64,000 bases of DNA from Leptolyngbya sp. NIES-3755 (GTDB taxonomy: Bacteria > Cyanobacteriota > Cyanobacteriia > Leptolyngbyales > Leptolyngbyaceae), in NCBI GenBank assembly GCA_001548435.1, contig AP017308.1, positions 1,001,030 to 1,065,029 on the forward strand, given 5' to 3'. Below, in pieces: positions 1 to 64,000 of the stretch. The translations under genes and the position numbers were made by a program. The notes beneath the pieces are model-generated. The model was not told where the DNA came from and did not search any database. It saw nothing but the letters and a program-made list of their open reading frames with translations. Position 1 is the stretch's first letter. Each line of letters opens with the position of its first letter.

Positions 1-336
1 TTTGATGAATTCCTCTTCGGTCAAATCGAGATCAATCTGCCGTTCCCGTAACAAAACCGCAATCAGCGCACTTCCTTGTAACGGTCGCTCTACTTTCGAT
101 CGATATCGCTGCACCAATTCCATGACCGCATTCGATGATCCACCTGTTCTCGCAATTAGATCGTAACAGGCTTGATAGAGCGCTTTTTCCAGCAATTCTG
201 ATTCGTTGAGGGATTTCGCGATCGCATCCGCATACGTTGGATCGCAAAATCCCACGATCGTGCCTTCATGGGTGAGCGGCACATAACTTCCTTTGGTCGA
301 ACATTCCCACGGTAAGGTCGGTTTAGCGTTTGGCAT
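1..336 (-). CDS. Unknown protein, 3' end outside the window
   Basis: The frame is open from an ATG at 336 down to base 1, giving at least 112 residues, and runs off the left edge. The protein starts MPNAKPTLPWECSTKGSYVP and is soluble, with mixed helical content and an acidic stretch (LDLTEEEFIK) at the cut. I recognise no domain. It points the same way as pcyA, whose stop lies 58 bp upstream, so the two could share a transcript. Composition looks like the neighbours, including a HIP1 octamer at 218-225. It is probably a conserved cyanobacterial protein, but no function can be given. Confidence 0.6.
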   Translation of the reverse strand, partial: MPNAKPTLPWECSTKGSYVPLTHEGTIVGFCDPTYADAIAKSLNESELLEKALYQACYDLIARTGGSSNAVMELVQRYRSKVERPLQGSALIAVLLRERQIDLDLTEEEFIK

Positions 337-394
337 AAGTAACACCCCTGAACACGAAAATCTTTATGTTTAAGATTCCCGGACTCAGAACGCA

Positions 395-1129
395 TCACTC
401 AGGCATGTCGAACAAAACAGTGCTGATATATCGTTCCGCCCAAGCCTCTCCAAATGCTTTTTCCAGAACGCGCCGGGTTTTGTCATTCTGCTGCTGTTGA
501 GAGCAATAGTAACGTTGTCCTGCCAAGATTTCAGGAGTGCGTTCGGGCGTTGGATCCGTTGCGATCGCGATCTGACAGTGAATTTCCAAATACGATCGGA
601 CTTGTTCTAAAAATGCCGCTTCTTCTGCTTGACTGCCCGGACGCACGAGCAAACAGAAATCTGAGAAGATATCGCCCCATTCTGGAACGGCTCGACGCTG
701 GACGAATTCAGTTTCAGGAATGGCTTTGAGCGCAGTTTGATAATCTTCGGGTAGTTGGCGGTTTTCGCTCGTCGGAGAGAGATCCGCGATCGCTAAACTA
801 ATCTGTCCAGTTTTTCCCCCCACCAAGTCGGCTCCGAACATCGGCAAAGCATACTCTGGACGGGGAAACATAACACAGTGCAAGATGTCGAGCGAGGTTC
901 CAAGTTTTGCAAGTTCTAAGTGTAATTTCCGAAATTGCGGCGACTGATAGCATTTGTTCTCAATCACCAGCTTTTCGCCTTCCATCCGTCCTTCTACGTA
1001 TCCTAAATCTTCGGGCAACTGATAAGGCGACAGATCTAAATGCTGTTGCCAAACCCGTTCAATCATGTTGGCTAAATTGCGAATTAAGGGATGTTGCTGT
1101 TGACGAAGCGAGGTTGAAATCGAGGTCAT
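395..1129 (-). CDS. pcyA: Phycocyanobilin:ferredoxin oxidoreductase
   Basis: Reduces biliverdin IXalpha to phycocyanobilin with four electrons from ferredoxin, supplying the chromophore of phycobilisomes and phytochromes. The 244-residue product closely resembles known PcyA. It shows the [11 protein letters not shown] segment, the IENKCYQ strand with the family's active-site Glu, the ILHCVMFP segment with the conserved His, FGADLVGG with the proton-donating Asp, and the C-terminal [18 protein letters not shown] block. The ATG at 1129 was chosen because a longer in-frame start at 1192 would add 21 residues outside the family. The gene is divergent from the kinase at 1257. The family assignment is certain; only the exact start is open. 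Confidence 0.96.
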
Positions 1130-1256
1130 GTTAAATCCGGGGTAAAGAACGAGGTAAGACGATGAACTTTTGCTTAAATTCCCCCACTTCATCAGGATAT
1201 CAGCTTGCGACTGGCAAATTATCGAAGTTATAACGGCTCTAGAATTGGTTAAAAAT

Positions 1257-2081
1257 ATGGCAGGGCAAATCCTGGGCGATCGCTATCAAGTTGAACGAGA
1301 ATTGGGCAAACACGCAGGACGTTGGACGCTGTTGGCGCACGATTTACACGCCAAAGAACGGGTTGTGGTGAAATTACTGTGTTCAGACGAGGATCTACGA
1401 TCGGACGATTTGAAGCTGTTCGATCGTGAGGTAGAAATACTGAAGTCTTTGTCACATCCGTGTATTCCGAGATACTTAGGCTACTTTCAGCATCGGCTTC
1501 CGGGGGGTCGCGCTCTCGCCTTGGTGCAAACTTACGTCGCAGGTCGATCGCTGGCAGATTGTCTGGAGCGAGGACGGACTTTTAGTGAAGCCGAAGCCAG
1601 ACAAATTGCCAAATCAGTGCTGTACATTCTGATCTACTTGCAAGGGCGCAATCCCTCGATCGTGCATCGTGACATCAAGCCAAGCAATATTCTGTTAGGC
1701 GATCGTAAAGTTCACTTGGTCGATTTTGGCTCTGTGAAAACGATTCTGAATCGGCAAGATGGAACCTCTGCTTTTACGCTGGTGAACACGCACGATTTCA
1801 CGCCACCTGAACAGTACAGCGGACGATCGGTAACAGCATCGGATTTATACAGTCTCGGACTCACGATCATGACGAGCCTAACTGGGATTCAGCCTTCTCA
1901 ACTTCCGAGAAAAGGCAATCGATTTGATTTAGAACCACTTGTCGATCTGAGTCCTGCTTTTGTCGATTGGCTCTTGTGGATGACCGAAACGACGCTCGAT
2001 CGACGATTACAATCCGCGATGATCGCACTTCAGGCGCTGGATGCTGGACAAGTGAGAAATGCGATCGGATCGTTGAATTAA
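1257..2081 (+). CDS. Serine/threonine protein kinase (soluble, kinase domain only)
   Basis: A 274-residue Hanks-type kinase with almost nothing beyond the catalytic domain. Visible elements are the ATP-binding Lys39 in VVVKLL, the catalytic loop HRDIKPSN with Asp139, the DFG Asp156, and the activation-segment end [10 protein letters not shown]. The glycine loop is degenerate (GKHAGRW). There is no membrane segment or sensor domain, so it is probably cytoplasmic. The ATG at 1257 begins the usual [17 protein letters not shown] opening; an upstream in-frame start at 1170 adds residues unlike the family. It resembles the kinase at 57124-58458 (both have DDLKLF followed by R/E-rich helix), which carries an extra membrane tail. 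Its stop overlaps the convergent S4 gene by 4 bp. Targets are unknown. Confidence 0.9.
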
Positions 2082-2857
2082 ACGAAACGGGTGAGTTGAA
2101 CTCGGTAGCGGTCTTTCTTTGTGACCATGACTTCTCCGACTTCGACTCGTCCTTTTCCACGAATTGCAATCAAATCACCAGATTTTACTGAATAGCTGGT
2201 AGAAGTCGTTTCTTTCCAGTTGACTCGAACATCTCCAGCCGAAATCATTTCCGCCATTTTGCTACGTGACATTCCAAAGCCTGCGGACGCGATCGCATCT
2301 AATCGCATCGATGCCTCAACGGTTGTCATTTCCTTCTTCTTCGGCTCTCGAATCTTCAACTCCTCAAATGGAATCGGTTCAACTTTTACCGGAACCGATC
2401 GCACTTGATTGAGCGAGGTTTGCAGAAAATCAACCAGTTCGGGAGTGACGATCGCTTGTGCGCCCCGTTCTCCGAGCACAATAATGTCTCCGACTTTTTC
2501 CCGCACAATTCCAGTTCCAAGCAGTGCTCCCAAGAAATCTCGATGGGTGGCTTGATCAAAGAGGAAGTTTCCTGCAATATCGAGGGCTGCGAGTTCGACT
2601 TGGGAAGCATCGAGTGGAATTTCAGATCGAGCGATCGCAACTCGTTGCCGTTCTGCCTGCGGATAGCCCCCCCAAGCGATCAATTGAACTTCTGTGAGGC
2701 GGGAAAACGATCGCTGGACTTCTGCCAACTCTGGCGGAGAGAGAAAATCACTGGTGACAACTTCCCAGGTTTTGATCGCTTTCTCAGCTTGGTCGATCAC
2801 GCGTGCGATCGTCTCTCGATTTTCTACGCCTTTGAGGAGGTCTTCCCTTGGTAACAT
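2078..2857 (-). CDS. Photosystem II S4 domain protein (YlmH-like RNA-binding protein)
   Basis: A 259-residue protein of the YlmH-like family that cyanobacterial annotation calls photosystem II S4 domain protein. The N-terminal two thirds form the YlmH-type region (GGYPQAERQRVAIA; the ALLGTGIVREKVGDI block). Residues of about 180-245 form an S4 RNA-binding domain (RLDAIASAGFGMSRSKMAEM, then GDVRVNW and SGDLIAIRGKGR). Relatives bind RNA or ribosomal subunits; the PSII name is historical and a direct photosystem role is not shown here. It is convergent with the kinase gene, sharing 4 bp at the stops. The first in-frame ATG is taken as start. Confidence 0.9.
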   Translation of the reverse strand: MLPREDLLKGVENRETIARVIDQAEKAIKTWEVVTSDFLSPPELAEVQRSFSRLTEVQLIAWGGYPQAERQRVAIARSEIPLDASQVELAALDIAGNFLFDQATHRDFLGALLGTGIVREKVGDIIVLGERGAQAIVTPELVDFLQTSLNQVRSVPVKVEPIPFEELKIREPKKKEMTTVEASMRLDAIASAGFGMSRSKMAEMISAGDVRVNWKETTSTSYSVKSGDLIAIRGKGRVEVGEVMVTKKDRYRVQLTRFV

Positions 2858-2941
2858 AACGATTAGAGATTAAAAACCTATTTTATCGAAATAAAGCATG
2901 GCTTAAACGGACTCCTAATTTACCAGCACTCAGGAATAGTT

Positions 2942-2964
2942 GACGATGGCAACTCCCCATCGTC
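2942..2964. other. Intergenic hairpin
   Basis: GACGATGG and CCATCGTC form a perfect 8-bp stem around a 7-base loop, between two divergent genes (2857 minus, 3063 plus). No T-run follows on either strand, so it is not a standard terminator. It could be a leader structure or part of a small RNA. Confidence 0.35.
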
Positions 2965-3062
2965 CTTCGGCTAGAGGCACAACGCGACACAGAGATTAGA
3001 AAGTTTAGAGACACCGATTCTGAACTGCAATTGACCGCTGAGAAAATGTTGAGGCATAAAAA

Positions 3063-3578
3063 ATGAGTTATTTAGTAGCCGTATTGAGCGATCGTATTAA
3101 AGCAGAAGAAGCTTATTCGGCACTCGAAAAAGAAGGATTGCCGATGGATAAAATCTCGATTTTGGGACGGGGTTATAAAAGTGCTGATGAGTATGGCTTG
3201 ATTGATCCGAACGAAACAGCGAGAAAACAAGTTAGATTAATGGCTTCGTGGCTGGTTCCATTTGGATTTGTGGGTGGTGCAGCCTTTAATGTGATTACTG
3301 GATTAGATACGTTTGCTTGGGCAGGCGAAATTGGGAGTCCATTGATTGCAGGAATCTTAGGCGGATTGTCTGGATTGTTGGGTAGCGTCTTTGTCGGAGG
3401 TGGTGTTGGATTAGTCGTGGGCGGTGGGGATGCACTACCTTACCGGAATCGGTTGAATGCTGGAAAGTATTTGATTGTGGTGAACGGTTCGGATACGCTG
3501 ATTCGGCAGGCGACTCGGAGCTTGAGAGCATTTGATCCTGAGAGTTTGCAAGGATATGCAGAGCCGGGAGTTAGTTAA
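3063..3578 (+). CDS. Conserved cyanobacterial membrane protein, glycine-rich
   Basis: A 171-residue protein. Residues 1-40 (MSYLVAVLSDRIKAEEAYSA then LPMDKISILGRGY) look like the small alpha/beta domain of general stress protein 17M-like proteins. Residues of about 60-125 are hydrophobic and very glycine-rich (GILGGLSGLLGS, GGGVGLVVGGG), suggesting two membrane hairpins. The C-terminus (AGKYLIVVNGSD) returns to a soluble strand-rich fold, as if the alpha/beta domain were split by the membrane part. The start is the only nearby ATG. The 3' end overlaps the convergent histidine kinase by 8 bp. I can name no specific function; a stress or envelope role is only a guess from the domain resemblance. 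Confidence 0.7.
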   Translation: MSYLVAVLSDRIKAEEAYSALEKEGLPMDKISILGRGYKSADEYGLIDPNETARKQVRLMASWLVPFGFVGGAAFNVITGLDTFAWAGEIGSPLIAGILGGLSGLLGSVFVGGGVGLVVGGGDALPYRNRLNAGKYLIVVNGSDTLIRQATRSLRAFDPESLQGYAEPGVS

Positions 3579-5700
3579 GCGAGAGGGGGATTTCGATCGT
3601 AAATTCCGTTCCTTCGCCAGCTTCAGAGGTACAAATCAAAGCACCATGATGTTGTCCGACAATGATTTGATACGCGATCGATAATCCCAATCCTGTGCCT
3701 TGTCCAACAGGTTTTGTGGTGAAAAATGGATCAAAGATTTTGGATTTGACGGATTCTGGAATTCCTTCACCGTTATCGCGAATTTTGACGATCGCGCTGG
3801 AGTCTGTTGCCTCAGTGCTAATCCAAATCATGACAGGACGATCGCTGATCATTTCTAAAGCATCGATCGCGTTGCCGATTAGGTTGAGAAACACTTGATT
3901 CAGTTGTCCTGCGTAACATTCAATCTTTGGTAAATTCTGAAAATTTCTAATGATCTGAATCTCTTGCCGCTTTGATGTGTGCTTGAGTCGATGTTGCAAT
4001 AAGAGCAATGTATTTTCTAAGCCTTCGTGTAAATCAACAATCTTGAGTTGAGCCTCATCGAGCCGTGAGAAATTTCGCAGACCGAGAACGATCGATTGAA
4101 TTCGATCGGCTCCTTCCTGCATTGAATTTAAGAGTTTGGGCAGATCGGTAGAAACAAATTCAAAATCGCAGTCTTCGAGATAGTTCTGGATTTCTTCGAT
4201 CGTCTCTGGAACGTGTTTTTGATACAGCGCAACTAACTCCATTAAATCGTTCACATAATGATTCGCGTGGGATAAGTTACCTGAAATGAAAGTTACTGGA
4301 TTGTTAATTTCATGAGCAATTCCCGCGACCATTTGCCCCAAGCTCGACATCTTCTCAGATTGCAGCATTTGAGCTTGTGCGGTTTGTAAACTTTGCAGCG
4401 CATTCGATAGTTTCTCAGTTCGTTCATCGACTCGCAATTCAAGTTCTGCATTTGTTTGTTCTAATGCGATAAATGATGCTCTTAACTGCGTCACCATGCT
4501 ATTAAACGATCGAGCTAGTGTTGCGAGTTCTTCAATCCGTGAGAGTTGCACGGTTTGATTCAAATCACCTTGAGCGATCGCGGAAGATGCAGTATTCAAC
4601 CGAGCAATCGATCGAGCAATCCAACGCGCCGTCATTAATCCTAAAGCAGTTGTGACGAGAAGCGCGATCGCACACAGTAGAATCGTCGTCTGTGTATTGC
4701 GATTAATTTGATCGGTGAAATCCGATTCTGGCATTGCGATCACAACTAGCCAATCTAAACCGTATTGATCACGCCAGGGATTAACCTGAACAAAAATGTT
4801 GTTATTCTTAATCCATTCTCTTTCGCGAATTTGATTCAGATTACCGTGTTTTTTAATTAGATATCGTGTTGTTTCTCGAATTAATTGATTATTGCTATCT
4901 GATGCTTTAATTCGCTTCGGTTGATTGTTCTCGACTGTATAAGTCTTTTCACCATTAGAATTTCCAACCAAGAAACCATCGCGTTCCAAAATAAAAACTG
5001 AAGCTGATGGACTTGGACGCAATTGTTCTAGAAATGTATTGATTCGATCGAGCAAATAATCCACGCCAACAACCCCAATGATCTGTTGCCGATCGTCAAG
5101 CACCGGATGACTCGCTGAAATCGCCATCACTTTGTCATCATTCCAAAAGTAAATTCTTGTCCAGAGTGGCTTTCTAGCATTCACCGCATCGGTATACCAA
5201 ATTTCTTGACGCGGTTCATAGGGAACTTTGAGTGCCAAACTCGTTGGCTTGCCTCGCTTGATATCGTAGCGGTAATAAGTGCCGATGTGCGGTGGCTCGA
5301 CAATATCAATTTGGAGAACATTTCGATGATCTCGATTAATGCCGATAAATCTGCCATCTCGATCGCCAAAATTGATAAAGGCAAAATCTGGATAAGCCCG
5401 CATTTGCTCCCAAAAATAGTGTCCTAATGTTCGGAGATCACGCGGTAAAATTCCAGCTTCGAGACCTCGTGCGTTTACCTGATTTACCTTATGAGGCTTA
5501 GCAAGATAGGTATTGAGATGTTGATCGACTCGTTTACTTGACTCACTGCCAAGCTGATTGACCAATTGTTCGATCGCCATTTGTCCATGACGCAGCGACC
5601 AATATCCAGCCAGTCCCACAGCGATAAAAATTTGTGTGACAAACGGAACGACGAGCACATAGCTCAGGGATAGCTTTGGTAATCTGTGGAAGAGTTTCAC
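3571..5700 (-). CDS. Sensor histidine kinase with Cache and HAMP domains
   Basis: A 709-residue membrane sensor. In order: a membrane segment at about 14-34, a long extracytoplasmic Cache-type sensor domain at about 45-330 (VNARGLEAGILP; VVGVDYLLDRINTFL), a second membrane segment near 340-360, HAMP, a coiled coil (ELELRVDERTEKLSNALQ), then the kinase core. The phospho-acceptor is His463 in GIAHEINNP, followed by NLIGNAIDALE (N box), DNGEGIP and GTGLGLS (ATP lid). No cognate response regulator is adjacent, as is common in cyanobacteria. The kinase core closely resembles that of the kinase at 40550-42376, including the spacing of the [10 protein letters not shown] motif, so the two are paralogues with similar sensors. 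Confidence 0.93.
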   Translation of the reverse strand: MKLFHRLPKLSLSYVLVVPFVTQIFIAVGLAGYWSLRHGQMAIEQLVNQLGSESSKRVDQHLNTYLAKPHKVNQVNARGLEAGILPRDLRTLGHYFWEQMRAYPDFAFINFGDRDGRFIGINRDHRNVLQIDIVEPPHIGTYYRYDIKRGKPTSLALKVPYEPRQEIWYTDAVNARKPLWTRIYFWNDDKVMAISASHPVLDDRQQIIGVVGVDYLLDRINTFLEQLRPSPSASVFILERDGFLVGNSNGEKTYTVENNQPKRIKASDSNNQLIRETTRYLIKKHGNLNQIREREWIKNNNIFVQVNPWRDQYGLDWLVVIAMPESDFTDQINRNTQTTILLCAIALLVTTALGLMTARWIARSIARLNTASSAIAQGDLNQTVQLSRIEELATLARSFNSMVTQLRASFIALEQTNAELELRVDERTEKLSNALQSLQTAQAQMLQSEKMSSLGQMVAGIAHEINNPVTFISGNLSHANHYVNDLMELVALYQKHVPETIEEIQNYLEDCDFEFVSTDLPKLLNSMQEGADRIQSIVLGLRNFSRLDEAQLKIVDLHEGLENTLLLLQHRLKHTSKRQEIQIIRNFQNLPKIECYAGQLNQVFLNLIGNAIDALEMISDRPVMIWISTEATDSSAIVKIRDNGEGIPESVKSKIFDPFFTTKPVGQGTGLGLSIAYQIIVGQHHGALICTSEAGEGTEFTIEIPLSLN

Positions 5701-5789
5701 GAGACATAGTGGGGCAAGGACTCGTGATTAGAATGCCCTTCATCTAGAGAAAATCTAGGAAATTCTAGTTTAGTTTTGGAGAATTAAAA

Positions 5790-6776
5790 ATGCGAGCAGT
5801 GTGGTATGAGCAAGTTGGGGCAGCAAAAACGGTTTTGTCGATCGGTGATCTCGATTTACCAGAACTAGGATCTGGACAAGTGCGCGTCAAAGTTTTTGCC
5901 TCTGGGATTAATCCATCCGATGTCAAACAGCGAAGTGGCTGAGGTGGCTTAACGATGAGGTTTCCACGGGTAATTCCACATAATGATGGGGCAGGCGTAA
6001 TTGTCGAAGTTGGGGCAGGAGTGAGTTCTGATCGAGTTGGGGAACGAGTCTGGATTTACGAAGCGACTTTGGCAAAAGGATTGGGAACAGCAGCGGAATT
6101 TGTTACCGTTGCAAGCGAGAATGCGATCGCGCTTCCCGATTCGACTTCGTTTGCAGAAGGAGCTTGTCTAGGTGTTCCTGCGATGACGGCTCATCATTGT
6201 TTGTTCAAAGATGGAAGGATTGCAGGACAAACAATTTTAGTCACAGGTGGAGCGGGAGCCGTTGGAGCTTATGCGATTCAACTTGCGAAATGGGGAAAGG
6301 CTACGGTGATTACAACGGTAAGCTCTGAGAGAAAAGCTGAGATTGCTAGATCAATTGGTGCTGATTATGTCATTAACTACAAAACTGAAGAGGTTAGTGC
6401 AGTCATTAAACAGATTGCAAAAGGTGTCGATCGTGTGATTGAAGTTGATTTTGCCGCAAATTTAGAAACGAATTTGAAGATCCTAAATCGTGATGGTGTG
6501 ATTGCGACTTATGCCACAGATTCTAATGTGACACCTCAAGTGCCAATCTATTCGCTGATTTATAAGAATCTCACTGTGCATTATGTTCTAGTTTATGCAA
6601 TGTCTAAATCTGCCCATCAACAAGCAGCAGCAGATATTACAACTTGCTTGCAGGAAGGCGTTTTGAAACATCAGATTGCAGAACGATTTGCGCTCGATCG
6701 AATTGCTGAGGCACATGAACTGATGGAAAGTGGAACTGCGATCGGCAATATTATCGTTGAAGTGATACCCGGTTAA
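5790..6776 (+). pseudogene. Zinc-type alcohol dehydrogenase / quinone oxidoreductase, interrupted by an in-frame TGA
   Basis: Read from the ATG at 5790, the frame encodes an NADPH:quinone reductase-like MDR enzyme of 328 residues with a single TGA at 5940-5942 (codon 51). Before the stop: MRAVWYEQVGAAKTVL to GINPSDVKQRSG. After it, in the same frame: GGLTMRFPRVIPHNDGAGVI. Relatives usually have Trp here, so TGG to TGA is the simplest cause. The rest is intact: Rossmann motif GGAGAVGAYAIQLAKWG, the NYKTE loop and a full C-terminus. An internal ATG at 5955 could give a 273-residue protein lacking the first catalytic-domain strands. It could be a recent nonsense mutation, a sequence error, or read-through. 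Confidence 0.85.
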
Positions 6777-7252
6777 TCTTGGTTATTCTTGTCTAACAAT
6801 GCCTGTATCAGTCGAGAAGAAATGTGAAAATTAGTTGTTTGCAGCTTTGCGATTGTATTGGGAAGATCAATCAATCCCATTGATGCTGCATCATCCAGAA
6901 TTCCGATCAATCCGGTAATCTTTAGTCCTCGCGATCGTGCAAGTAATCTCCCTTTTCGCTCATCCATCAAAATCAATGTCGCTTCTAATTCTTCAGCTAA
7001 AAGAATTGCCGCTTGTTCTCCTCGATCTAACTCCATCAACGCTGGATCAAAAGGGTGTGTCACAGTCAAAGTCATTAACCATTCGGGCGAAGAACTGATC
7101 CAAGCTCGAACAAGGTCAGGTGCATCTTGATCGGCTAATTCATCCCGTACAACATCTGGAATGAAGATTTGACCATAAAGCTGAGGCAGCAAATCAATTT
7201 GCTCAATCAGAATCAAGTAACAAATCGGTGACGTATCAGAAACAACTAGCAT
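6773..7252 (-). CDS. PIN-like DUF3368 toxin of a type II toxin-antitoxin pair
   Basis: A 159-residue PIN-domain protein of the DUF3368 type, presumed to be a metal-dependent ribonuclease. It opens MLVVSDTSPICYL, where the Asp and TSP motif are the first acidic active-site element. LDRGEQAAILLAEE carries the second acidic cluster and LILMDERKGR the third. Its ATG overlaps the stop of the upstream UPF0175 gene (TAATG at 7250-7254), so it is translationally coupled to its antitoxin. The 3' end overlaps the end of the oxidoreductase gene by 4 bp, convergently. The pairing of DUF3368 with UPF0175 is a known cyanobacterial arrangement; toxicity is inferred. Confidence 0.88.
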   Translation of the reverse strand: MLVVSDTSPICYLILIEQIDLLPQLYGQIFIPDVVRDELADQDAPDLVRAWISSSPEWLMTLTVTHPFDPALMELDRGEQAAILLAEELEATLILMDERKGRLLARSRGLKITGLIGILDDAASMGLIDLPNTIAKLQTTNFHISSRLIQALLDKNNQD

Positions 7253-7539
7253 TAAATTCTTAGTTGTCCCTCTTGTCGGACTTGTTTTAAGGTTTGTCGA
7301 TCGGCTTCTAAATCGGTTTCATCGTAGTGCAGAGGAGCATCGGCTTGTTTGAGAAAAGCATCGACCGCAAATCTCGATCCCAATCCCAAAATCTGACCGA
7401 CTTGAGCACGAGTAATTACTCCTTCTCGATAGGCTTCTACGACCAAAAGTTCTAGCGCTTTGCGAGGTAAATCGTTCCAGCGTTGCTGAAGCTCAACTGC
7501 AACTTCATCAGAAAGATTAATATTAATAGTGACTTGCAT
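7252..7539 (-). CDS. UPF0175 family antitoxin
   Basis: A 95-residue UPF0175 protein. The N-terminal strand (MQVTININLSDEVAVEL) resembles ribbon-type DNA-binding antitoxins. It is followed by the family helix-turn-helix-like block ALELLVVEAYREGVITRAQVGQILGL. The acidic C-terminal tail (YDETDLEADRQTL) would wrap the toxin. It precedes the PIN toxin with a 1-bp stop/start overlap. By analogy with other type II pairs it probably also represses the operon, but no clear operator was identified upstream. Confidence 0.88.
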   Translation of the reverse strand: MQVTININLSDEVAVELQQRWNDLPRKALELLVVEAYREGVITRAQVGQILGLGSRFAVDAFLKQADAPLHYDETDLEADRQTLKQVRQEGQLRI

Positions 7540-7631
7540 AGGTCTAGTTTCAGCAACTTACTTCAGTCAATTTAATCATAAAAAATCGGAGCAGTTTTCA
7601 CCACCCCGATCGCACTAATCAATTTCAAACA

Positions 7632-9518
7632 CTACAGTTGAGGTACGTAGCGTTCTTTCTCAGGAACCGCCGTATACTCTGCAACGATTTGACGGAACTC
7701 ATCCCCATCAATGGTTTCTTTGTCCACTAATAGATCGACTAAGCGATCGATGACTTCCCGATTTTCACGAATAATCCGGCGAGTATCTTCCAAGCAATGT
7801 TCTACAATAGAACGCACTTGAGCATCGATTCGAGCCGCGATTTCTTCAGAATATTCCGATCGCGTCGTCCAACCCGCACCCAAGAAGACTTCGCCTTGTT
7901 GACTTTCGAGCGACAACGGACCTAAATCAGACATCCCGTAGCGAGTGACCATCTGACGTGCCATTCCAGTGACTTGTTGAATATCACCGCCTGCACCTGT
8001 GGTTACTTCCGCATCTCCGAAGATCACTTCTTCAGCAGCACGTCCACCCAAAGCACCTTTGATTCGTGCCAAGATTTGCGATCGCGAAATTAGTCCTTGA
8101 TCTTCACTCGGCATAAACCAAGTCAAACCACGAGCCTGACCACGCGGAACAAGCGTCACTTTCTGCACTGGATCGTGCTCTTTCACTAAGGTTCCAACGA
8201 TCGCATGTCCGATTTCGTGATAAGCGATCAAACGCTTGCTCTTACTATCGGTCAGCGGTGTCCCTTCCATTCCTGCGACAACGCGATCGACGGCATCATC
8301 AATTTCGAGCATTGTGATGGCATCTTTGCGACGACGAGCAGTCAGAATTGCAGCTTCGTTTAGTAAGTTCGCTAAGTCAGCCCCAGAGAAACCAGGAGTC
8401 CGACGAGCGATCGCTTCGAGTGAAACTTCTTCTGAAATTTTCTTGTTACGAGCGTGAACGTTCAGAACTTCGAGACGACCTTTGATATCAGGAACATCGA
8501 CGGTAACTTGTCGATCGAAGCGACCTGGACGCAACAGAGCAGAGTCAAGCACGTCTGGGCGGTTCGTTGCGGCAATAATGATGATTCCAGTATTGCCTTC
8601 AAAACCATCCATCTCGGTGAGAAGTTGGTTCAAAGTCTGTTCGCGCTCATCGTTTCCGCCACCGATACCGGCTCCACGTTGGCGACCAACTGCATCAATT
8701 TCATCGATAAAGATGATACAAGGTGCGTTCTCTTTCGCCTTCTTGAATAGGTCACGGACACGGGAAGCACCCACACCGACGAACATTTCGACGAATTCGG
8801 AACCAGAGATCGAGAAGAAGGGGACACCCGCTTCACCTGCGATCGCTTTTGCCAACAATGTCTTACCCGTTCCAGGAGGTCCAACGAGCAGAACCCCTTT
8901 AGGAATTTTTGCGCCCACTGCGGTAAAGCGCTCGGGCTTTTTCAGGAAGGTGACAACTTCTTGTAATTCTTCCTTCGCTTCTTCGATGCCTGCGACATCA
9001 TCAAACAGAACGCCAGTCTTCGCTTCCATTTGAAAACGAGCGCGGGATTTTCCGAAGTTCATGGCTTGTCCAGGACCACCCGGAACGTTTCCAGAGCGGC
9101 GGAACAAGAAGAACAATCCACCTAAGAGCAGAATCGGGAAAATCAAGTTTCCGAGAAGGTTCCAGACGGCTCCATCATTGCGGATGGGATGAGAATCGAG
9201 ATTAACACCTGCTGAACGAAGACGGGTCACGAGTTCGGGAGTATTGCCAGGGAGATCGACTCGTAAGCGTTGTAGCCGATTGTCCAAATCTGGATCGACT
9301 GCTTCTACGATCGCAGTTCGACCGCCATCATATAAATCAACGCTAGTAATTCGATTAGCATCTAAGTACTCCAAGAACCGTCCATAAGTCATCCGAGTGC
9401 TGGCGGTGTTTCGACTTGTATTGGGTGCGGCTGGAGCGATTGATCCTTGCCATAGGAAAAACCCAACGACAAGCGCGGGAATTGCCCAAAGCAGGATGGT
9501 TCTCCAAGAAGATTTCAT
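7632..9518 (-). CDS. ftsH: ATP-dependent zinc metalloprotease FtsH (FtsH2 type)
   Basis: A 628-residue membrane AAA protease. It has an N-terminal membrane anchor ([13 protein letters not shown]), a lumenal/periplasmic segment, a second anchor near residues 120-140 ([11 protein letters not shown]), an AAA domain with Walker A GPPGTGKT and Walker [12 protein letters not shown], the second region of homology ending RPGRFDRQ, and the zinc site HEIGH with His434 and His438. The opening and the C-terminus ([19 protein letters not shown]) match Synechocystis FtsH2 (slr0228), which pairs with FtsH3 to degrade damaged D1 during photosystem II repair. It is a single gene; a stop-free leader of about 240 bp separates it from gltX. 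Confidence 0.96.
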
Positions 9519-9571
9519 AAACTAGCAACCTCGCGATACGGCTACAACGGTAAAGATCGATCGTTATCTAA

Positions 9572-9588
9572 GTATGGAGCTTCCATAC
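9572..9588. other. Hairpin in the ftsH leader
   Basis: GTATGGA and TCCATAC pair perfectly around a 3-base loop, 54-70 bp upstream of the ftsH start. It may be a structured 5' leader element or a regulator site; nothing further supports either. Confidence 0.3.
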
Positions 9589-9762
9589 GGGTTTGTACGG
9601 TGCGATTTGGCTCGAAAATCAAGCTGGGATGAGGCGCAGGTACTTTTACGGATTCTCTATCAGGGATTTAATGAGAAGAATCTTAACTAAATTTAACAGA
9701 AATTCGAGACATCGGGCAATCGGGAGCCAGAAAGGGGAACTTCTCCGACTCCTGAAAGATCT

Positions 9763-11202
9763 TTAAGCCACGATCGACAATGCCTGCTCAAACCGTTCTC
9801 GATCGAGTCCTTTCTGATTCAACAACAACCAAGACTGAACTAAATCCGGTCCTTGAAGCGCTCCAGTTAATGCGGCTCTGAGCGATTTCATCACCACACC
9901 TTTCTTTAAATTCTGCTCTTTCACGACTTGTTTGATCACGTCTTGAGTCGCAGCCTCAGTAAGTGGAGAAGGCATCGCTTCTAAGATTGCTTTAATCGCT
10001 GTGGTAGCGCCGTCTTGCTGCATTTGAGCTTTCGCGTCATCGGTGAATTCCAACGGTTGGAATAGATAGCGCGTCATTTCGACTGCTTCATTTAAGCGAG
10101 AAAGACTGGGAGCAACGAGGGCTGTAACTTGTTCGAGCCAAGCACGATCGATATTTTCATCAAAGACGTATCCCGCTGATTTCCAAATTGGGATTAACAA
10201 ATCCGTCGCTTGGGGAATCGGCATTGCGTGAATGTACTGTCCGTTAAGCCAGTTCAATTTATCCCAGTCGAATTTGGCTCCTGCTTTATTGACGCGATCG
10301 AAGCCGAATTTCTCAGCCGCTTCTGAAAGTGTGAAAATCTCAGTCATCGGTTCAGGTGGAGACCAGCCGAGAAGCGTCATGTAATTCGCGAGTGCTTCTG
10401 CGGTGTAGCCCATATTCTTAAAGTCAGAAATTGAGGTCACACCATCGCGTTTTGACAGTTTCGCGCCTGCTTGATTCAGAATGAGCGGCGTATGTCCAAA
10501 TTCTGGTAAGTTCGCACCCAGAGCTTCGTAGAGTAGGATTTGCTTGGGTGTGTTACCAATATGATCCTCGCCTCGAATCACGTGGCTGATTTGCATATCG
10601 ATATCGTCCACAACTACCACAAAGTTATAGAGCGGTTGTCCGATTTCTTCGCCTTCTGCGGCACGAGCAATCACCATATCGCCACCGAGATCGCGACCTT
10701 TCCAAGTTACGGTTCCGCGAACGAGATCTGTCCAGGAAATTTCTCGACTGTCTTCGATCTTGAACCGAATCACAGGCTTGCGACCTTCAGCCAAGTAAGC
10801 CGCTTCCTGTTCTGGAGTCAAATTTCGGTGGCGATTATTGTATCGGGGTGCTTCGTTTCTGGCTTTCTGAGTTTCTCGCATCGCGTCCAATTCCTCTGGC
10901 GTATCGTAAGCGCGATAAGCAAGTCCTCGATCGAGAAGTTGCTTGATTTTTTCGCGATACAAATCCATCCGAGCAGTTTGATAGACGGGTTCTTCGTCCC
11001 AATTCAAACCAAGCCAGGTTAAACCCTCGAAAATATTCTGAGTGTATTCAGGCTTCGATCGCTCTAAATCGGTGTCTTCGATGCGAAGAATGAATGTTCC
11101 ACCGTGATGACGGGCAAACAGCCAGTTAAATACCGCAGTTCTAGCCGTTCCGATGTGGAGATTGCCAGTTGGACTGGGTGCAAGACGAACGCGAACTGTC
11201 AT
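9763..11202 (-). CDS. gltX: Glutamate--tRNA ligase
   Basis: A class I aminoacyl-tRNA synthetase of 479 residues, normal for bacterial GluRS. It charges tRNA-Glu, which in cyanobacteria also feeds tetrapyrrole synthesis through glutamyl-tRNA reductase; many cyanobacterial enzymes are non-discriminating and charge tRNA-Gln too. The signature HIG lies in [15 protein letters not shown] at residues 8-22 and the KMSKS equivalent is AKLSKRDG near residue 250. The C-terminal anticodon-binding region is complete ([16 protein letters not shown]). It lies upstream of ftsH on the same strand and directly downstream of the histidine-kinase gene stop at 11251. Confidence 0.97.
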
Positions 11203-11250
11203 GAGTCGAATAGGAAATTGTGCATTCCTAATTCTAGCGGAGTGCTGCGA

Positions 11251-12417
11251 TTAGGATTTAATCGGAAGTTCAACCCGGACGATCGTGCCTTGTCCCAATT
11301 CGCTCTGAATCGAGAGGGTTCCATTCTGAAGATCGACGCATTGTTTGACGATCGACAATCCCAATCCGCCCCCCGGAATCGTATCGACATTTTTGGCGCG
11401 GTGAAATGGATCAAGAATCAAAGGCAAATCTTCTTTTGGAATGCCCAAACCGCGATCGCTCACGGTGATCAAAATCTGCGGATGACCAGAGCGGACTTCT
11501 AACTCGATCGACTGCTTGGAAAATTTCAGCGCATTGCCAACCAGATGATTCACGATCAAGCTCAGCAATTCGGGATCAAGACTAACCTGCTGATCATTGC
11601 CGAGAAAATGGAACTGAATGCGATCGTGCTGCTGAAGATCAGACACAAGACTGGTGCAAAATCGCTGTAGATCAAAACAGTCGAGTTGTGGCGCGACTTC
11701 ATCTGTGCCCATTCTCCGAAGCGTCAGGGCATTGGTCAAAATTGTCGTCATCGATCGCACTGCATCGCGAATCTTTTGGAAATAGCGCGATCGACGATCT
11801 TCAGGACAATCCGCTCCAAGTCGCTGCAACAGTTCAGTAGAGGTCAGAATAATCGATAAAGGGGTTCGGAATTCGTGAGAGGCAGTCGTGATAAAGCGCG
11901 ATTTTAGTTCGTGTAATTCTTCTAACGCTTGACCGATCTGTGCTTCTGTCCGCCGCCGCTGCTCAATTTCGTGCTGTAAACGGGCGTGAACCACAGCGAG
12001 TTCTTTAGATTGCTGCTTGATTTGGTGTTCTAGGTGCTGTTGATGCTGATGTTTTTGAAGCGCAATTTGAATCGCACTTTGAAGCTCGATCGGATCAATC
12101 GGCTTGATTAGATATCCAAATAAATTCGTTTGTTGAGCCGAATGGATTATTTCTGGATCAGAGTAGCCTGTTAGAAAAATGACCGGAATCTTCCAGCGAT
12201 CGCGAATGGTGTGGGCGATTTCGATTCCGTTTTGTTCGCCTTTTAATCCAACATCCATTAACACTAAATCAGGTGTCGTATTTGCGACTAAAGACAGTGC
12301 GGAATGTGCGGAGTCAGCAATACCTGTAACAGAATAATTTGCAGCTTCTAAGCGTAGTTGTAAACTAAGTGCTACGACCCCTTCATCTTCAATAATGGCA
12401 ATTTTTTCACCGACCAT
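11251..12417 (-). CDS. Response-regulator/histidine-kinase hybrid (REC-HisKA-HATPase)
   Basis: A soluble 388-residue hybrid. An N-terminal receiver domain has phospho-acceptor Asp55 in LVLMDVG and the KPID signature lysine. A coiled-coil linker rich in Gln and His (QKHQHQQHLEHQIKQQ) follows, then a HisKA domain with His181 in ASHEFRTPL, and HATPase motifs (NHLVGNALKFS, DRGLGIP, GGGLGLS). Receiver-first kinases usually act inside phosphorelays. The ATG at 12417 (MVGEKIAIIEDEG) starts at the receiver domain. A TTG-initiated extension to 12492 would add 25 residues with no domain, so I preferred the ATG. Confidence 0.9.
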   Translation of the reverse strand: MVGEKIAIIEDEGVVALSLQLRLEAANYSVTGIADSAHSALSLVANTTPDLVLMDVGLKGEQNGIEIAHTIRDRWKIPVIFLTGYSDPEIIHSAQQTNLFGYLIKPIDPIELQSAIQIALQKHQHQQHLEHQIKQQSKELAVVHARLQHEIEQRRRTEAQIGQALEELHELKSRFITTASHEFRTPLSIILTSTELLQRLGADCPEDRRSRYFQKIRDAVRSMTTILTNALTLRRMGTDEVAPQLDCFDLQRFCTSLVSDLQQHDRIQFHFLGNDQQVSLDPELLSLIVNHLVGNALKFSKQSIELEVRSGHPQILITVSDRGLGIPKEDLPLILDPFHRAKNVDTIPGGGLGLSIVKQCVDLQNGTLSIQSELGQGTIVRVELPIKS

Positions 12418-12882
12418 TTTTGACTCACCCACCTGTGTAGATAAATGAGAGGGCGAGGCTGACAAAACCGGGAATTGAGTAACCACGTTCAATTCGTTTT
12501 ATTTCAGGAACAAGGCTCATTATTATGAAGGTTTAGACTAAAGTGCTGAACAACACAAATAGAAGAAGCAATACACACCACAGTATGAAATGTAACTTCG
12601 GTAATTGAATAAAAGGGATTTGAAAGTATTAGTAGAAAATCTACCTCAGTTCAACAAAACCCGCAATTCTTCGAGTTTATCAATATACATTATTTTAATG
12701 CAGATTTAATTGAGACAGTCAGCCTAAACAAGATTCTTTTCGATCTGGTTTCTGCCTCAAGTTAACATGAATACTCGCTCCGCTTTTGCTGTCTTAATCA
12801 CCTCGATACGGAAGATTTCACAATAGAACTCTCGGTTAAATTTGCGATCGCAGTAACAATTAATATTGTCTTATTTGTAGAT
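12418..12882. other. 465-bp A+T-rich stretch without a recognisable gene
   Basis: It separates the hybrid kinase start from the DUF1643 stop. It holds only very short frames, such as a 19-codon one from 12768, and a weak GTAGA/TCTAC hairpin at 12632-12644. It is noticeably richer in A+T than the neighbouring genes and probably contains the hybrid kinase promoter. I see no RNA gene. Confidence 0.4.
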
Positions 12883-13380
12883 TTATTCTACCCATCGAAT
12901 GCGATCGCTGTCTTGTCGCAGATACAACGGATGTTTCGGATGTCCTAATTTTGTCATTCCTAATGTGTAGATATTTTCTGTTTGGAAAAACGGCAATACT
13001 TCGCGGTGTCGTCCTCCAAATCCACCCCAATTGCCCCACGCTAAAATAATCAAATCAACCCGCCCAGAAAGGGTGAATAGATATCGATCGTTGTCTTTCC
13101 CGATCGGTTCTGCTGCCTGTTTTAATAACTGCGGTGTTTTCGCCCGATACGCGAATAGGTTCACCACTTCTAAGCCTCCAAACCCCCAAGCTTTTGCAAA
13201 CCCAATACAGCGTCGAATCGTCGGATCATTCAATTCGGCATCGGCTTGATTAGGATTGAGCATGACAAATCCGACACGCGGCAAATCGTTCCAACTTCGC
13301 CACAGTGCATATCGGTAACTGCCACTCGAATCAAAAATCGCGCCATTACCCGATCGGCATTCTTCCGGGTCGGACTGCAT
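12883..13380 (-). CDS. DUF1643 domain protein
   Basis: A 165-residue DUF1643 protein. Recognisable blocks are RYALWRSWNDLPRVGFVMLN, then LNDPTIRRC, the FGGLEVVNLFAYRA segment, a central DLIILAWGNWG strand and the C-terminal TKLGHPKHPLYL. The fold and reaction are not established to my knowledge; members are often near mobile or defence genes but nothing here proves such a role. The ATG at 13380 was chosen; a GTG at 13392 is possible. Its start lies inside the end of the upstream gene (13346-13957), a 35-bp same-strand overlap, so the two are probably co-translated. Confidence 0.85.
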   Translation of the reverse strand: MQSDPEECRSGNGAIFDSSGSYRYALWRSWNDLPRVGFVMLNPNQADAELNDPTIRRCIGFAKAWGFGGLEVVNLFAYRAKTPQLLKQAAEPIGKDNDRYLFTLSGRVDLIILAWGNWGGFGGRHREVLPFFQTENIYTLGMTKLGHPKHPLYLRQDSDRIRWVE

Positions 13381-13957
13381 GGATATATTCACTCCCTGAT
13401 TCTGGAAATCCTCGACGGTAAACGGCTTCTTCGGGTTTGCCCCAGCCCAATTGCAAAATAATCTCGATCGCGTTCTCTTTCCCTTGATGGCTTAACGCTG
13501 CCCATTCCGATCGCTGTAAAATTCGCTCAATGTCATCCGTGCCGATCAATTGATGCAGCTTGCCGCTATTCATGCTCAGGTAGAAATCGAATCCGACTGT
13601 AATTGATCGCCAAAACTCTACGATCGAGCTTTTCTCCGCTCTCAAAATCGTCAAATCCGCTGGCAAACTAATTAACTGCTCATGAATTCGAGGACAGCGA
13701 AACGTTTTTCCTTGAATATTCAGCAGAGTCCAGACGAGACCAGAAACCTGATGCTCGATTTGGTAGTGATGAATCGCGCTACGGAAATCTCGGTAAGCTG
13801 TGAAACGCTGAATCCCATCAGAATTCACAAAGCGATCGAGCAGTGGATTAATTCCAGACGGCATCGCGGCAAGATTCAAGCGTTGCCCATTCATGCAGGC
13901 TTGCCGCTCTTGCGACAGAATTTGGATCAGTTCCTCAGTGCTATAGATTTGCGGCAT
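13346..13957 (-). CDS. Conserved protein of unknown function
   Basis: A 203-residue soluble protein (MPQIYSTEELIQILSQERQA at the start). It contains a helix-strand region ending EFWRSITVGFDFYLS and a stretch with DIERILQRSEWAALSHQGKE. I do not recognise the family. It overlaps the DUF1643 start by 35 bp and transcription order is this gene first, so the two form a small operon. There are no signal peptide or membrane segments. It is likely cyanobacteria-restricted, which is an inference from not recognising it elsewhere. Confidence 0.65.
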   Translation of the reverse strand: MPQIYSTEELIQILSQERQACMNGQRLNLAAMPSGINPLLDRFVNSDGIQRFTAYRDFRSAIHHYQIEHQVSGLVWTLLNIQGKTFRCPRIHEQLISLPADLTILRAEKSSIVEFWRSITVGFDFYLSMNSGKLHQLIGTDDIERILQRSEWAALSHQGKENAIEIILQLGWGKPEEAVYRRGFPESGSEYIHAVRPGRMPIG

Positions 13958-14035
13958 CTCAGGAATGGGGGCTAGGGGTCTTACTCGAAATCTTACCGAG
14001 GAATTCCTGAAGCACGAAATTTCTCGACGTGATTC

Positions 14036-14623
14036 TTAAGGATTCGTTTGCGGAACCAGTTCAGCGTTAATTTCATTCACCGGACGGCGTTTGAGGATCA
14101 AGGATTCCGATCGCGGTAGTAAATCAAAGATTTTCCGAAACTCATCATCGATCGTTTCATAAGGAATCGATCCAACCTCGTTTAATCGCATTTTTCCATC
14201 TTGATCAAAAATCACCGTCTGAGGCACAAAGCCTTTGTAGTAGTATCCCGGTTCTGTCGGCTCAAACTTATCTTTGATCGGAAGCGAATCGACCCGAATT
14301 GGCAAAATGTCAATCACGCGACCATAGAACGCCTGAGTTTGCGACACCACATTTGAGAACCGTTTAGAATCGCGACTGTCATCGGTATAAAACACGAGTA
14401 ATACTGGTCTTTTCCGATTCAGCGCATCCGTCAAAGTCACTTTCGGCGGCACGAGTGAACCATTTCCGGCATAGAGCGCAAAGATTTCGCCATCATAGCG
14501 ATCGTCGTCGAGACTTGCCCAAGCGGGTTGCGCGATCGTCAAACAGAGCATCATCAGCGCGACAAACGCCAATACGAAACGATTCAACATAAGGGTCAGA
14601 GGAATAACGTCACTTTTTCTCAT
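14036..14623 (-). CDS. Thioredoxin-fold exported protein, thylakoid photosystem I accumulation factor type
   Basis: A 195-residue protein with an N-terminal signal (LMLNRFVLAFVALMMLCLTI ending AQPAWA) and a thioredoxin-like domain: RPVLLVFYTDDSRDSKRFSNV, then YYKGFVPQTVIFDQDG with the cis-Pro position. It lacks the CxxC redox motif; the equivalent position reads DDSRDS, so it is probably not a disulfide reductase. It resembles cyanobacterial Slr1796-like proteins named for photosystem I accumulation in thylakoids, which I recall rather than can prove here. An alternative ATG at 14590 would start exactly at the signal peptide. The small membrane gene at 14633-14929 lies just upstream, 9 bp away, suggesting an operon. 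Confidence 0.78.
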   Translation of the reverse strand: MRKSDVIPLTLMLNRFVLAFVALMMLCLTIAQPAWASLDDDRYDGEIFALYAGNGSLVPPKVTLTDALNRKRPVLLVFYTDDSRDSKRFSNVVSQTQAFYGRVIDILPIRVDSLPIKDKFEPTEPGYYYKGFVPQTVIFDQDGKMRLNEVGSIPYETIDDEFRKIFDLLPRSESLILKRRPVNEINAELVPQTNP

Positions 14624-14632
14624 TGTGACGGA

Positions 14633-14929
14633 TTACTGATCCAGTTTTTCAGGTTTACGAATGGTGAACGAGATTTCTCGCGGAAATTTAGGGGTAGAAG
14701 ATTGAGCAATCGTTGGAGGTTCGATTGTGGGAGCTTCGGGAGTTGGCGGATTGATTAAGTTAAACGGAAAGCCTGCACGTCGATCGAAGTTTGAAGCGAT
14801 CGCGAGTAATGCACCACCTAAAACAAAAAACGGTAACGGCAAAGTGATTTCTTGCGCCCATTGAAATACTTGAGATAACAAGAAAAATAGAACAAAGCAG
14901 ACAATTCCAAACTGCACACTAGAATTCAT
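14633..14929 (-). CDS. Small membrane protein, unknown function
   Basis: A 98-residue protein with two hydrophobic segments near the N-terminus (FGIVCFVLFFLLS and LPFFVLGGALLAIAS) and a Pro/Thr-rich cytoplasmic or lumenal tail (NPPTPEAPTIEPPTIAQSST). It lies 9 bp upstream of the thioredoxin-fold photosystem-type gene on the same strand, so a thylakoid-related role is possible by context only. The start is an ATG at 14929. I recognise no named family. Confidence 0.68.
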   Translation of the reverse strand: MNSSVQFGIVCFVLFFLLSQVFQWAQEITLPLPFFVLGGALLAIASNFDRRAGFPFNLINPPTPEAPTIEPPTIAQSSTPKFPREISFTIRKPEKLDQ

Positions 14930-15024
14930 CGGGTCTGTCTCACGCTACAAGCTTCCATAGTACACATGATTCTTTGAAGAAGAATGTTAGATTTGGAGCA
15001 TAGGTTGTTCTCTCAAAACACCGA

Positions 15025-15483
15025 ATGTTAGACACATTAACAGTTCATTTCAACACAATTCAGCAGTTTTCCCAATTTAGAGCGGGAACGCACGATCGCG
15101 CCGTTGACCGGAAGAACTTGGCAGACCAAATCGAAATCATCATTGAAGATGTTAATCAAATCACGAATCTAGTTGAACAACAATGGGACAGCTTTTCTGA
15201 AAACCAGAAACAAGTACTGAGAGACTACCTGTTGTCGATTGATCGATCTTTGGAACTTCTCACTGGGTGGAATAAATTCATCCTCTGGGTTGAACTATTT
15301 CCCACATCGATTCGGAAAAGAAAGAGCTTACCAGATCGTCTTGTCCAATCTCTTGCCAGATTTGAGCAGGTGATTTCTGACAAAATTGCGAGAGACAATA
15401 TTCGTGAAGGTTGGAAGGACGCAATGACTGGAAGAACGATTCCGATCTCTGAACTGTGGGACGAATTAGATGACGAAGGATGA
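15025..15483 (+). CDS. Probable antitoxin partner of the RelE-type toxin
   Basis: A 152-residue helical protein without a recognisable DNA-binding domain. The first 110 residues are amphipathic helices (IEIIIEDVNQITNLVEQQWDSF). The end, GRTIPISELWDELDDE, is typical of the C-terminal toxin-binding peptide of antitoxins such as Phd-like proteins. It overlaps the toxin gene by 14 bp in another frame, in antitoxin-first order. It is about twice the usual antitoxin length, so the N-terminal part could be an extra regulatory or chaperone-like region. The assignment rests on context and the tail only. Confidence 0.6.
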   Translation: MLDTLTVHFNTIQQFSQFRAGTHDRAVDRKNLADQIEIIIEDVNQITNLVEQQWDSFSENQKQVLRDYLLSIDRSLELLTGWNKFILWVELFPTSIRKRKSLPDRLVQSLARFEQVISDKIARDNIREGWKDAMTGRTIPISELWDELDDEG

Positions 15484-15844
15484 ACCGTCAATTGTCGCGG
15501 TTGTTGTTACTTCGTCCTTTAAGCGAGAACTGAAAGATTTAAAGAAACGCTATCCGAGTATTCGGGTTGATCTCGAACCGACCATTAAGCAGCTTGAAGC
15601 AGGAGAAACTCCAGGCGATCAAATTTCAGGGACAGGCTACACCGTCTACAAGGTTCGCATTTCAAATCGAGATGCAAAACGCGGTAAAAGTGGTGGATAT
15701 CGAGTGATCTACTACATCTGTACGCCCTTAAAAGTATTGCTGGTTGCACTGTATTCAAAATCAGATCGCTCAGACATTCCTGCGGATGAAGTGAAAGAAT
15801 TGATTCAACAAGCAAACAAAGAATTAGAAACTGAGAATTCTTGA
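15470..15844 (+). CDS. RelE/ParE-type toxin
   Basis: A 124-residue RelE/ParE superfamily protein. It opens with VVTSSFKRELKDLKKRYPSI, then the GTGYTVYKVRISNRDAKRGK strand region with conserved Lys/Arg, and ends GGYRVIYYICTPLKVLLVALY, the usual strand pair of the fold. A charged C-terminal helix follows. RelE members cleave mRNA on ribosomes whereas ParE members target gyrase; the sequence does not decide. It is translated from an ATG inside the end of the upstream gene, so production is coupled to its putative antitoxin. Confidence 0.82.
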   Translation: MTKDEPSIVAVVVTSSFKRELKDLKKRYPSIRVDLEPTIKQLEAGETPGDQISGTGYTVYKVRISNRDAKRGKSGGYRVIYYICTPLKVLLVALYSKSDRSDIPADEVKELIQQANKELETENS

Positions 15845-15995
15845 CTATAACGAGATGTGTTTGAACAAAGACATGCAATGCAAGAAGTGAACGTTTGTAA
15901 CGAATTCCCGCTGTGAGGATCATCACAGAATTGACAATAGAACTGTACGACACTAGACAGCTACCCATTTCCCAGATATTCGGAGACTTCAAGTT

Positions 15996-18965
15996 ATGGT
16001 GAGTCAAGCTTTTGATGACCGCTACGAATCTCAAACGCAAGCGATCGCACGTCAGTTACTCAGTGCCACTCGGACAGATCGATCGTGGTTTGCTCAAATG
16101 CGCGATCAGATGCAGTGGGATGATAAGTTACTCGGTTGGGCAATGGGCAATCCAGGGTTACGGGTGCAGTTGTTTCGCTTGATCGATTGTTTGCCGTCGC
16201 TCAAAAGTAAGCCTGAGATTGCGCGACATTTGCAGGAATATATGAGCGATCGAACGGTTGAACTTCCTGCTGCTCTGAAGAATTTGCTCAATTTTGCCAA
16301 TGCGGAATCGATGCCCGGACAATTGGCGGCAACCACGCTTTCGACTGCGGTTGAGACTTTAGCACATAAGTACATCGCGGGTGAGAACCTGAAGCAAGTT
16401 TTGAAAACGATCGAGCGTCTAAGAAAAGAGAAGATGGCGTTTACGGTCGATTTGCTCGGTGAAGCGGTGATTACTGAGGCGGAAGCGCAATCGTATCTCG
16501 ATCGATATCTGGATTTGATGGCGCAGTTAACCGAAGCCTCGAAATCTTGGTCGAAAGTCGAGCAGATTGATCTTGCAGATGGAAAACCGCTGCCGAAAGT
16601 TCAGGTTTCCGTGAAGCTCACTGCATTCTATTCACAGTTCGATCCGCTCGATGAAGAAGGGAGTAAAGCGCGAGTTGCCGATCGAGCAAGAACTTTGTTA
16701 CGACGCGCTCAGGAACTTGGAGCAGCAGTTCACTTTGATATGGAGCAATATGCTTACAAAGATTTGACTCTGGCGACTTTAAAAGCGTTGTTGCTAGAAG
16801 ATGAGTTTCGATCGCGTTCTGATGTTGGAATGACGATTCAGGGCTATCTTCGCGATAGTAAAGAAGATTTGCAAGGATTGATCGATTGGGCGAAAGAGCG
16901 TGGCACTCCGGTTACAGTTCGATTAGTTAAAGGGGCGTATTGGGATCAAGAAACGATTAAAGCGGTTCAGAAAGATTGGGAACAGCCAGTGTTTAATGAT
17001 AAGGCTGAGACTGATGCGAACTATGAACAGTTGACGGAATTGTTGTTAGAGAATCATGAAGTGCTGAATGCAGCGATCGGAAGTCACAATGTGCGATCGC
17101 AAGCTCATGCGTTAGCGATCGCGAAATCTCTAAACATTCCCAAACATCGAATCGAGTTCCAAACACTCTATGGAATGGGCGATAAGTTAGCTAAAGCGAT
17201 CGTCGATCAAGGCTATCGAGTTCGCGTCTATTGTCCTTATGGTGAATTGATTCCAGGAATGTCTTACCTGATTCGCCGATTGTTGGAGAACACAGCGAAT
17301 AGTTCATTTTTGCGGCAGAACTTAGAGGAAAGACCGATCGAGGAATTGATCGCGGCTCCGAAAGCAGAGGAGCATTCGGAACTAAAGCCGTTAGATAAGT
17401 TTGAGAATGCAGCCGATACGGACTATGCGGATAGTGCGAAACGCGATCGTATTCAAGCAGCTCTTAAATCTGTGCGTCAACAGTTCGGACAAACTTACTT
17501 ACCTCTGATTGATGGTGAATTTGTTGAAACTGCTGAGAAGCTAAAGTCTGAGAATCCCTCTCGGTTTAGTGAGACGGTGGGCACGATCGGTATGGTTAAC
17601 ATTGATCAAGCGAATCAAGCGATCGAGTCCGCGAAATCTGCTTTTCCTGCATGGCGACGCACTCCCGCTAAAGAACGCGCTCAAATTCTTCGCAAAGCTG
17701 CCAACTTATTTGAACAACGGCGAGAAGAATTGATCGCTTGGATGACTTACGAAGTTGGTAAGCCTGTCAAAGAAGGAGATGGCGAAGTTTCAGAAGCGAT
17801 CGATTTCTGTAACTACTACGCCGATGAAATGGAAAGACTCGATCGAGGAGTAGACTACGACTTTCCTGGCGAAACAAACCACTATCGCTATCATCCACGC
17901 GGCATTGTTCTAGTCATTTCTCCGTGGAACTTTCCCTTAGCAATTCCTGTGGGTATGACAGTTGCAGCATTAGTCACGGGTAACTGTACCTTGTTCAAAC
18001 CTGCCGAGACTTCCTCGGTGATTGCTGCCAAGATTGCAGAAGTCCTGATCGAAGCGGGGATTCCTCGTGGTGTATTCCAATTCATCCCTGGTGAGGGGCA
18101 CAGTGTTGGAGCACATTTAGTGAAGCATCCTGATGTTCACATGATTGTGTTTACTGGATCGCAAGCGGTCGGCTGTCAAATCTACAAAGAGGCTGCAATT
18201 CTGCAACCCGGACAGAAACATCTCAAGCGAGTTGTGGCGGAAATGGGTGGAAAGAATGCTGTCATCATTGATGAAAGTGCAGATTTGGATCAAGCAGTTC
18301 AAGGGGTGGTGCAATCGGCATTTGGATATAGTGGACAGAAATGTTCGGCTTGTTCTCGTGCGATCGTACTTGAACCTGTGTATGAAACATTCTTGGCGCG
18401 ACTGATTGAAGCCACTCGATCGCTAAACATCGGAGAAGCAGAATTGCTCAGTACCAAAGTCGGTCCCGTGATCGATGGGGAAGCTCAACAGCGGATTCGA
18501 GAATACATTGAAAAGGGACGAACGGAAGCGGAAGTCGCGATCGAGCTTCCCTCTCCTGATGGGGGTTACTATGTGGGTCCAATCATCTTCGCGAATGTTG
18601 CTCCCGATGCCAAGATTGCTCAAGAAGAAATTTTTGGTCCAGTTTTAGCAGTGATGAGAGCAAGTTCGTTCCAGGAAGCGTTGGATTTAGCGAATGGAAC
18701 CCCGTATGCGCTGACAGGCGGATTGTATTCGCGGACTCCATCGCATATCGAGCAAGCACAGGCAGAATTTGAAGTGGGCAACTTGTACATCAATCGGGGC
18801 ATTACGGGCGCGATCGTCGCTCGTCAACCGTTCGGAGGCTTTAAGCTTTCGGGGGTCGGTTCTAAAGCGGGTGGAGTGGATTATCTGCTTCAGTTTCTTG
18901 AGCCGCGAGTGGTGACTGAGAACGTTCAGCGTCAGGGATTTGCGCCGATCGAAGGTGCGGAATAG
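15996..18965 (+). CDS. putA: Bifunctional proline dehydrogenase / L-glutamate gamma-semialdehyde dehydrogenase
   Basis: A 989-residue enzyme that oxidises proline to glutamate in two steps: FAD-dependent proline dehydrogenase (about residues 150-450; EQYAYKDLTL, RLVKGAYWDQE, YGELIPGMSYLIRRLLENT) and NAD-dependent P5C dehydrogenase (about 500-980). The dehydrogenase shows VISPWNFPLAIP, FTGSQAVG, the general base in VAEMGGKNA, and catalytic Cys783 in SGQKCSACSR. It lacks an N-terminal ribbon-helix-helix repressor domain, so it is not an autoregulating trifunctional PutA. GGAG lies 10 bases before the ATG. No transporter is next to it. Confidence 0.95.
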   Translation: MVSQAFDDRYESQTQAIARQLLSATRTDRSWFAQMRDQMQWDDKLLGWAMGNPGLRVQLFRLIDCLPSLKSKPEIARHLQEYMSDRTVELPAALKNLLNFANAESMPGQLAATTLSTAVETLAHKYIAGENLKQVLKTIERLRKEKMAFTVDLLGEAVITEAEAQSYLDRYLDLMAQLTEASKSWSKVEQIDLADGKPLPKVQVSVKLTAFYSQFDPLDEEGSKARVADRARTLLRRAQELGAAVHFDMEQYAYKDLTLATLKALLLEDEFRSRSDVGMTIQGYLRDSKEDLQGLIDWAKERGTPVTVRLVKGAYWDQETIKAVQKDWEQPVFNDKAETDANYEQLTELLLENHEVLNAAIGSHNVRSQAHALAIAKSLNIPKHRIEFQTLYGMGDKLAKAIVDQGYRVRVYCPYGELIPGMSYLIRRLLENTANSSFLRQNLEERPIEELIAAPKAEEHSELKPLDKFENAADTDYADSAKRDRIQAALKSVRQQFGQTYLPLIDGEFVETAEKLKSENPSRFSETVGTIGMVNIDQANQAIESAKSAFPAWRRTPAKERAQILRKAANLFEQRREELIAWMTYEVGKPVKEGDGEVSEAIDFCNYYADEMERLDRGVDYDFPGETNHYRYHPRGIVLVISPWNFPLAIPVGMTVAALVTGNCTLFKPAETSSVIAAKIAEVLIEAGIPRGVFQFIPGEGHSVGAHLVKHPDVHMIVFTGSQAVGCQIYKEAAILQPGQKHLKRVVAEMGGKNAVIIDESADLDQAVQGVVQSAFGYSGQKCSACSRAIVLEPVYETFLARLIEATRSLNIGEAELLSTKVGPVIDGEAQQRIREYIEKGRTEAEVAIELPSPDGGYYVGPIIFANVAPDAKIAQEEIFGPVLAVMRASSFQEALDLANGTPYALTGGLYSRTPSHIEQAQAEFEVGNLYINRGITGAIVARQPFGGFKLSGVGSKAGGVDYLLQFLEPRVVTENVQRQGFAPIEGAE

Positions 18966-18999
18966 CTAATCTGTGGGGTGGGTGTCTCACCTGCCCCGG

Positions 19000-19853
19000 T
19001 TAATTCAGAGAATCAAACACAAATTGATCTCCCCTGCGAGTCACCTTAAGCGCAATTCGCACGGGAGCTTTTCGATCGCCTGTATCCGGATCAAAGCTAA
19101 TTTTACGACCCTGAAGAATATCGCTGTTCACGCTAAAGTCCCGATCGCTGAATCGATCGCGAATTTCATTCGGCTTAAAGTTTGGAGCTTGAAACACTGC
19201 CACCAATGCTTGCACTGCTTCATAAGACAAAGCCGCCTTATGGTTGACATCGCCTGCCCAGTAGGATTTCACTTCTTGTCGAAACGCGCTGGCTCCATCC
19301 TGCTCAAAAAACCAATCCGCAGCAACAATCAATTTGCCGTCTAGCTTATCGAATCCGATACGGTCGGCAAGCTTAGTCATTTCTCCTAAAATGCTGCTGT
19401 TGTAGAGCGTGTTTGAAGCCAAAATCAATTTACTGCCTGCGATTTGTCTGAGAACTTCGATCGATCGTCTGAACGTGGTGGAACTATTCGTTTGTCCATC
19501 TGCAAAAAGCGCGATCGCATCAACATCGTTCATTTCAGAGAGCGATCGAGCCGCATCAAAATTACTGTCAGCGAGGTTTTTCTCAGTAAAGTTGATATTG
19601 CCCGATCGCAGTAGATCTTTGAATTGTTCTGCAAGGTCTTGACTAAACTTTTCGTTGCTGTAAAAAATGCCAATCTTTCTTTCGTTTGAAACTTTTTGTC
19701 TGAACGCATTAAATAAAGCTCTCGCTTCATCTTCAGTTGTCGAAGTGGTGCGGAAGAACACTCTATTGATGTCGTTGCAATTGGCATCGTCTCTAATGTT
19801 GGTGACAGTGCTCGCTGCCGAAACGACAACAACATTGGCTTGACTATAAGTTC
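19000..19853 (-). pseudogene. 3' part of the kinase/periplasmic-binding-protein gene, cut off by an IS element
   Basis: This segment encodes the C-terminal 284 residues of a type I periplasmic binding protein domain (branched-chain amino acid receptor type): RVFFRTTSTTEDEA, KIGIFYSNEKFSQDLAEQFK, SKLILASNTLYNSS, AALSYEAVQALVAVF. It has no start of its own at the break. The first available ATG gives at most a 253-residue piece without a signal. Joining base 19853 to 20703 (removing the IS and one CTAG copy) restores a continuous frame with the kinase part at 20703-22326. The 5' end of the segment reads LGTYSQANVVVVSAASTVTN, the continuation of GHYTSAVTCAA on the other side. Confidence 0.9.
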
Positions 19854-19857
19854 CTAG

Positions 19858-20702
19858 AGGGTGTTATGCACTTTTGTTAAACTGGAGGCATGAGTAGAAA
19901 GCCTTATCCCACAGATGTCAGCGACGAAGAATGGGTATTTGTCGCACCATACTTAACATTGATGAGCGAAGATGCACCGCAGCGCGAACACAGTCTGAGA
20001 GAAGTGTTTAACGGTTTACGATACGTGGCGAGAAGCGGAGGAGCGTGGCGACTAATGCCGCATGACTTGCCGCCGTGGGCAGCGGTGTACCAACAAACGC
20101 AGCGGTGGATGAAAGCAGGGGTGTTTGAAACGATGGTACATGACCTGCGCGAATTGTTACGGCTTCTGTCTGGACGCAACGAGCAACCGAGTGCCGTGAT
20201 TCTAGATAGTCGCACCTTACAGTCTACGCTTGAGAGCGGACATCGAGCAGGGTACGACGGCGGGAAACGCAAGAAAGGCAGCAAAGTCCATATTGCGGTG
20301 GACACATTAGGGCAACTGTTAGCGTTGCACGTCACGCCTGCGAACGAGCAAGACCGTCACCAAGTCCAAGTTCTGGTTGAGCAAGTGCAACAAGTCACCG
20401 GAGACAACATAGAAGTGGCGTTTGTTGATCAAGCTTATACCGGAGAACCAGCGGCACAAGCGGCAGAACAGCAAGGAGTTCGATTGGAAGTCGTGAAACT
20501 GCCGGAAGCCAAGAAGGGCTTCGTGCTGCTTCCTCGTCGGTGGGTGGTCGAGCGTAGTTTTGGCTGGATGTCCCGGTTTCGGCGGTTAGTGCGAGATTAT
20601 GAGCGTCTAGCTGAAACTTTAGCAGGGTTTCACCTGGTCGCGTTTGCGATGTTGATGGTCAAACAGTTTGTTGAACTTCGCTTTCAAAGTTCATAACACC
20701 CT
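19858..20702 (+). mobile_element. IS5-family insertion sequence, complete, 845 bp
   Basis: The ends are perfect 11-bp inverted repeats, AGGGTGTTATG at 19858-19868 and CATAACACCCT at 20692-20702. They are flanked by CTAG at 19854-19857 and 20703-20706, a 4-bp target duplication fitting the YTAR preference of IS5-type elements (a 2-bp TA duplication cannot be excluded because CTAG is palindromic). It carries one transposase gene and nothing else. It sits inside the kinase fusion gene, opposite to it in orientation. Intact ends, intact transposase and a perfect duplication point to a recent insertion. Confidence 0.94.
19890..20696 (+). CDS. IS5-family DDE transposase
   Basis: A full-length 268-residue transposase. 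The N-terminal part is the DUF4096-like helix-turn-helix region (TDVSDEEWVFVAPYL, LREVFNGLRYVARSGGAWRL). The catalytic triad is visible as D in AVILDSRTLQS, D in EVAFVDQAYTG and E in RWVVERSFGWMSRF, followed by the usual Arg-rich end and a late membrane-like helix. The start has a strong GGAGG four bases upstream. The stop lies within the right inverted repeat. Nothing suggests inactivation, so it is presumed active. Confidence 0.95.
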   Translation: MSRKPYPTDVSDEEWVFVAPYLTLMSEDAPQREHSLREVFNGLRYVARSGGAWRLMPHDLPPWAAVYQQTQRWMKAGVFETMVHDLRELLRLLSGRNEQPSAVILDSRTLQSTLESGHRAGYDGGKRKKGSKVHIAVDTLGQLLALHVTPANEQDRHQVQVLVEQVQQVTGDNIEVAFVDQAYTGEPAAQAAEQQGVRLEVVKLPEAKKGFVLLPRRWVVERSFGWMSRFRRLVRDYERLAETLAGFHLVAFAMLMVKQFVELRFQSS

Positions 20703-22326
20703 CTAGTGCTGCACAAGTTACCGCGCTGGTGTAATGTCCGACGACAGCTAGAATTTTCCGTCCATCAATCCCGTTAACTAAGGATTGTGCGATCGCTTTT
20801 GCTTGTTCAGTGTTACCTCGATCGTTGGCGATCATGACTTCAAGATTGAGCTTGCGTTGGACGGCTCGATCTTGCATTTGTGCGACTCCAAAGAGAATCT
20901 GACGGCTGACATCGGTATCCTCTAGATTCAGCGGAGTAGCAACTGCGATCGTATAAAGCGGTGTTTTCTCTGCAATGCTGCGTCTACGCGATTCGGCATT
21001 GTTACGGTAAATCAGGATTTCCGGATCTTTAAAGGCTTGAAGGGCTTGTGCTCGTTCATCAGCGGAAAGCTTATCTCTCTGCTGTCCAAAGACATTGCGA
21101 ATTTGATCAAAGACCTTCACTGCTCCAGCAAAATCACCTTGTCTCAGTTGATTGACTCCTTCTTCTTTGCGGCTCTGAAAATCTAACCGCAGTTGGGAAA
21201 TGCGATCGTCGTCAATTTTGTCGAGTTGTCCGTAGCTAATTAATCGGTCAGTCGGAATCAGTGAAATTGGTGCAGTTTCAGGGCTTTGTGAGCCGACCGG
21301 AATCATTGAAGGTCGGAAAAAACTGAGTACGATCGCAATCATTACTGCAATGAGTCCGAGTGCAATCCACTTAGAATACTTTGGGAATTTCCATTGCTTG
21401 GGTGGCAGTGGGATTACAGGAGGAATCGTTGTTGATCCTGTTGGTGCAGTACTTTGAGTAGGTTGAAGTTCTGCGAGAATCGCTTTTGGGGTGGGGCGCT
21501 GTTGGGGATTATCGTTTAAACAGCGATCGAGCAAATTCCGAAACCGATCCGAAGGTGTGAAATCGAGCATTGTGTCCCAATACGGCGCATCCAAATAATC
21601 TGGACGAGTTCCGGTGAGAAGATGTAATAGAGTTCGTCCCAGAGCATAAACATCGGATTGCGGTACTGCTTTGCCGATGAGTTGTTCTGGAGCCGTATAG
21701 CCAAGAGAACGCCATTGAGTGACTGAATGTCCATTAATCACTGTTTCGGTGAGTTCTCTAGCAGTTCCAAAGTCGATTAAGACGAGTCTGCCGCTGGGTT
21801 GACGAATGATATTTGAGGGTTTGATATCGCGGTGAAAGAACTGTCTTTGATGGACATAATCTAAAACTCTGGCAATTTGAGCAAACCAATCGATCGCCAT
21901 TGTTTCAGTCGTCAATCGCTGACCTCGATCGAGCCAATCTTCGAGATTTTCACCTTCAATCCATTGCATCACTAAGCAAGGAAGCTCTCGGTGGGTTGGA
22001 TGGGTAATGGCGATCGAAAACGCATCTTCAAGTCTTGGAATGCTTGGGTGCTTTAGTTCTGATAACACTCTACGTTCTTGTCCAAAGGCTTCTCGGAGCT
22101 TGGGATTCGTTTGACATTTCAGAGTTTTGAGAACTTTCCGCTTGCCGCCTTCTTCGAGATCTGAGACTTCAAACACTTCGGTGTAAGGATGTTCATGTTC
22201 CCCCAACAGCGATCGCAGAATTCGATAACGATCGTGAATGACCAGCGGAGTTTGACAAGCTTGGCAGTAATTTGTCGAAGCTTGATTGTGTCGCTGGAGG
22301 CACCAGGGATTGATGCAATAACTCAT
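20659..22326 (-). CDS. 5' part of the kinase/periplasmic-binding-protein gene: membrane Ser/Thr kinase truncated by an IS
   Basis: The first 542 residues are native and the last 13 come from the IS (ending ESEVQQTV, stop at 20659). Order: a four-Cys zinc-ribbon-like start (C4, C9, C21, C24), a Hanks kinase at about 30-290 with HRDIKPSN (Asp167) and DFGTARE, a Pro-rich linker, a membrane segment near 317-338 (WIALGLIAVMIAIVLSFF), and the start of an extracytoplasmic ligand-binding domain (PLYTIAVATPLNLEDTDVS). With the fragment at 19000-19853 the intact protein would have 825 residues. As it stands, the kinase could still be made and anchored, but without its full receptor domain. Confidence 0.9.
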   Translation of the reverse strand: MSYCINPWCLQRHNQASTNYCQACQTPLVIHDRYRILRSLLGEHEHPYTEVFEVSDLEEGGKRKVLKTLKCQTNPKLREAFGQERRVLSELKHPSIPRLEDAFSIAITHPTHRELPCLVMQWIEGENLEDWLDRGQRLTTETMAIDWFAQIARVLDYVHQRQFFHRDIKPSNIIRQPSGRLVLIDFGTARELTETVINGHSVTQWRSLGYTAPEQLIGKAVPQSDVYALGRTLLHLLTGTRPDYLDAPYWDTMLDFTPSDRFRNLLDRCLNDNPQQRPTPKAILAELQPTQSTAPTGSTTIPPVIPLPPKQWKFPKYSKWIALGLIAVMIAIVLSFFRPSMIPVGSQSPETAPISLIPTDRLISYGQLDKIDDDRISQLRLDFQSRKEEGVNQLRQGDFAGAVKVFDQIRNVFGQQRDKLSADERAQALQAFKDPEILIYRNNAESRRRSIAEKTPLYTIAVATPLNLEDTDVSRQILFGVAQMQDRAVQRKLNLEVMIANDRGNTEQAKAIAQSLVNGIDGRKILAVVGHYTSAVTCAALEGVMNFESEVQQTV

Positions 22327-22378
22327 AAGGTTCAGGCGGGGCGGCGTTAGTTCTCAGTTTGGCATAAAGCGATCGAGC

Positions 22379-23626
22379 TTAGGAAGTTGTCTTCAAATGT
22401 CTTCGTACCACTTCTAATATCATCGGTTGAAGCGTGTATAAAACGTCATATCCTTCGATCACTTTCTCAATCAGCGATCGTCGTCCTAAGCGATCGAGTC
22501 CTTCGATCAAATCACCTTGTCCTTTCAGTTCATCTTGTAATTCTCGCTGTGATAGTGGTTCTGATCGTGCTAATAGTTTCAAAATTAATCGATCGAATTC
22601 GGGAAGCGTTTGAATTTGTTGTATTAGAGCTTGTTGAATCAATCTTGAAACATAGATGCCTGGATTTTCTAAAAATTGATGCACTTGACCTTGAAATAAG
22701 TCTCGGACGATCGGACAGACGAGCTTGAGTGCGAGCGGATTTCCGCTATATCGATCGACCACTTGCTTTTTGTCTTCAGGTCTAAATTTCAGTTGTCCAT
22801 CTGCCAAAATTTTGCAGCCTGATTCTGGATCAAGACCAATCAAGACTTGCGAAATCGCCTGTTCGCGCATTAATGCCGTAAACTCTGGTGGACGTTCGCG
22901 AGTGGTGACGAGAATGCAACTCTGATGTTGAGTCTGTCCTAAGTCTTGCAAGGTGCGAATTAGATGTTGATAATTGACGCGATCGCTTTGATCTGGATTG
23001 ACTTCATCAAGCACAATGAGCATTCTCGAATTCGCTAAATCTTGTCTCAAAACTTGAGTCAGTCTGGTTAAATCATTCGGCAACGATCGAGGAGTTTCAG
23101 ACAATGTGTGCAGTAGATTGAGCAGCAATTGTTCGATCGGTAAACGATGATCAAATTGCAGCCAAATTCGTCGCTCGAATAATGATTTCGCTTGCTCGAC
23201 TAACTTCACAGCGATCGCGGTTTTTCCGATTCCAACTGCGCCGTATAAAATCACGAATTGATATTTGAGCAACAGATTTGTTAATTGGATCAGTTCATCA
23301 CTACGACCATAAAAGTTTTGAATCAATGGCATCAAACTCAGATCATCACGAGAAATTCTGAGTTCAGGAAATTCAGCGATCGTTTTCCAATCGAGATCCA
23401 GCACATCACAGTAAATCTGAAAAGTGCGGCGATGAATTGGGCGACTGGCATATACAAACCGCTTCCAAGTCGTTTCTGACACGCCTTTAGCAAACTGATC
23501 ACGCGAACCTCCAAGACGGTGACTCGCGGCAATCAGCGCCCGTTCATCGGTCATATTCCAGTTCCGGGCTTCAATGACCTGTTTAATTTGTTGTTTTCCG
23601 GTTGCCGAAGCTCTTAATCCGACCAT
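22379..23626 (-). CDS. NB-ARC ATPase with an N-terminal vMap-like domain
   Basis: A 415-residue STAND-type protein. Residues 1-95 (MVGLRASATGKQQIKQVIEA, then SETTWKRFVYASRPIHRRTFQIYC) match the helix-turn-helix-like domain found at the front of many cyanobacterial NTPases. The NB-ARC core has P-loop YGAVGIGKTAIA, Walker B MLIVLDEVN, a LVTTRERP sensor and the GNPLALKL motif. A winged-helix region follows (PLSQRELQDELKG) and there are no C-terminal repeats, so the usual sensor part is missing. An upstream in-frame start at 23695 would run into the regulatory repeats. It is divergent from the gene at 23813. STAND ATPases act as switches in signalling or conflict; the role here is unknown. Confidence 0.88.
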   Translation of the reverse strand: MVGLRASATGKQQIKQVIEARNWNMTDERALIAASHRLGGSRDQFAKGVSETTWKRFVYASRPIHRRTFQIYCDVLDLDWKTIAEFPELRISRDDLSLMPLIQNFYGRSDELIQLTNLLLKYQFVILYGAVGIGKTAIAVKLVEQAKSLFERRIWLQFDHRLPIEQLLLNLLHTLSETPRSLPNDLTRLTQVLRQDLANSRMLIVLDEVNPDQSDRVNYQHLIRTLQDLGQTQHQSCILVTTRERPPEFTALMREQAISQVLIGLDPESGCKILADGQLKFRPEDKKQVVDRYSGNPLALKLVCPIVRDLFQGQVHQFLENPGIYVSRLIQQALIQQIQTLPEFDRLILKLLARSEPLSQRELQDELKGQGDLIEGLDRLGRRSLIEKVIEGYDVLYTLQPMILEVVRRHLKTTS

Positions 23627-23643
23627 GATGACGAACCACCAAT

Positions 23644-23756
23644 TTGGGTCTATTTTACACTGACCCAAAAGTGACCCAATTGCAGAAACCCGCAAAATAT
23701 CAGGATTTGAACGATCGAGAAACTGACCCTAATTCTGGATCTAGTAAGACCCTAAA
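23644..23756. promoter_or_regulatory. Cluster of GACCC-type repeats between divergent genes
   Basis: TTGGGTC at 23644-23650 faces TGACCCAA at 23661-23668 and 23672-23679, the latter two spaced 11 bp apart on one helix face. TGACCCTAA follows at 23724-23732 and a partial copy (AGACCCTAA) at 23748-23756. The cluster lies in the 186-bp gap between the NB-ARC gene and the divergent gene at 23813, so it may be a shared operator. The binding factor is unknown. Confidence 0.4.
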
Positions 23757-23812
23757 TTCATTCACTAAGATGCTGCTCAAAGGCTACAAAAGGCTACAAG
23801 TGGGAAACGAAC

Positions 23813-25126
23813 ATGAGCGCATCCAATTACTGGACTCTATTCCGTTTGAGTGCTTCAGGTCGGGCAATTCCAAAACCCATGCTGTCTGCAAAATCTTTTT
23901 TTCAACAGCAATTTTCTGAAGCTCAAGACACTCGATCGATTCAAATTCGACTGTTTAATCTGAGCCAAAGTTCCGATCAAACCACTGCACAACTCGCGTT
24001 ACTGTGTTTGCGTTGCTATATTTCCTATCAGATTGTTTCTACTTGTCTGCGATTGGTGGAACGATTTGGCGATCGCTACTCGTTCAATTTGACGGATATT
24101 CTCCCCTTTGTTCTGGATGATCAAGGACGAACCGAATTTAGAAAAACGCTGTCTTTTGAAATTCTCCGAACGTTCCAACCCGACAAAGGTAGCTTATCGA
24201 CGTGGACGGCTCGATTTGTCCAACAGCGTCCAGATTTAACCCGCTTTTTTGCTCAACAAGGACTACTTTTGGTGAGTAATTGGGCGCTGTTGAATGACAC
24301 AAGCGAAAAGCAACTCTGTCGAATTTTGAGCGAGGTTTATTTACTGTCACCACGAGAAATCGATCGAGCGATCGCGCTTCTAAATGCGTATCATTCGGTG
24401 TATCGAAATGATCCCAGTCGTGCCGGTCGCTGTATTCCACCGTCGATCGCTCAATTGCAAAAAATCGCTCAGCATCTCAGTTCCTCTGATTCACCCGATG
24501 TTTTAATGTCGCGCCTGAATCGGTTAGGAAACTATGTTCGTCAATATCGCGTTTGGTGCAGACGAGGAGCCGCTTTGACTTGTCCGATCGATTCCGTGAT
24601 GCTTCAACCCGTCGAGATCGAGAAACAAGTCTGCCCACTCGAAACTCGATTCCTCCGTCGCTATCGTCAAGCTTTAATTACCGAGCTAGATCGAGCAATT
24701 ATCAATGTCCTGACGGCTCGAATGCAGAAAGTATCTTCTCAAGACTTTTTACTATCGCTGCATGCCTTGTACTGTGGAAAGCAGACGATGAGAGCGATCG
24801 CGGTTCAGCTTGGTTTACCAGGTCAGTATCGTGTCGTGCGATTGGTGCAATTAGCGAAACTACGATCGACGATTCAAGCCGAATTAATCGATCGCTTAAA
24901 ACCCAGACTGGCTCCATTTCTGCCTGTCGCTTCGATTGATCTCGATCGAATTTTGCAAGACGAACTCGAACCGTTGTTCAATCTAGATGCACAGTACTTG
25001 CAAACTCCGATCGCTTATCGATCGTCCGAATCGCGGAGTTTGTTCACATTGCGAATGGAGCATTGTGTCGAAAAGCTCTTTACTGAGAGAAGAACCCTGC
25101 AAGCAACAATGGCACAAGCAGGATAG
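23813..25126 (+). CDS. Sigma-factor-like conserved cyanobacterial protein
   Basis: A 437-residue, largely helical, basic protein. The middle (LVERFGDRYSFNLTDILPFV; FQPDKGSLSTWTARFVQQRP) resembles a region of diverged sigma-70-like proteins seen in cyanobacterial gene neighbourhoods. The C-terminal half has a possible helix-turn-helix (CGKQTMRAIAVQLGLPGQYR) followed by a basic helix. I cannot confirm region 2 or 4 of a true sigma factor by eye, so the name is tentative. It is divergent from the NB-ARC gene across the GACCC repeats, which suggests linked control. Its last 16 codons are overlapped in antisense by the small ORF at 25080-25190. Confidence 0.6.
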   Translation: MSASNYWTLFRLSASGRAIPKPMLSAKSFFQQQFSEAQDTRSIQIRLFNLSQSSDQTTAQLALLCLRCYISYQIVSTCLRLVERFGDRYSFNLTDILPFVLDDQGRTEFRKTLSFEILRTFQPDKGSLSTWTARFVQQRPDLTRFFAQQGLLLVSNWALLNDTSEKQLCRILSEVYLLSPREIDRAIALLNAYHSVYRNDPSRAGRCIPPSIAQLQKIAQHLSSSDSPDVLMSRLNRLGNYVRQYRVWCRRGAALTCPIDSVMLQPVEIEKQVCPLETRFLRRYRQALITELDRAIINVLTARMQKVSSQDFLLSLHALYCGKQTMRAIAVQLGLPGQYRVVRLVQLAKLRSTIQAELIDRLKPRLAPFLPVASIDLDRILQDELEPLFNLDAQYLQTPIAYRSSESRSLFTLRMEHCVEKLFTERRTLQATMAQAG

Positions 25127-25190
25127 CGATCGCCACTACCAACAAAGTTCCAGCATCGACATCAATCACGTTTTTCGGTTTGTTGTTCAT
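25080..25190 (-). CDS. Candidate small single-pass membrane protein, 36 residues
   Basis: The ATG at 25190 opens a 36-codon frame ending in TAA at 25080. The product starts MNNKPKNVIDVDAGTLL and continues VVAIAILLVPLLLAGFFSQ, a short polar N-terminus followed by one clean transmembrane helix. That pattern is typical of small thylakoid subunits. I recognise no named subunit. It lies in the gap between the genes at 23813 and 25221, on the opposite strand, and overlaps the end of the former by 47 bp. No good ribosome-binding site precedes it. It may be real or a chance hydrophobic frame. Confidence 0.5.
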   Translation of the reverse strand: MNNKPKNVIDVDAGTLLVVAIAILLVPLLLAGFFSQ

Positions 25191-25220
25191 AATCGTATGT
25201 AGTGTGCTGATGGTAATTTT

Positions 25221-26195
25221 ATGCCCCCGAAACTGATCATCCAACTCGGTCGCTTTGTTTGGACAACAATGTGGAAAATGATGATGTCCAATTTAGCTCC
25301 GCGTGATGCGTCTGGTGCTTATCTTCGCCCAGAGAGTCAGTTTCGGGATCGCATTGGATCAAAATCTTATCCTGCGGCTTCGGGGCGTTACAAATTGTTC
25401 GTAGGAATGAGTTGTCCTTGGGCACATCGAACGCTGATTACACGAGCATTAAAAGGATTGGAAAGTTCGATCAACCTCTCGATCGTGTCTCCCTCTCCCG
25501 AAAATGGCGGATGGATTCTCGACAAACCCGAATTCGGCTGTACCACTTTGGCAGAACTCTATCGATTAGCAAAACCAGGATATAAAGGTCGATCGACGGT
25601 TCCAGTGCTTTGGGACTGTGCGACAAATACGATCGTCAATAATGAAAGTTCAGAAATTATCGTAATGCTGAACGCTAAATTGAATGAATTTGCAGCACAT
25701 CCAGAAATCGATTTGTATCCAGATTATTTACGCGATGAGATCGATAATTGGAATCTGAGAACTTATAACTCTGTCAATAATGGCGTTTATCGCTGTGGAT
25801 TTGCTCAAACTCAGGAAGCGTATGAAGCTGCTTGCAATGAATTGTTTTCGATGTTAGATACGATCGACAAAACGCTAGAAAAGAATCGTTACCTTTGCGG
25901 TGATACGCTAACCCTTGCTGATATTCGATTATTCACAACGCTATTCCGCTTTGATGCTGCTTACTATGGAATCTTCAAATGCAGTCGTCATCGCATTCAA
26001 GACTATGCAAATTTAGGTGCTTATGTGCGTGATATTTACCAGCTTCCCGGTGTTGCTCAAACTTGTGATTTGCAAGCGGTAAAACGAGATTATTACGGCA
26101 ATCTATTTCCACTAAATCCGGGTGGAATTATCCCGATCGATAACGATCCCCAAAACTTACTTGCACCCCACAATCGAGATCGAATTTACGCTTGA
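25221..26195 (+). CDS. Glutathionyl-hydroquinone reductase (Xi-class glutathione transferase)
   Basis: A 324-residue Xi-class GST. These enzymes remove glutathione from glutathionyl-hydroquinones using a catalytic Cys. The active-site motif is SCPWAHRTLITRAL. The thioredoxin-like domain ends at TVPVLWDCATNTIVNNESSEI, where the NNES glutathione-binding turn is clear. The helical domain carries LCGDTLTLADIRLFTTLFRFD. The length is normal for the class. The last 10 bp overlap the convergent DUF99 gene. No operon partner is apparent on this strand. Confidence 0.93.
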   Translation: MPPKLIIQLGRFVWTTMWKMMMSNLAPRDASGAYLRPESQFRDRIGSKSYPAASGRYKLFVGMSCPWAHRTLITRALKGLESSINLSIVSPSPENGGWILDKPEFGCTTLAELYRLAKPGYKGRSTVPVLWDCATNTIVNNESSEIIVMLNAKLNEFAAHPEIDLYPDYLRDEIDNWNLRTYNSVNNGVYRCGFAQTQEAYEAACNELFSMLDTIDKTLEKNRYLCGDTLTLADIRLFTTLFRFDAAYYGIFKCSRHRIQDYANLGAYVRDIYQLPGVAQTCDLQAVKRDYYGNLFPLNPGGIIPIDNDPQNLLAPHNRDRIYA

Positions 26196-26770
26196 CGACC
26201 ACTTTCCCCATTCATCACCGCCGACGCAATCAAATGCGCCAATCTCAGCGCTTCAGGAACATGACCTCGATCGGTTAATCGTGTCAATACTCGCGCAGTT
26301 GTTTCTGGACTCGCTCCATGCACTTGAAACACAAACGGCGGTGATTGATGAATTTCTCCAGCCTTCGCAATCACAGCCAATCGACGTTCCGGTTCTGGTA
26401 ATCGTCTGAGCGCAAATTCGACTTTTTCGAGCTTTGGGTAGCGGCGCATCACACTCACACAGGGACGCTCGATCGCATCAGATAATGCAGGCAAATCCAC
26501 CACATTAAAGCCACCCAGTGAAATGCCATCGAGTAACACAATGTGAGCTTGAGGTAGAAATTTACTATTTAACAGAATGTTCGCGATCGTCTCTGTCGCA
26601 TCCCAGCCATCCGGTTCGATCTGCCCCCATAACATGCCTTCAAATCGAGTACCCGCACAGACAATTCCAGCGATCGACACTGGCTTGCCCGACTTCCGAA
26701 TAAACGGAGCATCATCAAACCCGATCGCTCGAATTAATCGACGTTGTTCTAACAGTGCTTCTAGCTCCAT
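26186..26770 (-). CDS. DUF99 family protein
   Basis: A 194-residue DUF99 protein, a family with an endonuclease V-like fold that is commoner in archaea. Visible blocks are RAIGFDDAPF with conserved acidic residues, SIAGIVCAGTRFEGMLWG, the DATETIANILLNSKF helix, IVLLDGISLGGFNVVD, and RPCVSVMRRYPKLE. The nuclease function is inferred from fold only; substrate is unknown. The start at 26770 leaves an 80-bp divergent gap to the porin gene. Its stop overlaps the GST gene end by 10 bp. Confidence 0.87.
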   Translation of the reverse strand: MELEALLEQRRLIRAIGFDDAPFIRKSGKPVSIAGIVCAGTRFEGMLWGQIEPDGWDATETIANILLNSKFLPQAHIVLLDGISLGGFNVVDLPALSDAIERPCVSVMRRYPKLEKVEFALRRLPEPERRLAVIAKAGEIHQSPPFVFQVHGASPETTARVLTRLTDRGHVPEALRLAHLIASAVMNGESGRQA

Positions 26771-26850
26771 TGCGATCTATTTCAGCCTGGTTAAAGGATT
26801 CCGCCTTCATCGGTATCATACACAACAGGCAGATTTTGACATCAATCAGA

Positions 26851-28173
26851 ATGAAACGTTGGTTATCTCAAGCTGGATTTACTCTAGCAGGTGTGATTTT
26901 AGGTGTGAACGGGTCGGCAACTTCGGTTTTAGCAAGCGGATTTGCAATTAGTGAACAAAGTGTGAAAGGGTTAGGGACTGCGTTTTCGAGTAGTTCAACC
27001 GATATTGAAGATGCAACTGCAATCTTTTTTAATCCTGCTGGTCTAGCAAATTTCTCAGGCAATTCCGTAGTTTTGGGTGGCTCTTTCATTGCTCCCAAAA
27101 TCGAATTTGAAAATCGAGGAACGACTGCTTTTTCAGGTGCACCGATTCGAGGCGGAAATGGGGGCGATGCGGCTCCAAATGCGATCGCGCCCACGGTTTA
27201 CGCAGCGTTCGATCTCAGTGGCTCAGTCAAAGTCGGAATCGGCGTGAATGCTCCTTTCGCACTTTCAACCGATTACAGTTCAGATTGGGTCGGGCGCTAC
27301 GAAGCACTGAAATCGGAACTGCAAACGATCAATATCAACCCCACGATCGCAGCCAAATTATCGGATCAATTCTCGATCGGGGCGGGTTTGAATGTTCAGT
27401 ACGCCAAAGCAGAACTCTCGAATGCGATCGACTTTGGCACGATCGGGCGGAGAGTCGGATTGCCCACCGTTCCTCAAGGTGCAGATGGCAGAATTGATAT
27501 CCAGGGTGAAGATTGGAGCGTGGGCTACAACTTGGGATTAATGTATACCCCTTCCGCCAATACGCGGATTGGATTGGCTTATCGATCGGGCATTACTCAC
27601 GATCTTCGAGGCAATGCAGATTTCACGGTTCCGAGTAGTGTCGCTGCTTTGACTCGACGTGGACAGTTCGTGGATACGGGAGCCTCAGCACGATTGAAAA
27701 CGCCAGATACTATCTCGCTCGGTGCTTTCCAAAGAGTTAGTCCTCAAGTAGCACTCGTGGGAGACGTGACTTGGACAAACTGGAGCCGATTTCAAGAATT
27801 GCGGGTTGATTTTGACAATCCGGCTCAACCTGCTGTGGTACAACCAGAAAATTGGAAGGATACCTTTCGAGTGGGATTAGGCGTGAATTATGATGTTTCG
27901 CCTGCTTTGACTTTTAGAGCCGGGGTTGCATTCGATCCCAGTCCAGTCCGCGATCAGTTTCGGACGGCTCGGATTCCAGATAGCGATCGTACTTGGATCG
28001 CGATCGGAGCCAGTTATCGCCCTTCTCCTTCGATCAGTTTAGATATCGGTTACGCGCATTTATTTGTGAAGAATGCGTCGATCGATCAAGTGGGATCAAC
28101 AGGCGATCGCTTACGGGGCGAGTACAGTTCTAATGTGAACATCATTGGTGTCCAAACTGCTTGGCGGTTTTAA
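26851..28173 (+). CDS. FadL-like outer membrane transport protein
   Basis: A 440-residue OMPP1/FadL/TodX-type beta-barrel. Members let hydrophobic compounds such as fatty acids cross the outer membrane. A signal peptide (MKRWLSQAGFTLAGVILGVN, cut near SVLA-SGF) leads into the family start SGFAISEQSVKGLGTAFSSS, the GLANFSGNS plug region, and alternating strand pattern up to the terminal aromatic strand (NIIGVQTAWRF). The ATG at 26851 was chosen because it starts at the signal peptide. FadL-type barrels are patchy in cyanobacteria, so transfer or loss in relatives is possible. A hairpin terminator follows at 28181. Confidence 0.92.
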   Translation: MKRWLSQAGFTLAGVILGVNGSATSVLASGFAISEQSVKGLGTAFSSSSTDIEDATAIFFNPAGLANFSGNSVVLGGSFIAPKIEFENRGTTAFSGAPIRGGNGGDAAPNAIAPTVYAAFDLSGSVKVGIGVNAPFALSTDYSSDWVGRYEALKSELQTININPTIAAKLSDQFSIGAGLNVQYAKAELSNAIDFGTIGRRVGLPTVPQGADGRIDIQGEDWSVGYNLGLMYTPSANTRIGLAYRSGITHDLRGNADFTVPSSVAALTRRGQFVDTGASARLKTPDTISLGAFQRVSPQVALVGDVTWTNWSRFQELRVDFDNPAQPAVVQPENWKDTFRVGLGVNYDVSPALTFRAGVAFDPSPVRDQFRTARIPDSDRTWIAIGASYRPSPSISLDIGYAHLFVKNASIDQVGSTGDRLRGEYSSNVNIIGVQTAWRF

Positions 28174-28180
28174 AGACAAA

Positions 28181-28215
28181 AAACCCTCGATCGTGAAATG
28201 TGCGATCGAGGGTTT
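28181..28215. terminator. Bidirectional hairpin terminator
   Basis: AAACCCTCGATCG (28181-28193) pairs perfectly with CGATCGAGGGTTT (28203-28215), a 13-bp stem with a 9-base loop. A-runs and T-runs flank both sides. It lies between two convergent genes, the FadL-like gene and the DUF2996 gene, and can serve both. Confidence 0.88.
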
Positions 28216-28222
28216 CTTTAAT

Positions 28223-28870
28223 CTAATTCAACGCCAGCCACTTCTGACCGTTCAACCGTTGGACCGCTCCGAAGACCAGCAGATCCAACGAAACCTTACG
28301 CTCATCGATCAGAAAAGATTCCATCGTGCTTAAAAGGTCTCCCTCTGCACAAGCAAATCCTTTCAATCCATTGATATTCTCTTCAAAGAAATAGATGTTG
28401 AACTCGCGTAATTGCTTGTAGCTCGGTTGCCATTTTCCAATCACTTGCCAACATTCCGGCGCTTGGGCGTATCCTTTGATTGGAATTTTGCGCTTCTCGA
28501 AATGCAGTTCTAGCGATCGCGTTCCCAATTTTTCTAATCCTTGCTTCAGAGCAGGCAAATAATCCTGTTGAACAAAATCAGCAAAGGGTTTGTCTTCAAG
28601 ACCAGGAGCCTTTTCTTTTTTCGCCTTTGCAGGTTTGATCGCTTCATCCGTTGGCGTATCTTTGCCTGGTTTCCCAGCTTTAGGCTTTGCTGAGTTAGGA
28701 TTATCTCCATCGTTCACGGCAGTCGGATCAGGCGCGTTTGCGGATGGGAGCGTCGTGGCAGTAGGTTCTGACTCACTGCTTATGTTTTCTTTAATTACAT
28801 CGGGCACAGTGTCAGTCACCGTGGGTGGGAGTTCCGATTCGCCTTGCGGCTTGGTTTCTTCCGTTGCCAT
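28223..28870 (-). CDS. DUF2996 protein, photosystem assembly-related family
   Basis: A 215-residue protein. Residues 1-95 are low-complexity and disordered (Pro, Thr, Ala, Lys; KAGKPGKDTPTDEAIKPAKA). Residues of about 100-215 form the DUF2996 domain: FADFVQQDYLPALKQGLEKL, then CWQVIGKWQ, REFNIYFFEENINGLKGFAC and the ending ERKVSLDLLVFGAVQRLNGQ. As I recall, the plant protein LPA3, needed for photosystem II accumulation, contains this domain, so a role in thylakoid assembly is plausible but not shown here. The protein has no signal or membrane segment. Confidence 0.85.
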   Translation of the reverse strand: MATEETKPQGESELPPTVTDTVPDVIKENISSESEPTATTLPSANAPDPTAVNDGDNPNSAKPKAGKPGKDTPTDEAIKPAKAKKEKAPGLEDKPFADFVQQDYLPALKQGLEKLGTRSLELHFEKRKIPIKGYAQAPECWQVIGKWQPSYKQLREFNIYFFEENINGLKGFACAEGDLLSTMESFLIDERKVSLDLLVFGAVQRLNGQKWLALN

Positions 28871-28948
28871 AACACCAGTTTGTTTGGGAGTACTCGCTTC
28901 TAATGATAACGAACAGCGGGTCTCGGATATCGCGATTTGGGAGTAGAG

Positions 28949-29773
28949 ATGAATCGATTTTCTTTAAAGGTATGGATTGATGGAAGCGGGTATCCGATCG
29001 TCTGTCTCCACGGTCATCCGGGATCGGGTCGCAGTATGAGTGTTTTTACTCAGCATTTATCAAAACGATTTCAAACGATCGCGCCTGATCTCCGAGGCTA
29101 CGGTCAATCGAAAACACGAGAAAATTTCGTCATGCTCGATCACTTGGATGATCTTCAAGGTGTGCTAGATCAAATGGGAATCGATCGCGCTTTAATCCTC
29201 GGTTGGTCGCTCGGTGGCATTGTCGCGCTAGAACTCGCCGCCCGATTTCCTGAAAAAGTCAGCGGTTTGATTCTGATTGCCACTTCTGCACGTCCGTGGG
29301 GGGATCATCCGAGAATTAGCATTCAAGATAATGTTTATACTGCGATCGCGGCTTTACTCAACATCGTCAAACCCGGATGGCAGTGGAATATTGATACTTT
29401 TGCAAAGCGATCGCTCTTTCGGCATCTCATTCAGCAACATACGCCAGAGACGTATCAATACATTGCCAGCGATGCTGTTTATGCGTTCCTCAAGACTTCA
29501 CCCGCTGCCAATCGAGCGTTAAATGCGGCATTGAGTCAAGGTGCGTATCGAGTGCAAAATTTTGAAAAAATCTCTTGTCCGGTCTTGATGCTGGCAGGAG
29601 AGCACGATCGACATATCAATGCGTCGTCAAGTTGCTTCACGGCTGAACACTTATCGAACTGTGAATGCAAGGTCTACCCAAAAACGGCTCATTTACTGCC
29701 CTGGGAAATTCCGAATCAAATCTTGGCGGATGTAGATGAATGGCTCGATCGACATCCAGAAGTCTGGCACTGA
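28949..29773 (+). CDS. Alpha/beta hydrolase
   Basis: A 274-residue alpha/beta-hydrolase fold enzyme. The oxyanion region is CLHGHPGSGRS, the nucleophile elbow GWSLGG, the acid in AGEHDRHI and the catalytic His in TAHLLPWE. The cap domain is short. The family ranges over esterases, haloperoxidase-like and lactone hydrolases, so the substrate is open. The ATG at 28949 follows GGGAG at good spacing; a TTG at 28937 is less likely. A hairpin terminator follows at 29790. Confidence 0.9.
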   Translation: MNRFSLKVWIDGSGYPIVCLHGHPGSGRSMSVFTQHLSKRFQTIAPDLRGYGQSKTRENFVMLDHLDDLQGVLDQMGIDRALILGWSLGGIVALELAARFPEKVSGLILIATSARPWGDHPRISIQDNVYTAIAALLNIVKPGWQWNIDTFAKRSLFRHLIQQHTPETYQYIASDAVYAFLKTSPAANRALNAALSQGAYRVQNFEKISCPVLMLAGEHDRHINASSSCFTAEHLSNCECKVYPKTAHLLPWEIPNQILADVDEWLDRHPEVWH

Positions 29774-29789
29774 TCCCCTCTTGTTAAGA

Positions 29790-29823
29790 GAACTCCGACT
29801 TTCAAGTGAAAAAATCGGAGTTC
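29790..29823. terminator. Hairpin terminator between convergent genes
   Basis: GAACTCCGA (29790-29798) pairs with TCGGAGTTC (29815-29823). The loop is 16 bases. The stem sits between the hydrolase stop (29773) and the DUF1816 stop (29845). It probably ends both transcripts, although no long T-run follows the stem. Confidence 0.65.
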
Positions 29824-29844
29824 TAGAACCTTACAAGCTTGACC

Positions 29845-30126
29845 TTAGTACTGACTGCTCAACACACGGGACATCGGGTTAAACCCCCCGTCCACTTTCT
29901 CATCGTAAATCGTCAGATTCGACGGCTTACAGCGCTTGATGCTGACCTTAATACTGGTTGCACCTTCCCGTTCAAGATCTTCGACATAGCCACTTTGATG
30001 CGACTTTGCTTCTTTCTCACTGAGAAACGGACCAAAATAGTAGACACATCGAGGGTTATCCGTGGTGATTTCAGCCCACCATGCAAACCCGATCGCACTA
30101 AGGAAACTTGTCAAGAGTTCATTCAT
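29845..30126 (-). CDS. DUF1816 domain protein
   Basis: A 93-residue cyanobacterial DUF1816 protein. Diagnostic segments are FAWWAEITTDNPRCVYYFGPF, then SEKEAKSHQSGYVEDLEREG and the IKRCKPSNLTI strand, a small alpha/beta domain reminiscent of CpcD-like phycobilisome linker modules. That resemblance suggests, but does not prove, a link to phycobilisomes. The start is an ATG at 30126. It stands alone, with a hairpin downstream and a 157-bp gap to rlmB upstream. Confidence 0.85.
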   Translation of the reverse strand: MNELLTSFLSAIGFAWWAEITTDNPRCVYYFGPFLSEKEAKSHQSGYVEDLEREGATSIKVSIKRCKPSNLTIYDEKVDGGFNPMSRVLSSQY

Positions 30127-30283
30127 AAGCTTGCTAATTCAATCAAAGAACTACCTGCAAACAGGAGCGAACATTGTCAGAGCGGAGATACAGTGCCGCA
30201 TTAAGGTCAATCTTGCAACAGAATGCGAGGAGATTGCTGTGCTTGAGGCTCCAAAATTGGAGTTCAAGTTTCTTTATACTCCG

Positions 30284-31921
30284 TCACACTTGATTTTTCA
30301 ATCCGACTGTAGCTTTAAATCCGTCCAGGTGGATAGTGTTTTCCCATCGTTGCCGGAACACTTCGTACAATGTCATTCCTGCTGCTACAGAGGCGTTGAG
30401 GCTGGGCGTAGTGCCATGTAGTGGAATCGATACCAGTACATCACATCCGCGCTGCGTCATCAATCCTAAACCTTCCCCTTCTGCGCCGATCACCAACACC
30501 GAAGCTTTCGCAAATTTTACCGTATGAATCGGCTGACTGGATTCAGAAGCAGTGCCATAAATCCAAAATCCAGCGGCTTTCAGGTCTTCAAGAGCACGTC
30601 CCAGATTAACCACTCTAGCAACGGGAAGTTTCTCGATCGCGCCTGCTGCAACTTTCATCACGGTCGAAGTCACACCGACTGCACGACGCTGCGGGATCAC
30701 GATTCCTTGCGCTCCCAAAGCTTCTGCCGTCCGAATGATTGCACCTAAGTTATGGGGATCAGTAATGCTATCAGCAACAACAATCACAGGCTGGTCGGTT
30801 GCTGCTTTCGCACGAACAATCAAATCACCCAGTTCAGTGTACTCATAAGCTGCGATTTGTGCTGCGATCCCCTGATGATTTGCACCATGAGTGATTTGAT
30901 CTAATCGCTTCGGAGTAACTTCATCGATTACAGTTCCGTTTGCTTTTGCTTGATTAAGCAAAGAAAGATAACGGGGATCGTAGTGAAGCTTTTCTGTAAC
31001 CCAAATGCGATTCAGCGATCGTTCACCCTGCATTGCACTCAGCACCGGATGACGACCATAAATCAAATCGGGTGCATCATCAGTTTCAAACGGTTCATCC
31101 TGTCCAACAAAGTGCCGAGGAATATCAGCACGTTCTTGCTCAGCTAAACGATCGCGCTTTGCATCATTCTGAGAGCGATCGAATTTGTTGAAGTCGCCTC
31201 TCGGACGATCGAAGTTCCGTCTTTCGCCATTGTCACGATCAAAGCTGCGTCTTTCCCCGTTAAATTCTCTCTTCGGACGATCGAAACTGCGTCTCTCACC
31301 GTTATCTCGATCGAAGTTTCGTCTTTCGCCGTTGAATTCACCTCTCGGACGATCGAAATTCCGCTCACGCCGCTCCCCGTTGAATTCGCCTCTCGGACGA
31401 TCAGAGTTTCGTCTTTCGCCATCGAATTCTCTCTTTGGACGATCGAAGCTGCGTTTCTCGCCATCAAATTCTCTTTTCGGACGATCGAAGCTCCGACGTT
31501 CTCCGTTAGATTCGCCTCTGGGTCGATCGAAGCTGCGTTTCTCGCCATCAAATTCTCTCTTTGGACGATCAAAGCTCCGTTTTTCGCCATTATCACGATC
31601 AAAGTTCCGACGCTCTCCGTTAGAGTCTGAACGTTTCTCGAATCGCCCTTTTGATTCATTTCTCGGACGATCGAAGCTTCTTTCCTTGCGTTCGTAGCGT
31701 CCATTAGAGTCTGGGCGGTCGAAGCTGCGACGATCCCCATCGGAACTGCGGTCACGTCCCCGTGTGGCGGAGCCATCGCGCTTTTCATAAGAGCCTTGAG
31801 AATCATCATTGCGGCGTTTGGGATTGCTTGGGCGCTTTCCTTTGAAGTTGGGTTTTTTACCGCCAAAGTCACGATTTGACCGACCTTGCGAGTCGGCGTT
31901 GCGGTTATTCGGATTAGCCAT
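30284..31921 (-). CDS. rlmB: RlmB-type 23S rRNA 2'-O-ribose methyltransferase with a long repetitive N-terminal tail
   Basis: A 545-residue protein, about twice the E. coli RlmB length. Residues 1-270 are a disordered tail of Arg, Asp, Phe, Gly and Lys, with about a dozen units like [14 protein letters not shown]. Residues of about 275-355 are the substrate-binding domain ([20 protein letters not shown]) and about 370-530 the SPOUT methylase: [19 protein letters not shown], then [10 protein letters not shown] and the knot segment [18 protein letters not shown]. RlmB methylates G2251 in the peptidyl-transferase P loop; target here is inferred. The tail resembles RGG-like RNA-binding sequences. 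The mini-RNase III gene lies just upstream on the same strand, 72 bp away, a pairing often seen, fitting rRNA maturation. Confidence 0.93.
31184..31690. repeat. Degenerate tandem repeats coding the RlmB tail
   Basis: Units of about 42-48 bp recur, each with a CGGACGATCGAA-type core and a GTTTCTCGCC/TCTTTCGCC-type block. They encode the (K/R)[10 protein letters not shown](D/N)GE repeats. Repeat copies are close but not identical. Near-copies allow slippage, so length probably varies between strains. Confidence 0.85.
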
Positions 31922-31993
31922 AGTAATTTAGTCCTGGTGTGGAGTCGGAAGAAACAGGCGAGAGAGATAGCAGCGTTTTACTATCTTGATTTT

Positions 31994-32437
31994 TTATTCA
32001 AAACTGAGAAATTCTAACAGTTCAAACAAACGATTCGGGTCAGTCAAATACAGATAACCAATTAATGCTTCTAGGCTGGTGGCGTTTTGGTAAATTTCGG
32101 GGTCAAGGCGTTTTGGGCGATTCAAGGCAGCATTTCGACCACGTTTTAGAAACTCATGTTCAGACTCGCTTAGATGGGGCATGAGCGATCGTAAATGGGA
32201 TGCCTGGGTTTCTGCCCTCACTTGTGACACAACTTGCTGATGATAAATCTCAGACCGCTTGGGTGGCAATAGACATCGCCTCCGAATATACAGTTCGTAA
32301 ACTGCGTCCCCCAAATAGGCAAAGGCAGCCGGAGAAAGCCGCTGGATCTCAGACGAGGAAGGTACAGGCAACACTGTAGATATGTCCAAAATCCCTAACT
32401 CATTCGATGAGATCACATTTTCTCCAACTCCGCACAA
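31994..32437 (-). CDS. mrnC: Mini-ribonuclease 3
   Basis: A 147-residue RNase III catalytic domain without the double-stranded RNA-binding domain. The core helix LSPAAFAYLGDAVYELYIRR carries the conserved Asp, and ATSLEALIGYLYLTDP the second acidic motif (EALIG). RGRNAALNRPKR is typical of the family. Mini-III trims 23S rRNA ends in Bacillus and relatives in chloroplasts act on rRNA and intron RNA. Upstream of rlmB on the same strand, so the two may form an rRNA-processing operon. The N-terminal 15 residues before LGILDIS are not conserved; a later start is possible. Confidence 0.9.
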   Translation of the reverse strand: MCGVGENVISSNELGILDISTVLPVPSSSEIQRLSPAAFAYLGDAVYELYIRRRCLLPPKRSEIYHQQVVSQVRAETQASHLRSLMPHLSESEHEFLKRGRNAALNRPKRLDPEIYQNATSLEALIGYLYLTDPNRLFELLEFLSFE

Positions 32438-32542
32438 CGTTCAAAGCCTATTTATCCTAGCAGACCGCAAAAAAACCGACTATCCTCTAGGGCGGCGGTT
32501 CTCTTGATTCAAAATAACATCGAACTTTCTGTGAACGAGGAG

Positions 32543-32574
32543 AACTGCCTAATCTCAATAAGAAGTAGGCAGTT
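32543..32574. terminator. Hairpin downstream of the STAS gene
   Basis: AACTGCCTA (32543-32551) pairs with TAGGCAGTT (32566-32574), a 9-bp stem with a 14-base loop. It lies 17 bp past the STAS stop on the minus strand. No long U-run follows on that strand, so termination strength is uncertain. Confidence 0.5.
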
Positions 32575-32590
32575 TTACCTCAGAGTGAAT

Positions 32591-32971
32591 CTAGCTTCCC
32601 GTCTTAGGTTGGACATTCTCGATCGCTTGATCCACGGACGGTTGCAGCGCTAAGAATTGCTCTAAGCGAACAAGCTTGACCGTCTGAGTAACGCGAGCGT
32701 TCGTCACAATCTGAAGGGTTCCCTCGGCTTGCTGTGCTTTTTTGGCAACTTGTACCAAAGCACCCAAACCAGAACTATCAACGAAATCGATCTTGGACAG
32801 ATCTAAAATGACGTGTTTAGGACCATCCTCAACACATTTTGTCAGTACCTTCCGAAAGGTCGGTTCCGAAAAGGCATCGAGTTGTCCTACGAGGCGAAAG
32901 AGTTGGTATGTGTTGTCCCTAACTTCGCGTGTGCCTCGAAGACTGACTGTTAGGGTTAGTTGCTCAGGAAT
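32591..32971 (-). CDS. STAS-domain anti-sigma factor antagonist, apparently ATT-initiated
   Basis: A 126-residue STAS protein: LTVSLRGTREVRDNTYQLFR, LVGQLDAFSEPTFRKVLTK, then HVILDLSKIDFVDSSGLGAL with the phosphorylatable Ser in DSSGLGAL, and NARVTQTVKLVRLEQFLALQ. Such proteins release a partner kinase or sigma factor when dephosphorylated. In-frame TAG at 32981-32983 bounds the frame, and no ATG, GTG, TTG or CTG occurs in the first 50 codons before the conserved domain. The only candidate start is ATT at 32969-32971, preceded by AGGAGG (32977-32982) at 5-base spacing. A single-base sequence error is the alternative. It would be missed by standard gene callers. Confidence 0.85.
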   Translation of the reverse strand: MPEQLTLTVSLRGTREVRDNTYQLFRLVGQLDAFSEPTFRKVLTKCVEDGPKHVILDLSKIDFVDSSGLGALVQVAKKAQQAEGTLQIVTNARVTQTVKLVRLEQFLALQPSVDQAIENVQPKTGS

Positions 32972-32973
32972 AG

Positions 32974-32982
32974 CCCCCTCCT
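32974..32982 (-). promoter_or_regulatory. Strong ribosome-binding site deciding the ATT start
   Basis: AGGAGGGGG, read on the minus strand, ends two bases before ATT. It is the best Shine-Dalgarno match seen near any gene here. It positions initiation at 32971 despite the non-standard codon. Confidence 0.7.
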
Positions 32983-33045
32983 ACCGCGTTAACAATACTA
33001 AGTTTTAATTCGACGCTCCAGTATACCCCGTTGCAGTAATATTTG

Positions 33046-34179
33046 CTATTTTTTGTGTTCGCGCATCGATTGAACGAAATTCTCGAACAAATAGTCGGCA
33101 TCGTGTGGTCCTGGACTCGCTTCTGGATGATACTGTACCGAGAACATGGGAAGCGTTTTGTGGCGCAATCCAGCGACGGTTCGATCGTTCAAATTCAAGT
33201 GAGTGATTTCAACAGTAGCATCTGGAAGCGAATCGGCAGCGATCGCGAATCCATGATTTTGACTGGTAATTTCAATTTGCTGGCTCAATCCACAAGGCTG
33301 ATTCAATCCACGATGCCCGAATTTGAGCTTGAACGTCTCCGCCCCAAGCGATAGTCCGAGAATCTGATGCCCCATACAAATGCCAAAAACGGGTTTGTCA
33401 GCTTGTAAAAGGGCTTTGGTCGTTTCGATTCCTTCAGTTACAGCGGCAGGATCGCCAGGACCGTTGGAGAGGAAAATTCCATCGGGATTGTATTTAAGAA
33501 TTTCTTCCGATGGCGTGTTCACAGGAACGACAATCACCCGGCAACCGTAACTCGCTAATCGACGGAGAATATTGCGCTTAATGCCGAAATCAAGTGCTAC
33601 TACAGTCATTTGATCGCCATCTGTCGGAGTCGCGCTAAATTCCCAAATGGTCTCAGTTTTCTCTGACCACTCATAAATTTTGGTCGTGCTGACTTCTTTC
33701 ACTAAATTCAAGCCCGCCATGCTCGGAGCATTTTGAACCTGTTCGAGCAATTCAGCGGGATCGAGAATTTCAGTTGAAATCGCACCGTTCATTGCACCGA
33801 TCGATCTTAATTTCCGAGTGAGTGCACGAGTATCAATTCCGTAGATTCCTGGAAGATTATGGCGTTTGAGATAATCGGGGAGGGATTCGGTCGATCGCCA
33901 ATTGCTCGGTCGATCGCAGATGTTTCGAGCAATCACACCGCGCACATGAGGCACGTCCGACTCTTCATCATCCGGATTCACGCCCGTATTTCCAAGCTCT
34001 GGATAAGTAAATGTCACAATCTGACCCCGATAGCTCGGATCAGTCATGACTTCTTGATAACCCGTCATTCCGGTATTAAACACGACTTCCCCGATCGTGG
34101 TTCCCGTCGCGCCAAACGAGGAACCACAATAAGTTGTGCCATCAGCCAGCACAAGTAAAGCAGGTTGAGCAGAGGACAT
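33046..34179 (-). CDS. carA: Carbamoyl-phosphate synthase small subunit
   Basis: The glutaminase subunit, supplying ammonia to CarB for carbamoyl phosphate used in pyrimidine and arginine synthesis. Of 377 residues, about 1-150 are the CPSase-specific domain ([36 protein letters not shown]). Then follows a class I glutamine amidotransferase domain: SNGPGDP, the nucleophile Cys in [15 protein letters not shown] and the His-Glu pair in [12 protein letters not shown]. The ATG at 34179 was preferred to a TTG 12 bp upstream. Divergent from the protease gene at 34302; carB is not in the window. Confidence 0.96.
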
Positions 34180-34251
34180 AAACAGAGGCAACTACAAAGA
34201 TCTCATCATTATTATCACGTCTGCCCAGAGTTGCAAGGGGTCTCTAAGCTT

Positions 34252-34280
34252 TTGCACAGAATTTGGGGGAACTCTAATGA
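34252..34280 (+). promoter_or_regulatory. Candidate sigma-70 promoter of the protease gene
   Basis: TTGCAC at 34252-34257 and TAATGA at 34275-34280 are separated by 17 bp, 22 bp before the ATG at 34302. The match to TTGACA/TATAAT is fair. Transcription would start a few bases before the start codon, giving a very short leader. Confidence 0.4.
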
Positions 34281-34301
34281 AGTTGGAATGTAGTTCGGAT
34301 T

Positions 34302-35150
34302 ATGCTCAGATTTGGTGTTCGGGTGATTCTGCCTTTGTTGATGGCAACTTCAGCGGCGATCGGGGTTGGTTGTAGTCGAATGCAATCAAAACAATCTCAA
34401 GCGCCGAAAGGGGTCGCTGTTCCGGTTCAAGCGAGTCCAACACCGTCAGCGAAACCTGTTCAGGAAGATTTTTATCAAACCGCGCTCGATCGTGCGGCAA
34501 GTGCCAGATCGATTAGCCAATCAGCGCAATCTCCAGAGGATTGGCAATTGGTCGCGAGTCGATGGAAAAATGCGATCGCGGCTCTCAGACAAGTTCCCAA
34601 GTCTGACCGGAACCACAAGTCAGCCACTCAAAAACTTTCTGAATTTAATCAAGCCCTCGCCAAAGCGGAAGATCGAGCGGCAAATACTGGTAAGGAAAAA
34701 ATCGCAGCACAAGATCCGGGGATTCGAGTCGATCGTCGAATGTCTACTGAAGAATTAAGTACGATCGCAGCTCAAAAAGAAAAAGGTATTCGAGTGCCGA
34801 TCAAGTATCGAAAAAATCGCATTCCGGTGATCGATGTCGTATTCAACGGCAATCAACGGTTTGAGATGATGGTCGATACGGGCGCATCCGCGACGATGAT
34901 CACTCAAGAAATGGCGCGGCGATTGGGTGTGAGAGTGGTCGGGGAAACTCAAGCGATGACTGCCGCAGGAGTGACTACAGTTCAAATCGCAGTCGTGCAA
35001 TCGATGTCTGTCGCAGGTAGCACGATTCGAGAGGTTCCGGTGTCGATCGGTCCTTTGGATGTTGGGTTACTCGGTCACGATTTCTTTGGAGATTGTACGA
35101 TCTCTATCGATCGTGATTATGTTGAGTTTCGTCAGTGTAACGTGTTGTAA
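34302..35150 (+). CDS. Retropepsin-like aspartic protease, lipoprotein
   Basis: A 282-residue protein with a signal peptide ending in a lipobox-like IGVGC (Cys near residue 24). A low-complexity linker follows (Pro, Ser, Gln), then a helical region (DRAASARSISQSAQSPEDWQ), and a C-terminal retropepsin-like domain. The active-site motif is MMVDTGASATMI, and LLGHDFFG is the conserved later hydrophobic-Gly motif. As a single-lobe aspartic protease it probably works as a homodimer in the periplasm. Target unknown. The end abuts the convergent glycosyltransferase gene at 35151 without a gap. Confidence 0.9.
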   Translation: MLRFGVRVILPLLMATSAAIGVGCSRMQSKQSQAPKGVAVPVQASPTPSAKPVQEDFYQTALDRAASARSISQSAQSPEDWQLVASRWKNAIAALRQVPKSDRNHKSATQKLSEFNQALAKAEDRAANTGKEKIAAQDPGIRVDRRMSTEELSTIAAQKEKGIRVPIKYRKNRIPVIDVVFNGNQRFEMMVDTGASATMITQEMARRLGVRVVGETQAMTAAGVTTVQIAVVQSMSVAGSTIREVPVSIGPLDVGLLGHDFFGDCTISIDRDYVEFRQCNVL

Positions 35151-36158
35151 CTACGAATCTTTTTTACCGATGACTTCCCGAACTCGGTAAATTGGGCGAC
35201 CTTGGGATTCATGATAGGTTCGCATTGAGATTTCAGCCAGCAATCCAAAACTGAAAAGATTCAAACCTGCAAGAAAAAGAACCACTGCAAGAATTAGCAA
35301 AGGTCGCTGTCCGATTTCTTCACCGAAACCGAGTTTTACGATCGTCAAATAAATCCCGATCGACATTCCCGATAAGAGCGACACTAAACCGAACAAGCCG
35401 AATACGTGCATCGGGCGAGTGAGGAATTTCCGCATAAACGAAACGGTGAGCAAATCCATCACGACGCGAAATGTTCGATCGAGTCCATACTTACTTTTGC
35501 CAAATTGCCGCGAATGATGTTTCACCGGAACTTCCGCGATTCGTGCGCCTTCGATAAACGCCAATGCAGGTAAGAATCGGTGTAACTCTCCATACAAGTT
35601 CATATCTGCAACGAGTTCCGATCGATAAGCCTTCAACGAACAGCCGTAATCGTGTAGTCGCACACCTGTTACCTGTCCGATCAGCCAATTCGCAATCTTA
35701 GAAGGTAAAACGCGAGTCAGAGAAGCATCCTGCCGATTTTTGCGCCAACCGCTGACGAGATCGTATCCCTCATTCAATTTCTCTAGCAGCATCGGAATAT
35801 CGCTCGGATCATTCTGCAAGTCGCCATCTAATGTGATGATCACTTTCCCGATCGCTTGTCCAAATCCGGCTGCCATTGCGGGTGTCTGTCCATAATTTCG
35901 CCGCAGAATCACTGCCTTCAAATCATTCCGAGTTTGAGCCTGTTGTTTCAAGAGCGCGTCTGAACCGTCACGCGATCCGTCATCGACGCAGATAATTTCA
36001 TACGTCAGAGCAGCATTTCTGAGACTCATTGCGATCGCATCAATCAGTCTTGGAATACTTTCAACTTCGTTATAGATCGGAACGACGATCGACACATCAG
36101 GCTGAAGCGTGGATGCAAGTGCAGTCGATACTCCGTCAGGGATCAAAGGCGAGTTCAT
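35151..36158 (-). CDS. Family 2 glycosyltransferase with two C-terminal membrane helices (GtrB/DPM1 type)
   Basis: A 335-residue enzyme of the polyprenyl-phosphate sugar transferase type. The GT-A domain shows SIVVPIYNEVESIPRLI, the ICVDDGSRDGSD strand, ITLDGDLQNDPSDIP with the DxD-type metal motif, and LHDYGCSLKAYR. Two membrane helices follow (FGLFGLVSLLSGMSIGIYL and LLILAVVLFLAGLNLFSFGLL). Members load glucose, mannose or aminosugars onto undecaprenyl phosphate for envelope modification; sugar unknown. The ATG at 36158 was preferred to a TTG at 36170. Confidence 0.92.
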   Translation of the reverse strand: MNSPLIPDGVSTALASTLQPDVSIVVPIYNEVESIPRLIDAIAMSLRNAALTYEIICVDDGSRDGSDALLKQQAQTRNDLKAVILRRNYGQTPAMAAGFGQAIGKVIITLDGDLQNDPSDIPMLLEKLNEGYDLVSGWRKNRQDASLTRVLPSKIANWLIGQVTGVRLHDYGCSLKAYRSELVADMNLYGELHRFLPALAFIEGARIAEVPVKHHSRQFGKSKYGLDRTFRVVMDLLTVSFMRKFLTRPMHVFGLFGLVSLLSGMSIGIYLTIVKLGFGEEIGQRPLLILAVVLFLAGLNLFSFGLLAEISMRTYHESQGRPIYRVREVIGKKDS

Positions 36159-36245
36159 GAATGGTTTCAATCTAAACGGTAGGCAAGCAAGATTTAGCTT
36201 AAATCATCTTGTTCCCTCTGAAGACTCTTTTTCGGGCAGGATGTT

Positions 36246-37043
36246 TCACGCACCCGACACGGGATAGGTTCGTGACTGATCCGTTTCGACTCGATTCACG
36301 ATCGCTTGTCGATAAGTATCGACTACATGATTCGGCAAAAAATCCCCGTTCTGCGCCAGGAACGACCAGGTTTGCCCCGTATGCACATAAGTACCGCCCG
36401 GAGACTGAATCGGAGGCAACAGCGGCACAATATCCGCTAGATTCACCACCCGAAAATGATTCGGAACCACTTGAGTATGAATTCGAGCAAAATTGGGATC
36501 TCCAACTCGCGCTCCTGCATACGTGTAGAGTTGAATCTGCGGTTTTAGGGCAGGAATACTCAACGCAAGCTCGATCGAAGTGAGTACCGCCAATGCAGAC
36601 CCCAAACTATGTCCGGTAATGTAACAAGGAACGTTTGGATCTAACCGTCCTGCCACTTCAAGCGGAATCGGACTAATAATGCTTTTGTAGTTTTCCACAA
36701 AGCCACTGTGAACTTTACCGATCGTTTCTTCGGTAATTGGATTGCGATAGTCTTGCTGTCGAGCATAAAAGTTATGCAACCATTCGGTATTGCGCTGAGT
36801 GCCACGAAACACAATGATGTTATGAGCTTTCGAGACCAGCACAAAGCCCAGATAAACCGGAGTAAGCTGTCTGAGTTTCACCGCTTCTTGCGTTGTTTGT
36901 CTGACTGCATTCTGGGCATCATTCGCTTGTTGCTCTAGCGGATCTTGGGGATTGTTCTGAGCAGTTGTGGGAAGCTCGATCGTATCTTCGACCTCGACTT
37001 CGTGCCCTTTAAATGATGCAAGCTGCGTATAGCCATCCAGTTC
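36246..37043 (-). pseudogene. 3' part of a class 3 lipase gene split by an IS
   Basis: It encodes the C-terminal 265 residues of a class 3 lipase: the strand GFVLVSKAHNIIVFRGTQ, the nucleophile elbow YITGHSLGSALAVL, the acid in VNLADIVPLLPP and the catalytic His near YVHTGQTW. All catalytic residues are on this side. The frame begins at the target duplication, with an artefactual lead-in MTRSHFRELDG from the IS. Joining it to 38229-38588 gives AYFRELDGYTQ and a continuous 385-residue lipase. Any product of this part alone would lack the signal peptide. Confidence 0.9.
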
Positions 37044-37060
37044 TCGAAAATGGGAGCGTG

Positions 37061-37954
37061 TCACCTTCTTGAGAGAATAGATGTCGTGGGATTCAGTTGC
37101 TCATTGAGATAAGCACAGCGTTGTGCCAGCACTTTCGGAATATGCTCCGCTTTCCACCGACCTCCAACAATCTGCAACCGTTGATCAATTTGTTTGACCA
37201 ACGATTCCACGGCTCCTGACCCAATCGAACATAGCTCCTCAGCCGCGTAGTAGTCGTAGTTCACAATCCGATGTTGATGCTTCAGCAGATAGTTGCAAAA
37301 CCGCTCTGCCTCATCGGAGGGACACGCCGCTAATTGGGCTAGAGCAGCGCTCACATCTCCTTTCCATAACTGAGCTTCTATCTGTTCTCGGTCGATTTCG
37401 TCGCTCGATAACTTGAACAAGTTCTCCTTGAGATGATACCAATCGAGAATCTCAATCCGTTGCTCGCTCAACGCGACGATCTGCTGATGCAAGTTCCAGA
37501 TGCCGTCGTGTCCATCGCCCAGACAGACAACGACCTCTGCCATCGGACGCGCGCTCACTGTTGCGACCAATGCCTCATTGTCCTGAAACCAAGCTCGACT
37601 TTCTCCCTTGCCATTGATGCGAACGGCTTTGTACTGTCGCCAGTCCGGTTCGTCTTGAGTGCCACTGGTTAACTTCACATTGCCGCCATCAATACTGATT
37701 TCCAGAATCGGCTCTGGCGCTTCGGGTTCAAGTTCTTCCCACGGTTGTCGCTGGACTAATCGTTGTTGCGTTTTGGCGCTGACGCGCATTCCTGTATACA
37801 CCGCGATGTCTCGTTCTGCGCGGGCATAGGAAACCGTTGCACTCGCTCTCAAACAGCACGCTTCCAAGTAAGGACTCATTTGGCTTCTCGCAGATACCCC
37901 TAATCGTGTCGCTTGTTCACTCGTCAATTGCAGTTCTCCTAAGATACTTTTCAA
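37061..37954 (-). CDS. ISKra4-family transposase, catalytic part (orfB)
   Basis: A 297-residue frame with the DDE catalytic core: ILEISIDGGNVKL, then VVCLGDGHDGIWNL and ILDWYHLKENLFKL, and the last acidic residue in GSGAVESLVKQIDQRL. The frame overlaps orfA by 4 bp in another phase and begins at a TTG (TTGA at 37951-37954). It is probably expressed mainly as an orfA-orfB fusion by ribosomal frameshifting, as proposed for this IS group. It could also start by reinitiation. The core looks complete. Confidence 0.88.
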   Translation of the reverse strand: MKSILGELQLTSEQATRLGVSARSQMSPYLEACCLRASATVSYARAERDIAVYTGMRVSAKTQQRLVQRQPWEELEPEAPEPILEISIDGGNVKLTSGTQDEPDWRQYKAVRINGKGESRAWFQDNEALVATVSARPMAEVVVCLGDGHDGIWNLHQQIVALSEQRIEILDWYHLKENLFKLSSDEIDREQIEAQLWKGDVSAALAQLAACPSDEAERFCNYLLKHQHRIVNYDYYAAEELCSIGSGAVESLVKQIDQRLQIVGGRWKAEHIPKVLAQRCAYLNEQLNPTTSILSRR

Positions 37955-38160
37955 CCGTCGCGGGTAGCCTTCAGTTGTGGCGGTAACTGCTGTGATAAAA
38001 AACTCCCTAATCCTGGTGTGACGTGCTGTTGCACTTGAGTTCGCACCATCGCTTCGATTTCTGCCAAATTCGTTATCTGGCTTTTGTCAGCATCGTTGTA
38101 CAAGATTTTTGCAATCGCTTGAACATGGGCATTCAGCGCTTGTTGGTCTTCAGGAGTCAT
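37951..38160 (-). CDS. ISKra4-family transposase, N-terminal part (orfA)
   Basis: A 69-residue frame with the family start MTPEDQQALNAHVQAIAKIL and the VRTQVQQHVTPGLGSFLSQQ helix. It ends at TGA 37951-37953 within the overlap with orfB. A GAGG sequence lies 10-13 bases upstream of the ATG. It supplies the N-terminal part of a complete transposase if frameshifting occurs near GACGGTTGAAAA. Confidence 0.82.
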   Translation of the reverse strand: MTPEDQQALNAHVQAIAKILYNDADKSQITNLAEIEAMVRTQVQQHVTPGLGSFLSQQLPPQLKATRDG

Positions 38161-38228
38161 CGCGGGAACCTCTTCAGGAATCGGTTTCCTTTATTCTCAT
38201 TTTTCTCCTCAGAAGGTGACACGCTCCC

Positions 38229-38588
38229 TCGAAAATAGGCAGGCAGCATCTTGATCGAACCGTCGTAAGTGGGAATCGTTTTCCCTGTTAAATACTGCTG
38301 TGTCGCGAGTTTACTACATTGAATCAGGAGATTCGACATGTCTCGACTGTAAGGAATCGTAGGTCGAGGTTGTCCAACCGAAGCTTGAATTTCTATTCCT
38401 GCATTAATCTTTTTCGCATCTGCTTCAAAGGTTTGTTGCAACAAGCGAGTTGGATTACTAGCATTGAGCGCGAGAATTTCAGCACTTCGGGCTTCTTCTG
38501 CGTGTCGAGTTGAGTATTCTGTCCCGACAGTTGCGGCGACTCCTGCTGCCACCCCTCCAAGTAAAACCTGCCGTCGTCTAAGTTTCAT
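38229..38588 (-). pseudogene. 5' part of the class 3 lipase gene
   Basis: Encodes the first 120 lipase residues up to the IS; the frame reads on to a stop at 38157 inside the element. The start MKLRRRQVLLGGVAAGVAAT is a twin-arginine-like export signal. It is followed by a helical region and LLIQCSKLATQQYLTGKTIP, then TYDGSIKMLPAYFR at the junction. It carries no catalytic residue, so alone it is inactive. Start ATG at 38588. The neighbouring membrane gene ends 4 bp upstream (38592), so they may have shared a transcript. Confidence 0.88.
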
Positions 38589-38591
38589 AGT

Positions 38592-39011
38592 TTACTCATT
38601 TCCGCTGAGAAAAAACTGATTCACCGTTTGCCCGATCGCCCAAGGTAACGTGAACAAAGCGGCTGCGATCGCGAATCCTTTCACGTAAGGGACAAACACT
38701 CCCAATCCCACAAACGTCGCCCATGCCATGAATGCCATCGCTAAAGCGCCCAGAACTCCGAAAAATAGACCGACGATCGCTAAAAAATCTTGTCCTCTAC
38801 GCCAGTGCCACTGTTTGCCAATATCCCAAATCATTTTGAGAATCAAACCAAAAGCCACAATTAACTTAAGCGTGAAGATTCGCGGGATTGGAATCAGTCC
38901 TAGAATCGAAATTCCCAACGCATAGTCAAGGATGAGATTTCGGACTCGATGTTCTTGTCGAAGGCGACTCCGAGCGATCGGTTCAGACGTTGAACGTGGA
39001 TTCGTAGACAT
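38592..39011 (-). CDS. Membrane protein of unknown function
   Basis: A 139-residue protein with a basic N-terminus (RSRLRQEHRVRN) and about four hydrophobic segments (ALGISILGLIPIP, LKLIVAFGLILKMIW, FLAIVGLFFGVLGALAMAF, FAIAAALFTLPWAIG). I recognise no named family. The ATG at 39011 was preferred to a TTG at 39023. It is directly upstream of the lipase gene (4 bp gap), so co-transcription with the now broken gene is likely. Confidence 0.7.
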   Translation of the reverse strand: MSTNPRSTSEPIARSRLRQEHRVRNLILDYALGISILGLIPIPRIFTLKLIVAFGLILKMIWDIGKQWHWRRGQDFLAIVGLFFGVLGALAMAFMAWATFVGLGVFVPYVKGFAIAAALFTLPWAIGQTVNQFFLSGNE

Positions 39012-39112
39012 CAGTTCTCGCAATGTGAAATGCAGCGCTCACTGCGTTTTTTCCCGATGATAACGATTGGAATTTCAATTCCTGGTACTTGATTACAAAT
39101 ATTTGGTTTTCT

Positions 39113-39586
39113 TTATTTCTCTTGTGCGATCGCTCCAATTTTTCCTTTGACTGCCCGAAGATAATCACTTGGAGCTAATAAAATCTGTAGTCCTCGCATT
39201 CCCGCAGAAATCGAGATCACGTCAAATAATTCAATCAATTCATCGACGTAAACTGGATAGTCTTTTTTGCAAGCGAGTGCAGTTACGCCACCTCGAATGT
39301 ATCCGGTGAGTGGTTGAACTTCTTTGAGGGGAACAGTTTCAATTTTGCGATCGCCCGACACTTTCGCCAACGCTTTAAGATCAAGCTGCATATTTCCACC
39401 AATCACCGCCAAACAAATTCCATTTCTGTCTCCACGAGCCACCAACGTTTTGAAAACTTGCTCCGGAGGCAGCCCAATTTTTTCAGCAACAGATTCCGCT
39501 GCCAAATTATCAGGATCGACTTCGTATTCTCTGAGTTCGTAAGCGATTTCCAGATTCTCTAAAATGCGAACGGCATTCGTTTTCAT
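39113..39586 (-). CDS. ybaK: YbaK/EbsC-type aminoacyl-tRNA deacylase
   Basis: A 157-residue YbaK/ProX-type editing domain. It probably hydrolyses mischarged Cys-tRNA(Pro). Features include MKTNAVRILENLEIAYELRE, the GLPPEQVFKTLV motif with the essential Lys, the LAVIGGNMQLDLKALAKVSG strand-helix, and GYIRGGVTALACKKDYPVYV. The length equals the family norm. No operon partner on this strand, with a divergent solute-binding protein gene at 39666. The assignment is firm; specificity among YbaK subtypes is inferred. Confidence 0.92.
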   Translation of the reverse strand: MKTNAVRILENLEIAYELREYEVDPDNLAAESVAEKIGLPPEQVFKTLVARGDRNGICLAVIGGNMQLDLKALAKVSGDRKIETVPLKEVQPLTGYIRGGVTALACKKDYPVYVDELIELFDVISISAGMRGLQILLAPSDYLRAVKGKIGAIAQEK

Positions 39587-39665
39587 GATTGACTAACAGC
39601 AAAGATCTGAGCAGATAGCAGGTAGGTTTGGGAAATCTACAGTCAGTCCTTCACCACGATCAATT

Positions 39666-40553
39666 ATGACAACCCCTAGACGTTTCGTGCTTCAGGCTGG
39701 AGCAAGTTTTCTCGTAACGGCAGGATTTCAAGGCTGTATTCAAACTGCTCAAACTCAGCAATCCACACTTAAAATCAGTCAAACTCTGGCTGACCGGATT
39801 CAGAAGCGCGGGCATTTGAAGGTCGCAACCGAAGATGATTATCCACCGTTCGAGTTTTTGGTGAACGGTAAACCCACCGGATTTGATCATGAATTACTGG
39901 CACGATTTCGGCAAGTCGTTCCCTTTCAGATCGAGCAAGAGATTATGGCTTGGCAGGGACTTCTCCCCGGAGTCGGTGAGGGCAAATACGATGTCGCACT
40001 CACAGCCGTAGGCGTAACCGACGATCGCGCTAAGTTCTTAGACTTCACGATGCCGATCGCAGAATCTACGATCGCTTATATCAAACGCAAGGACGATTCC
40101 TCGATCGAGGGAGTTCAGTCATTGGCGGGAAAGACGATAGGCGTACAGCAAGGCGGAGTGTCTCAAGCTGCCGTGCCTGATTTAGAGGCAAAACTGAAAC
40201 AGCAAGGCGGAAAACTCGGAGTCGTGAAACAATATCGGGGATTTGCAGAAGCTTATCAGGACTTGATCAACAAAAAATTAGATGCAGTTCTGCACAACAT
40301 TGTGTCGCTTTCGGTGTTAGTGAATGAGAAACCTGCCATTTTCGAGCTAGGAGAGCGAGTCAGCCGGAAATCTTACGCAGCTTGGGCAGTCAAAAAAGGC
40401 GATCGAGAATTATTAGCGTTGCTGAACCAGTTTTTGCAGCAACAACGCGATCAAGGCGAAATGAGCAAGCTCCAACAAGACTGGTTCAAAATGACGTTCG
40501 ACAATTTACCTCAAGAGCCACTGTTACCCGGCGATCGCCCGATTCCAGTATGA
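39666..40553 (+). CDS. Extracellular solute-binding protein (family 3, amino-acid type)
   Basis: A 295-residue periplasmic binding protein. The N-terminus PRRFVLQAGASFLVTAGFQGC suggests a lipoprotein signal with Cys near residue 24. The domain follows: LKVATEDDYPPFEFLVNGKP, GFDHELLARF, YDVALTAVGVTDDRAKFLDF and GKTIGVQQGG. No ABC permease or ATPase gene is nearby. Instead its stop overlaps the start of a membrane histidine kinase (ATGA at 40550-40553), so it may deliver ligand to that sensor instead of a transporter. The ligand is unknown; polar amino acids are usual for the family. Confidence 0.9.
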   Translation: MTTPRRFVLQAGASFLVTAGFQGCIQTAQTQQSTLKISQTLADRIQKRGHLKVATEDDYPPFEFLVNGKPTGFDHELLARFRQVVPFQIEQEIMAWQGLLPGVGEGKYDVALTAVGVTDDRAKFLDFTMPIAESTIAYIKRKDDSSIEGVQSLAGKTIGVQQGGVSQAAVPDLEAKLKQQGGKLGVVKQYRGFAEAYQDLINKKLDAVLHNIVSLSVLVNEKPAIFELGERVSRKSYAAWAVKKGDRELLALLNQFLQQQRDQGEMSKLQQDWFKMTFDNLPQEPLLPGDRPIPV

Positions 40554-42376
40554 AATTAGTTTTTCAGCCTTTCGCTTCGCGCCAACGTCCATTATTGGTC
40601 AGATTTTTGGTCGGCAGTACCATTCTGCTCGTGAGTTGCAGTGCCTATTACAGCTATCAACTCGTGCGGAATACACTGCTAGAGAGCTTAAAGAAAAATG
40701 CGTTTCAAGAACTGGCGCAAGGTCGAGAAAGCCTTGATCGCTGGTTGTCGAATCAGAAAATTCATATTGAAACTTTAGCGAACACGGCTCAGGTTCGATC
40801 AATGGATTGGGCAAAAACTGAGCCTTACTTGAAAGCAGAAACTCTACGATTTAGTGATATTTCCGCGATCGCAATTGGTACGCCAGATGGTTGGCGGAAT
40901 GCGATGGGTGGTCAAAAGCACTACATCGGCGATCGTGAGTATTTCAAAAAAGCGATGGCAGGTATCACCAATATCAGCGATCCGATGATTGCTCGTGCTA
41001 CTCAACTCCCCGGAATTGCGATCGCCGCCCCGATTTGGCAGGGATTTGATACCACAACTAAACCAATCGGGGAAATTCATAGTGTGGTCCGGTTAGAGCG
41101 AATCAATCAGGTCGTGAGCAGTGTGCAGTACGGTCAACAAAGCTATGCGTTTGCGATCGATTCTCAAGGACGAATTGTGGCTCACGCTGATCGCGCCTTT
41201 AGTTTTAGCGAGCGCCAATCCCAAGACGATCAACTGTCCGGAGTGATTCAGCACATCAGCAAGCGCAGAGAAGGCATTGAGTTAATCAAGGTGGACAATC
41301 AGAATCATTATGTCGCTTACCTTCCGCTTCAAGAGGTTGATTGGTCGATCGCGCTCGTGATTCCCAGAGAAAATATTGAATCTCAATTGCGATCGCTCGA
41401 TACGATTGCGCTGATTGTAGCGGGAATGGCGATCGCGTTACTGATCATTCTGGGGCAGATTCAATCGATCGAACAAAGACATCTGAAGCAATCGAATGCA
41501 CTTCTCGAACAGCGAGTCGAAGAACGGACGGCAGAGCTATCTAATGCAATGGAACAACTTCAGCAATCTCAATTGAGAATGATTCAGAGTGAAAAGATGT
41601 CTGCGCTTGGAAGTTTAGTCGCAGGTGTAGCGCACGAGATCAATAACCCGGTCAATTTTATTCATGGCAACATTAATTATGTAAATGAATATGCTGAAAG
41701 TCTTTTACATCTGATTGATCTCTATCAACAGCAATTTCCTGATTCATCAGTCTCAATTCAAGAGTATTTAGAAGAAATTGATTTTGAGTTTTTAGCCAAA
41801 GATTTACCTAAAACGTTGGCTTCAATGCAGATGGGAACCGATCGCATCAAAGACATTGTTCTATCTCTCAGAAACTTCTCGCGCTTGGATGAAGCAGAAG
41901 TAAAACCTGTAGATATCCATGAAGGCATTGATAGCACTTTGCTGATTCTGCAACACCGCACTAAAGCCACTCCTGAGCTTACGGCTGTGAAAGTGATCAA
42001 AGACTATAGGGATTTACCGCTAGTAGCCTGCTATGCCAGCCAACTAAATCAGGTATTCATGAACATTTTGGCGAATGCACTCGATGCGATCGAAGACCAA
42101 CGCAAGGAATCGATTTGTACGATTCGGATTAAAACCCAAATGCTGAATCAAGGAATGGTGCAAGTTGCGATCGCGGACAATGGTTCAGGGATGCCGCTAG
42201 AGGTGCAGCAGCGCATCTTCGATCCGTTCTTTACGACTAAGCCTGTTGGTAAAGGGACAGGTATGGGAATGTCGATCAGCTATCAAATTGTGACAGAACG
42301 GCATCAAGGAAAGTTGTACTGCGTTTCCCAACCTGGTAAGGGAACAGAATTTTTCATTGAGATTCCCGTTTCATAA
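40550..42376 (+). CDS. Sensor histidine kinase with Cache domain, coupled to a solute-binding protein
   Basis: A 608-residue membrane kinase. A membrane helix at about 17-37 ([19 protein letters not shown]), an extracytoplasmic Cache sensor up to about 275, a second helix ([17 protein letters not shown]), a coiled coil ([20 protein letters not shown]), then the kinase core with His362 in [27 protein letters not shown] and GTGMGMS. There is no clear HAMP, unlike its paralogue at 3571-5700. The start at 40550 is set by the ATGA overlap with the binding-protein gene. No adjacent response regulator. A ligand relay from binding protein to Cache domain is inferred only. Confidence 0.93.
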
Positions 42377-42868
42377 TGTTGGCATGTATGGCAGATCGGT
42401 GACTCCCGGATCATAACCGAGTTGGTTCAACAGAGTGGTAAGTTGTCCGCGATGATGCGTTTGATGATTGAAGAAATGCGTTACTAACAGCCATGCAGGA
42501 CGAGTAACGGTTTTCGTTGGCGTTGTAATTGTGGTGTAAGTGAACAGAGCTTCAAGCCATTCGGAAGTAAGCTGTTGTGTCCAGTTGAGAATGTCTTGGT
42601 CGGTACGATCGCGCTCTTGTCGCAATTCGTCAAAATCAGAGTACAGAATATCACTCAGTTTCGAGGTAAAAGGCTTTTGGACGAAGCGACCGAGCCAAAT
42701 ACGATCGCCAACCAGAATATGATTTAGAGTTCCATCGATCGACTTAAAGAACGCGCCCAAATCTTCACTGCGTTTCGCATTCGGAATCTCAGCACACATA
42801 GTATAAATCTTTTGATTCATCCAGCAATTATACTGTGCCATCGTTGTGCAATATTCTGTGCTGCTCAT
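42371..42868 (-). CDS. DinB family protein
   Basis: A 165-residue DinB/YfiT-like four-helix-bundle protein. The metal-binding histidines are visible: LNHILVGDRIWL and VTHFFNHQTHHRGQLTTLLN. Members include metal-dependent hydrolases and thiol transferases, and most are uncharacterised. The ATG at 42868 was chosen; a GTG at 42877 follows directly after the upstream gene's stop and would couple translation. Its 3' end overlaps the convergent histidine kinase by 6 bp. Confidence 0.9.
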   Translation of the reverse strand: MSSTEYCTTMAQYNCWMNQKIYTMCAEIPNAKRSEDLGAFFKSIDGTLNHILVGDRIWLGRFVQKPFTSKLSDILYSDFDELRQERDRTDQDILNWTQQLTSEWLEALFTYTTITTPTKTVTRPAWLLVTHFFNHQTHHRGQLTTLLNQLGYDPGVTDLPYMPTL

Positions 42869-42877
42869 TTGGTTCAC

Positions 42878-43069
42878 TTAATCATAATGACGTTGATCAA
42901 GCCACATTCTAACTTCTTGCTCTGTTCCGAATGTATTATGCTTTTCAGCTTGCGGATCGTAGATTTGATAAGACCAATTTCCCTGGTAATCTCGACGATG
43001 ATTGACTTGGAGTTCACCGCTGCTAGAAATTCGACTAACAACAGCATTCCAGAAATGATTAAGCTTCAT
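42878..43069 (-). CDS. Small conserved cyanobacterial protein
   Basis: A 63-residue protein, MKLNHFWNAVVSRISSSGEL then HRRDYQGNWSYQIYDPQAEK, ending EVRMWLDQRHY. The basic and aromatic pattern matches small cyanobacterial proteins of unknown role that I recognise only in outline. It lies immediately upstream of DinB on the same strand with no gap to the possible GTG start, so an operon is likely. No membrane segment. Confidence 0.65.
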   Translation of the reverse strand: MKLNHFWNAVVSRISSSGELQVNHRRDYQGNWSYQIYDPQAEKHNTFGTEQEVRMWLDQRHYD

Positions 43070-43142
43070 GATGCGTATTTTTGAGCGATGATTTATTTTC
43101 TGCTCGATCGCATCTTTCCAACCAGAGACAGTTCGCTTAAAT

Positions 43143-43155
43143 TGTAATGGTTACA
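43143..43155. promoter_or_regulatory. Candidate operator before the MocR-type gene
   Basis: TGTAA and TTACA form an inverted repeat around TGG, 22-34 bp before the preferred start at 43177. A second pair, CAGTT and AACTG, follows just downstream. GntR-family proteins often bind such repeats in their own promoters, so autoregulation is plausible. The location argues against an ATG at 43147 being the true start. Confidence 0.35.
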
Positions 43156-43176
43156 GTTAAGTTTCTGGAAACTGTT

Positions 43177-44604
43177 ATGCTCAAAAAAGTACAGAATTGT
43201 GATGCTTCGACGCTTTATGAACAAGTTGCCGATCGCATTCGTGCCCTAATTCAAGAAGGAACTTTACGATCGGGCGATCGCTTACCTTCTGTCCGAAAAC
43301 TGCATCAACAATTCTCTGTAAGCATTTCAACCGTTCTAGAAGCCTATCGATTGTTGGAAGATCAAGGCTGGATTGGAGCGCGTCCGCAATCGGGCTACTA
43401 TGTCAAACCGCTACAAAATCGTGCAGAACCGAGTTCCTGTTCTTCGCTCAGATATGACAATCCAGTTGATGTTTCCTTGGCGTTTCGGGTCATGCGCGAT
43501 CCAAGGCATTTGGGATTAGGTCATGCAATTCCAGGATTGGAGCTTTTGCCGATCGCATCTCTTAACCGCATCGCCAACCGAATTGTTCGAGAGCAACCAA
43601 CCGCCCTACACTCCTACAATGCGCCTCAAGGTTCAGACGTGTTACGGCATGAAGTTGCACGTCGATCGATTGAAATGGGATGCAGTTTTTCACCCGATAA
43701 CTTAATCATCACCAATGGTGCAACTGAAGCGCTCAATTTAGCGTTACGTGCAGTGACTCAACCTGGAGACATTGTTGCGATCGAGTCCCCAACTTATTAC
43801 GGTTTTCTCGAAATTCTAGAATCTCAGCACCTCAAAGCGTTGGAGATTCCAACTGAACCAAAAGAAGGAATGCTATTGGAACACTTAGAATTTGCGCTGA
43901 AACATCGGAAAATCGCGGCTTGTTTGCTTGTCTCGAATTTTAGTAATCCATTGGGAAGCTGTATGAGCGATCGTAAAAAACAGCAGCTTGTCGCCTTACT
44001 CAATCAGTACGCTGTGCCTTTGATTGAAGATGATGTTTACGGAGAGCTTTATTTCTCGAACGTTCGCCCCAAAGCGATCAAAGCTTTTGACACTGACGAT
44101 CTCGTTTTGTATTGCGCTTCAGTGAGTAAAACTCTATCGCCCGGATTGCGGGTCGGTTGGTGTGCAGCAGGACGATATCACGTCAAAGTTGAACGCTTAA
44201 AAATGGCAATGAGTTGGACAACTGCGATCGTACCTCAGTTAACCGCTGCCGAATTTTTATCAAATGGAGGATGCGATCGACATTTTCGCCAGATTCGTCG
44301 ATCGTATCAAACTCAAATGCTACGAATGACGCAAGCGATCTGTGCAGACTTTCCAATCGAAACTCGTGTAACTCAACCAAATGGCGGTCAGGTTTTGTGG
44401 TTAGAATTACCGATTGGATTCGATGCAATGTCGTTGTACAACACGGCACTACAGCATCAAATTACGGTTGCTCCAGGAATGATGTTTTCACCCTCTGGAG
44501 CATATCGAAACTGTTTACGATTAAATTGTGGATTACCTTGGTCAACAGAAATCGAAACCGCAATGAAAACGCTAGGAAGACTCTGTAAAGAACAGTTGAG
44601 TTAG
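43177..44604 (+). CDS. MocR-type regulator: GntR DNA-binding domain fused to a PLP aminotransferase domain
   Basis: A 475-residue fusion. Residues of about 8-78 are a winged helix (LYEQVADRIRALIQEGTLRS, DRLPSVRKLHQQFSVSISTV, then EDQGWIGARPQSGYYV). Residues of about 110-470 are a type I aminotransferase fold: ITNGATEALNLALRAV, ESPTYYGFLEIL, and the PLP Lys in SVSKTLSPGLRVGW. MocR proteins use PLP-bound effectors to control vitamin B6, GABA or taurine genes. The target here is not evident, since no metabolic gene is adjacent on the same strand. A longer start at 43147 is possible. Ends overlapping the WcaF-type gene by 4 bp. Confidence 0.92.
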   Translation: MLKKVQNCDASTLYEQVADRIRALIQEGTLRSGDRLPSVRKLHQQFSVSISTVLEAYRLLEDQGWIGARPQSGYYVKPLQNRAEPSSCSSLRYDNPVDVSLAFRVMRDPRHLGLGHAIPGLELLPIASLNRIANRIVREQPTALHSYNAPQGSDVLRHEVARRSIEMGCSFSPDNLIITNGATEALNLALRAVTQPGDIVAIESPTYYGFLEILESQHLKALEIPTEPKEGMLLEHLEFALKHRKIAACLLVSNFSNPLGSCMSDRKKQQLVALLNQYAVPLIEDDVYGELYFSNVRPKAIKAFDTDDLVLYCASVSKTLSPGLRVGWCAAGRYHVKVERLKMAMSWTTAIVPQLTAAEFLSNGGCDRHFRQIRRSYQTQMLRMTQAICADFPIETRVTQPNGGQVLWLELPIGFDAMSLYNTALQHQITVAPGMMFSPSGAYRNCLRLNCGLPWSTEIETAMKTLGRLCKEQLS

Positions 44605-45191
44605 CATTTCATTTCTCGGATATATTGCGATCGACAAGGTGATCCCCAGCAAACATGCTGAGCAGGCATCGACTTTAAAACCGTACTCCGAGCACCAATC
44701 ACAGCATTTGAGCCAATCTGAACGCCCAGAGCAATAAAGCAATCGGTCGCAATCCAAGCACCGTGACCGATTTCGATCGCATTCGTTTCGAGTCCAAATG
44801 CTCGATCGCTTAAATCATGACTCCCAGTGCAAAGGTAAGTTTTCTGAGAAATGACACAGTGATCACCCACAGAAATGCGATCGAGACTATAAAAGACAAC
44901 ATTATCGCCAATCCAACTGTGATCACCGATCTCAACTTTCCAAGGATAAGTAAATCGAGCAGTTGGACGAATTAAAACGCCTTGACCGATCTTCGCTCCA
45001 AACCATCGCAGAACTGAACATCGAATTGAATTAAAGGGCTGAGGCGTGATTGGAAATACGATTGCTTGTACCAACCACCAGAGCAACACATACCAGCCCG
45101 GACGACCGCGATCGTACCAAGACTGATCATAGTGACGAAGATCGACAAGCGGTGGCGCATTTACGTCGATCGAAGATCTAATTTGCGTCAT
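44601..45191 (-). CDS. wcaF: WcaF-type acetyltransferase for exopolysaccharide synthesis
   Basis: A 196-residue hexapeptide-repeat acetyltransferase. The N-terminus matches the putative colanic acid acetyltransferase family (DLRHYDQSWYDRGRPGWYVL, LRWFGAKIGQGVLIRP). The left-handed beta-helix follows: IGDHSWIGDNVVFY, ISVGDHCVISQKTYL, the catalytic-type His in CTGSHDLSD, and the closing IGSNAVIGARSTVLKSMPAQ. It overlaps the upstream GT2 gene by 4 bp (ATGA), so both are co-translated. It probably acetylates a sugar of an extracellular polysaccharide; the polymer is unknown. Confidence 0.88.
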   Translation of the reverse strand: MTQIRSSIDVNAPPLVDLRHYDQSWYDRGRPGWYVLLWWLVQAIVFPITPQPFNSIRCSVLRWFGAKIGQGVLIRPTARFTYPWKVEIGDHSWIGDNVVFYSLDRISVGDHCVISQKTYLCTGSHDLSDRAFGLETNAIEIGHGAWIATDCFIALGVQIGSNAVIGARSTVLKSMPAQHVCWGSPCRSQYIREMKC

Positions 45192-46111
45192 GATTCCGGT
45201 TGTACGATCGCTTGAGTAACCGGTTTCGGAGTATTCAACGTGCCGCCAAACTGCTGCAATTCAAACAATTTCACGCCAATTTGAAATTCGTACTGACTCA
45301 GCAACCGTGCATAGATATAGCCTGCTTTACCATCCAGGAATCCCAAGCGAAACACATACGCCAATAGAAATCGCAACGTTGGCTTGAATGGCAATCTTAC
45401 CCAAATCCGCTTCAAGAATCGTTTCCGCTGCACCGAATCCCCAAATAGATTTGCTCCGATCGTGCCGTCATCGCCCTTCCCAGTCAGCAAATTCAAATAA
45501 ACCTGTGCTTCCCAATTCGAGTAGCGATTATGCCGTTCTAACCAGTGATACAAATCCTTGAAATCGATGTGCAGCATATCATTTTTCAGATAGCCAACTT
45601 TTCCTGACATCACAACGTGTTCGTGAACTTCGTTATCTCCAGTATTCCGAATCGCCTCGGTACTAAGATTTTCGTAGCGTCCTTTTTTGTGTTGAAACAG
45701 TCTCAAATTCCAGTCCGGATACTTGCCACCATATCGAATCCATTGACCCAGAAAGAACACTTTGCGATTGAGATAATACCCTTCAAACTCTGAATTTTGA
45801 ATCGCCGTCTCAATCTCTTCCCATAGCTCCGGTGTGATCCGCTCATCACAATCAACAATCAGCACCCATTCATTCCGAAACGGCAAATTTTCCAGCGACC
45901 AATTCTTCTTTTTGGGCCATCGTCCATTGAAGTGAAACTGAACGACATTCGCCCCATACTTTTCTGCAATTTCAACCGATCGATCGCTACTCTGCGAATC
46001 CACAACAAACACTTCATCGGCTCTCGCCACACTTTCAAGACAGGCGGGCAAATTGGCTTCTTCATTGCGGGCAGGAATGAGCACCGAAATGGGGAGTTTA
46101 GAGAAAGTCAT
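45188..46111 (-). CDS. Family 2 glycosyltransferase
   Basis: A 307-residue GT2 enzyme. The GT-A fold is clear: ISVLIPARNEEANLPACLES, FVVDSQSSDRSVEIAEKYGA, LIVDCDERITPELWEE with the metal motif, then a C-terminal helical region with DLYHWLERHNRYSNWEA typical of WaaE/KdtX-like transferases. A membrane helix is not obvious. The ATG at 46111 starts at the catalytic domain; upstream in-frame sequence is not conserved. It overlaps the WcaF gene by 4 bp and is downstream of WcaI, separated from it by a terminator hairpin. Confidence 0.9.
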   Translation of the reverse strand: MTFSKLPISVLIPARNEEANLPACLESVARADEVFVVDSQSSDRSVEIAEKYGANVVQFHFNGRWPKKKNWSLENLPFRNEWVLIVDCDERITPELWEEIETAIQNSEFEGYYLNRKVFFLGQWIRYGGKYPDWNLRLFQHKKGRYENLSTEAIRNTGDNEVHEHVVMSGKVGYLKNDMLHIDFKDLYHWLERHNRYSNWEAQVYLNLLTGKGDDGTIGANLFGDSVQRKRFLKRIWVRLPFKPTLRFLLAYVFRLGFLDGKAGYIYARLLSQYEFQIGVKLFELQQFGGTLNTPKPVTQAIVQPES

Positions 46112-46187
46112 AATCTGAGTACAAAGAGGGCACGACATAGCCAAAATCAGCCATGACAGCCCCAGTATTCCCATTCAGACCAAAAAA

Positions 46188-46211
46188 ATCGGAGCCATTC
46201 CAGACTCCGAT
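46188..46211 (-). terminator. Rho-independent terminator of the wcaI-type gene
   Basis: ATCGGAG and CTCCGAT form a 7-bp stem with a 10-base loop. On the minus strand the stem is followed directly by seven T residues. It lies 27 bp past the stop at 46238, before the GT2 gene, so it should partly separate the two units. Confidence 0.88.
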
Positions 46212-46237
46212 CGACTTAAATCACGGGGATCACCCTT

Positions 46238-47515
46238 CTAACTACTCGATTTATCCACACTCAATCGATATGCAGGTTTCACAGATGGAATATTCGCAAC
46301 TTTCTCGAATAGTGCCTCATATTGATTAAGTGCTTGCTCGAATGAATATCGCTCGATCGCATATTGCCGTCCCTGCTTTCCAAGCTTCGTCGCCAGTTCC
46401 GGATTCTGATACAGTTCCAAAATCTGATGCGCCAAAGCTTCTGGATTTTCTGGCTCAACAACGATGCCACCGCGACTTTTCTCGATCGCTTTCGCCGCAC
46501 TTCCCGTACTCGGAACCGAAGCAATGACAGCCCGACCACTCGCAAGTAATACCTGAGTTTTCGACGGCATGTTAAACGAAACCACATTGCTCTTTTGCAC
46601 AATCAATCCCACATCTGCCGCCGCCAACATTTCCGGTAATTTCTCACGCGGCTGGAACGGTAAAAGTTTCACATTATTCGCCCCGAGTCGTTCACAGTGC
46701 TGTTTCAATTGCGCGATCGCTTTCGGCTCTCCTACGATCGCAAAAGCAATTTCTGGAACATGTTGCAGTTTCGCAGCCGCTTCGATCACGGTCTCTAAAC
46801 CTTGTGTCAGCGCAATATTTCCCGCATAGAGAACGACAAATTTTCCATCTAACCCATTCTCACGACGAAACGCATTCTCTTCCTTAGACATGGGACGAAT
46901 AAAACCTGTATCGACCCAGTTCGGAATGCAAGTGAGCTTATGGGACGGTACACCTTTGTTTTCTAGGTTCTCAACAAACCCATCTGCAATCACACTAATC
47001 GTATGAGCCGTTCGATAAGCAAACTTTTCTAGGGCTTCAAACACCCGAATCATGGTCTTATTCTTCAGCAATCCAACATGAACCGCTGCTTCGGGGAGAA
47101 TATCTTGAACATTTAACACGATCGGGCAATTGTGTAACCAACTCAGGAGAGCAGCAGGAACACAAACCGGAAGTGGCGGAACCGTTAGCAAAATTACATC
47201 TGGTCGCCAACCCTTCAACGCCTGGAAAAAACTGGTAAAGACAAAACTGCTATCGAGGAGAAGCCGATCGATTAAACTGGGTTTCGGTTTGACCCACATA
47301 TAACTGCGCTGAATCGTGACACCGTTGCGTTCTTCAGTGCTGTAGAGCTTACCGCGATAACCTTCATAAATCTGGCGTTGCGGATAATTGGGCATTCCGG
47401 TGATGACTCTGACTTGATGCCCCCGTCGAACTAACCCTTCAGCAAGTTCGGTCATTAAAGGCGCAATGCCTATCGGTTCTGGATGATAGTTGTAGGAATA
47501 GATCAAAACACGCAT
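46238..47515 (-). CDS. wcaI: WcaI-type family 4 glycosyltransferase
   Basis: A 425-residue GT-B enzyme of the colanic-acid WcaI type, which adds fucose in E. coli. The N-terminal domain has LIYSYNYHPEPIGIAPLMTE, VITGMPNYPQRQIYEGYRGK and LNVQDILPEAAVHVGLL. The C-terminal domain has VVLYAGNIALTQGLETVIEA, IVGEPKA and the nucleotide-sugar E-x7-E-like region SNVVSFNMPSKTQVLLASGR. Together with the WcaF- and GT2-type genes downstream it suggests a capsule or sheath polysaccharide pathway. Donor and acceptor sugars are inferred only from family. Confidence 0.92.
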   Translation of the reverse strand: MRVLIYSYNYHPEPIGIAPLMTELAEGLVRRGHQVRVITGMPNYPQRQIYEGYRGKLYSTEERNGVTIQRSYMWVKPKPSLIDRLLLDSSFVFTSFFQALKGWRPDVILLTVPPLPVCVPAALLSWLHNCPIVLNVQDILPEAAVHVGLLKNKTMIRVFEALEKFAYRTAHTISVIADGFVENLENKGVPSHKLTCIPNWVDTGFIRPMSKEENAFRRENGLDGKFVVLYAGNIALTQGLETVIEAAAKLQHVPEIAFAIVGEPKAIAQLKQHCERLGANNVKLLPFQPREKLPEMLAAADVGLIVQKSNVVSFNMPSKTQVLLASGRAVIASVPSTGSAAKAIEKSRGGIVVEPENPEALAHQILELYQNPELATKLGKQGRQYAIERYSFEQALNQYEALFEKVANIPSVKPAYRLSVDKSSS

Positions 47516-47987
47516 AGCTTAGTGAACCCAAACGGCAATGGTCGCGGTATCAAAACTCAGCCGCTAAGCGTTCAGAAGCCACAGTTGACTTGAACTGTTC
47601 GATATTGAATGTGCTAGGGGGGTCACAAATGCAGATCAACTCTGCGATCGTGTTCAAACAATCCTGTGAGTTCTGGGCTGAACGTTCGGAATAAATTTAG
47701 GGACGCTGGTTCTAGATTGCCCAGAAAACAATCGTCTTCACATTGCTTTCTAAAAAGCTCTCATTTCAGCTTTTCTCTGATGTCTTAAATTCGGACAAAT
47801 TGACTTGAAATCTGACCTTTTGCGGGGGCGGTCTACATTACATTTCAACCTAAACTGTACAACTCCGGAAAGTGATGAGTGTTACAAAATAGCAGTGTTT
47901 AGAGAAAAAACACATTCCAGTTCATAAAAGCTTGTTTTGAATTGGATCTGGTACAGTGAGAAACAAGCGTTCTAGAGGCTTCGGGCT
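47516..47987. other. 472-bp intergenic region without a recognisable gene
   Basis: It separates the divergent WcaI-type and Uma2 genes. I find no ORF above about 40 codons in a plausible frame, no strong hairpin and no repeat. It presumably holds the promoters of both genes, but no convincing -35/-10 pair was found. Confidence 0.4.
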
Positions 47988-48656
47988 ATGGTTTCCAATC
48001 TGCAAGAAACCGTCATTTATCCCGATAGTGACGGTCAGCCGATGTCGGATAACACCAAGCAGTTTCGTTGGATTGTTGAGATTAAACAAAATTTGGATTG
48101 GCTGTTTGCCAATGATCCGACTGTTTTTGTGGCAGGAGATTTACTGTGGTATCCGATCGAAGGTCGTCCTGATATCCGAAATGCTCCCGATGTCATGGTC
48201 GTGTTTGGCAGACCCAAAGCGGATCGTGGCTCTTATCAGCAGTGGAGAGAAGAACATATCGCGCCTCAAGTCGTATTCGAGATTCTGTCTCCAGGCAATA
48301 CCAAGACGGAGATGGAGAAAAAGCTACTGTTTTACGATCGACATCAAATTCGAGAGTATTACATTTACGACCCAGACACTAATTTGTTAAGCGGTTGGCA
48401 ACGAACAGAAGATGGGCTGGATGCGATCGCGCAAATGGCAAATTGGACAAGTCCGCGACTTGGAATTCGCTTTGATCTCTCTGGCGAAGAGTTGCGAATC
48501 TATTACCCGGATGGTACTCGATTTCGCTCTTTCAACGAGATTCAGGAGTCGCTAGAGCAAGCGAATGAGTCTCTGGAGCGAGAACGCCAGCGTGCAGAGG
48601 AATTAGAAGCGACGCTAAGACAATATCGAGAACGCTTTGGAGATTTATCAGATTAG
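47988..48656 (+). CDS. Uma2 family protein (PD-(D/E)XK-type)
   Basis: A 222-residue Uma2 (DUF820) protein, a family greatly expanded in cyanobacteria. It has a restriction-endonuclease-like core: DLLWYPIEGRPDIRNAPDVM with a conserved Asp, then VVFEILSPGNTKTEMEKKLLFY with Glu and Lys, and REYYIYDPD. The C-terminal 45 residues are a coiled coil (SLEQANESLERERQRAEELE) usual in this group. Nuclease activity is unproven for the family. The stop overlaps the convergent dehydrogenase gene by 4 bp. Confidence 0.9.
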   Translation: MVSNLQETVIYPDSDGQPMSDNTKQFRWIVEIKQNLDWLFANDPTVFVAGDLLWYPIEGRPDIRNAPDVMVVFGRPKADRGSYQQWREEHIAPQVVFEILSPGNTKTEMEKKLLFYDRHQIREYYIYDPDTNLLSGWQRTEDGLDAIAQMANWTSPRLGIRFDLSGEELRIYYPDGTRFRSFNEIQESLEQANESLERERQRAEELEATLRQYRERFGDLSD

Positions 48657-49528
48657 CGATCGGGACAAACGATCGAGAATAAAGCCGCATAGTCAAGATC
48701 TGAAAGATTCTCAGCAATGGCGCGGTTCAAAACTTCTTGAACACCTTCGACTGATGCTGTTTCAAGATTCGCTGATTGTGCAGTTTCGATAAATAATCCA
48801 ATATCTTTCTGTAAATGTTTTGTAGGGAAGTTTGGATTTTCAAAATCTCGATCGACCATTCTTTGCAATTTCTTGTCAAAGGTTGGCGCATACAAAGCAC
48901 TTTGCCGCAAAATTTTCATGAACGCTTCAACATCAACATTTTGACGAAGCACTAATCCAAGACTCGCAGCGAACGCACTCGTTAACGATCCAATCAATTG
49001 ATTTAATGCAAGCTTCACGGTCGCAGCGGAACCCACTGAACCGAGCAAAATCGGGCTTTCTCCAAAGATTTGCAGCAGAGATCGCCAGTGTTCAAATTGT
49101 TCCGGTTCGGCTCCAACCATGACGATTAATTTCCCCGATCGCACTTCAGGAATACTGCCTAAAACTGGAGCTTCAAGATAGTTTCCACCTGCGGCAACGA
49201 CTTGATCCCGAATGGCTTTACTTTCATCAGGCGCAATCGTACTCATTTGAATCACAGTACGATCGCGTAAAACGGACGGCTCAGATAACAGAGTTTCTTG
49301 GATTGCCTGAGCATTCGTGAGCATGAGAATTACACACTCAGAAGCCGCGATCGCTTCCGAAGCAGAAGAAACGGTAGCTACGCTGCACTGCGTGTTCGCG
49401 GCTCCACTGAGAGCGTTCAATTTTTCAGCAGTTCGATTGTAAGCAGTGACCAAATGACCCGCCTCGATCAAGCGCTGTGCCATCGGTAAACCCATCAACC
49501 CTGTGCCGATAAATCCAATCTTCGTCAT
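48653..49528 (-). CDS. NAD(P)-dependent beta-hydroxyacid dehydrogenase
   Basis: A 291-residue enzyme of the 3-hydroxyisobutyrate/glyoxylate-reductase type. The Rossmann motif is IGFIGTGLMGLPMAQRLIEA. Then MLTNAQAIQETLL, the substrate signature EAPVLGSIPEVRSGKLIVMV, and catalytic Lys in AATVKLALNQLIGS. FPTKHLQKDIGLF is the later conserved block. The usual reaction is oxidation of short beta-hydroxy acids or reduction of glyoxylate and succinic semialdehyde; which one is not clear. Single gene, convergent with Uma2. Confidence 0.92.
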   Translation of the reverse strand: MTKIGFIGTGLMGLPMAQRLIEAGHLVTAYNRTAEKLNALSGAANTQCSVATVSSASEAIAASECVILMLTNAQAIQETLLSEPSVLRDRTVIQMSTIAPDESKAIRDQVVAAGGNYLEAPVLGSIPEVRSGKLIVMVGAEPEQFEHWRSLLQIFGESPILLGSVGSAATVKLALNQLIGSLTSAFAASLGLVLRQNVDVEAFMKILRQSALYAPTFDKKLQRMVDRDFENPNFPTKHLQKDIGLFIETAQSANLETASVEGVQEVLNRAIAENLSDLDYAALFSIVCPDR

Positions 49529-49573
49529 TGCCCCACTCCAGACTGCTCTTTCACAAGTCTAGAGGTAAAGGAG

Positions 49574-50491
49574 TTATTGGATCGCTTTCATGATGAAGTC
49601 AGCAATTTCGATCAGTTCGGATTTGTTAAAGGATTCGAGTAGCGATCGAGCAGCAGCTCTGGGTTCGAGCGGGATCGAGATTTGCTGTTTGACGGCAGGT
49701 GCAGGAGTAGATTTTGTAGCCTGAGCAGGCGGATTGACTAGATTTTGCAGCGTCTCACTCACGCTGATTTTGTTAGCACTTCCGGTTAAGAGCAAATCGC
49801 TGGCTTGCTTCAAATTCTTGATCACGACAGGAGCGAGAGTTGCATAATTATTTTTTGGATTCGCGATCGCTCTTTGTGCTGTTTGTAGCAATTTCACCCA
49901 GTTCGGAGTGGTGCTGCTGATTTGAATCAAACGATTACAGAGCGCGACTAATTGCTGCCGTCCTTTCTGAGAATCACCCTGTTTGAATAGTTGCAACATC
50001 GCTTTGAGAACAGCCGTAATCTGAGTTGCAGCGGTTTGAGAGGAAGACGATTTGGGAGATGAGCTTTTTCCTGCAATTAACGTATTGAGGTAGGATTGCA
50101 GTTCTCGGAAGGTAGGTTCTGCTTCGGAAACCGCTTGTAGGGCATCTTCTTCTCTTAATCCAAACGGACTTTGCAACGCTTCGATCAACTCTTTTAGCGT
50201 GTCAAAGCCTTTGAGAAACAGATCTTCTAAGCGTTGGTCGATTTTAACCGGGTGCTCTTTGAGGATTTTGAAGCAGTCCTCGAAATGGTGAGCCGTTTTT
50301 TGGATGCCATCAAAACCGAGCATGGCAGCGCCTCCTTTGACCGAGTGAGCCGCTCGAAAAAGTTCGTTCACGCGCTCAGAATCTGCCATCGTTGCCGCGA
50401 GATCGACCAAACCTTGCTCGATCGTGTCCAGATGTTCTTTCGCTTCTTCGATGAAATAGCCGAGAATTTGCTGTTGCTTAACAGATTGCAC
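49574..50491 (-). CDS. Hpt-domain phosphotransfer protein
   Basis: A 305-residue protein with an N-terminal Hpt domain (ILGYFIEEAKEHLDTIEQGL, then LFRAAHSVKGGAAMLGF, with the phospho-acceptor His in AAHSVKGG). A helical middle and a Ser/Pro-rich linker follow, and a short C-terminal helix. There is no kinase or receiver domain, so it is an intermediate in a phosphorelay, possibly with the hybrid kinase at 11251, though nothing links them. The GTG at 50491 was chosen because AGGAG lies 7 bases upstream; a TTG at 50521 is weaker. Confidence 0.85.
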   Translation of the reverse strand: MQSVKQQQILGYFIEEAKEHLDTIEQGLVDLAATMADSERVNELFRAAHSVKGGAAMLGFDGIQKTAHHFEDCFKILKEHPVKIDQRLEDLFLKGFDTLKELIEALQSPFGLREEDALQAVSEAEPTFRELQSYLNTLIAGKSSSPKSSSSQTAATQITAVLKAMLQLFKQGDSQKGRQQLVALCNRLIQISSTTPNWVKLLQTAQRAIANPKNNYATLAPVVIKNLKQASDLLLTGSANKISVSETLQNLVNPPAQATKSTPAPAVKQQISIPLEPRAAARSLLESFNKSELIEIADFIMKAIQ

Positions 50492-50806
50492 CGCCCTGCT
50501 CCTGAAGTGACAGATCCACAAATTTTTGGGGCAACTTGCCCGCGTAATCTGAGTGTTCCCTGGCGCGGTAAGAATTCACAGCAAAAATAGGCTAAATTGC
50601 TGTAATGACAATTCTTTGCGGCGATTTCATTAATTTGTGCTGAAATGTTAAGTCTTGATTGAGAAGTTTGAAATTCTCCAAATCGGGCGGTTCTGATCCT
50701 GAATGGTTTTGCGATCGTGCGGATCATTAGACAGAATCGAGATTTCAGCGGTATAAGTAAGGCATTCCCGCAACGTCCGTTTTAGTGCGTCCAATTTAGT
50801 GTGTCT
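50492..50806. other. 315-bp intergenic region
   Basis: Between the Hpt gene and the divergent pilin-like gene. It holds a small GGGCA/TGCCC hairpin at 50529-50541 in the Hpt leader and otherwise shows nothing recognisable. Confidence 0.35.
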
Positions 50807-51748
50807 ATGGAACAGTCGAATCTATTAGAACTCGCGAAGCAAGGTGAACCCAATGCGATCGCTGCCTTGATGAATGCGGTGTTGTCCCCGAAAGGCATTA
50901 CGGCACGTGCGGGAATGGATCAGGACTGTCTGTGCATTTTTTTGGAGTCTCAGAAGCCGCTGAATCAAGAAACATTAGTGGCATTTATTCAGAAGGGACT
51001 GTTGGAATTAGGGAATGACTCAATTCGATCGGTGCGAGCACAAGGAAAACGGCTCGGAGAAGAGAGTTTTGCCTGGACACGGGAATTTTCATTGCGATCG
51101 ACGGAACCCACTTCACGAGTCGCAACGCTCACCCCTCCGGTCGAATTAGAAGATGAAGAGCATGAAGAAGCGATCGTAGAAGATTCCATTGAAGAAGAAG
51201 AGTTTGAAGAGGAATCATTATCGTTTCGGGGCTGGCTCAAAACTCGGTGGCGGGTCTATGCAATTCCGGTCGCGCTAGTGGTAATTGGTGGATTTATCGC
51301 AGGCGGCACAATGGCGTTTTGGTCAACGGCGAAGAGTCAGTCGCAAGGCTCGATCGATTCTGTGACCAAGCCGCATCAAGATAGCGCGAGTGAGAAACAG
51401 AAAGAAGCGGAAACTTATCTCAAGGCAATGACCGCTGCACAACAGAAGTTTTATCAGCAAAACAATCGATTTGCGAAAAGTTTAGAAGAATTAGAGCGAT
51501 CGGCAAATGTGATTTCTCAGAGCTACAGCTATGCGTATCGATTACGAGTGGGAACCGATTCGGTGATCACAGCCGTTCCGCGTGAAGCAGATTTGAAGAG
51601 CTATGTTGGGATTGTTGCGCTCACGCCATCAGGGACAGAAAGCTTGATTTGTCGATCGCTCAAACCTTCGACGCAAGCTCCTGAGAAACCGAAAGCGGCA
51701 AAAACTACGAAGAAACTGACTTGTCCGGCTCGATCTCAGAAACTTTAG
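50807..51748 (+). CDS. Membrane protein with a type IV pilin-like G/H domain
   Basis: A 313-residue protein. Residues 1-100 form a soluble domain (LLELAKQGEPNAIAALMNAV, RAGMDQDCLCIFLES) seen in front of other cyanobacterial proteins. An acidic stretch follows (EDEEHEEAIVEDSIEEEEFE), then a membrane helix near 155-180 (YAIPVALVVIGGFIAGGTMA). The C-terminal part resembles pilin-like G/H proteins: YLKAMTAAQQKFYQQNNRFA, SLEELERSA, YAYRLRV and GIVALTPSGTESLICRS. It has no prepilin cleavage site, so it is not a normal pilin. ATG at 50807 chosen over GTG 6 bp upstream. Function unknown. Confidence 0.78.
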   Translation: MEQSNLLELAKQGEPNAIAALMNAVLSPKGITARAGMDQDCLCIFLESQKPLNQETLVAFIQKGLLELGNDSIRSVRAQGKRLGEESFAWTREFSLRSTEPTSRVATLTPPVELEDEEHEEAIVEDSIEEEEFEEESLSFRGWLKTRWRVYAIPVALVVIGGFIAGGTMAFWSTAKSQSQGSIDSVTKPHQDSASEKQKEAETYLKAMTAAQQKFYQQNNRFAKSLEELERSANVISQSYSYAYRLRVGTDSVITAVPREADLKSYVGIVALTPSGTESLICRSLKPSTQAPEKPKAAKTTKKLTCPARSQKL

Positions 51749-51788
51749 TAGAGGAGTATTAAAAGGCTGTTTGCTTTGTTACGAGTCC

Positions 51789-51837
51789 GCCCGGAAATGA
51801 ATCTCCGGGCTAATAGAGGAAACCCCGCTAAAGCGGG
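51789..51837. repeat. Pair of palindromic hairpins, dispersed-repeat type
   Basis: GCCCGGA (51789-51795) pairs with TCCGGGC (51804-51810). CCCGCT (51824-51829) pairs with AGCGGG (51832-51837). Double hairpins of this composition resemble dispersed REP-like repeats that recur in cyanobacterial intergenic regions. It lies between the convergent pilin-like gene and ilvN and may also help terminate transcription. Confidence 0.6.
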
Positions 51838-51885
51838 CTAAGAGGGTAATACGAAGTGCTTAGTTTAATTCAGTTGAATGAAACT

Positions 51886-52404
51886 CTACACCTTTGCTTC
51901 AAGCGATTTGAGGAATTCTGTATTTACGCCCGATTCGCGGCTGAGAGCGATTTTGCCTGTCCGAGCAATTTCGCGCAGTCCAAATTTTTGCAGCACTTGA
52001 ACGATCGCAACCATTTTTCCTGGATCGCCCACCACTTCCAGAGTTAGCGAATCTTCTGCGACATCCACCACACGCGCCCGGAAAATCTGCGCCAGTTCCA
52101 CAATTTCCGATCGCGTGGAACTGCCTGCATTTACTTTGAGCAACATCAGTTCGCGTTCAACACACGGAACTTCGGTAATGTCTTGAACCTTGATCACGTT
52201 GATCAACTTGTAGAGTTGTTTGGTCAACTGCTCGATCACTCGATCGTCTCCGGGAACTACCATTGTGATTCGGGAAACGCCCATTTGTTCAGCGGGTCCC
52301 ACTGCCAGACTTTCGATATTGAAACCACGACGGGCGAACAACCCTGCAATCCGAGTCAGAACCCCGGCTTCATCCTCGACCAAAACCGAGAGCGTGTGCT
52401 TCAT
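51886..52404 (-). CDS. ilvN: Acetolactate synthase small (regulatory) subunit
   Basis: A 172-residue regulatory subunit of acetohydroxyacid synthase, the first step of branched-chain amino-acid synthesis, carrying the valine feedback site. The N-terminal ACT domain is clear ([43 protein letters not shown]), followed by [15 protein letters not shown]. The C-terminal domain has [20 protein letters not shown]-like sequence and [18 protein letters not shown]. Length is normal. The catalytic subunit gene is not adjacent, as is usual in cyanobacteria. Confidence 0.96.
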
Positions 52405-52629
52405 TGCTGTATGTTGAGTAACAATTTGTCTTTCTATGGTGCAACGATCGTTCCGTCTTGTCCACCCACCAGCAAAAGAATTTCTAAAATATCTTGAACC
52501 CGAAGAATTTTATCGATAAGGTAAAACACGACAGCGATCGAGGTCGATTCCTTCTCTAGAGCGATGGACATTCTGACCAGTCGATCGCTCAATTGTCTGT
52601 GTAAAGTGATATTTGGAGTCAGAATTGTT

Positions 52630-53001
52630 ATGGGTTGGTTACAAAGACTTTTTGGACAAGAGAAGCCCGCAAACCCTCAACAGGCGGTGAGCGGTCAGGC
52701 GGCTCCGGAGGCAGTGGCATCTGCCCCTGCGGAGGCTCAAGTGGGCGGTACGATCGCGCCTGAACGGGTGGGATTGAATGGTGAGTATGACCAAAGTGGT
52801 TTGGCGAAGCGCGTGGCGTTGGCGTTTGACCAAGATCCTCAGTTGGATGATGTGAATACGCTTTGGGTGGCGCAGTTGGGAACGACTGTGGTGCTGAAAG
52901 GGAGTGTTCCAAGTCAAGATGTTTTGACCAAGATGGTGCAGGTTGCCAGCGGCGTGAATGGTGCACAATCTGTCGATACAAATCAGGTTCAGGTCAGCTA
53001 G
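52630..53001 (+). CDS. BON-domain protein
   Basis: A 123-residue protein. The first 50 residues are disordered (KPANPQQAVSGQAAPEAVAS). The BON domain follows: GLAKRVALAFDQDPQLDD, WVAQLGTTVVLKGSVPSQD and the ending VQVASGVNGAQSVDTNQVQV. BON domains bind lipid or other ligands at membranes. There is no signal peptide, although the start MGWLQRLFGQEK is typical of cytoplasmic cyanobacterial BON/LysM proteins. ATG at 52630 chosen as the family start; a longer frame begins at 52564. Confidence 0.85.
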   Translation: MGWLQRLFGQEKPANPQQAVSGQAAPEAVASAPAEAQVGGTIAPERVGLNGEYDQSGLAKRVALAFDQDPQLDDVNTLWVAQLGTTVVLKGSVPSQDVLTKMVQVASGVNGAQSVDTNQVQVS

Positions 53002-53020
53002 TTTGAGCGCTGAATGATTG

Positions 53021-53055
53021 AAGACCTCCAGCTTGTTTCAGAGTTGGAGGTCTTT
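53021..53055. terminator. Hairpin terminator
   Basis: AAGACCTCCA (53021-53030) pairs perfectly with TGGAGGTCTT (53045-53054), a 10-bp stem with a 14-base loop. It sits between the convergent BON gene and the exported-protein gene, so it probably ends both. Confidence 0.8.
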
Positions 53056-53074
53056 AGTATGGGAAAAGTTTGTT

Positions 53075-53515
53075 TTACAATTTGGCTTTTTCTGGGCAGA
53101 AATGCTTTGGAGCGATCGACATCATCACGAGAAATTCCTGTCTTAGCTCTTTTGCTGTGGTCTGAGTGTCTTTAGAAGTGGGTTGACGGTTTCGGGCGAT
53201 CAATTCAGCGACCGCATCCATTGTGTCGGATTCTGGAGTACCGCCATTTCGTAGATATTTACAGTAGGTGAGAGCGCTTTCGATCCGCCAATTTAGCATT
53301 GTTCTCCAGCGTTCTACGGCGGTTGGATCAGTGGATGCGATCGCAGAAGTTCGTCCAAATGCAGCTTGGTGAACTCGCTCAAATTCGGTTAAATACTCCA
53401 TTGAGCGTCGATGCAATTCCGGATTTTTTGTAGGTTCGTTGGCAAGTCCTTTGGATGGAAGCGCGATCGCGGAAATGGCTAAGCCTGCAAGACCGAGAAC
53501 AAGAGTCTTTTTCAT
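53075..53515 (-). CDS. Exported protein of unknown function
   Basis: A 146-residue protein with a clear signal peptide (MKKTLVLGLAGLAISAIALP, cleaved near KGLA-NE). The mature part is helical and polar (HRRSMEYLTEFERVHQAAFG; ERWRTMLNWRIESALTYCKY) with two Cys. I recognise no domain. GGAGAG lies just before the ATG at 53515, supporting this start over a TTG at 53527. Single gene. Confidence 0.7.
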   Translation of the reverse strand: MKKTLVLGLAGLAISAIALPSKGLANEPTKNPELHRRSMEYLTEFERVHQAAFGRTSAIASTDPTAVERWRTMLNWRIESALTYCKYLRNGGTPESDTMDAVAELIARNRQPTSKDTQTTAKELRQEFLVMMSIAPKHFCPEKAKL

Positions 53516-53581
53516 AAATCTCTCCAAAAAGCTCTCTCATCTTGCAAGCCAAAGCGATTGACGAAATCCGTGTTTGCTAGG

Positions 53582-53632
53582 AAATCATTCGGCAGGTAAG
53601 GGAGTAAAGCCGTTAATCCTGCCGAATGATTT
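53582..53632. terminator. Strong hairpin downstream of the phosphohexomutase gene
   Basis: AAATCATTCGGCAGG (53582-53596) pairs perfectly with CCTGCCGAATGATTT (53618-53632), a 15-bp stem with a 21-base loop. It starts 3 bp past the stop at 53636 on the minus strand. It is one of the most stable hairpins in the window and may also protect the mRNA 3' end. Confidence 0.75.
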
Positions 53633-53635
53633 CTG

Positions 53636-55081
53636 TTAGCTTGCCCAGTCTTTTGCCCAATTTAGAGTTTGGTGAACTTGCTCGATCGATGACGCTTCAC
53701 AGTACAAACGCAAGACAGGTTCCGTTCCACTAAAGCGAATCAAGAGCCAGCTTTGATCTTCTAATCGGAATTTGTAACCGTCATCGGTTTGGCAATTGAC
53801 TACGGTTCTGCCAGCGATCGCTTGCGGAGGTTGCGTTTTCAATTGCTCTAACAATTTGGCGCGAACTTCCATGCTGGCAAGCGGGAGATCGATGCGATCG
53901 TATTCTGCCGAAAATCCTGCTCTCTTTTGCAAACGACGATAGAGTTCGCCTAAATCGGTTCCAGTTTGAACCACAGTTTCGAGGACGTACAAAGCAGAGA
54001 GTAACGCATCCCGTTCTGGAATGTGATGTCCGTAGCCGATTCCGCCGGATTCTTCGCCGCCCAGTAACACTTTCGTTTCGAGCATACGATCGGCAATGTA
54101 CTTGTACCCGATCGGGGTTTCATACACAGGCAATCCGTAGAGTTTTGCAACCAAGGGCATCAGATCTGAACCGCTCACAGTTTTGACAAATTCACCTGTA
54201 AAGCCTTTGTCTACTAAGTGTTCGAGCAAGATCGGAATCAGAATTTGAGAACTGAGGAAATTCCCTTTTGCATCGACCGCGCCTACTCGATCGGCATCTC
54301 CATCAAATACCAATCCAACCGCTAAACTGTTGCCATCAAAGTTCTGGATGGTGTGGAGAATTTTGGGAAGATACTTTGGTAAAGGTTCCGGTGCGCCACC
54401 TTCAAACAGAGGATCGCGATCGCTGTTCAGTTCATGAATTTCAACTCCAAGCAATCTCGATAATCCAGTCGCCGCTGCTCCGTGCATGACATCCGCGAAT
54501 ACAGTGACTTTTCCTTGCTCGATCGCACTTTTGATTGCAGAGGTATCGACCAGCGATCGGAGTCCTTCACAGTAACTTTCCCAAGGATCGAAGGTCGTGA
54601 ATGTTCCGGGTGTCTCTTCAGTCGCAGGTTCGTTCTTTGCGAGTAATGCTTCGATCTTTTTCGTGACTTCGGGTGGAACTGATCCCCCGTGAGCGCTTTT
54701 GACTTTCAAGCCTGAATAGTTCCCAGGATTATGGCTTGCAGTAATGACGATCGCGCCTAACGCATTCAGTTTTTTAGCAGCCCAACTAAAGGCGGGAGTC
54801 GGAGCAAAACTTTCAGAAAACAGAATATCAAAGCCAATTCTGCGGATTGATTCTGCCGCAGTTCGGGCGAACTCTTCGGATAAGAAACGGCGATCGTAAC
54901 CCACGATCACAGTATTGCTCCCGGTTTCTGCACCGTACACTTCAGACAGAACTTGAGCCGCGATCGGAGCGACTTTCATCACTCGATCGAAGGTAAAATC
55001 AGCAGCAATCACGCCGCGCCAGCCATCCGTACCAAACTGAATCGGGTTAATCGTTGTAATCGTCATCGGCGCGTGAGCCAT
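53636..55081 (-). CDS. Phosphoglucomutase/phosphomannomutase family enzyme
   Basis: A 481-residue alpha-D-phosphohexomutase. The four-domain signatures are present: FGTDGWRGVIAADFT, the phospho-Ser loop ITASHNPGNYSG with Ser116, the metal loop VFDGDADRVGAVD, the sugar-specificity loop GGEESGGIGYGHHIPERDAL, and the phosphate-binding end RFSGTEPVLRLYCE. The specificity loop (GEESGG) fits glucose or mannose phosphate; I would not separate them here. It feeds glycogen and polysaccharide synthesis. ATG at 55081 follows GAGGAG at 9-base spacing. It is divergent from the MFS gene at 55311. Confidence 0.93.
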   Translation of the reverse strand: MAHAPMTITTINPIQFGTDGWRGVIAADFTFDRVMKVAPIAAQVLSEVYGAETGSNTVIVGYDRRFLSEEFARTAAESIRRIGFDILFSESFAPTPAFSWAAKKLNALGAIVITASHNPGNYSGLKVKSAHGGSVPPEVTKKIEALLAKNEPATEETPGTFTTFDPWESYCEGLRSLVDTSAIKSAIEQGKVTVFADVMHGAAATGLSRLLGVEIHELNSDRDPLFEGGAPEPLPKYLPKILHTIQNFDGNSLAVGLVFDGDADRVGAVDAKGNFLSSQILIPILLEHLVDKGFTGEFVKTVSGSDLMPLVAKLYGLPVYETPIGYKYIADRMLETKVLLGGEESGGIGYGHHIPERDALLSALYVLETVVQTGTDLGELYRRLQKRAGFSAEYDRIDLPLASMEVRAKLLEQLKTQPPQAIAGRTVVNCQTDDGYKFRLEDQSWLLIRFSGTEPVLRLYCEASSIEQVHQTLNWAKDWAS

Positions 55082-55208
55082 GAGCGCATTCTCCTCAGCA
55101 AAACAAAGGGGTTCGGGACACAAACCAGTTTAACGGGGATAGTTTAGAGTCAATCGAGTTTTTTCATCTTTCCTCTGTCTCTTTACAAAGCGTCTCTACT
55201 TTTCCAGG

Positions 55209-55285
55209 ACAATTCAGCAATTGTTCTTAGTTGATTGTCTACCTCTCGAAAGACGTATTTCTGCAAAAGAAGAATCTGCTATACT
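55209..55285 (+). promoter_or_regulatory. Operator-like inverted repeat and -10 before the MFS gene
   Basis: ACAATT (55209-55214) and AATTGT (55219-55224) are perfect inverted arms spaced 4 bp. TATACT at 55280-55285 is a good -10 element, 26 bp before the ATG, but its -35 partner is weak. A weak -35 plus an operator suggests an activator- or repressor-controlled transporter gene. No regulator gene is adjacent. Confidence 0.4.
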
Positions 55286-55310
55286 CCTCGCTATTGTTTG
55301 AATATAGACT

Positions 55311-56474
55311 ATGCGAACTTCGTTAGTTTGGATGATGGCGATCGCGTCAGGGGCATCGGTCGCGAATTTGTACTACAATCAGCCGCTTTTAGCGAAGATT
55401 GCTCATCAGTTTGGGGTGTCGGCTGCGGAGGTGGGAGCAATTCCCATGTTGACGCAGATGGGATATGCGATCGGAGTGTTATTAATTGTGCCATTGGGCG
55501 ATCGATTAGAGCGGCGACGATTGATTGTGATCATGACGATCTGTAGTGCGATCGCGCTTTTGGTAGCCGCAACCGCGACAGATTTGATTTGGATGAGCGT
55601 GGCGAGTTTTGCGATCGGGGTCAGTGCAGTATCGGCTCAGATTCTTGTTCCATTTGCAGCCCAATTGTGTGAACCTGCACAGCGGGGAAAAGTGGTTGGA
55701 ATGGTGATGAGTGGATTGTTTATTGGCATTTTGGTGGCGCGGACTGTGAGCGGATTTGTGGGGCAGCGATTCGGGTGGCAAGCGATGTATTGGTTGGGAA
55801 GTGGAGCAATGATTGTTTTAGCGATCGTGCTTTCTAAACAGCTACCGCGCTATCAATCGAGCTTGAAAATGGCGTATCCCGCATTACTACGATCGATGTT
55901 CGGTTTGATCCAACGAGAGCCAGCCCTTCAGATTTCATCTTGGATTGGAGCGATGTCGTTTGGAGCATTTAGCGTGTTCTGGAGTACGCTTGTGTTTCTA
56001 TTAGCTCAGCCACCTTATCGGTATGGAAGTGATGTCGCGGGATTGTTTGGATTGATCGGAGTCGTGGGAGCATTAGCAGCTCCGATCGTGGGAAGAATTG
56101 CCGATCGTAGGAGTCCAGGATTTACAGTTCAGCTAGGAATTCTGATGACGACCAGTTCGTTTTTAGTGTTCTGGATTTTTGGGAAGCAATTACTGGGATT
56201 GATTCTGGGCGTGATTCTCTTAGATTTGGGGGTGCAAACGACGCAGATTTCTAATCAAGCGACGATCTATCGATTGCCTGCTGAATTTCATAGTCGGTTG
56301 AATGCAATGTACATCATGCTTTACTTTGTCGGTGGCGCATTGGGATCGTACTTAGGAACTTCGGCTTGGAATCGGGCACAGTGGAATGGCGTTTGTGCGA
56401 TCGGGTTTGTGATGATGTTGTCGGCTTGGTGTGGATTGTTCTGGCGACAACAGCGATTAAAGAATGTTGCATGA
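55311..56474 (+). CDS. MFS transporter, sugar/drug efflux type
   Basis: A 387-residue major facilitator protein with 12 predicted membrane helices. The start WMMAIASGASVANLYYNQPL with the NLYYNQPLL motif is typical of a widespread exporter subgroup. Motif A between helices 2 and 3 is GDRLERRRLI, and the second half shows a related GRIADRRSPG. Substrate unknown; relatives export drugs or small organics. Single gene with an operator-like site upstream. No close partner downstream, since the next gene starts 63 bp later and may be co-transcribed. Confidence 0.92.
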   Translation: MRTSLVWMMAIASGASVANLYYNQPLLAKIAHQFGVSAAEVGAIPMLTQMGYAIGVLLIVPLGDRLERRRLIVIMTICSAIALLVAATATDLIWMSVASFAIGVSAVSAQILVPFAAQLCEPAQRGKVVGMVMSGLFIGILVARTVSGFVGQRFGWQAMYWLGSGAMIVLAIVLSKQLPRYQSSLKMAYPALLRSMFGLIQREPALQISSWIGAMSFGAFSVFWSTLVFLLAQPPYRYGSDVAGLFGLIGVVGALAAPIVGRIADRRSPGFTVQLGILMTTSSFLVFWIFGKQLLGLILGVILLDLGVQTTQISNQATIYRLPAEFHSRLNAMYIMLYFVGGALGSYLGTSAWNRAQWNGVCAIGFVMMLSAWCGLFWRQQRLKNVA

Positions 56475-56537
56475 CAAACAATTGAAAGTGATTTTTTCGA
56501 TTCATACTGGTAACAATGCGCTGAAGGAAGAGAAGCG

Positions 56538-57035
56538 ATGAATCCTGAACCGTCTGAGTTACCGATACTTTACCCGTGGGATCAAGGTGGCAAAGTGATG
56601 GAATTGCAGGAACTCTTGCGGGCACATGGATTTGAGGTCAGATTGAATGGAGACTTCGATCGATATACTGAAGCTGCCGTGAAAGCTTACCAACATCAGC
56701 AAGGATTGAGAATTGATGGGGTGGTTGGTGAAAAAACTTGGATGGCGTTAACTTCCTTAGTGCAACCTGGAACGCGATCGCTGAAATGTGGATGTTGGGG
56801 AGCGGATGTTTGTGAACTTCAAGGATTGTTATTAGTGCATGGATACAGCATTGCTCGGAGTCGAATGTTCGATGATGCGACAGAAGCAGCAGTGAGAGAT
56901 TTTCAGGAGCGATCGCGTTTACGGGTGACTGGAGTTGTAGATGCAACGACTTGGACATTTTTGAGAGGGCGTGGACTCTCTACACCGCCCCCGAAGCAGA
57001 ATCGTTGGATCATGAATCCGCGTAAATGGTGGTAA
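56538..57035 (+). CDS. Peptidoglycan-binding protein with two PGB-1 domains
   Basis: A 165-residue protein made of two PG_binding_1 domains: residues of about 14-70 (GGKVMELQELLRAHGFEVRL, FDRYTEAAVKAYQHQQGLRI, DGVVGEKTWMAL) and 80-145 (GADVCELQGLLLVHGYSI, FDDATEAAVRDFQERSRLRV, GVVDATTWTFL). There is no signal peptide and no catalytic domain, so cell-wall binding must rely on unusual export or the domains serve an intracellular role. The C-terminus is basic (KQNRWIMNPRKWW). Purine-rich GGAAGAG precedes the ATG. Confidence 0.88.
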   Translation: MNPEPSELPILYPWDQGGKVMELQELLRAHGFEVRLNGDFDRYTEAAVKAYQHQQGLRIDGVVGEKTWMALTSLVQPGTRSLKCGCWGADVCELQGLLLVHGYSIARSRMFDDATEAAVRDFQERSRLRVTGVVDATTWTFLRGRGLSTPPPKQNRWIMNPRKWW

Positions 57036-57123
57036 GCGCCACGATTTTGGCTAAAGAAAAGACGGAATCGCTATGATCGGGAGCGAAGAGAGTCGATAGA
57101 GCCGATTAGGGAGCCTGAGATCG

Positions 57124-58458
57124 ATGCTGAGTGCGGGTGAAGTACTATACGATCGCTATCAACTAAAGGAAAAGTTAGGTCATGGAGCCGGACGACAAAC
57201 TTGGCTGGCAAGCGATCAATCGATGAATTCTGAGCCTGTGGTTCTGAAGCTCTTAGCCTTTGGAGAACAATCGCAGTGGGATGATCTCAAACTCTTCGAG
57301 CGCGAATCGCAAATCTTAAGACAGCTTGATCATCTGAAAATTCCGAAATGTCGGGATTCGTTCTCGATCGACGATCGTATTCTCTGGTTCGGATTAGTCC
57401 AAGACTATATTCCTGGAACTTCACTGAAACAATTAATTCAAGACGGCAAACGATTTTCAGAAGTAGAAGCGCGGAAAATAGCGATCGAGGTTCTCACAAT
57501 TCTGCGCGATTTGCACAGTCTCAATCCGGTCATTCTGCACCGCGATATCAAACCGAGCAATCTGATTCTAGGAGCCGATCAGCAGATTTATTTAGTCGAT
57601 TTTGGAGCCGTTCAAGATCGTCCAACTGTTGAAGGAACGACGTTTACAGTAGTTGGAACTTATGGCTATACGCCGATCGAACAATTTGGTGGTCGTGCTG
57701 TTCCTAGTTCTGATCTCTATGCGTTAGGCGCAACATTGATTCATTTACTCACGGGAGTATGTCCAGCAGATTTACCCCAAAAACAACTTAGAATTCAATG
57801 GCGTAATCTAGTAACAATCTCTCCAATGTTGGCAGATTGGATCGATCAACTGACTCATCCCGATTTAGAACAGCGATTTCAATCTGCGGCTCAAGCACTT
57901 GATCAGTTGTATTCAGAAAGTCCGGTTTCTACTGTATCGATCGAGCGTCCGAAAAATACGCGAGTTCAATTATTACGATCGAAAAAACGTCTAGAAATTA
58001 TCATTCCGAAGAACGCTCAGGAAGATGATTCTCGCTCAGAAATACTAGGGCTAATTATGGCAGGTGTAGCACTTCCGCTTCTGATGTTTGCTGCTCCGAT
58101 GTTTGTATTGATGCTGATTGCAGGCGCATTGAGTTCTGCAAGCTGGATTCTGATTTTGGGATTAGTCGTTTTCTTTCTGTTCATCAATCCCAAATTTCAG
58201 CGGACTTATGTGAAGTTCGATCGCCGAGAATTCGTGGTAGAAACTCAGCGATTCAATACCATGAGCAATCGAATGACGGGAATTACTCGCGATATTCGGG
58301 AAGTTCGACGCGACTCGAATGGACTAATCACAATCACGTCAGGTCCGTATCGAACTGGATATCGGTTGCATCAATTTGGCGAAGAACTCACCGATTTCGA
58401 GCGGGCTTGGGTCCTGAAAGAAATTCGATCGTGGCTCAAACTGAAATCGAATTCTTAA
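57124..58458 (+). CDS. Serine/threonine protein kinase with a C-terminal membrane region
   Basis: A 444-residue kinase. Residues of about 10-270 form the kinase domain: LGHGAGRQTWLAS (degenerate glycine loop), VVLKLL with the ATP Lys, HRDIKPSN with Asp141, DFG Asp159, and GTYGYTPIEQFGGRAVPSSD. Two membrane segments lie near 312-330 and 335-355 (LIMAGVALPLLMFAAPMFVL; WILILGLVVFFLF), and a soluble tail (FDRREFVVETQRFNTMSNRM) ends the protein. The tail resembles a PH-like or DUF region of other cyanobacterial kinases. It is paralogous to the shorter kinase at 1257-2081. GGGAG lies 10 bp before the ATG. Confidence 0.92.
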   Translation: MLSAGEVLYDRYQLKEKLGHGAGRQTWLASDQSMNSEPVVLKLLAFGEQSQWDDLKLFERESQILRQLDHLKIPKCRDSFSIDDRILWFGLVQDYIPGTSLKQLIQDGKRFSEVEARKIAIEVLTILRDLHSLNPVILHRDIKPSNLILGADQQIYLVDFGAVQDRPTVEGTTFTVVGTYGYTPIEQFGGRAVPSSDLYALGATLIHLLTGVCPADLPQKQLRIQWRNLVTISPMLADWIDQLTHPDLEQRFQSAAQALDQLYSESPVSTVSIERPKNTRVQLLRSKKRLEIIIPKNAQEDDSRSEILGLIMAGVALPLLMFAAPMFVLMLIAGALSSASWILILGLVVFFLFINPKFQRTYVKFDRREFVVETQRFNTMSNRMTGITRDIREVRRDSNGLITITSGPYRTGYRLHQFGEELTDFERAWVLKEIRSWLKLKSNS

Positions 58459-58524
58459 ATCCTTTGTTAAGTTCCGCAAAGATGGGAGAATAGATCGAAT
58501 CCAAAAACTCATCGATCGCACATC

Positions 58525-58860
58525 ATGGCAGAAATTCAATTTTCAAGAGGCATTACCGAGAACGTGATTCCCGATGTTCGTCTGACTCGCTCGAAAGACG
58601 GCAGCAACGGAACTGCAACTTTTATTTTTGATAAACCCAAAGCATTAGAAGCAGAAAATACCGATAGCATTACCGGGATGTACATGATCGATGAGGAAGG
58701 CGAAATCCTCACCCGCGAAGTAAAAGCAAAATTTATCAATGGTCAACCCGCAGCCCTTGAAGCGTTGTACATTATGAAATCCGTCGAAGATTGGGATCGC
58801 TTTATGCGGTTTATGGATCGCTACGCAGAATCAAACGGTCTAGGCTTTACTAAGTCCTAA
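58525..58860 (+). CDS. psb28: Photosystem II assembly factor Psb28
   Basis: A 111-residue Psb28, which associates transiently with PSII assembly intermediates around CP47 on the cytoplasmic side of the thylakoid and protects unfinished reaction centres. The full family is visible: [20 protein letters not shown], then [51 protein letters not shown] and [17 protein letters not shown]. Its stop overlaps the ATG of moaB (TAATG at 58858-58862), so translation is coupled to molybdenum cofactor synthesis. Confidence 0.97.
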
Positions 58861-59342
58861 TGCAACCTCATCCCGACGATCGACAAATTTCTGTTTCTTG
58901 TGCTGTGATTACCGTGAGCGACACTCGCACAAGAGAAACCGATCGTAGTGGTCAATTGATCCAACAGCTTCTAGAACAATCGGGACATACGATCGCATAC
59001 TACGCGATCGTTCCCGATGAACCGGATCAGATTCGATCGCAATTAGAGCTTGATACTGAGGCAATTATTTTGAGCGGTGGAACTGGAATCGCACCGAGAG
59101 ATACAACTTACGACGCGATCGAACAACTGCTTGAAAAAACACTTCCAGGATTCGGGGAGATCTTCAGATCTCTTAGCTACGCCGAAATTGGATCAAGAGC
59201 AATGACATCAAGAGCGATCGCGGGTGTTTATTCAGGTAAATTAATTTTTTCGCTTCCTGGCTCATCAAACGCGGTGAAACTCGCCGTAGAGAAGTTGATT
59301 TTGCCGGAACTCGTGCATTTAGTGACGCTACTGAAAGGTTAA
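58860..59342 (+). CDS. moaB: Molybdenum cofactor biosynthesis protein B
   Basis: A 160-residue MoaB/MogA family protein, acting in molybdopterin adenylation. Signatures are [40 protein letters not shown] and [20 protein letters not shown], followed by [18 protein letters not shown]. The Asp in the SGGTG region and ARDTT-like motif match substrate-binding residues. It is translated from an ATG overlapping psb28's stop. Other moa genes are not in the window. Ends overlapping the convergent coiled-coil gene by 4 bp. Confidence 0.94.
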
Positions 59343-59773
59343 GTCGATCGACGATCTTGAATCAGCGTTTCAACGATTCCAACTAATCGATCGATGTTAC
59401 GTTCTTGTCGTTCAGATACAGCTTTAAGTTCGGTAAAGCTCGATCGGACTTCAGCAAAACTTGATCGAATTTCAGTAAAACCGCGCTCGACCGTCTCCCG
59501 CAACTCACTTACGCCCTCTCGCAACTCACTTACGCCCTCTCGCAACTCACTTACGCCCTCTCGCAACTCACTTACGCCCTCTCGCAACTCAGCTACGCCC
59601 TCTCGCAACTCAGCTACGCTTTCTCGCGTTCCATTTCGTAATTCAGTGACACTCTCCCTTAAGTCAATGACACTCGCTTGCATTCCCATCCGCAGTTCGG
59701 TAATAGTCTCGGTCATGCGCCCGACCTGATCGATCAGAATTTCGATTTTTTCGCTATCGTTCAGTTCAGACAT
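59339..59773 (-). CDS. Heptad-repeat coiled-coil protein
   Basis: A 144-residue, almost entirely coiled-coil protein. The middle is six 7-residue repeats of the type [14 protein letters not shown], one heptad each, from near residue 50 to 91. They are framed by [20 protein letters not shown] and [20 protein letters not shown]. The N-terminus has [19 protein letters not shown] and the C-terminus [14 protein letters not shown]. It has no membrane segment or catalytic domain. Similar short coiled-coil proteins are frequent in cyanobacteria and are of unknown role. The DNA repeat makes length variation likely. Confidence 0.72.
59499..59624. repeat. Tandem repeat of 21-bp units
   Basis: Six consecutive 21-bp units. 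The first four read CGCAACTCACTTACGCCCTCT with little or no variation, and the last two carry AGCTACGC in place of CTTACGC. They encode the ELREGVS heptads of the minus-strand coiled-coil protein. Confidence 0.93.
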
Positions 59774-59840
59774 ACAGGCATCCCAAATTCGGCGAGCTTG
59801 AGTATATCACCTACATATCGTGAGAAAAATAAATTTCGGC

Positions 59841-59870
59841 TTATCGCTCGACCCGACTAGGCACTATACT
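59841..59870 (+). promoter_or_regulatory. Candidate rpsD promoter
   Basis: TATACT at 59865-59870 is a good -10 element and TTATCG at 59841-59846 a weak -35 with 18-bp spacing, 43 bp before the ATG. The leader ends in GAGGAA at good distance from the start. Confidence 0.45.
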
Positions 59871-59912
59871 AGGAAAGTTGTTTAAATCTTCGAGTCAAAC
59901 GAGGAACGTTCA

Positions 59913-60521
59913 ATGTCGCGATATCGAGGACCCCGCCTCCGAATCACCCGTCGTCTGGGAGAATTACCCGGACTGACGCGAAAATCCGCTCGTCGAGCTT
60001 ATCCGCCTGGACAACACGGACAAGCTCGTAAAAAACGCTCAGAATATGCGGTCCGTCTAGAAGAAAAGCAAAAACTGCGATTCAACTACGGTGTGAGCGA
60101 AAAACAACTGCTTCGCTATGTGCGGAAAGCGCGTCGTGCAGCAGGTTCGACCGGACAGGTTCTCTTACAACTGTTGGAAATGCGGTTGGATAATACCGTC
60201 TTCCGTTTAGGAATGGCTCCCACAATTCCGGGTGCCCGCCAGTTGGTGAATCACGGTCATGTGACTGTTAATGGTAAAGTTGTGGACATTCCAAGCTACA
60301 ACTGTCGTCCGGGAGATGTGGTTGCAGTTCGCGATCGCGATCGTTCTCGCAAGTTGGTCGAGGCGAATCTGCAATACCCTGGATTGTCAAACTTACCAAG
60401 TCATTTGGAGTTCGATAAGAACAAGATGACTGGAAAAGTGAATAGTGTGATCGATCGTGAATGGGTCGCACTGCAAATCAATGAACTGCTGGTCGTTGAG
60501 TATTACTCACGTCAAGCTTAG
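59913..60521 (+). CDS. rpsD: 30S ribosomal protein S4
   Basis: A 202-residue S4, an early 16S rRNA-binding protein that nucleates 30S assembly. The N-terminal domain is [20 protein letters not shown], lacking zinc Cys residues. The S4 domain lies near 90-155 ([40 protein letters not shown], then [20 protein letters not shown]). The length and C-terminus ([13 protein letters not shown]) are normal for cyanobacterial S4. It stands alone, as is usual for rpsD in cyanobacteria. A strong terminator follows. Confidence 0.97.
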
Positions 60522-60569
60522 GTCTTTGTCCGACATCGATATTCACCGCGGCAATTGAATATCTTAAAC

Positions 60570-60609
60570 AACCTCCCACGTTCCGTCAGCGTTGGGAGGT
60601 TTCGTTTTT
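60570..60609 (+). terminator. Rho-independent terminator of rpsD
   Basis: AACCTCCCA (60570-60578) pairs with TGGGAGGTT (60593-60601), with a 14-base loop, followed by TCGTTTTT. It also faces the convergent dioxygenase gene. Confidence 0.88.
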
Positions 60610-60619
60610 ACTGATTGAT

Positions 60620-61333
60620 CTAAACAGCTTGTAGCCCAATCTCAAAAGTTGCAGCGTAGCCCTGATTTGTTTTAGTTGGAGAAAGTAGTAGTTGATCTCC
60701 ACCATCTTGATAGATACCGTCTCGATCGTTTCTCACGGTTCGCTGTCCTCTCGTGGAATAGGGCGATCGAGCTTGAACTTGATCGGTTAGTGCATCATCA
60801 AAGTAAAGTTGTGAAGTAAATTCTTGATTTGCATTGCGAACTTTGAAATGGATATGCACTGTTCGACCTTGATACCAACCGGGATAGATTGTTAGAAATT
60901 CAACATTTCCATTGCTATCTGTCGTTTGATAGCCGCGTAGAAAGTTCTGTCCAGCGGTTTCACGAACGTCTGAGTAAGAGCCTGTTCCATCACAATGCCA
61001 AATATCGACGATCGCACCTTGAATCGGGGTACAACTGCGATCGCTGACCTGTGTAACTCGTAACTTTAATTGCAGTGGAACTCCTGCTTTCACGACACCG
61101 CTCTTACTATCTGAGCGAATATCAGAGCGATTCAGTCTTTCATCCACAAAATAAGGACCTTCGGTTTGCTCTGGGCGAACCACACAACCGGGAGAAGATT
61201 GTGCGATCGTATTGCTTGTCGATTGTGCAACGGTGTTTCTTTTAGGCAAACAACCCACAAGAAGCGCAAATGCAGTTGATCCAAAAAATCTGAGTGTGTT
61301 TCGGCGATTGATTAAACGATTTAGAATGCTCAT
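60620..61333 (-). CDS. Intradiol ring-cleavage dioxygenase, exported
   Basis: A 237-residue protein. The N-terminus (MSILNRLINRRNTLRFFGST then FALLVGC) looks like a twin-arginine or lipoprotein signal with Cys near residue 28. The dioxygenase domain follows: VRPEQTEGPYFVDERLNRS with the first Tyr ligand, GAIVDIWHCDGTGSYSD, GNVEFLTIYPGWYQGRTVHI with the second Tyr and two His, giving a complete iron(III) site (2 Tyr, 2 His). The family cleaves catechols between hydroxyls; the exported subgroup's substrate is not known. A start at 61366 would add 11 residues. The repeat-protein gene lies 76 bp upstream on the same strand. Confidence 0.9.
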   Translation of the reverse strand: MSILNRLINRRNTLRFFGSTAFALLVGCLPKRNTVAQSTSNTIAQSSPGCVVRPEQTEGPYFVDERLNRSDIRSDSKSGVVKAGVPLQLKLRVTQVSDRSCTPIQGAIVDIWHCDGTGSYSDVRETAGQNFLRGYQTTDSNGNVEFLTIYPGWYQGRTVHIHFKVRNANQEFTSQLYFDDALTDQVQARSPYSTRGQRTVRNDRDGIYQDGGDQLLLSPTKTNQGYAATFEIGLQAV

Positions 61334-61408
61334 AGTTTTGTTTGGTAGAGCGCCGAGAGCATCCATGTGAACACTCTCGGCAGTTTTAGAGAGAGTTAGC
61401 TTTGAAGA

Positions 61409-61999
61409 CTATTGGTTCGGAGCAGGTCGATCGCCTTGTGGACGGGCTGGAATTCCCAAGGCATCTTTAAGCTGTTGTTCGGTCACATTCAACTTAGTTG
61501 CCGCAGCTTGGAAATCAGGACGCGGTGGACGTTGACCCGGCGTAGGATTTGCTGGAATTCCCAGAGCATCTTTAAGTTGTTGTTCGGTCACATTCAACTT
61601 AGTTGCCGCAGCTTGAAAATCGGGACGTGGACGACGGCTAGAATCGAAATTTGCAGGAACACCCAAGGCATCTTTAAGCTGTTGTTCCGTCACATTCAGT
61701 TTAGCAGCGGCAGCTTGGAAATTGGGGCGCGGTGGACGTTGACCGGGAGTGGGGTTTGCAGGAACACCCAGAGCGTCTTTGAGTTGTTGTTCACTCACGT
61801 TTAACTTCTGAGCAGCCGCAGCAAAATCAATCCGAGGGCGGCGCTGTCCGTTGGGTTGAGCCGTGGGAGATGGAGACGCTTGAGCGATAGGCTGATCTGA
61901 ATTGTTCGCAGCATTAGCGGAAGTGAAGCCAGTACATGCGGCTGTACCAGCAAAAACAGGAATGGCAACAGCAATCAGGATTTTGCGAAAACTCATCAT
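61409..61999 (-). CDS. Exported protein with four tandem repeats
   Basis: A 196-residue protein. The signal peptide (FRKILIAVAIPVFAGTAACT) ends in a possible lipobox with Cys near residue 22. A Pro/Ser-rich linker follows, then four repeats of about 33-36 residues, each RP(R/P)xDFQAAAxKLNVTEQQL followed by KDALG(V/I)PAN. The repeat is a short helix-turn-helix-like helix pair; similar small helical motifs occur in exported proteins of unknown role. It lies upstream of the dioxygenase and divergent from a two-component system, across an inverted repeat. Control by that system is likely but inferred. Confidence 0.72.
   Translation of the reverse strand: MMSFRKILIAVAIPVFAGTAACTGFTSANAANNSDQPIAQASPSPTAQPNGQRRPRIDFAAAAQKLNVSEQQLKDALGVPANPTPGQRPPRPNFQAAAAKLNVTEQQLKDALGVPANFDSSRRPRPDFQAAATKLNVTEQQLKDALGIPANPTPGQRPPRPDFQAAATKLNVTEQQLKDALGIPARPQGDRPAPNQ
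61412..61850. repeat. DNA repeats encoding the four protein repeats
   Basis: Four copies of about 100-114 bp, sharing the block GCATCTTTAAGCTGTTGTTC and the CACATTCAACTTAGTTGC-type block with few substitutions. The three downstream protein copies are more alike than the first, suggesting later duplication. Confidence 0.8.
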
Positions 62000-62040
62000 G
62001 AACCTCTAAACATTGGCTTTTTATAGTTCAACTTTCTAAG

Positions 62041-62079
62041 ATGACAAATCGCCCTGTTGCTAAATTACAGTTTTGTCAT
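62041..62079. promoter_or_regulatory. Inverted repeat between divergent repeat-protein gene and two-component operon
   Basis: ATGACAAA (62041-62048) and TTTGTCAT (62072-62079) are perfect 8-bp arms 23 bp apart. Inside them CTGT (62054-62057) and ACAG (62067-62070) form a second symmetric pair. The site lies 42 bp from the minus gene start and 57 bp from the plus gene start, so a regulator bound here could control both. Confidence 0.5.
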
Positions 62080-62135
62080 TTTTCGATCGAGAAACTGACT
62101 CTAGAATGAAGAAGTCGAATCGGGCTGTTTGAGCC

Positions 62136-62813
62136 GTGAATGTTCTCTTTGTCGAAGATGAAGTCAAAATCGCAAACTTTGTTCGAGCCGGATTGAAAGA
62201 ACAAGGGTTTGTGGTGGATTATTGCGACAATGGGGACGACGGCTATTTTCAGGCGACTCATAATGACTATGATGTGATTGTGCTCGACATCATGGTTCCG
62301 GGAAAAGATGGACTTGCAATTCTGAAGCATCTCCGCAAGTCTGGACATAATGTTCCGGTGATTCTGTTGACTGCACGAAATGAATTAGACGATCGACTAC
62401 AAGGTTTGAATCTCGGTGCAGATGATTACATTGCGAAGCCGTTTTTTGTTGAGGAATTGGTAGCGCGAATTCATGCGGTGATTCGTCGGAGTGTGGGCGA
62501 TCGACAAAATTTGCTCTCGGTTGGATCATTGAAGCTCGATCGCATTACTCGCCAAGTCACTTGCAATAATCATGCGATCGAACTGACCACTCGCGAGTTT
62601 AACTTACTGGAATATCTGATGCGATCGCCCGGTCAAGTTTTTACTCGAACTCAAATACTAGAACACGTTTGGGGCTATGACTTTAATCCAAATACGAATG
62701 TTGTCGATGTTTGTATTCAGCGAATTCGTAGAAAGATCGACCCATTAGACCAGACCGTTTGGATTGAGAGCATTCGAGGTGTGGGGTATCGATTCCGCAA
62801 GCCAGAACTATGA
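62136..62813 (+). CDS. OmpR-family response regulator
   Basis: A 225-residue receiver plus winged-helix regulator. The receiver has phospho-acceptor Asp51 in VIVLDIMVPG, Thr in LLTARNE and Lys in IAKPF. The DNA-binding domain is ELTTREFNLLEYLMRSPGQV, RTQILEHVWGYDFNPNTNVV and IESIRGVGYRF. It resembles metal- or redox-responsive regulators such as RppA and CusR types. It starts at GTG 62136 and overlaps the sensor kinase by 4 bp (ATGA at 62810-62813). It is divergent from the exported repeat protein, a likely target. Confidence 0.95.
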   Translation: MNVLFVEDEVKIANFVRAGLKEQGFVVDYCDNGDDGYFQATHNDYDVIVLDIMVPGKDGLAILKHLRKSGHNVPVILLTARNELDDRLQGLNLGADDYIAKPFFVEELVARIHAVIRRSVGDRQNLLSVGSLKLDRITRQVTCNNHAIELTTREFNLLEYLMRSPGQVFTRTQILEHVWGYDFNPNTNVVDVCIQRIRRKIDPLDQTVWIESIRGVGYRFRKPEL

Positions 62814-64000
62814 GATTGCGATCTTTTCGGCTCAGAATTGCATCCTTCTCTGCGGCACTTGCGGGCATCGCTCTGATGGGATTTGGAGCAATTTCTTGGG
62901 TGCAGATTTACAATGCGAAGCTTAATCGATTAGATGCAGATTTGTTGAATCAATTGATGCGATCGAGCCGTTTACGCGATCGTGAGAATCGGTCACGATC
63001 TCCTAATTTTCCACCCGATGCGTTTGGGCGAAATACTTCGGCTGTTGTCTTAGTTCTAGATTCACAGAGCAATTTGCTTTATCAAAGCGATCCTTCCGAT
63101 TCTGAACTAAATCGAGTGTTGCGGCAGAGTGTTCAGTTTGCTCCTGCGCCATTAAAACGCGAACTATCACCCATTTCCTCTGATCGTCCGCCCCCACCTC
63201 GTCCACAGTTTCAAACGGAACAGGTCAATAGTGGTACATGGCGGATTGCAGCGGCAAATTTTCCAGATAATCGAGTTGCGATCGCAGTCAATTTACAAGC
63301 GATCGATCAAGAAATGGCTTCGATTCGCAATATCTTTCTCATTTCAATTCCAGGAATGTTGTTACTGGTTGCGGGTGGTGCGTGGATTGTTGCAGGTCGG
63401 GCATTGCAGCCAGTTCGACAGCTAACAGGTGCAATTCAGCGGGTGACTGTGACCGGACTCGATCAACGAATTCCAGTGGGTACGACTGATGTTGAGTTTG
63501 TACAACTGATTCAAGTGTTCAATCAGATGTTAGAGCGCTTAGAACGCAGTTTCACACAAGCTTCTCGATTTAGTGCAGATGCAGCTCATGAATTGAAAAC
63601 ACCATTAACGATTTTGCAAGGAGAATTAGAGCGATCGCTGCAACAAGTTGAACCAGGATCAGAAGTACAACAACGATTAAGCAGTTTGTTAGACGAAGTC
63701 CATCGACTCAGTAGCATTATGCGAAAGCTGTTGTTACTGTCACTTGCTGATGCTGGACAAATGAGCTTGTATCGGGTTGAGGTAGATGTTTCTAAGCTAT
63801 TGATTGAGATGTTAGAAGATATTGAACTGCTTGCACCGCATTTATCTGTAGAGGCTGATATTCGTAACAGTCTACGAGTTCAAGGCGATCGAGATTTGCT
63901 CTATCAAGTGCTACAGAATCTATTCAGCAATGCAATTAAATACAATCTCGCTGAGGGTTGGATCAAGATTGATGCTCGATCGATCAATTCAGCGGTTCAA
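62810..64000 (+). CDS. Sensor histidine kinase, partial at the right edge
   Basis: The first 397 residues are present and the frame is open at 64000. A membrane helix near 10-32 (ASFSAALAGIALMGFGAISW), a periplasmic loop to about 175 with a Pro-rich part (DRPPPPRPQF), a second helix (ISIPGMLLLVAGGAWIVAG), a HAMP-like region (RALQPVRQLTGAIQRVTVTG), HisKA with His260 in DAAHELKTPLTIL, and the start of HATPase (NLFSNAIKYN, residues near 370). The layout is that of CusS/EnvZ-like sensors. It forms an ATGA-coupled pair with the OmpR-type regulator. The ATP-lid motifs lie beyond the window. Confidence 0.92.
   Translation, partial: MRLRSFRLRIASFSAALAGIALMGFGAISWVQIYNAKLNRLDADLLNQLMRSSRLRDRENRSRSPNFPPDAFGRNTSAVVLVLDSQSNLLYQSDPSDSELNRVLRQSVQFAPAPLKRELSPISSDRPPPPRPQFQTEQVNSGTWRIAAANFPDNRVAIAVNLQAIDQEMASIRNIFLISIPGMLLLVAGGAWIVAGRALQPVRQLTGAIQRVTVTGLDQRIPVGTTDVEFVQLIQVFNQMLERLERSFTQASRFSADAAHELKTPLTILQGELERSLQQVEPGSEVQQRLSSLLDEVHRLSSIMRKLLLLSLADAGQMSLYRVEVDVSKLLIEMLEDIELLAPHLSVEADIRNSLRVQGDRDLLYQVLQNLFSNAIKYNLAEGWIKIDARSINSAVQ

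Follow-up and report, generated by a model that had tools for sequence, protein, structure and literature searches.

A gene for a STAS anti-sigma factor antagonist in Leptolyngbya sp. NIES-3755, very probably the orthologue of Synechocystis Ssr1600, almost certainly begins with an AUU codon, and a weak start of the class discriminated against by initiation factor IF3 appears to be maintained at this site among its cyanobacterial orthologues. The best explanation as a whole, which we regard as probable, is that the AUU/AUC/AUA class of an AUU-started Ssr1600 orthologue has been kept because it would hold the antagonist scarce and would make its synthesis dependent on IF3 and on the 30S subunit. 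The assignment of the start site, its conservation, the Shine-Dalgarno sequence and the orthology all rest on comparison of sequences. The gene lies in a stretch of 64,000 nucleotides analysed as a whole (hereafter, the window), where the features bearing on its start are the following:

32591..32971, minus strand: gene for the STAS anti-sigma factor antagonist, very probable Ssr1600 orthologue, 126 codons plus stop, beginning at ATT
32969..32971, minus strand: putative ATT start codon, AUU, AUC or AUA in 314 of 317 distinct orthologous sequences
32977..32982, minus strand: Shine-Dalgarno sequence AGGAGG, 5 nt ahead of the ATT
32981..32983, minus strand: in-frame TAG, overlapping the Shine-Dalgarno sequence, four codons upstream of the ATT and ruling out a start further upstream
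32768..32779, minus strand: D-S-S-G codons, the phosphoserine motif of anti-sigma antagonists

The preliminary description of this DNA had proposed a frame bounded upstream by TAG, a Shine-Dalgarno sequence AGGAGG 5 bases ahead of an in-frame ATT, and the absence of ATG, GTG, TTG and CTG ahead of the conserved STAS part. All three points were verified, with the stop codon at 32983-32981, the AGGAGG at 32982-32977 and the ATT at 32971-32969; after the TAG, none of the four codons precedes codon 43 (the earliest CTG), and the earliest ATG, GTG or TTG is codon 69 (a TTG at 32767), just past the D-S-S-G motif. In the organism's own assembly, the letters are identical to those of the window (single copy, 100%).

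The window protein scores 68.2 bits against PF01740 (cut-off 22.6) and 64.5 bits against TIGR00377 (cut-off 53.45); against the SpoIIAA equivalog TIGR02886 it reaches 44.2 bits, below the curated cut-off of 114.75. The structure model of one orthologue (L125), built with a 15-row alignment, has a pLDDT of 93.6, and its top-ranked structural match is SpoIIAA in the SpoIIAB complex (1tid chain D, TM 0.85); residues 2-4 are modelled as a strand. SpoIIAA and RsbV resemble the window protein in fold and domain; control through the start codon is not known in that family. Residues D64 S65 S66 G67 are invariant in 15 of 15 aligned orthologues, with a phosphorylatable Ser predicted, and the Ssr1600 residues at the phosphoserine motif are S59/S60 (PMC12329169).

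Orthology was assessed by comparing the window protein with the twenty numbered Ssr1600 residues quoted in the accessible text of PMC12329169. The protein fits 19 of the 20 at a constant offset of 7, the second-best offset accounting for 4 of 20. The offset of 7 is due to a one-residue insertion in the window protein; for 294 of the 317 sequences the optimum is an offset of 6, and some orthologues fit all 20 residues. Since the residue numbers fit at one constant offset, the window gene is very probably the Ssr1600 orthologue. Ssr1600 of Synechocystis PCC 6803 shares the STAS fold and the serine motif with the window protein, and differs in its published numbering, in which residue 1 seems to fall on codon 7 of the AUU-started frame, i.e., six codons late (PMC12329169). 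The published Ssr1600 frame, and the constructs based on it, may thus miss the first six residues; neither "start codon" nor "AUU" appears in the main text of that paper.

Translation from ATT, the central claim of the preliminary description, is strongly supported by the comparison of the 317 distinct orthologous sequences. The codon at the start site is AUU in 201 of them, AUC in 58, AUA in 55, CUG in 2 and UUG in 1, and neither AUG nor GUG occurs in any of the 317. The alignment of orthologues that had been suggested as a check places 314 of the 317 in the AUU/AUC/AUA class, and 316 have a start other than AUG, GUG or UUG, the start being assigned by comparison. In E. coli, AUU, AUC, AUA and CUG are near-cognate starts that IF3 discriminates against. 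The sampled orthologues range from Gloeobacterales to a small-genome family (f19). On a FastTree tree of the gene minus its start site, the start codon changed at least 26 times, twice out of the AUU/AUC/AUA class; an internal conserved Ile codon of the same genes (303 sequences) changed at least 63 times, so there has been time enough for the start codon to change. AUA is a single transition away from AUG, yet AUG was never reached. As the initiator inserts formyl-methionine, an AUG at the start would leave the protein unaltered, whereas an AUG in place of the internal Ile codon would modify it; we infer that the avoidance of AUG reflects selection on initiation itself.

Some variants at the start site deserve separate mention. 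The CTG start occurs in one genus (G151, G510; loci L128, L187, L312, L314), with the Shine-Dalgarno sequence unchanged. The sole TTG is that of L390 (genome G454, family f19), a natural canonical-start variant. In L273-L276 (family f19, genus g33), a TAA stands two codons ahead of the ATA with an ATC between them, and the start could be either codon. The gene had no match in 16 of 121 genomes of family f19, many of them incomplete and some 95-99% complete.

The 317 distinct sequences were obtained from 339 tallied loci by merging identical gene sequences. A first set, taken from the 225 genomes with a match among 386 of the phylum, supplied 150 loci (L002-L151); L001, which duplicates the own locus, was omitted. 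Three groups of matches stayed outside this set: those labelled "same phylum", each with an E value weaker than 1e-11; G105, which belongs to the same class and reached a best E of 2.9e-6; and the f19 genomes that did not come up again in a second draw from family f19. Further loci were added from titled entries (the best 80 of a longer list, PCC 6803 not among them), from family f50 (six of six genomes, the leader of L271 being identical to that of the Gloeobacterales MAG locus L188), from family f19 (90 loci; of the 105 genomes that matched, several others had already entered with the first set, while G488 and G499, at least, were omitted) and from family f13 (14 of 15 genomes matched, 13 used). 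Eleven loci were placed by a looser motif search after the first had missed them, and four loci with N-terminal insertions, plus L088 at a contig edge, were placed by hand. An outgroup of ten genomes of the phylum from outside the window's class yielded distant STAS proteins only (at most 34% identity), which were taken as non-orthologous and their starts omitted.

A Shine-Dalgarno core ahead of the start site is conserved as well, unlike the bases beyond it. By the motif list used, a Shine-Dalgarno-type core is present in 317 of 317 sequences, as AGGAGG or longer in 188 and as weaker cores elsewhere (GGGG is the sole core in 46). It lies 5 nt from the start in 181 sequences and 9 nt away in 82. 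As these two spacings do not differ by whole codons, the Shine-Dalgarno sequence is non-coding. Among the 206 sequences outside family f19, each base of the AGGAGG at -11 to -6 is present in 88-97%, and T is preferred at -2 (69%) and -1 (77%); codon-type conservation sets in only after the start site. A frameshift from an upstream frame was considered and discarded, since no position from -36 to -12 exceeds about half a bit outside family f19.

STAS paralogues and infC served as controls, the like-for-like yardstick being a canonical codon between the upstream stop and residue 24 or, for infC, upstream of the conserved INER stretch. An ATG is present in this span in 36 of 312 orthologues versus 4 of 4 STAS paralogues of the own genome and 14 of 17 of family f13 (18 of 21 combined); for infC, an ATG is available in 17 of 30 cyanobacterial loci. 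When any of ATG, GTG and TTG is accepted, the counts become 278 of 312 orthologues, 19 of 21 paralogues (all 4 of the own genome and 15 of the 17 from f13) and 30 of 30 infC loci. As 278 of the 312 orthologues also pass this broader yardstick, it is by ATG alone that the gene stands apart from its paralogues and from infC, and the comparison points the same way, yet is weaker than it looks. The two f13 paralogue loci that lack a canonical codon are weakly placed (7 of 20 residues), and one of them has internal stops.

The 30 infC loci came from a search that matched 58 of 59 genomes. A Shine-Dalgarno-like core precedes a canonical codon in 4 of the 30, a count not strictly comparable with that of the antagonist gene, as the scanned span and the motif list differ. 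In 11 of the 30 (L159, L163, L165-L168, L171, L172, L174, L177 and L181), AUU, AUC or AUA stands 11 codons ahead of the INER stretch, sometimes directly after a GTG, and a non-canonical infC start is conceivable there. Some cyanobacteria (e.g., G060, G170, G027 and G404) carry two IF3-type genes, the second of which scores much lower; this may matter for start-codon discrimination.

Synechocystis Ssr1600, when unphosphorylated, binds the anti-sigma factor Slr1861 and frees the growth-limiting SigC; partner switching with an anti-sigma kinase has been reported for Ssr1600/Slr1861, and the SigC switch is sensitive to the dose of Ssr1600 (PMC12329169). Because the switch is dose-sensitive, a low and controlled dose of the antagonist is expected to matter. 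The strong Shine-Dalgarno sequence would position AUU as the translation start, the IF3-rejected codon would keep the antagonist in short supply compared with its kinase/anti-sigma partner, and antagonist synthesis would thereby depend on IF3 and on the 30S initiation state, effects for which the AUU/AUC/AUA class may have been kept across the sampled cyanobacterial families. By analogy with the systems described below, the weak start is likely to keep the antagonist scarce, AUU most likely throttles it through IF3, and a coupling of sigma-factor choice to IF3 or to the state of the ribosome is plausible, as is the dependence of output on initiation-factor balance put forward in the preliminary description.

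Several published systems offer parallels. The sigR gene of Streptomyces starts with GTC, preceded by a long conserved Shine-Dalgarno sequence, and is repressed by IF3; a canonical codon in place of GTC gave constitutive activity, and enhanced translation from GTC under oxidative stress could not be shown by its authors (PMC5472188). Like the window gene, sigR belongs to a sigma switch in which stoichiometry matters and combines a long conserved Shine-Dalgarno sequence with a conserved, misannotated non-canonical start. Unlike it, sigR encodes a sigma factor instead of an antagonist, starts with GTC or GTT and is reported for 34 Streptomyces genomes; the IF3 effect was demonstrated for sigR and is proposed by analogy for the window gene (PMC5472188). 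When the rsbW start of Listeria was mutated to ATA or ATT, rsbW was translated less and SigB activity rose (PMC13068326). An AUU start of infC is known in E. coli and B. subtilis, and that of E. coli is accompanied, as in the window gene, by a strong Shine-Dalgarno sequence (PMC1805508). However, with infC it is IF3 that autoregulates itself, whereas the window product is a STAS protein, which does not fit autoregulation of the infC type.

Alternative readings differ widely in probability. A sequencing or assembly error at 32969-32971 is excluded for practical purposes, since 314 of 317 distinct orthologous sequences, drawn from many assemblies, carry the same codon class. A true start elsewhere, either at an upstream canonical codon or at a TTG or GTG at codon 7, 9 or later, would agree with the published Ssr1600 numbering, which implies a later start (PMC12329169), and canonical codons are indeed available in many orthologues. 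Among the 312 sequences with a known upstream stop, 109 have an in-frame upstream ATG, GTG or TTG, and 263 have one between the start site and residue 24, mostly a GTG or TTG within the coding region; 71 of the 317 have TTG as codon 7. We nonetheless consider such a start very improbable, as these candidates vary in position while the conserved Shine-Dalgarno sequence is fixed to the AUU site. The upstream ones are scattered (the commonest, at -11, occurs 27 times), which makes an upstream start unlikely in general; 203 of the 312 have no in-frame ATG, GTG or TTG between the stop and the start site, 193 not even a CTG, and 44 have the upstream stop within four codons of the start site. In the window itself, the TAG four codons upstream excludes an earlier start, and the next ATG, GTG or TTG is as late as codon 69. 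Initiation at codon 7 was also rejected: its Leu is conserved (97% outside family f19, 99% within it), but TTG encodes it in only those 71 sequences. Furthermore, the codons after AUU are conserved at the protein level, and residues 2-4 are predicted to form a strand in the L125 model.

If AUU is the true start, it might still be an ordinary, efficient start in cyanobacteria, devoid of regulatory meaning. In Nostoc PCC 7120, eight revised genes begin with ATA or ATT and two novel genes with ATA (PMC8557916), and 11 of the 30 infC loci carry AUU, AUC or AUA at one place. This reading is nevertheless improbable, as 18 of the 21 STAS paralogues do have an ATG, and drift among equivalent codons should in time lead to AUG. 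A more serious alternative, although still an unlikely one, is that the AUU sets a fixed low level of antagonist and that IF3 varies too little for any coupling to arise. This would explain the conservation of the start as well as a sensor does; the switch is dose-sensitive, start changes in Listeria rsbW act on level (PMC13068326), and no second control element was seen. Folding around the start was not stronger than in base-shuffled sequences (mean z +0.67, 50 randomly drawn orthologues), and Rfam gave no match at gathering score in 32300-33300. On the other hand, a weak Shine-Dalgarno sequence with AUG would also give low output, whereas here a strong one is conserved together with a weak codon, and AUG is found in 0 of 317 sequences.

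We favour the reading in which the weak start would both limit the antagonist and tie its synthesis to IF3 and 30S initiation. The near-universal retention of so odd a start suggests that its weakness is a control. A broader version of this reading, in which the gene would have acted as a class-wide translational sensor since the common ancestor of the sampled families, Gloeobacterales included, with IF3 per free 30S setting the release of SigC, is tentative and somewhat doubtful; perhaps, in many cyanobacteria, it is the Ssr1600 gene, rather than infC, that would read IF3. A one-base change to ATG is predicted to give more antagonist and slower growth, and the gene offers a clean test of IF3 control over a global regulator. 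Gene callers restricted to ATG, GTG and TTG would misplace the start in most of the genomes examined. To our knowledge, few non-canonical start codons outside infC would be as widely conserved as this one. Experimental work in Synechocystis ties the gene to growth, photosynthesis and inorganic carbon (PMC12329169). A search of article texts on Ssr1600, on cyanobacterial AUU/ATT starts and on IF3 with non-canonical starts found no mention of this start and no test, in cyanobacteria, of a dependence on initiation-factor balance; in the passages covered of a comment published in 2026 on the proteogenomics of Synechocystis, words starting with "ssr" are absent (PMC13339759). This start may already be on record in supplementary data, e.g., among the ATA/ATT genes of Nostoc PCC 7120 (PMC8557916).

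The gene may possess a promoter of its own, and its surroundings are widely shared among the orthologous loci:

33020..33025, minus strand: TATACT, possible -10 box of an own promoter, with a putative leader of roughly 40 nt
33046..34191, minus strand: carA, lying upstream and on the same strand in 190 of the 253 distinct loci whose flank is long enough
31994..32437, minus strand: RNase III-domain protein, encoded next downstream in 241 of those 253 loci
30284..31921, minus strand: rlmB-type 23S rRNA 2'-O-methyltransferase with a long N-terminal repeat, downstream of the gene

Of 315 orthologues, 267 have a hexamer resembling a -10 box between -80 and -20, versus a mean of 56.7 in base shuffles, a comparison that is supportive only, as the pattern was picked after viewing the window. 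A mobile element was considered and set aside: no phage match was found at E up to 1e-5, and the five plasmid records matched at 28.7-35.3% identity, all below 60%. Among the best 80 titled loci, 76 had enough downstream sequence, and these carry the RNase III-domain gene in 76 cases and rlmB in 72; carA is present in 58 of the same 76, counted regardless of upstream flank. We take the RNase III-domain neighbour (31994..32437) to be mini-RNase III-like. A link of the antagonist gene to 23S rRNA maturation through this neighbour and rlmB is suggestive only. The N-terminal extension of the rlmB-type methyltransferase is rich in R, D, S, F and E, with its repeats at about 31144-31872 on the minus strand.
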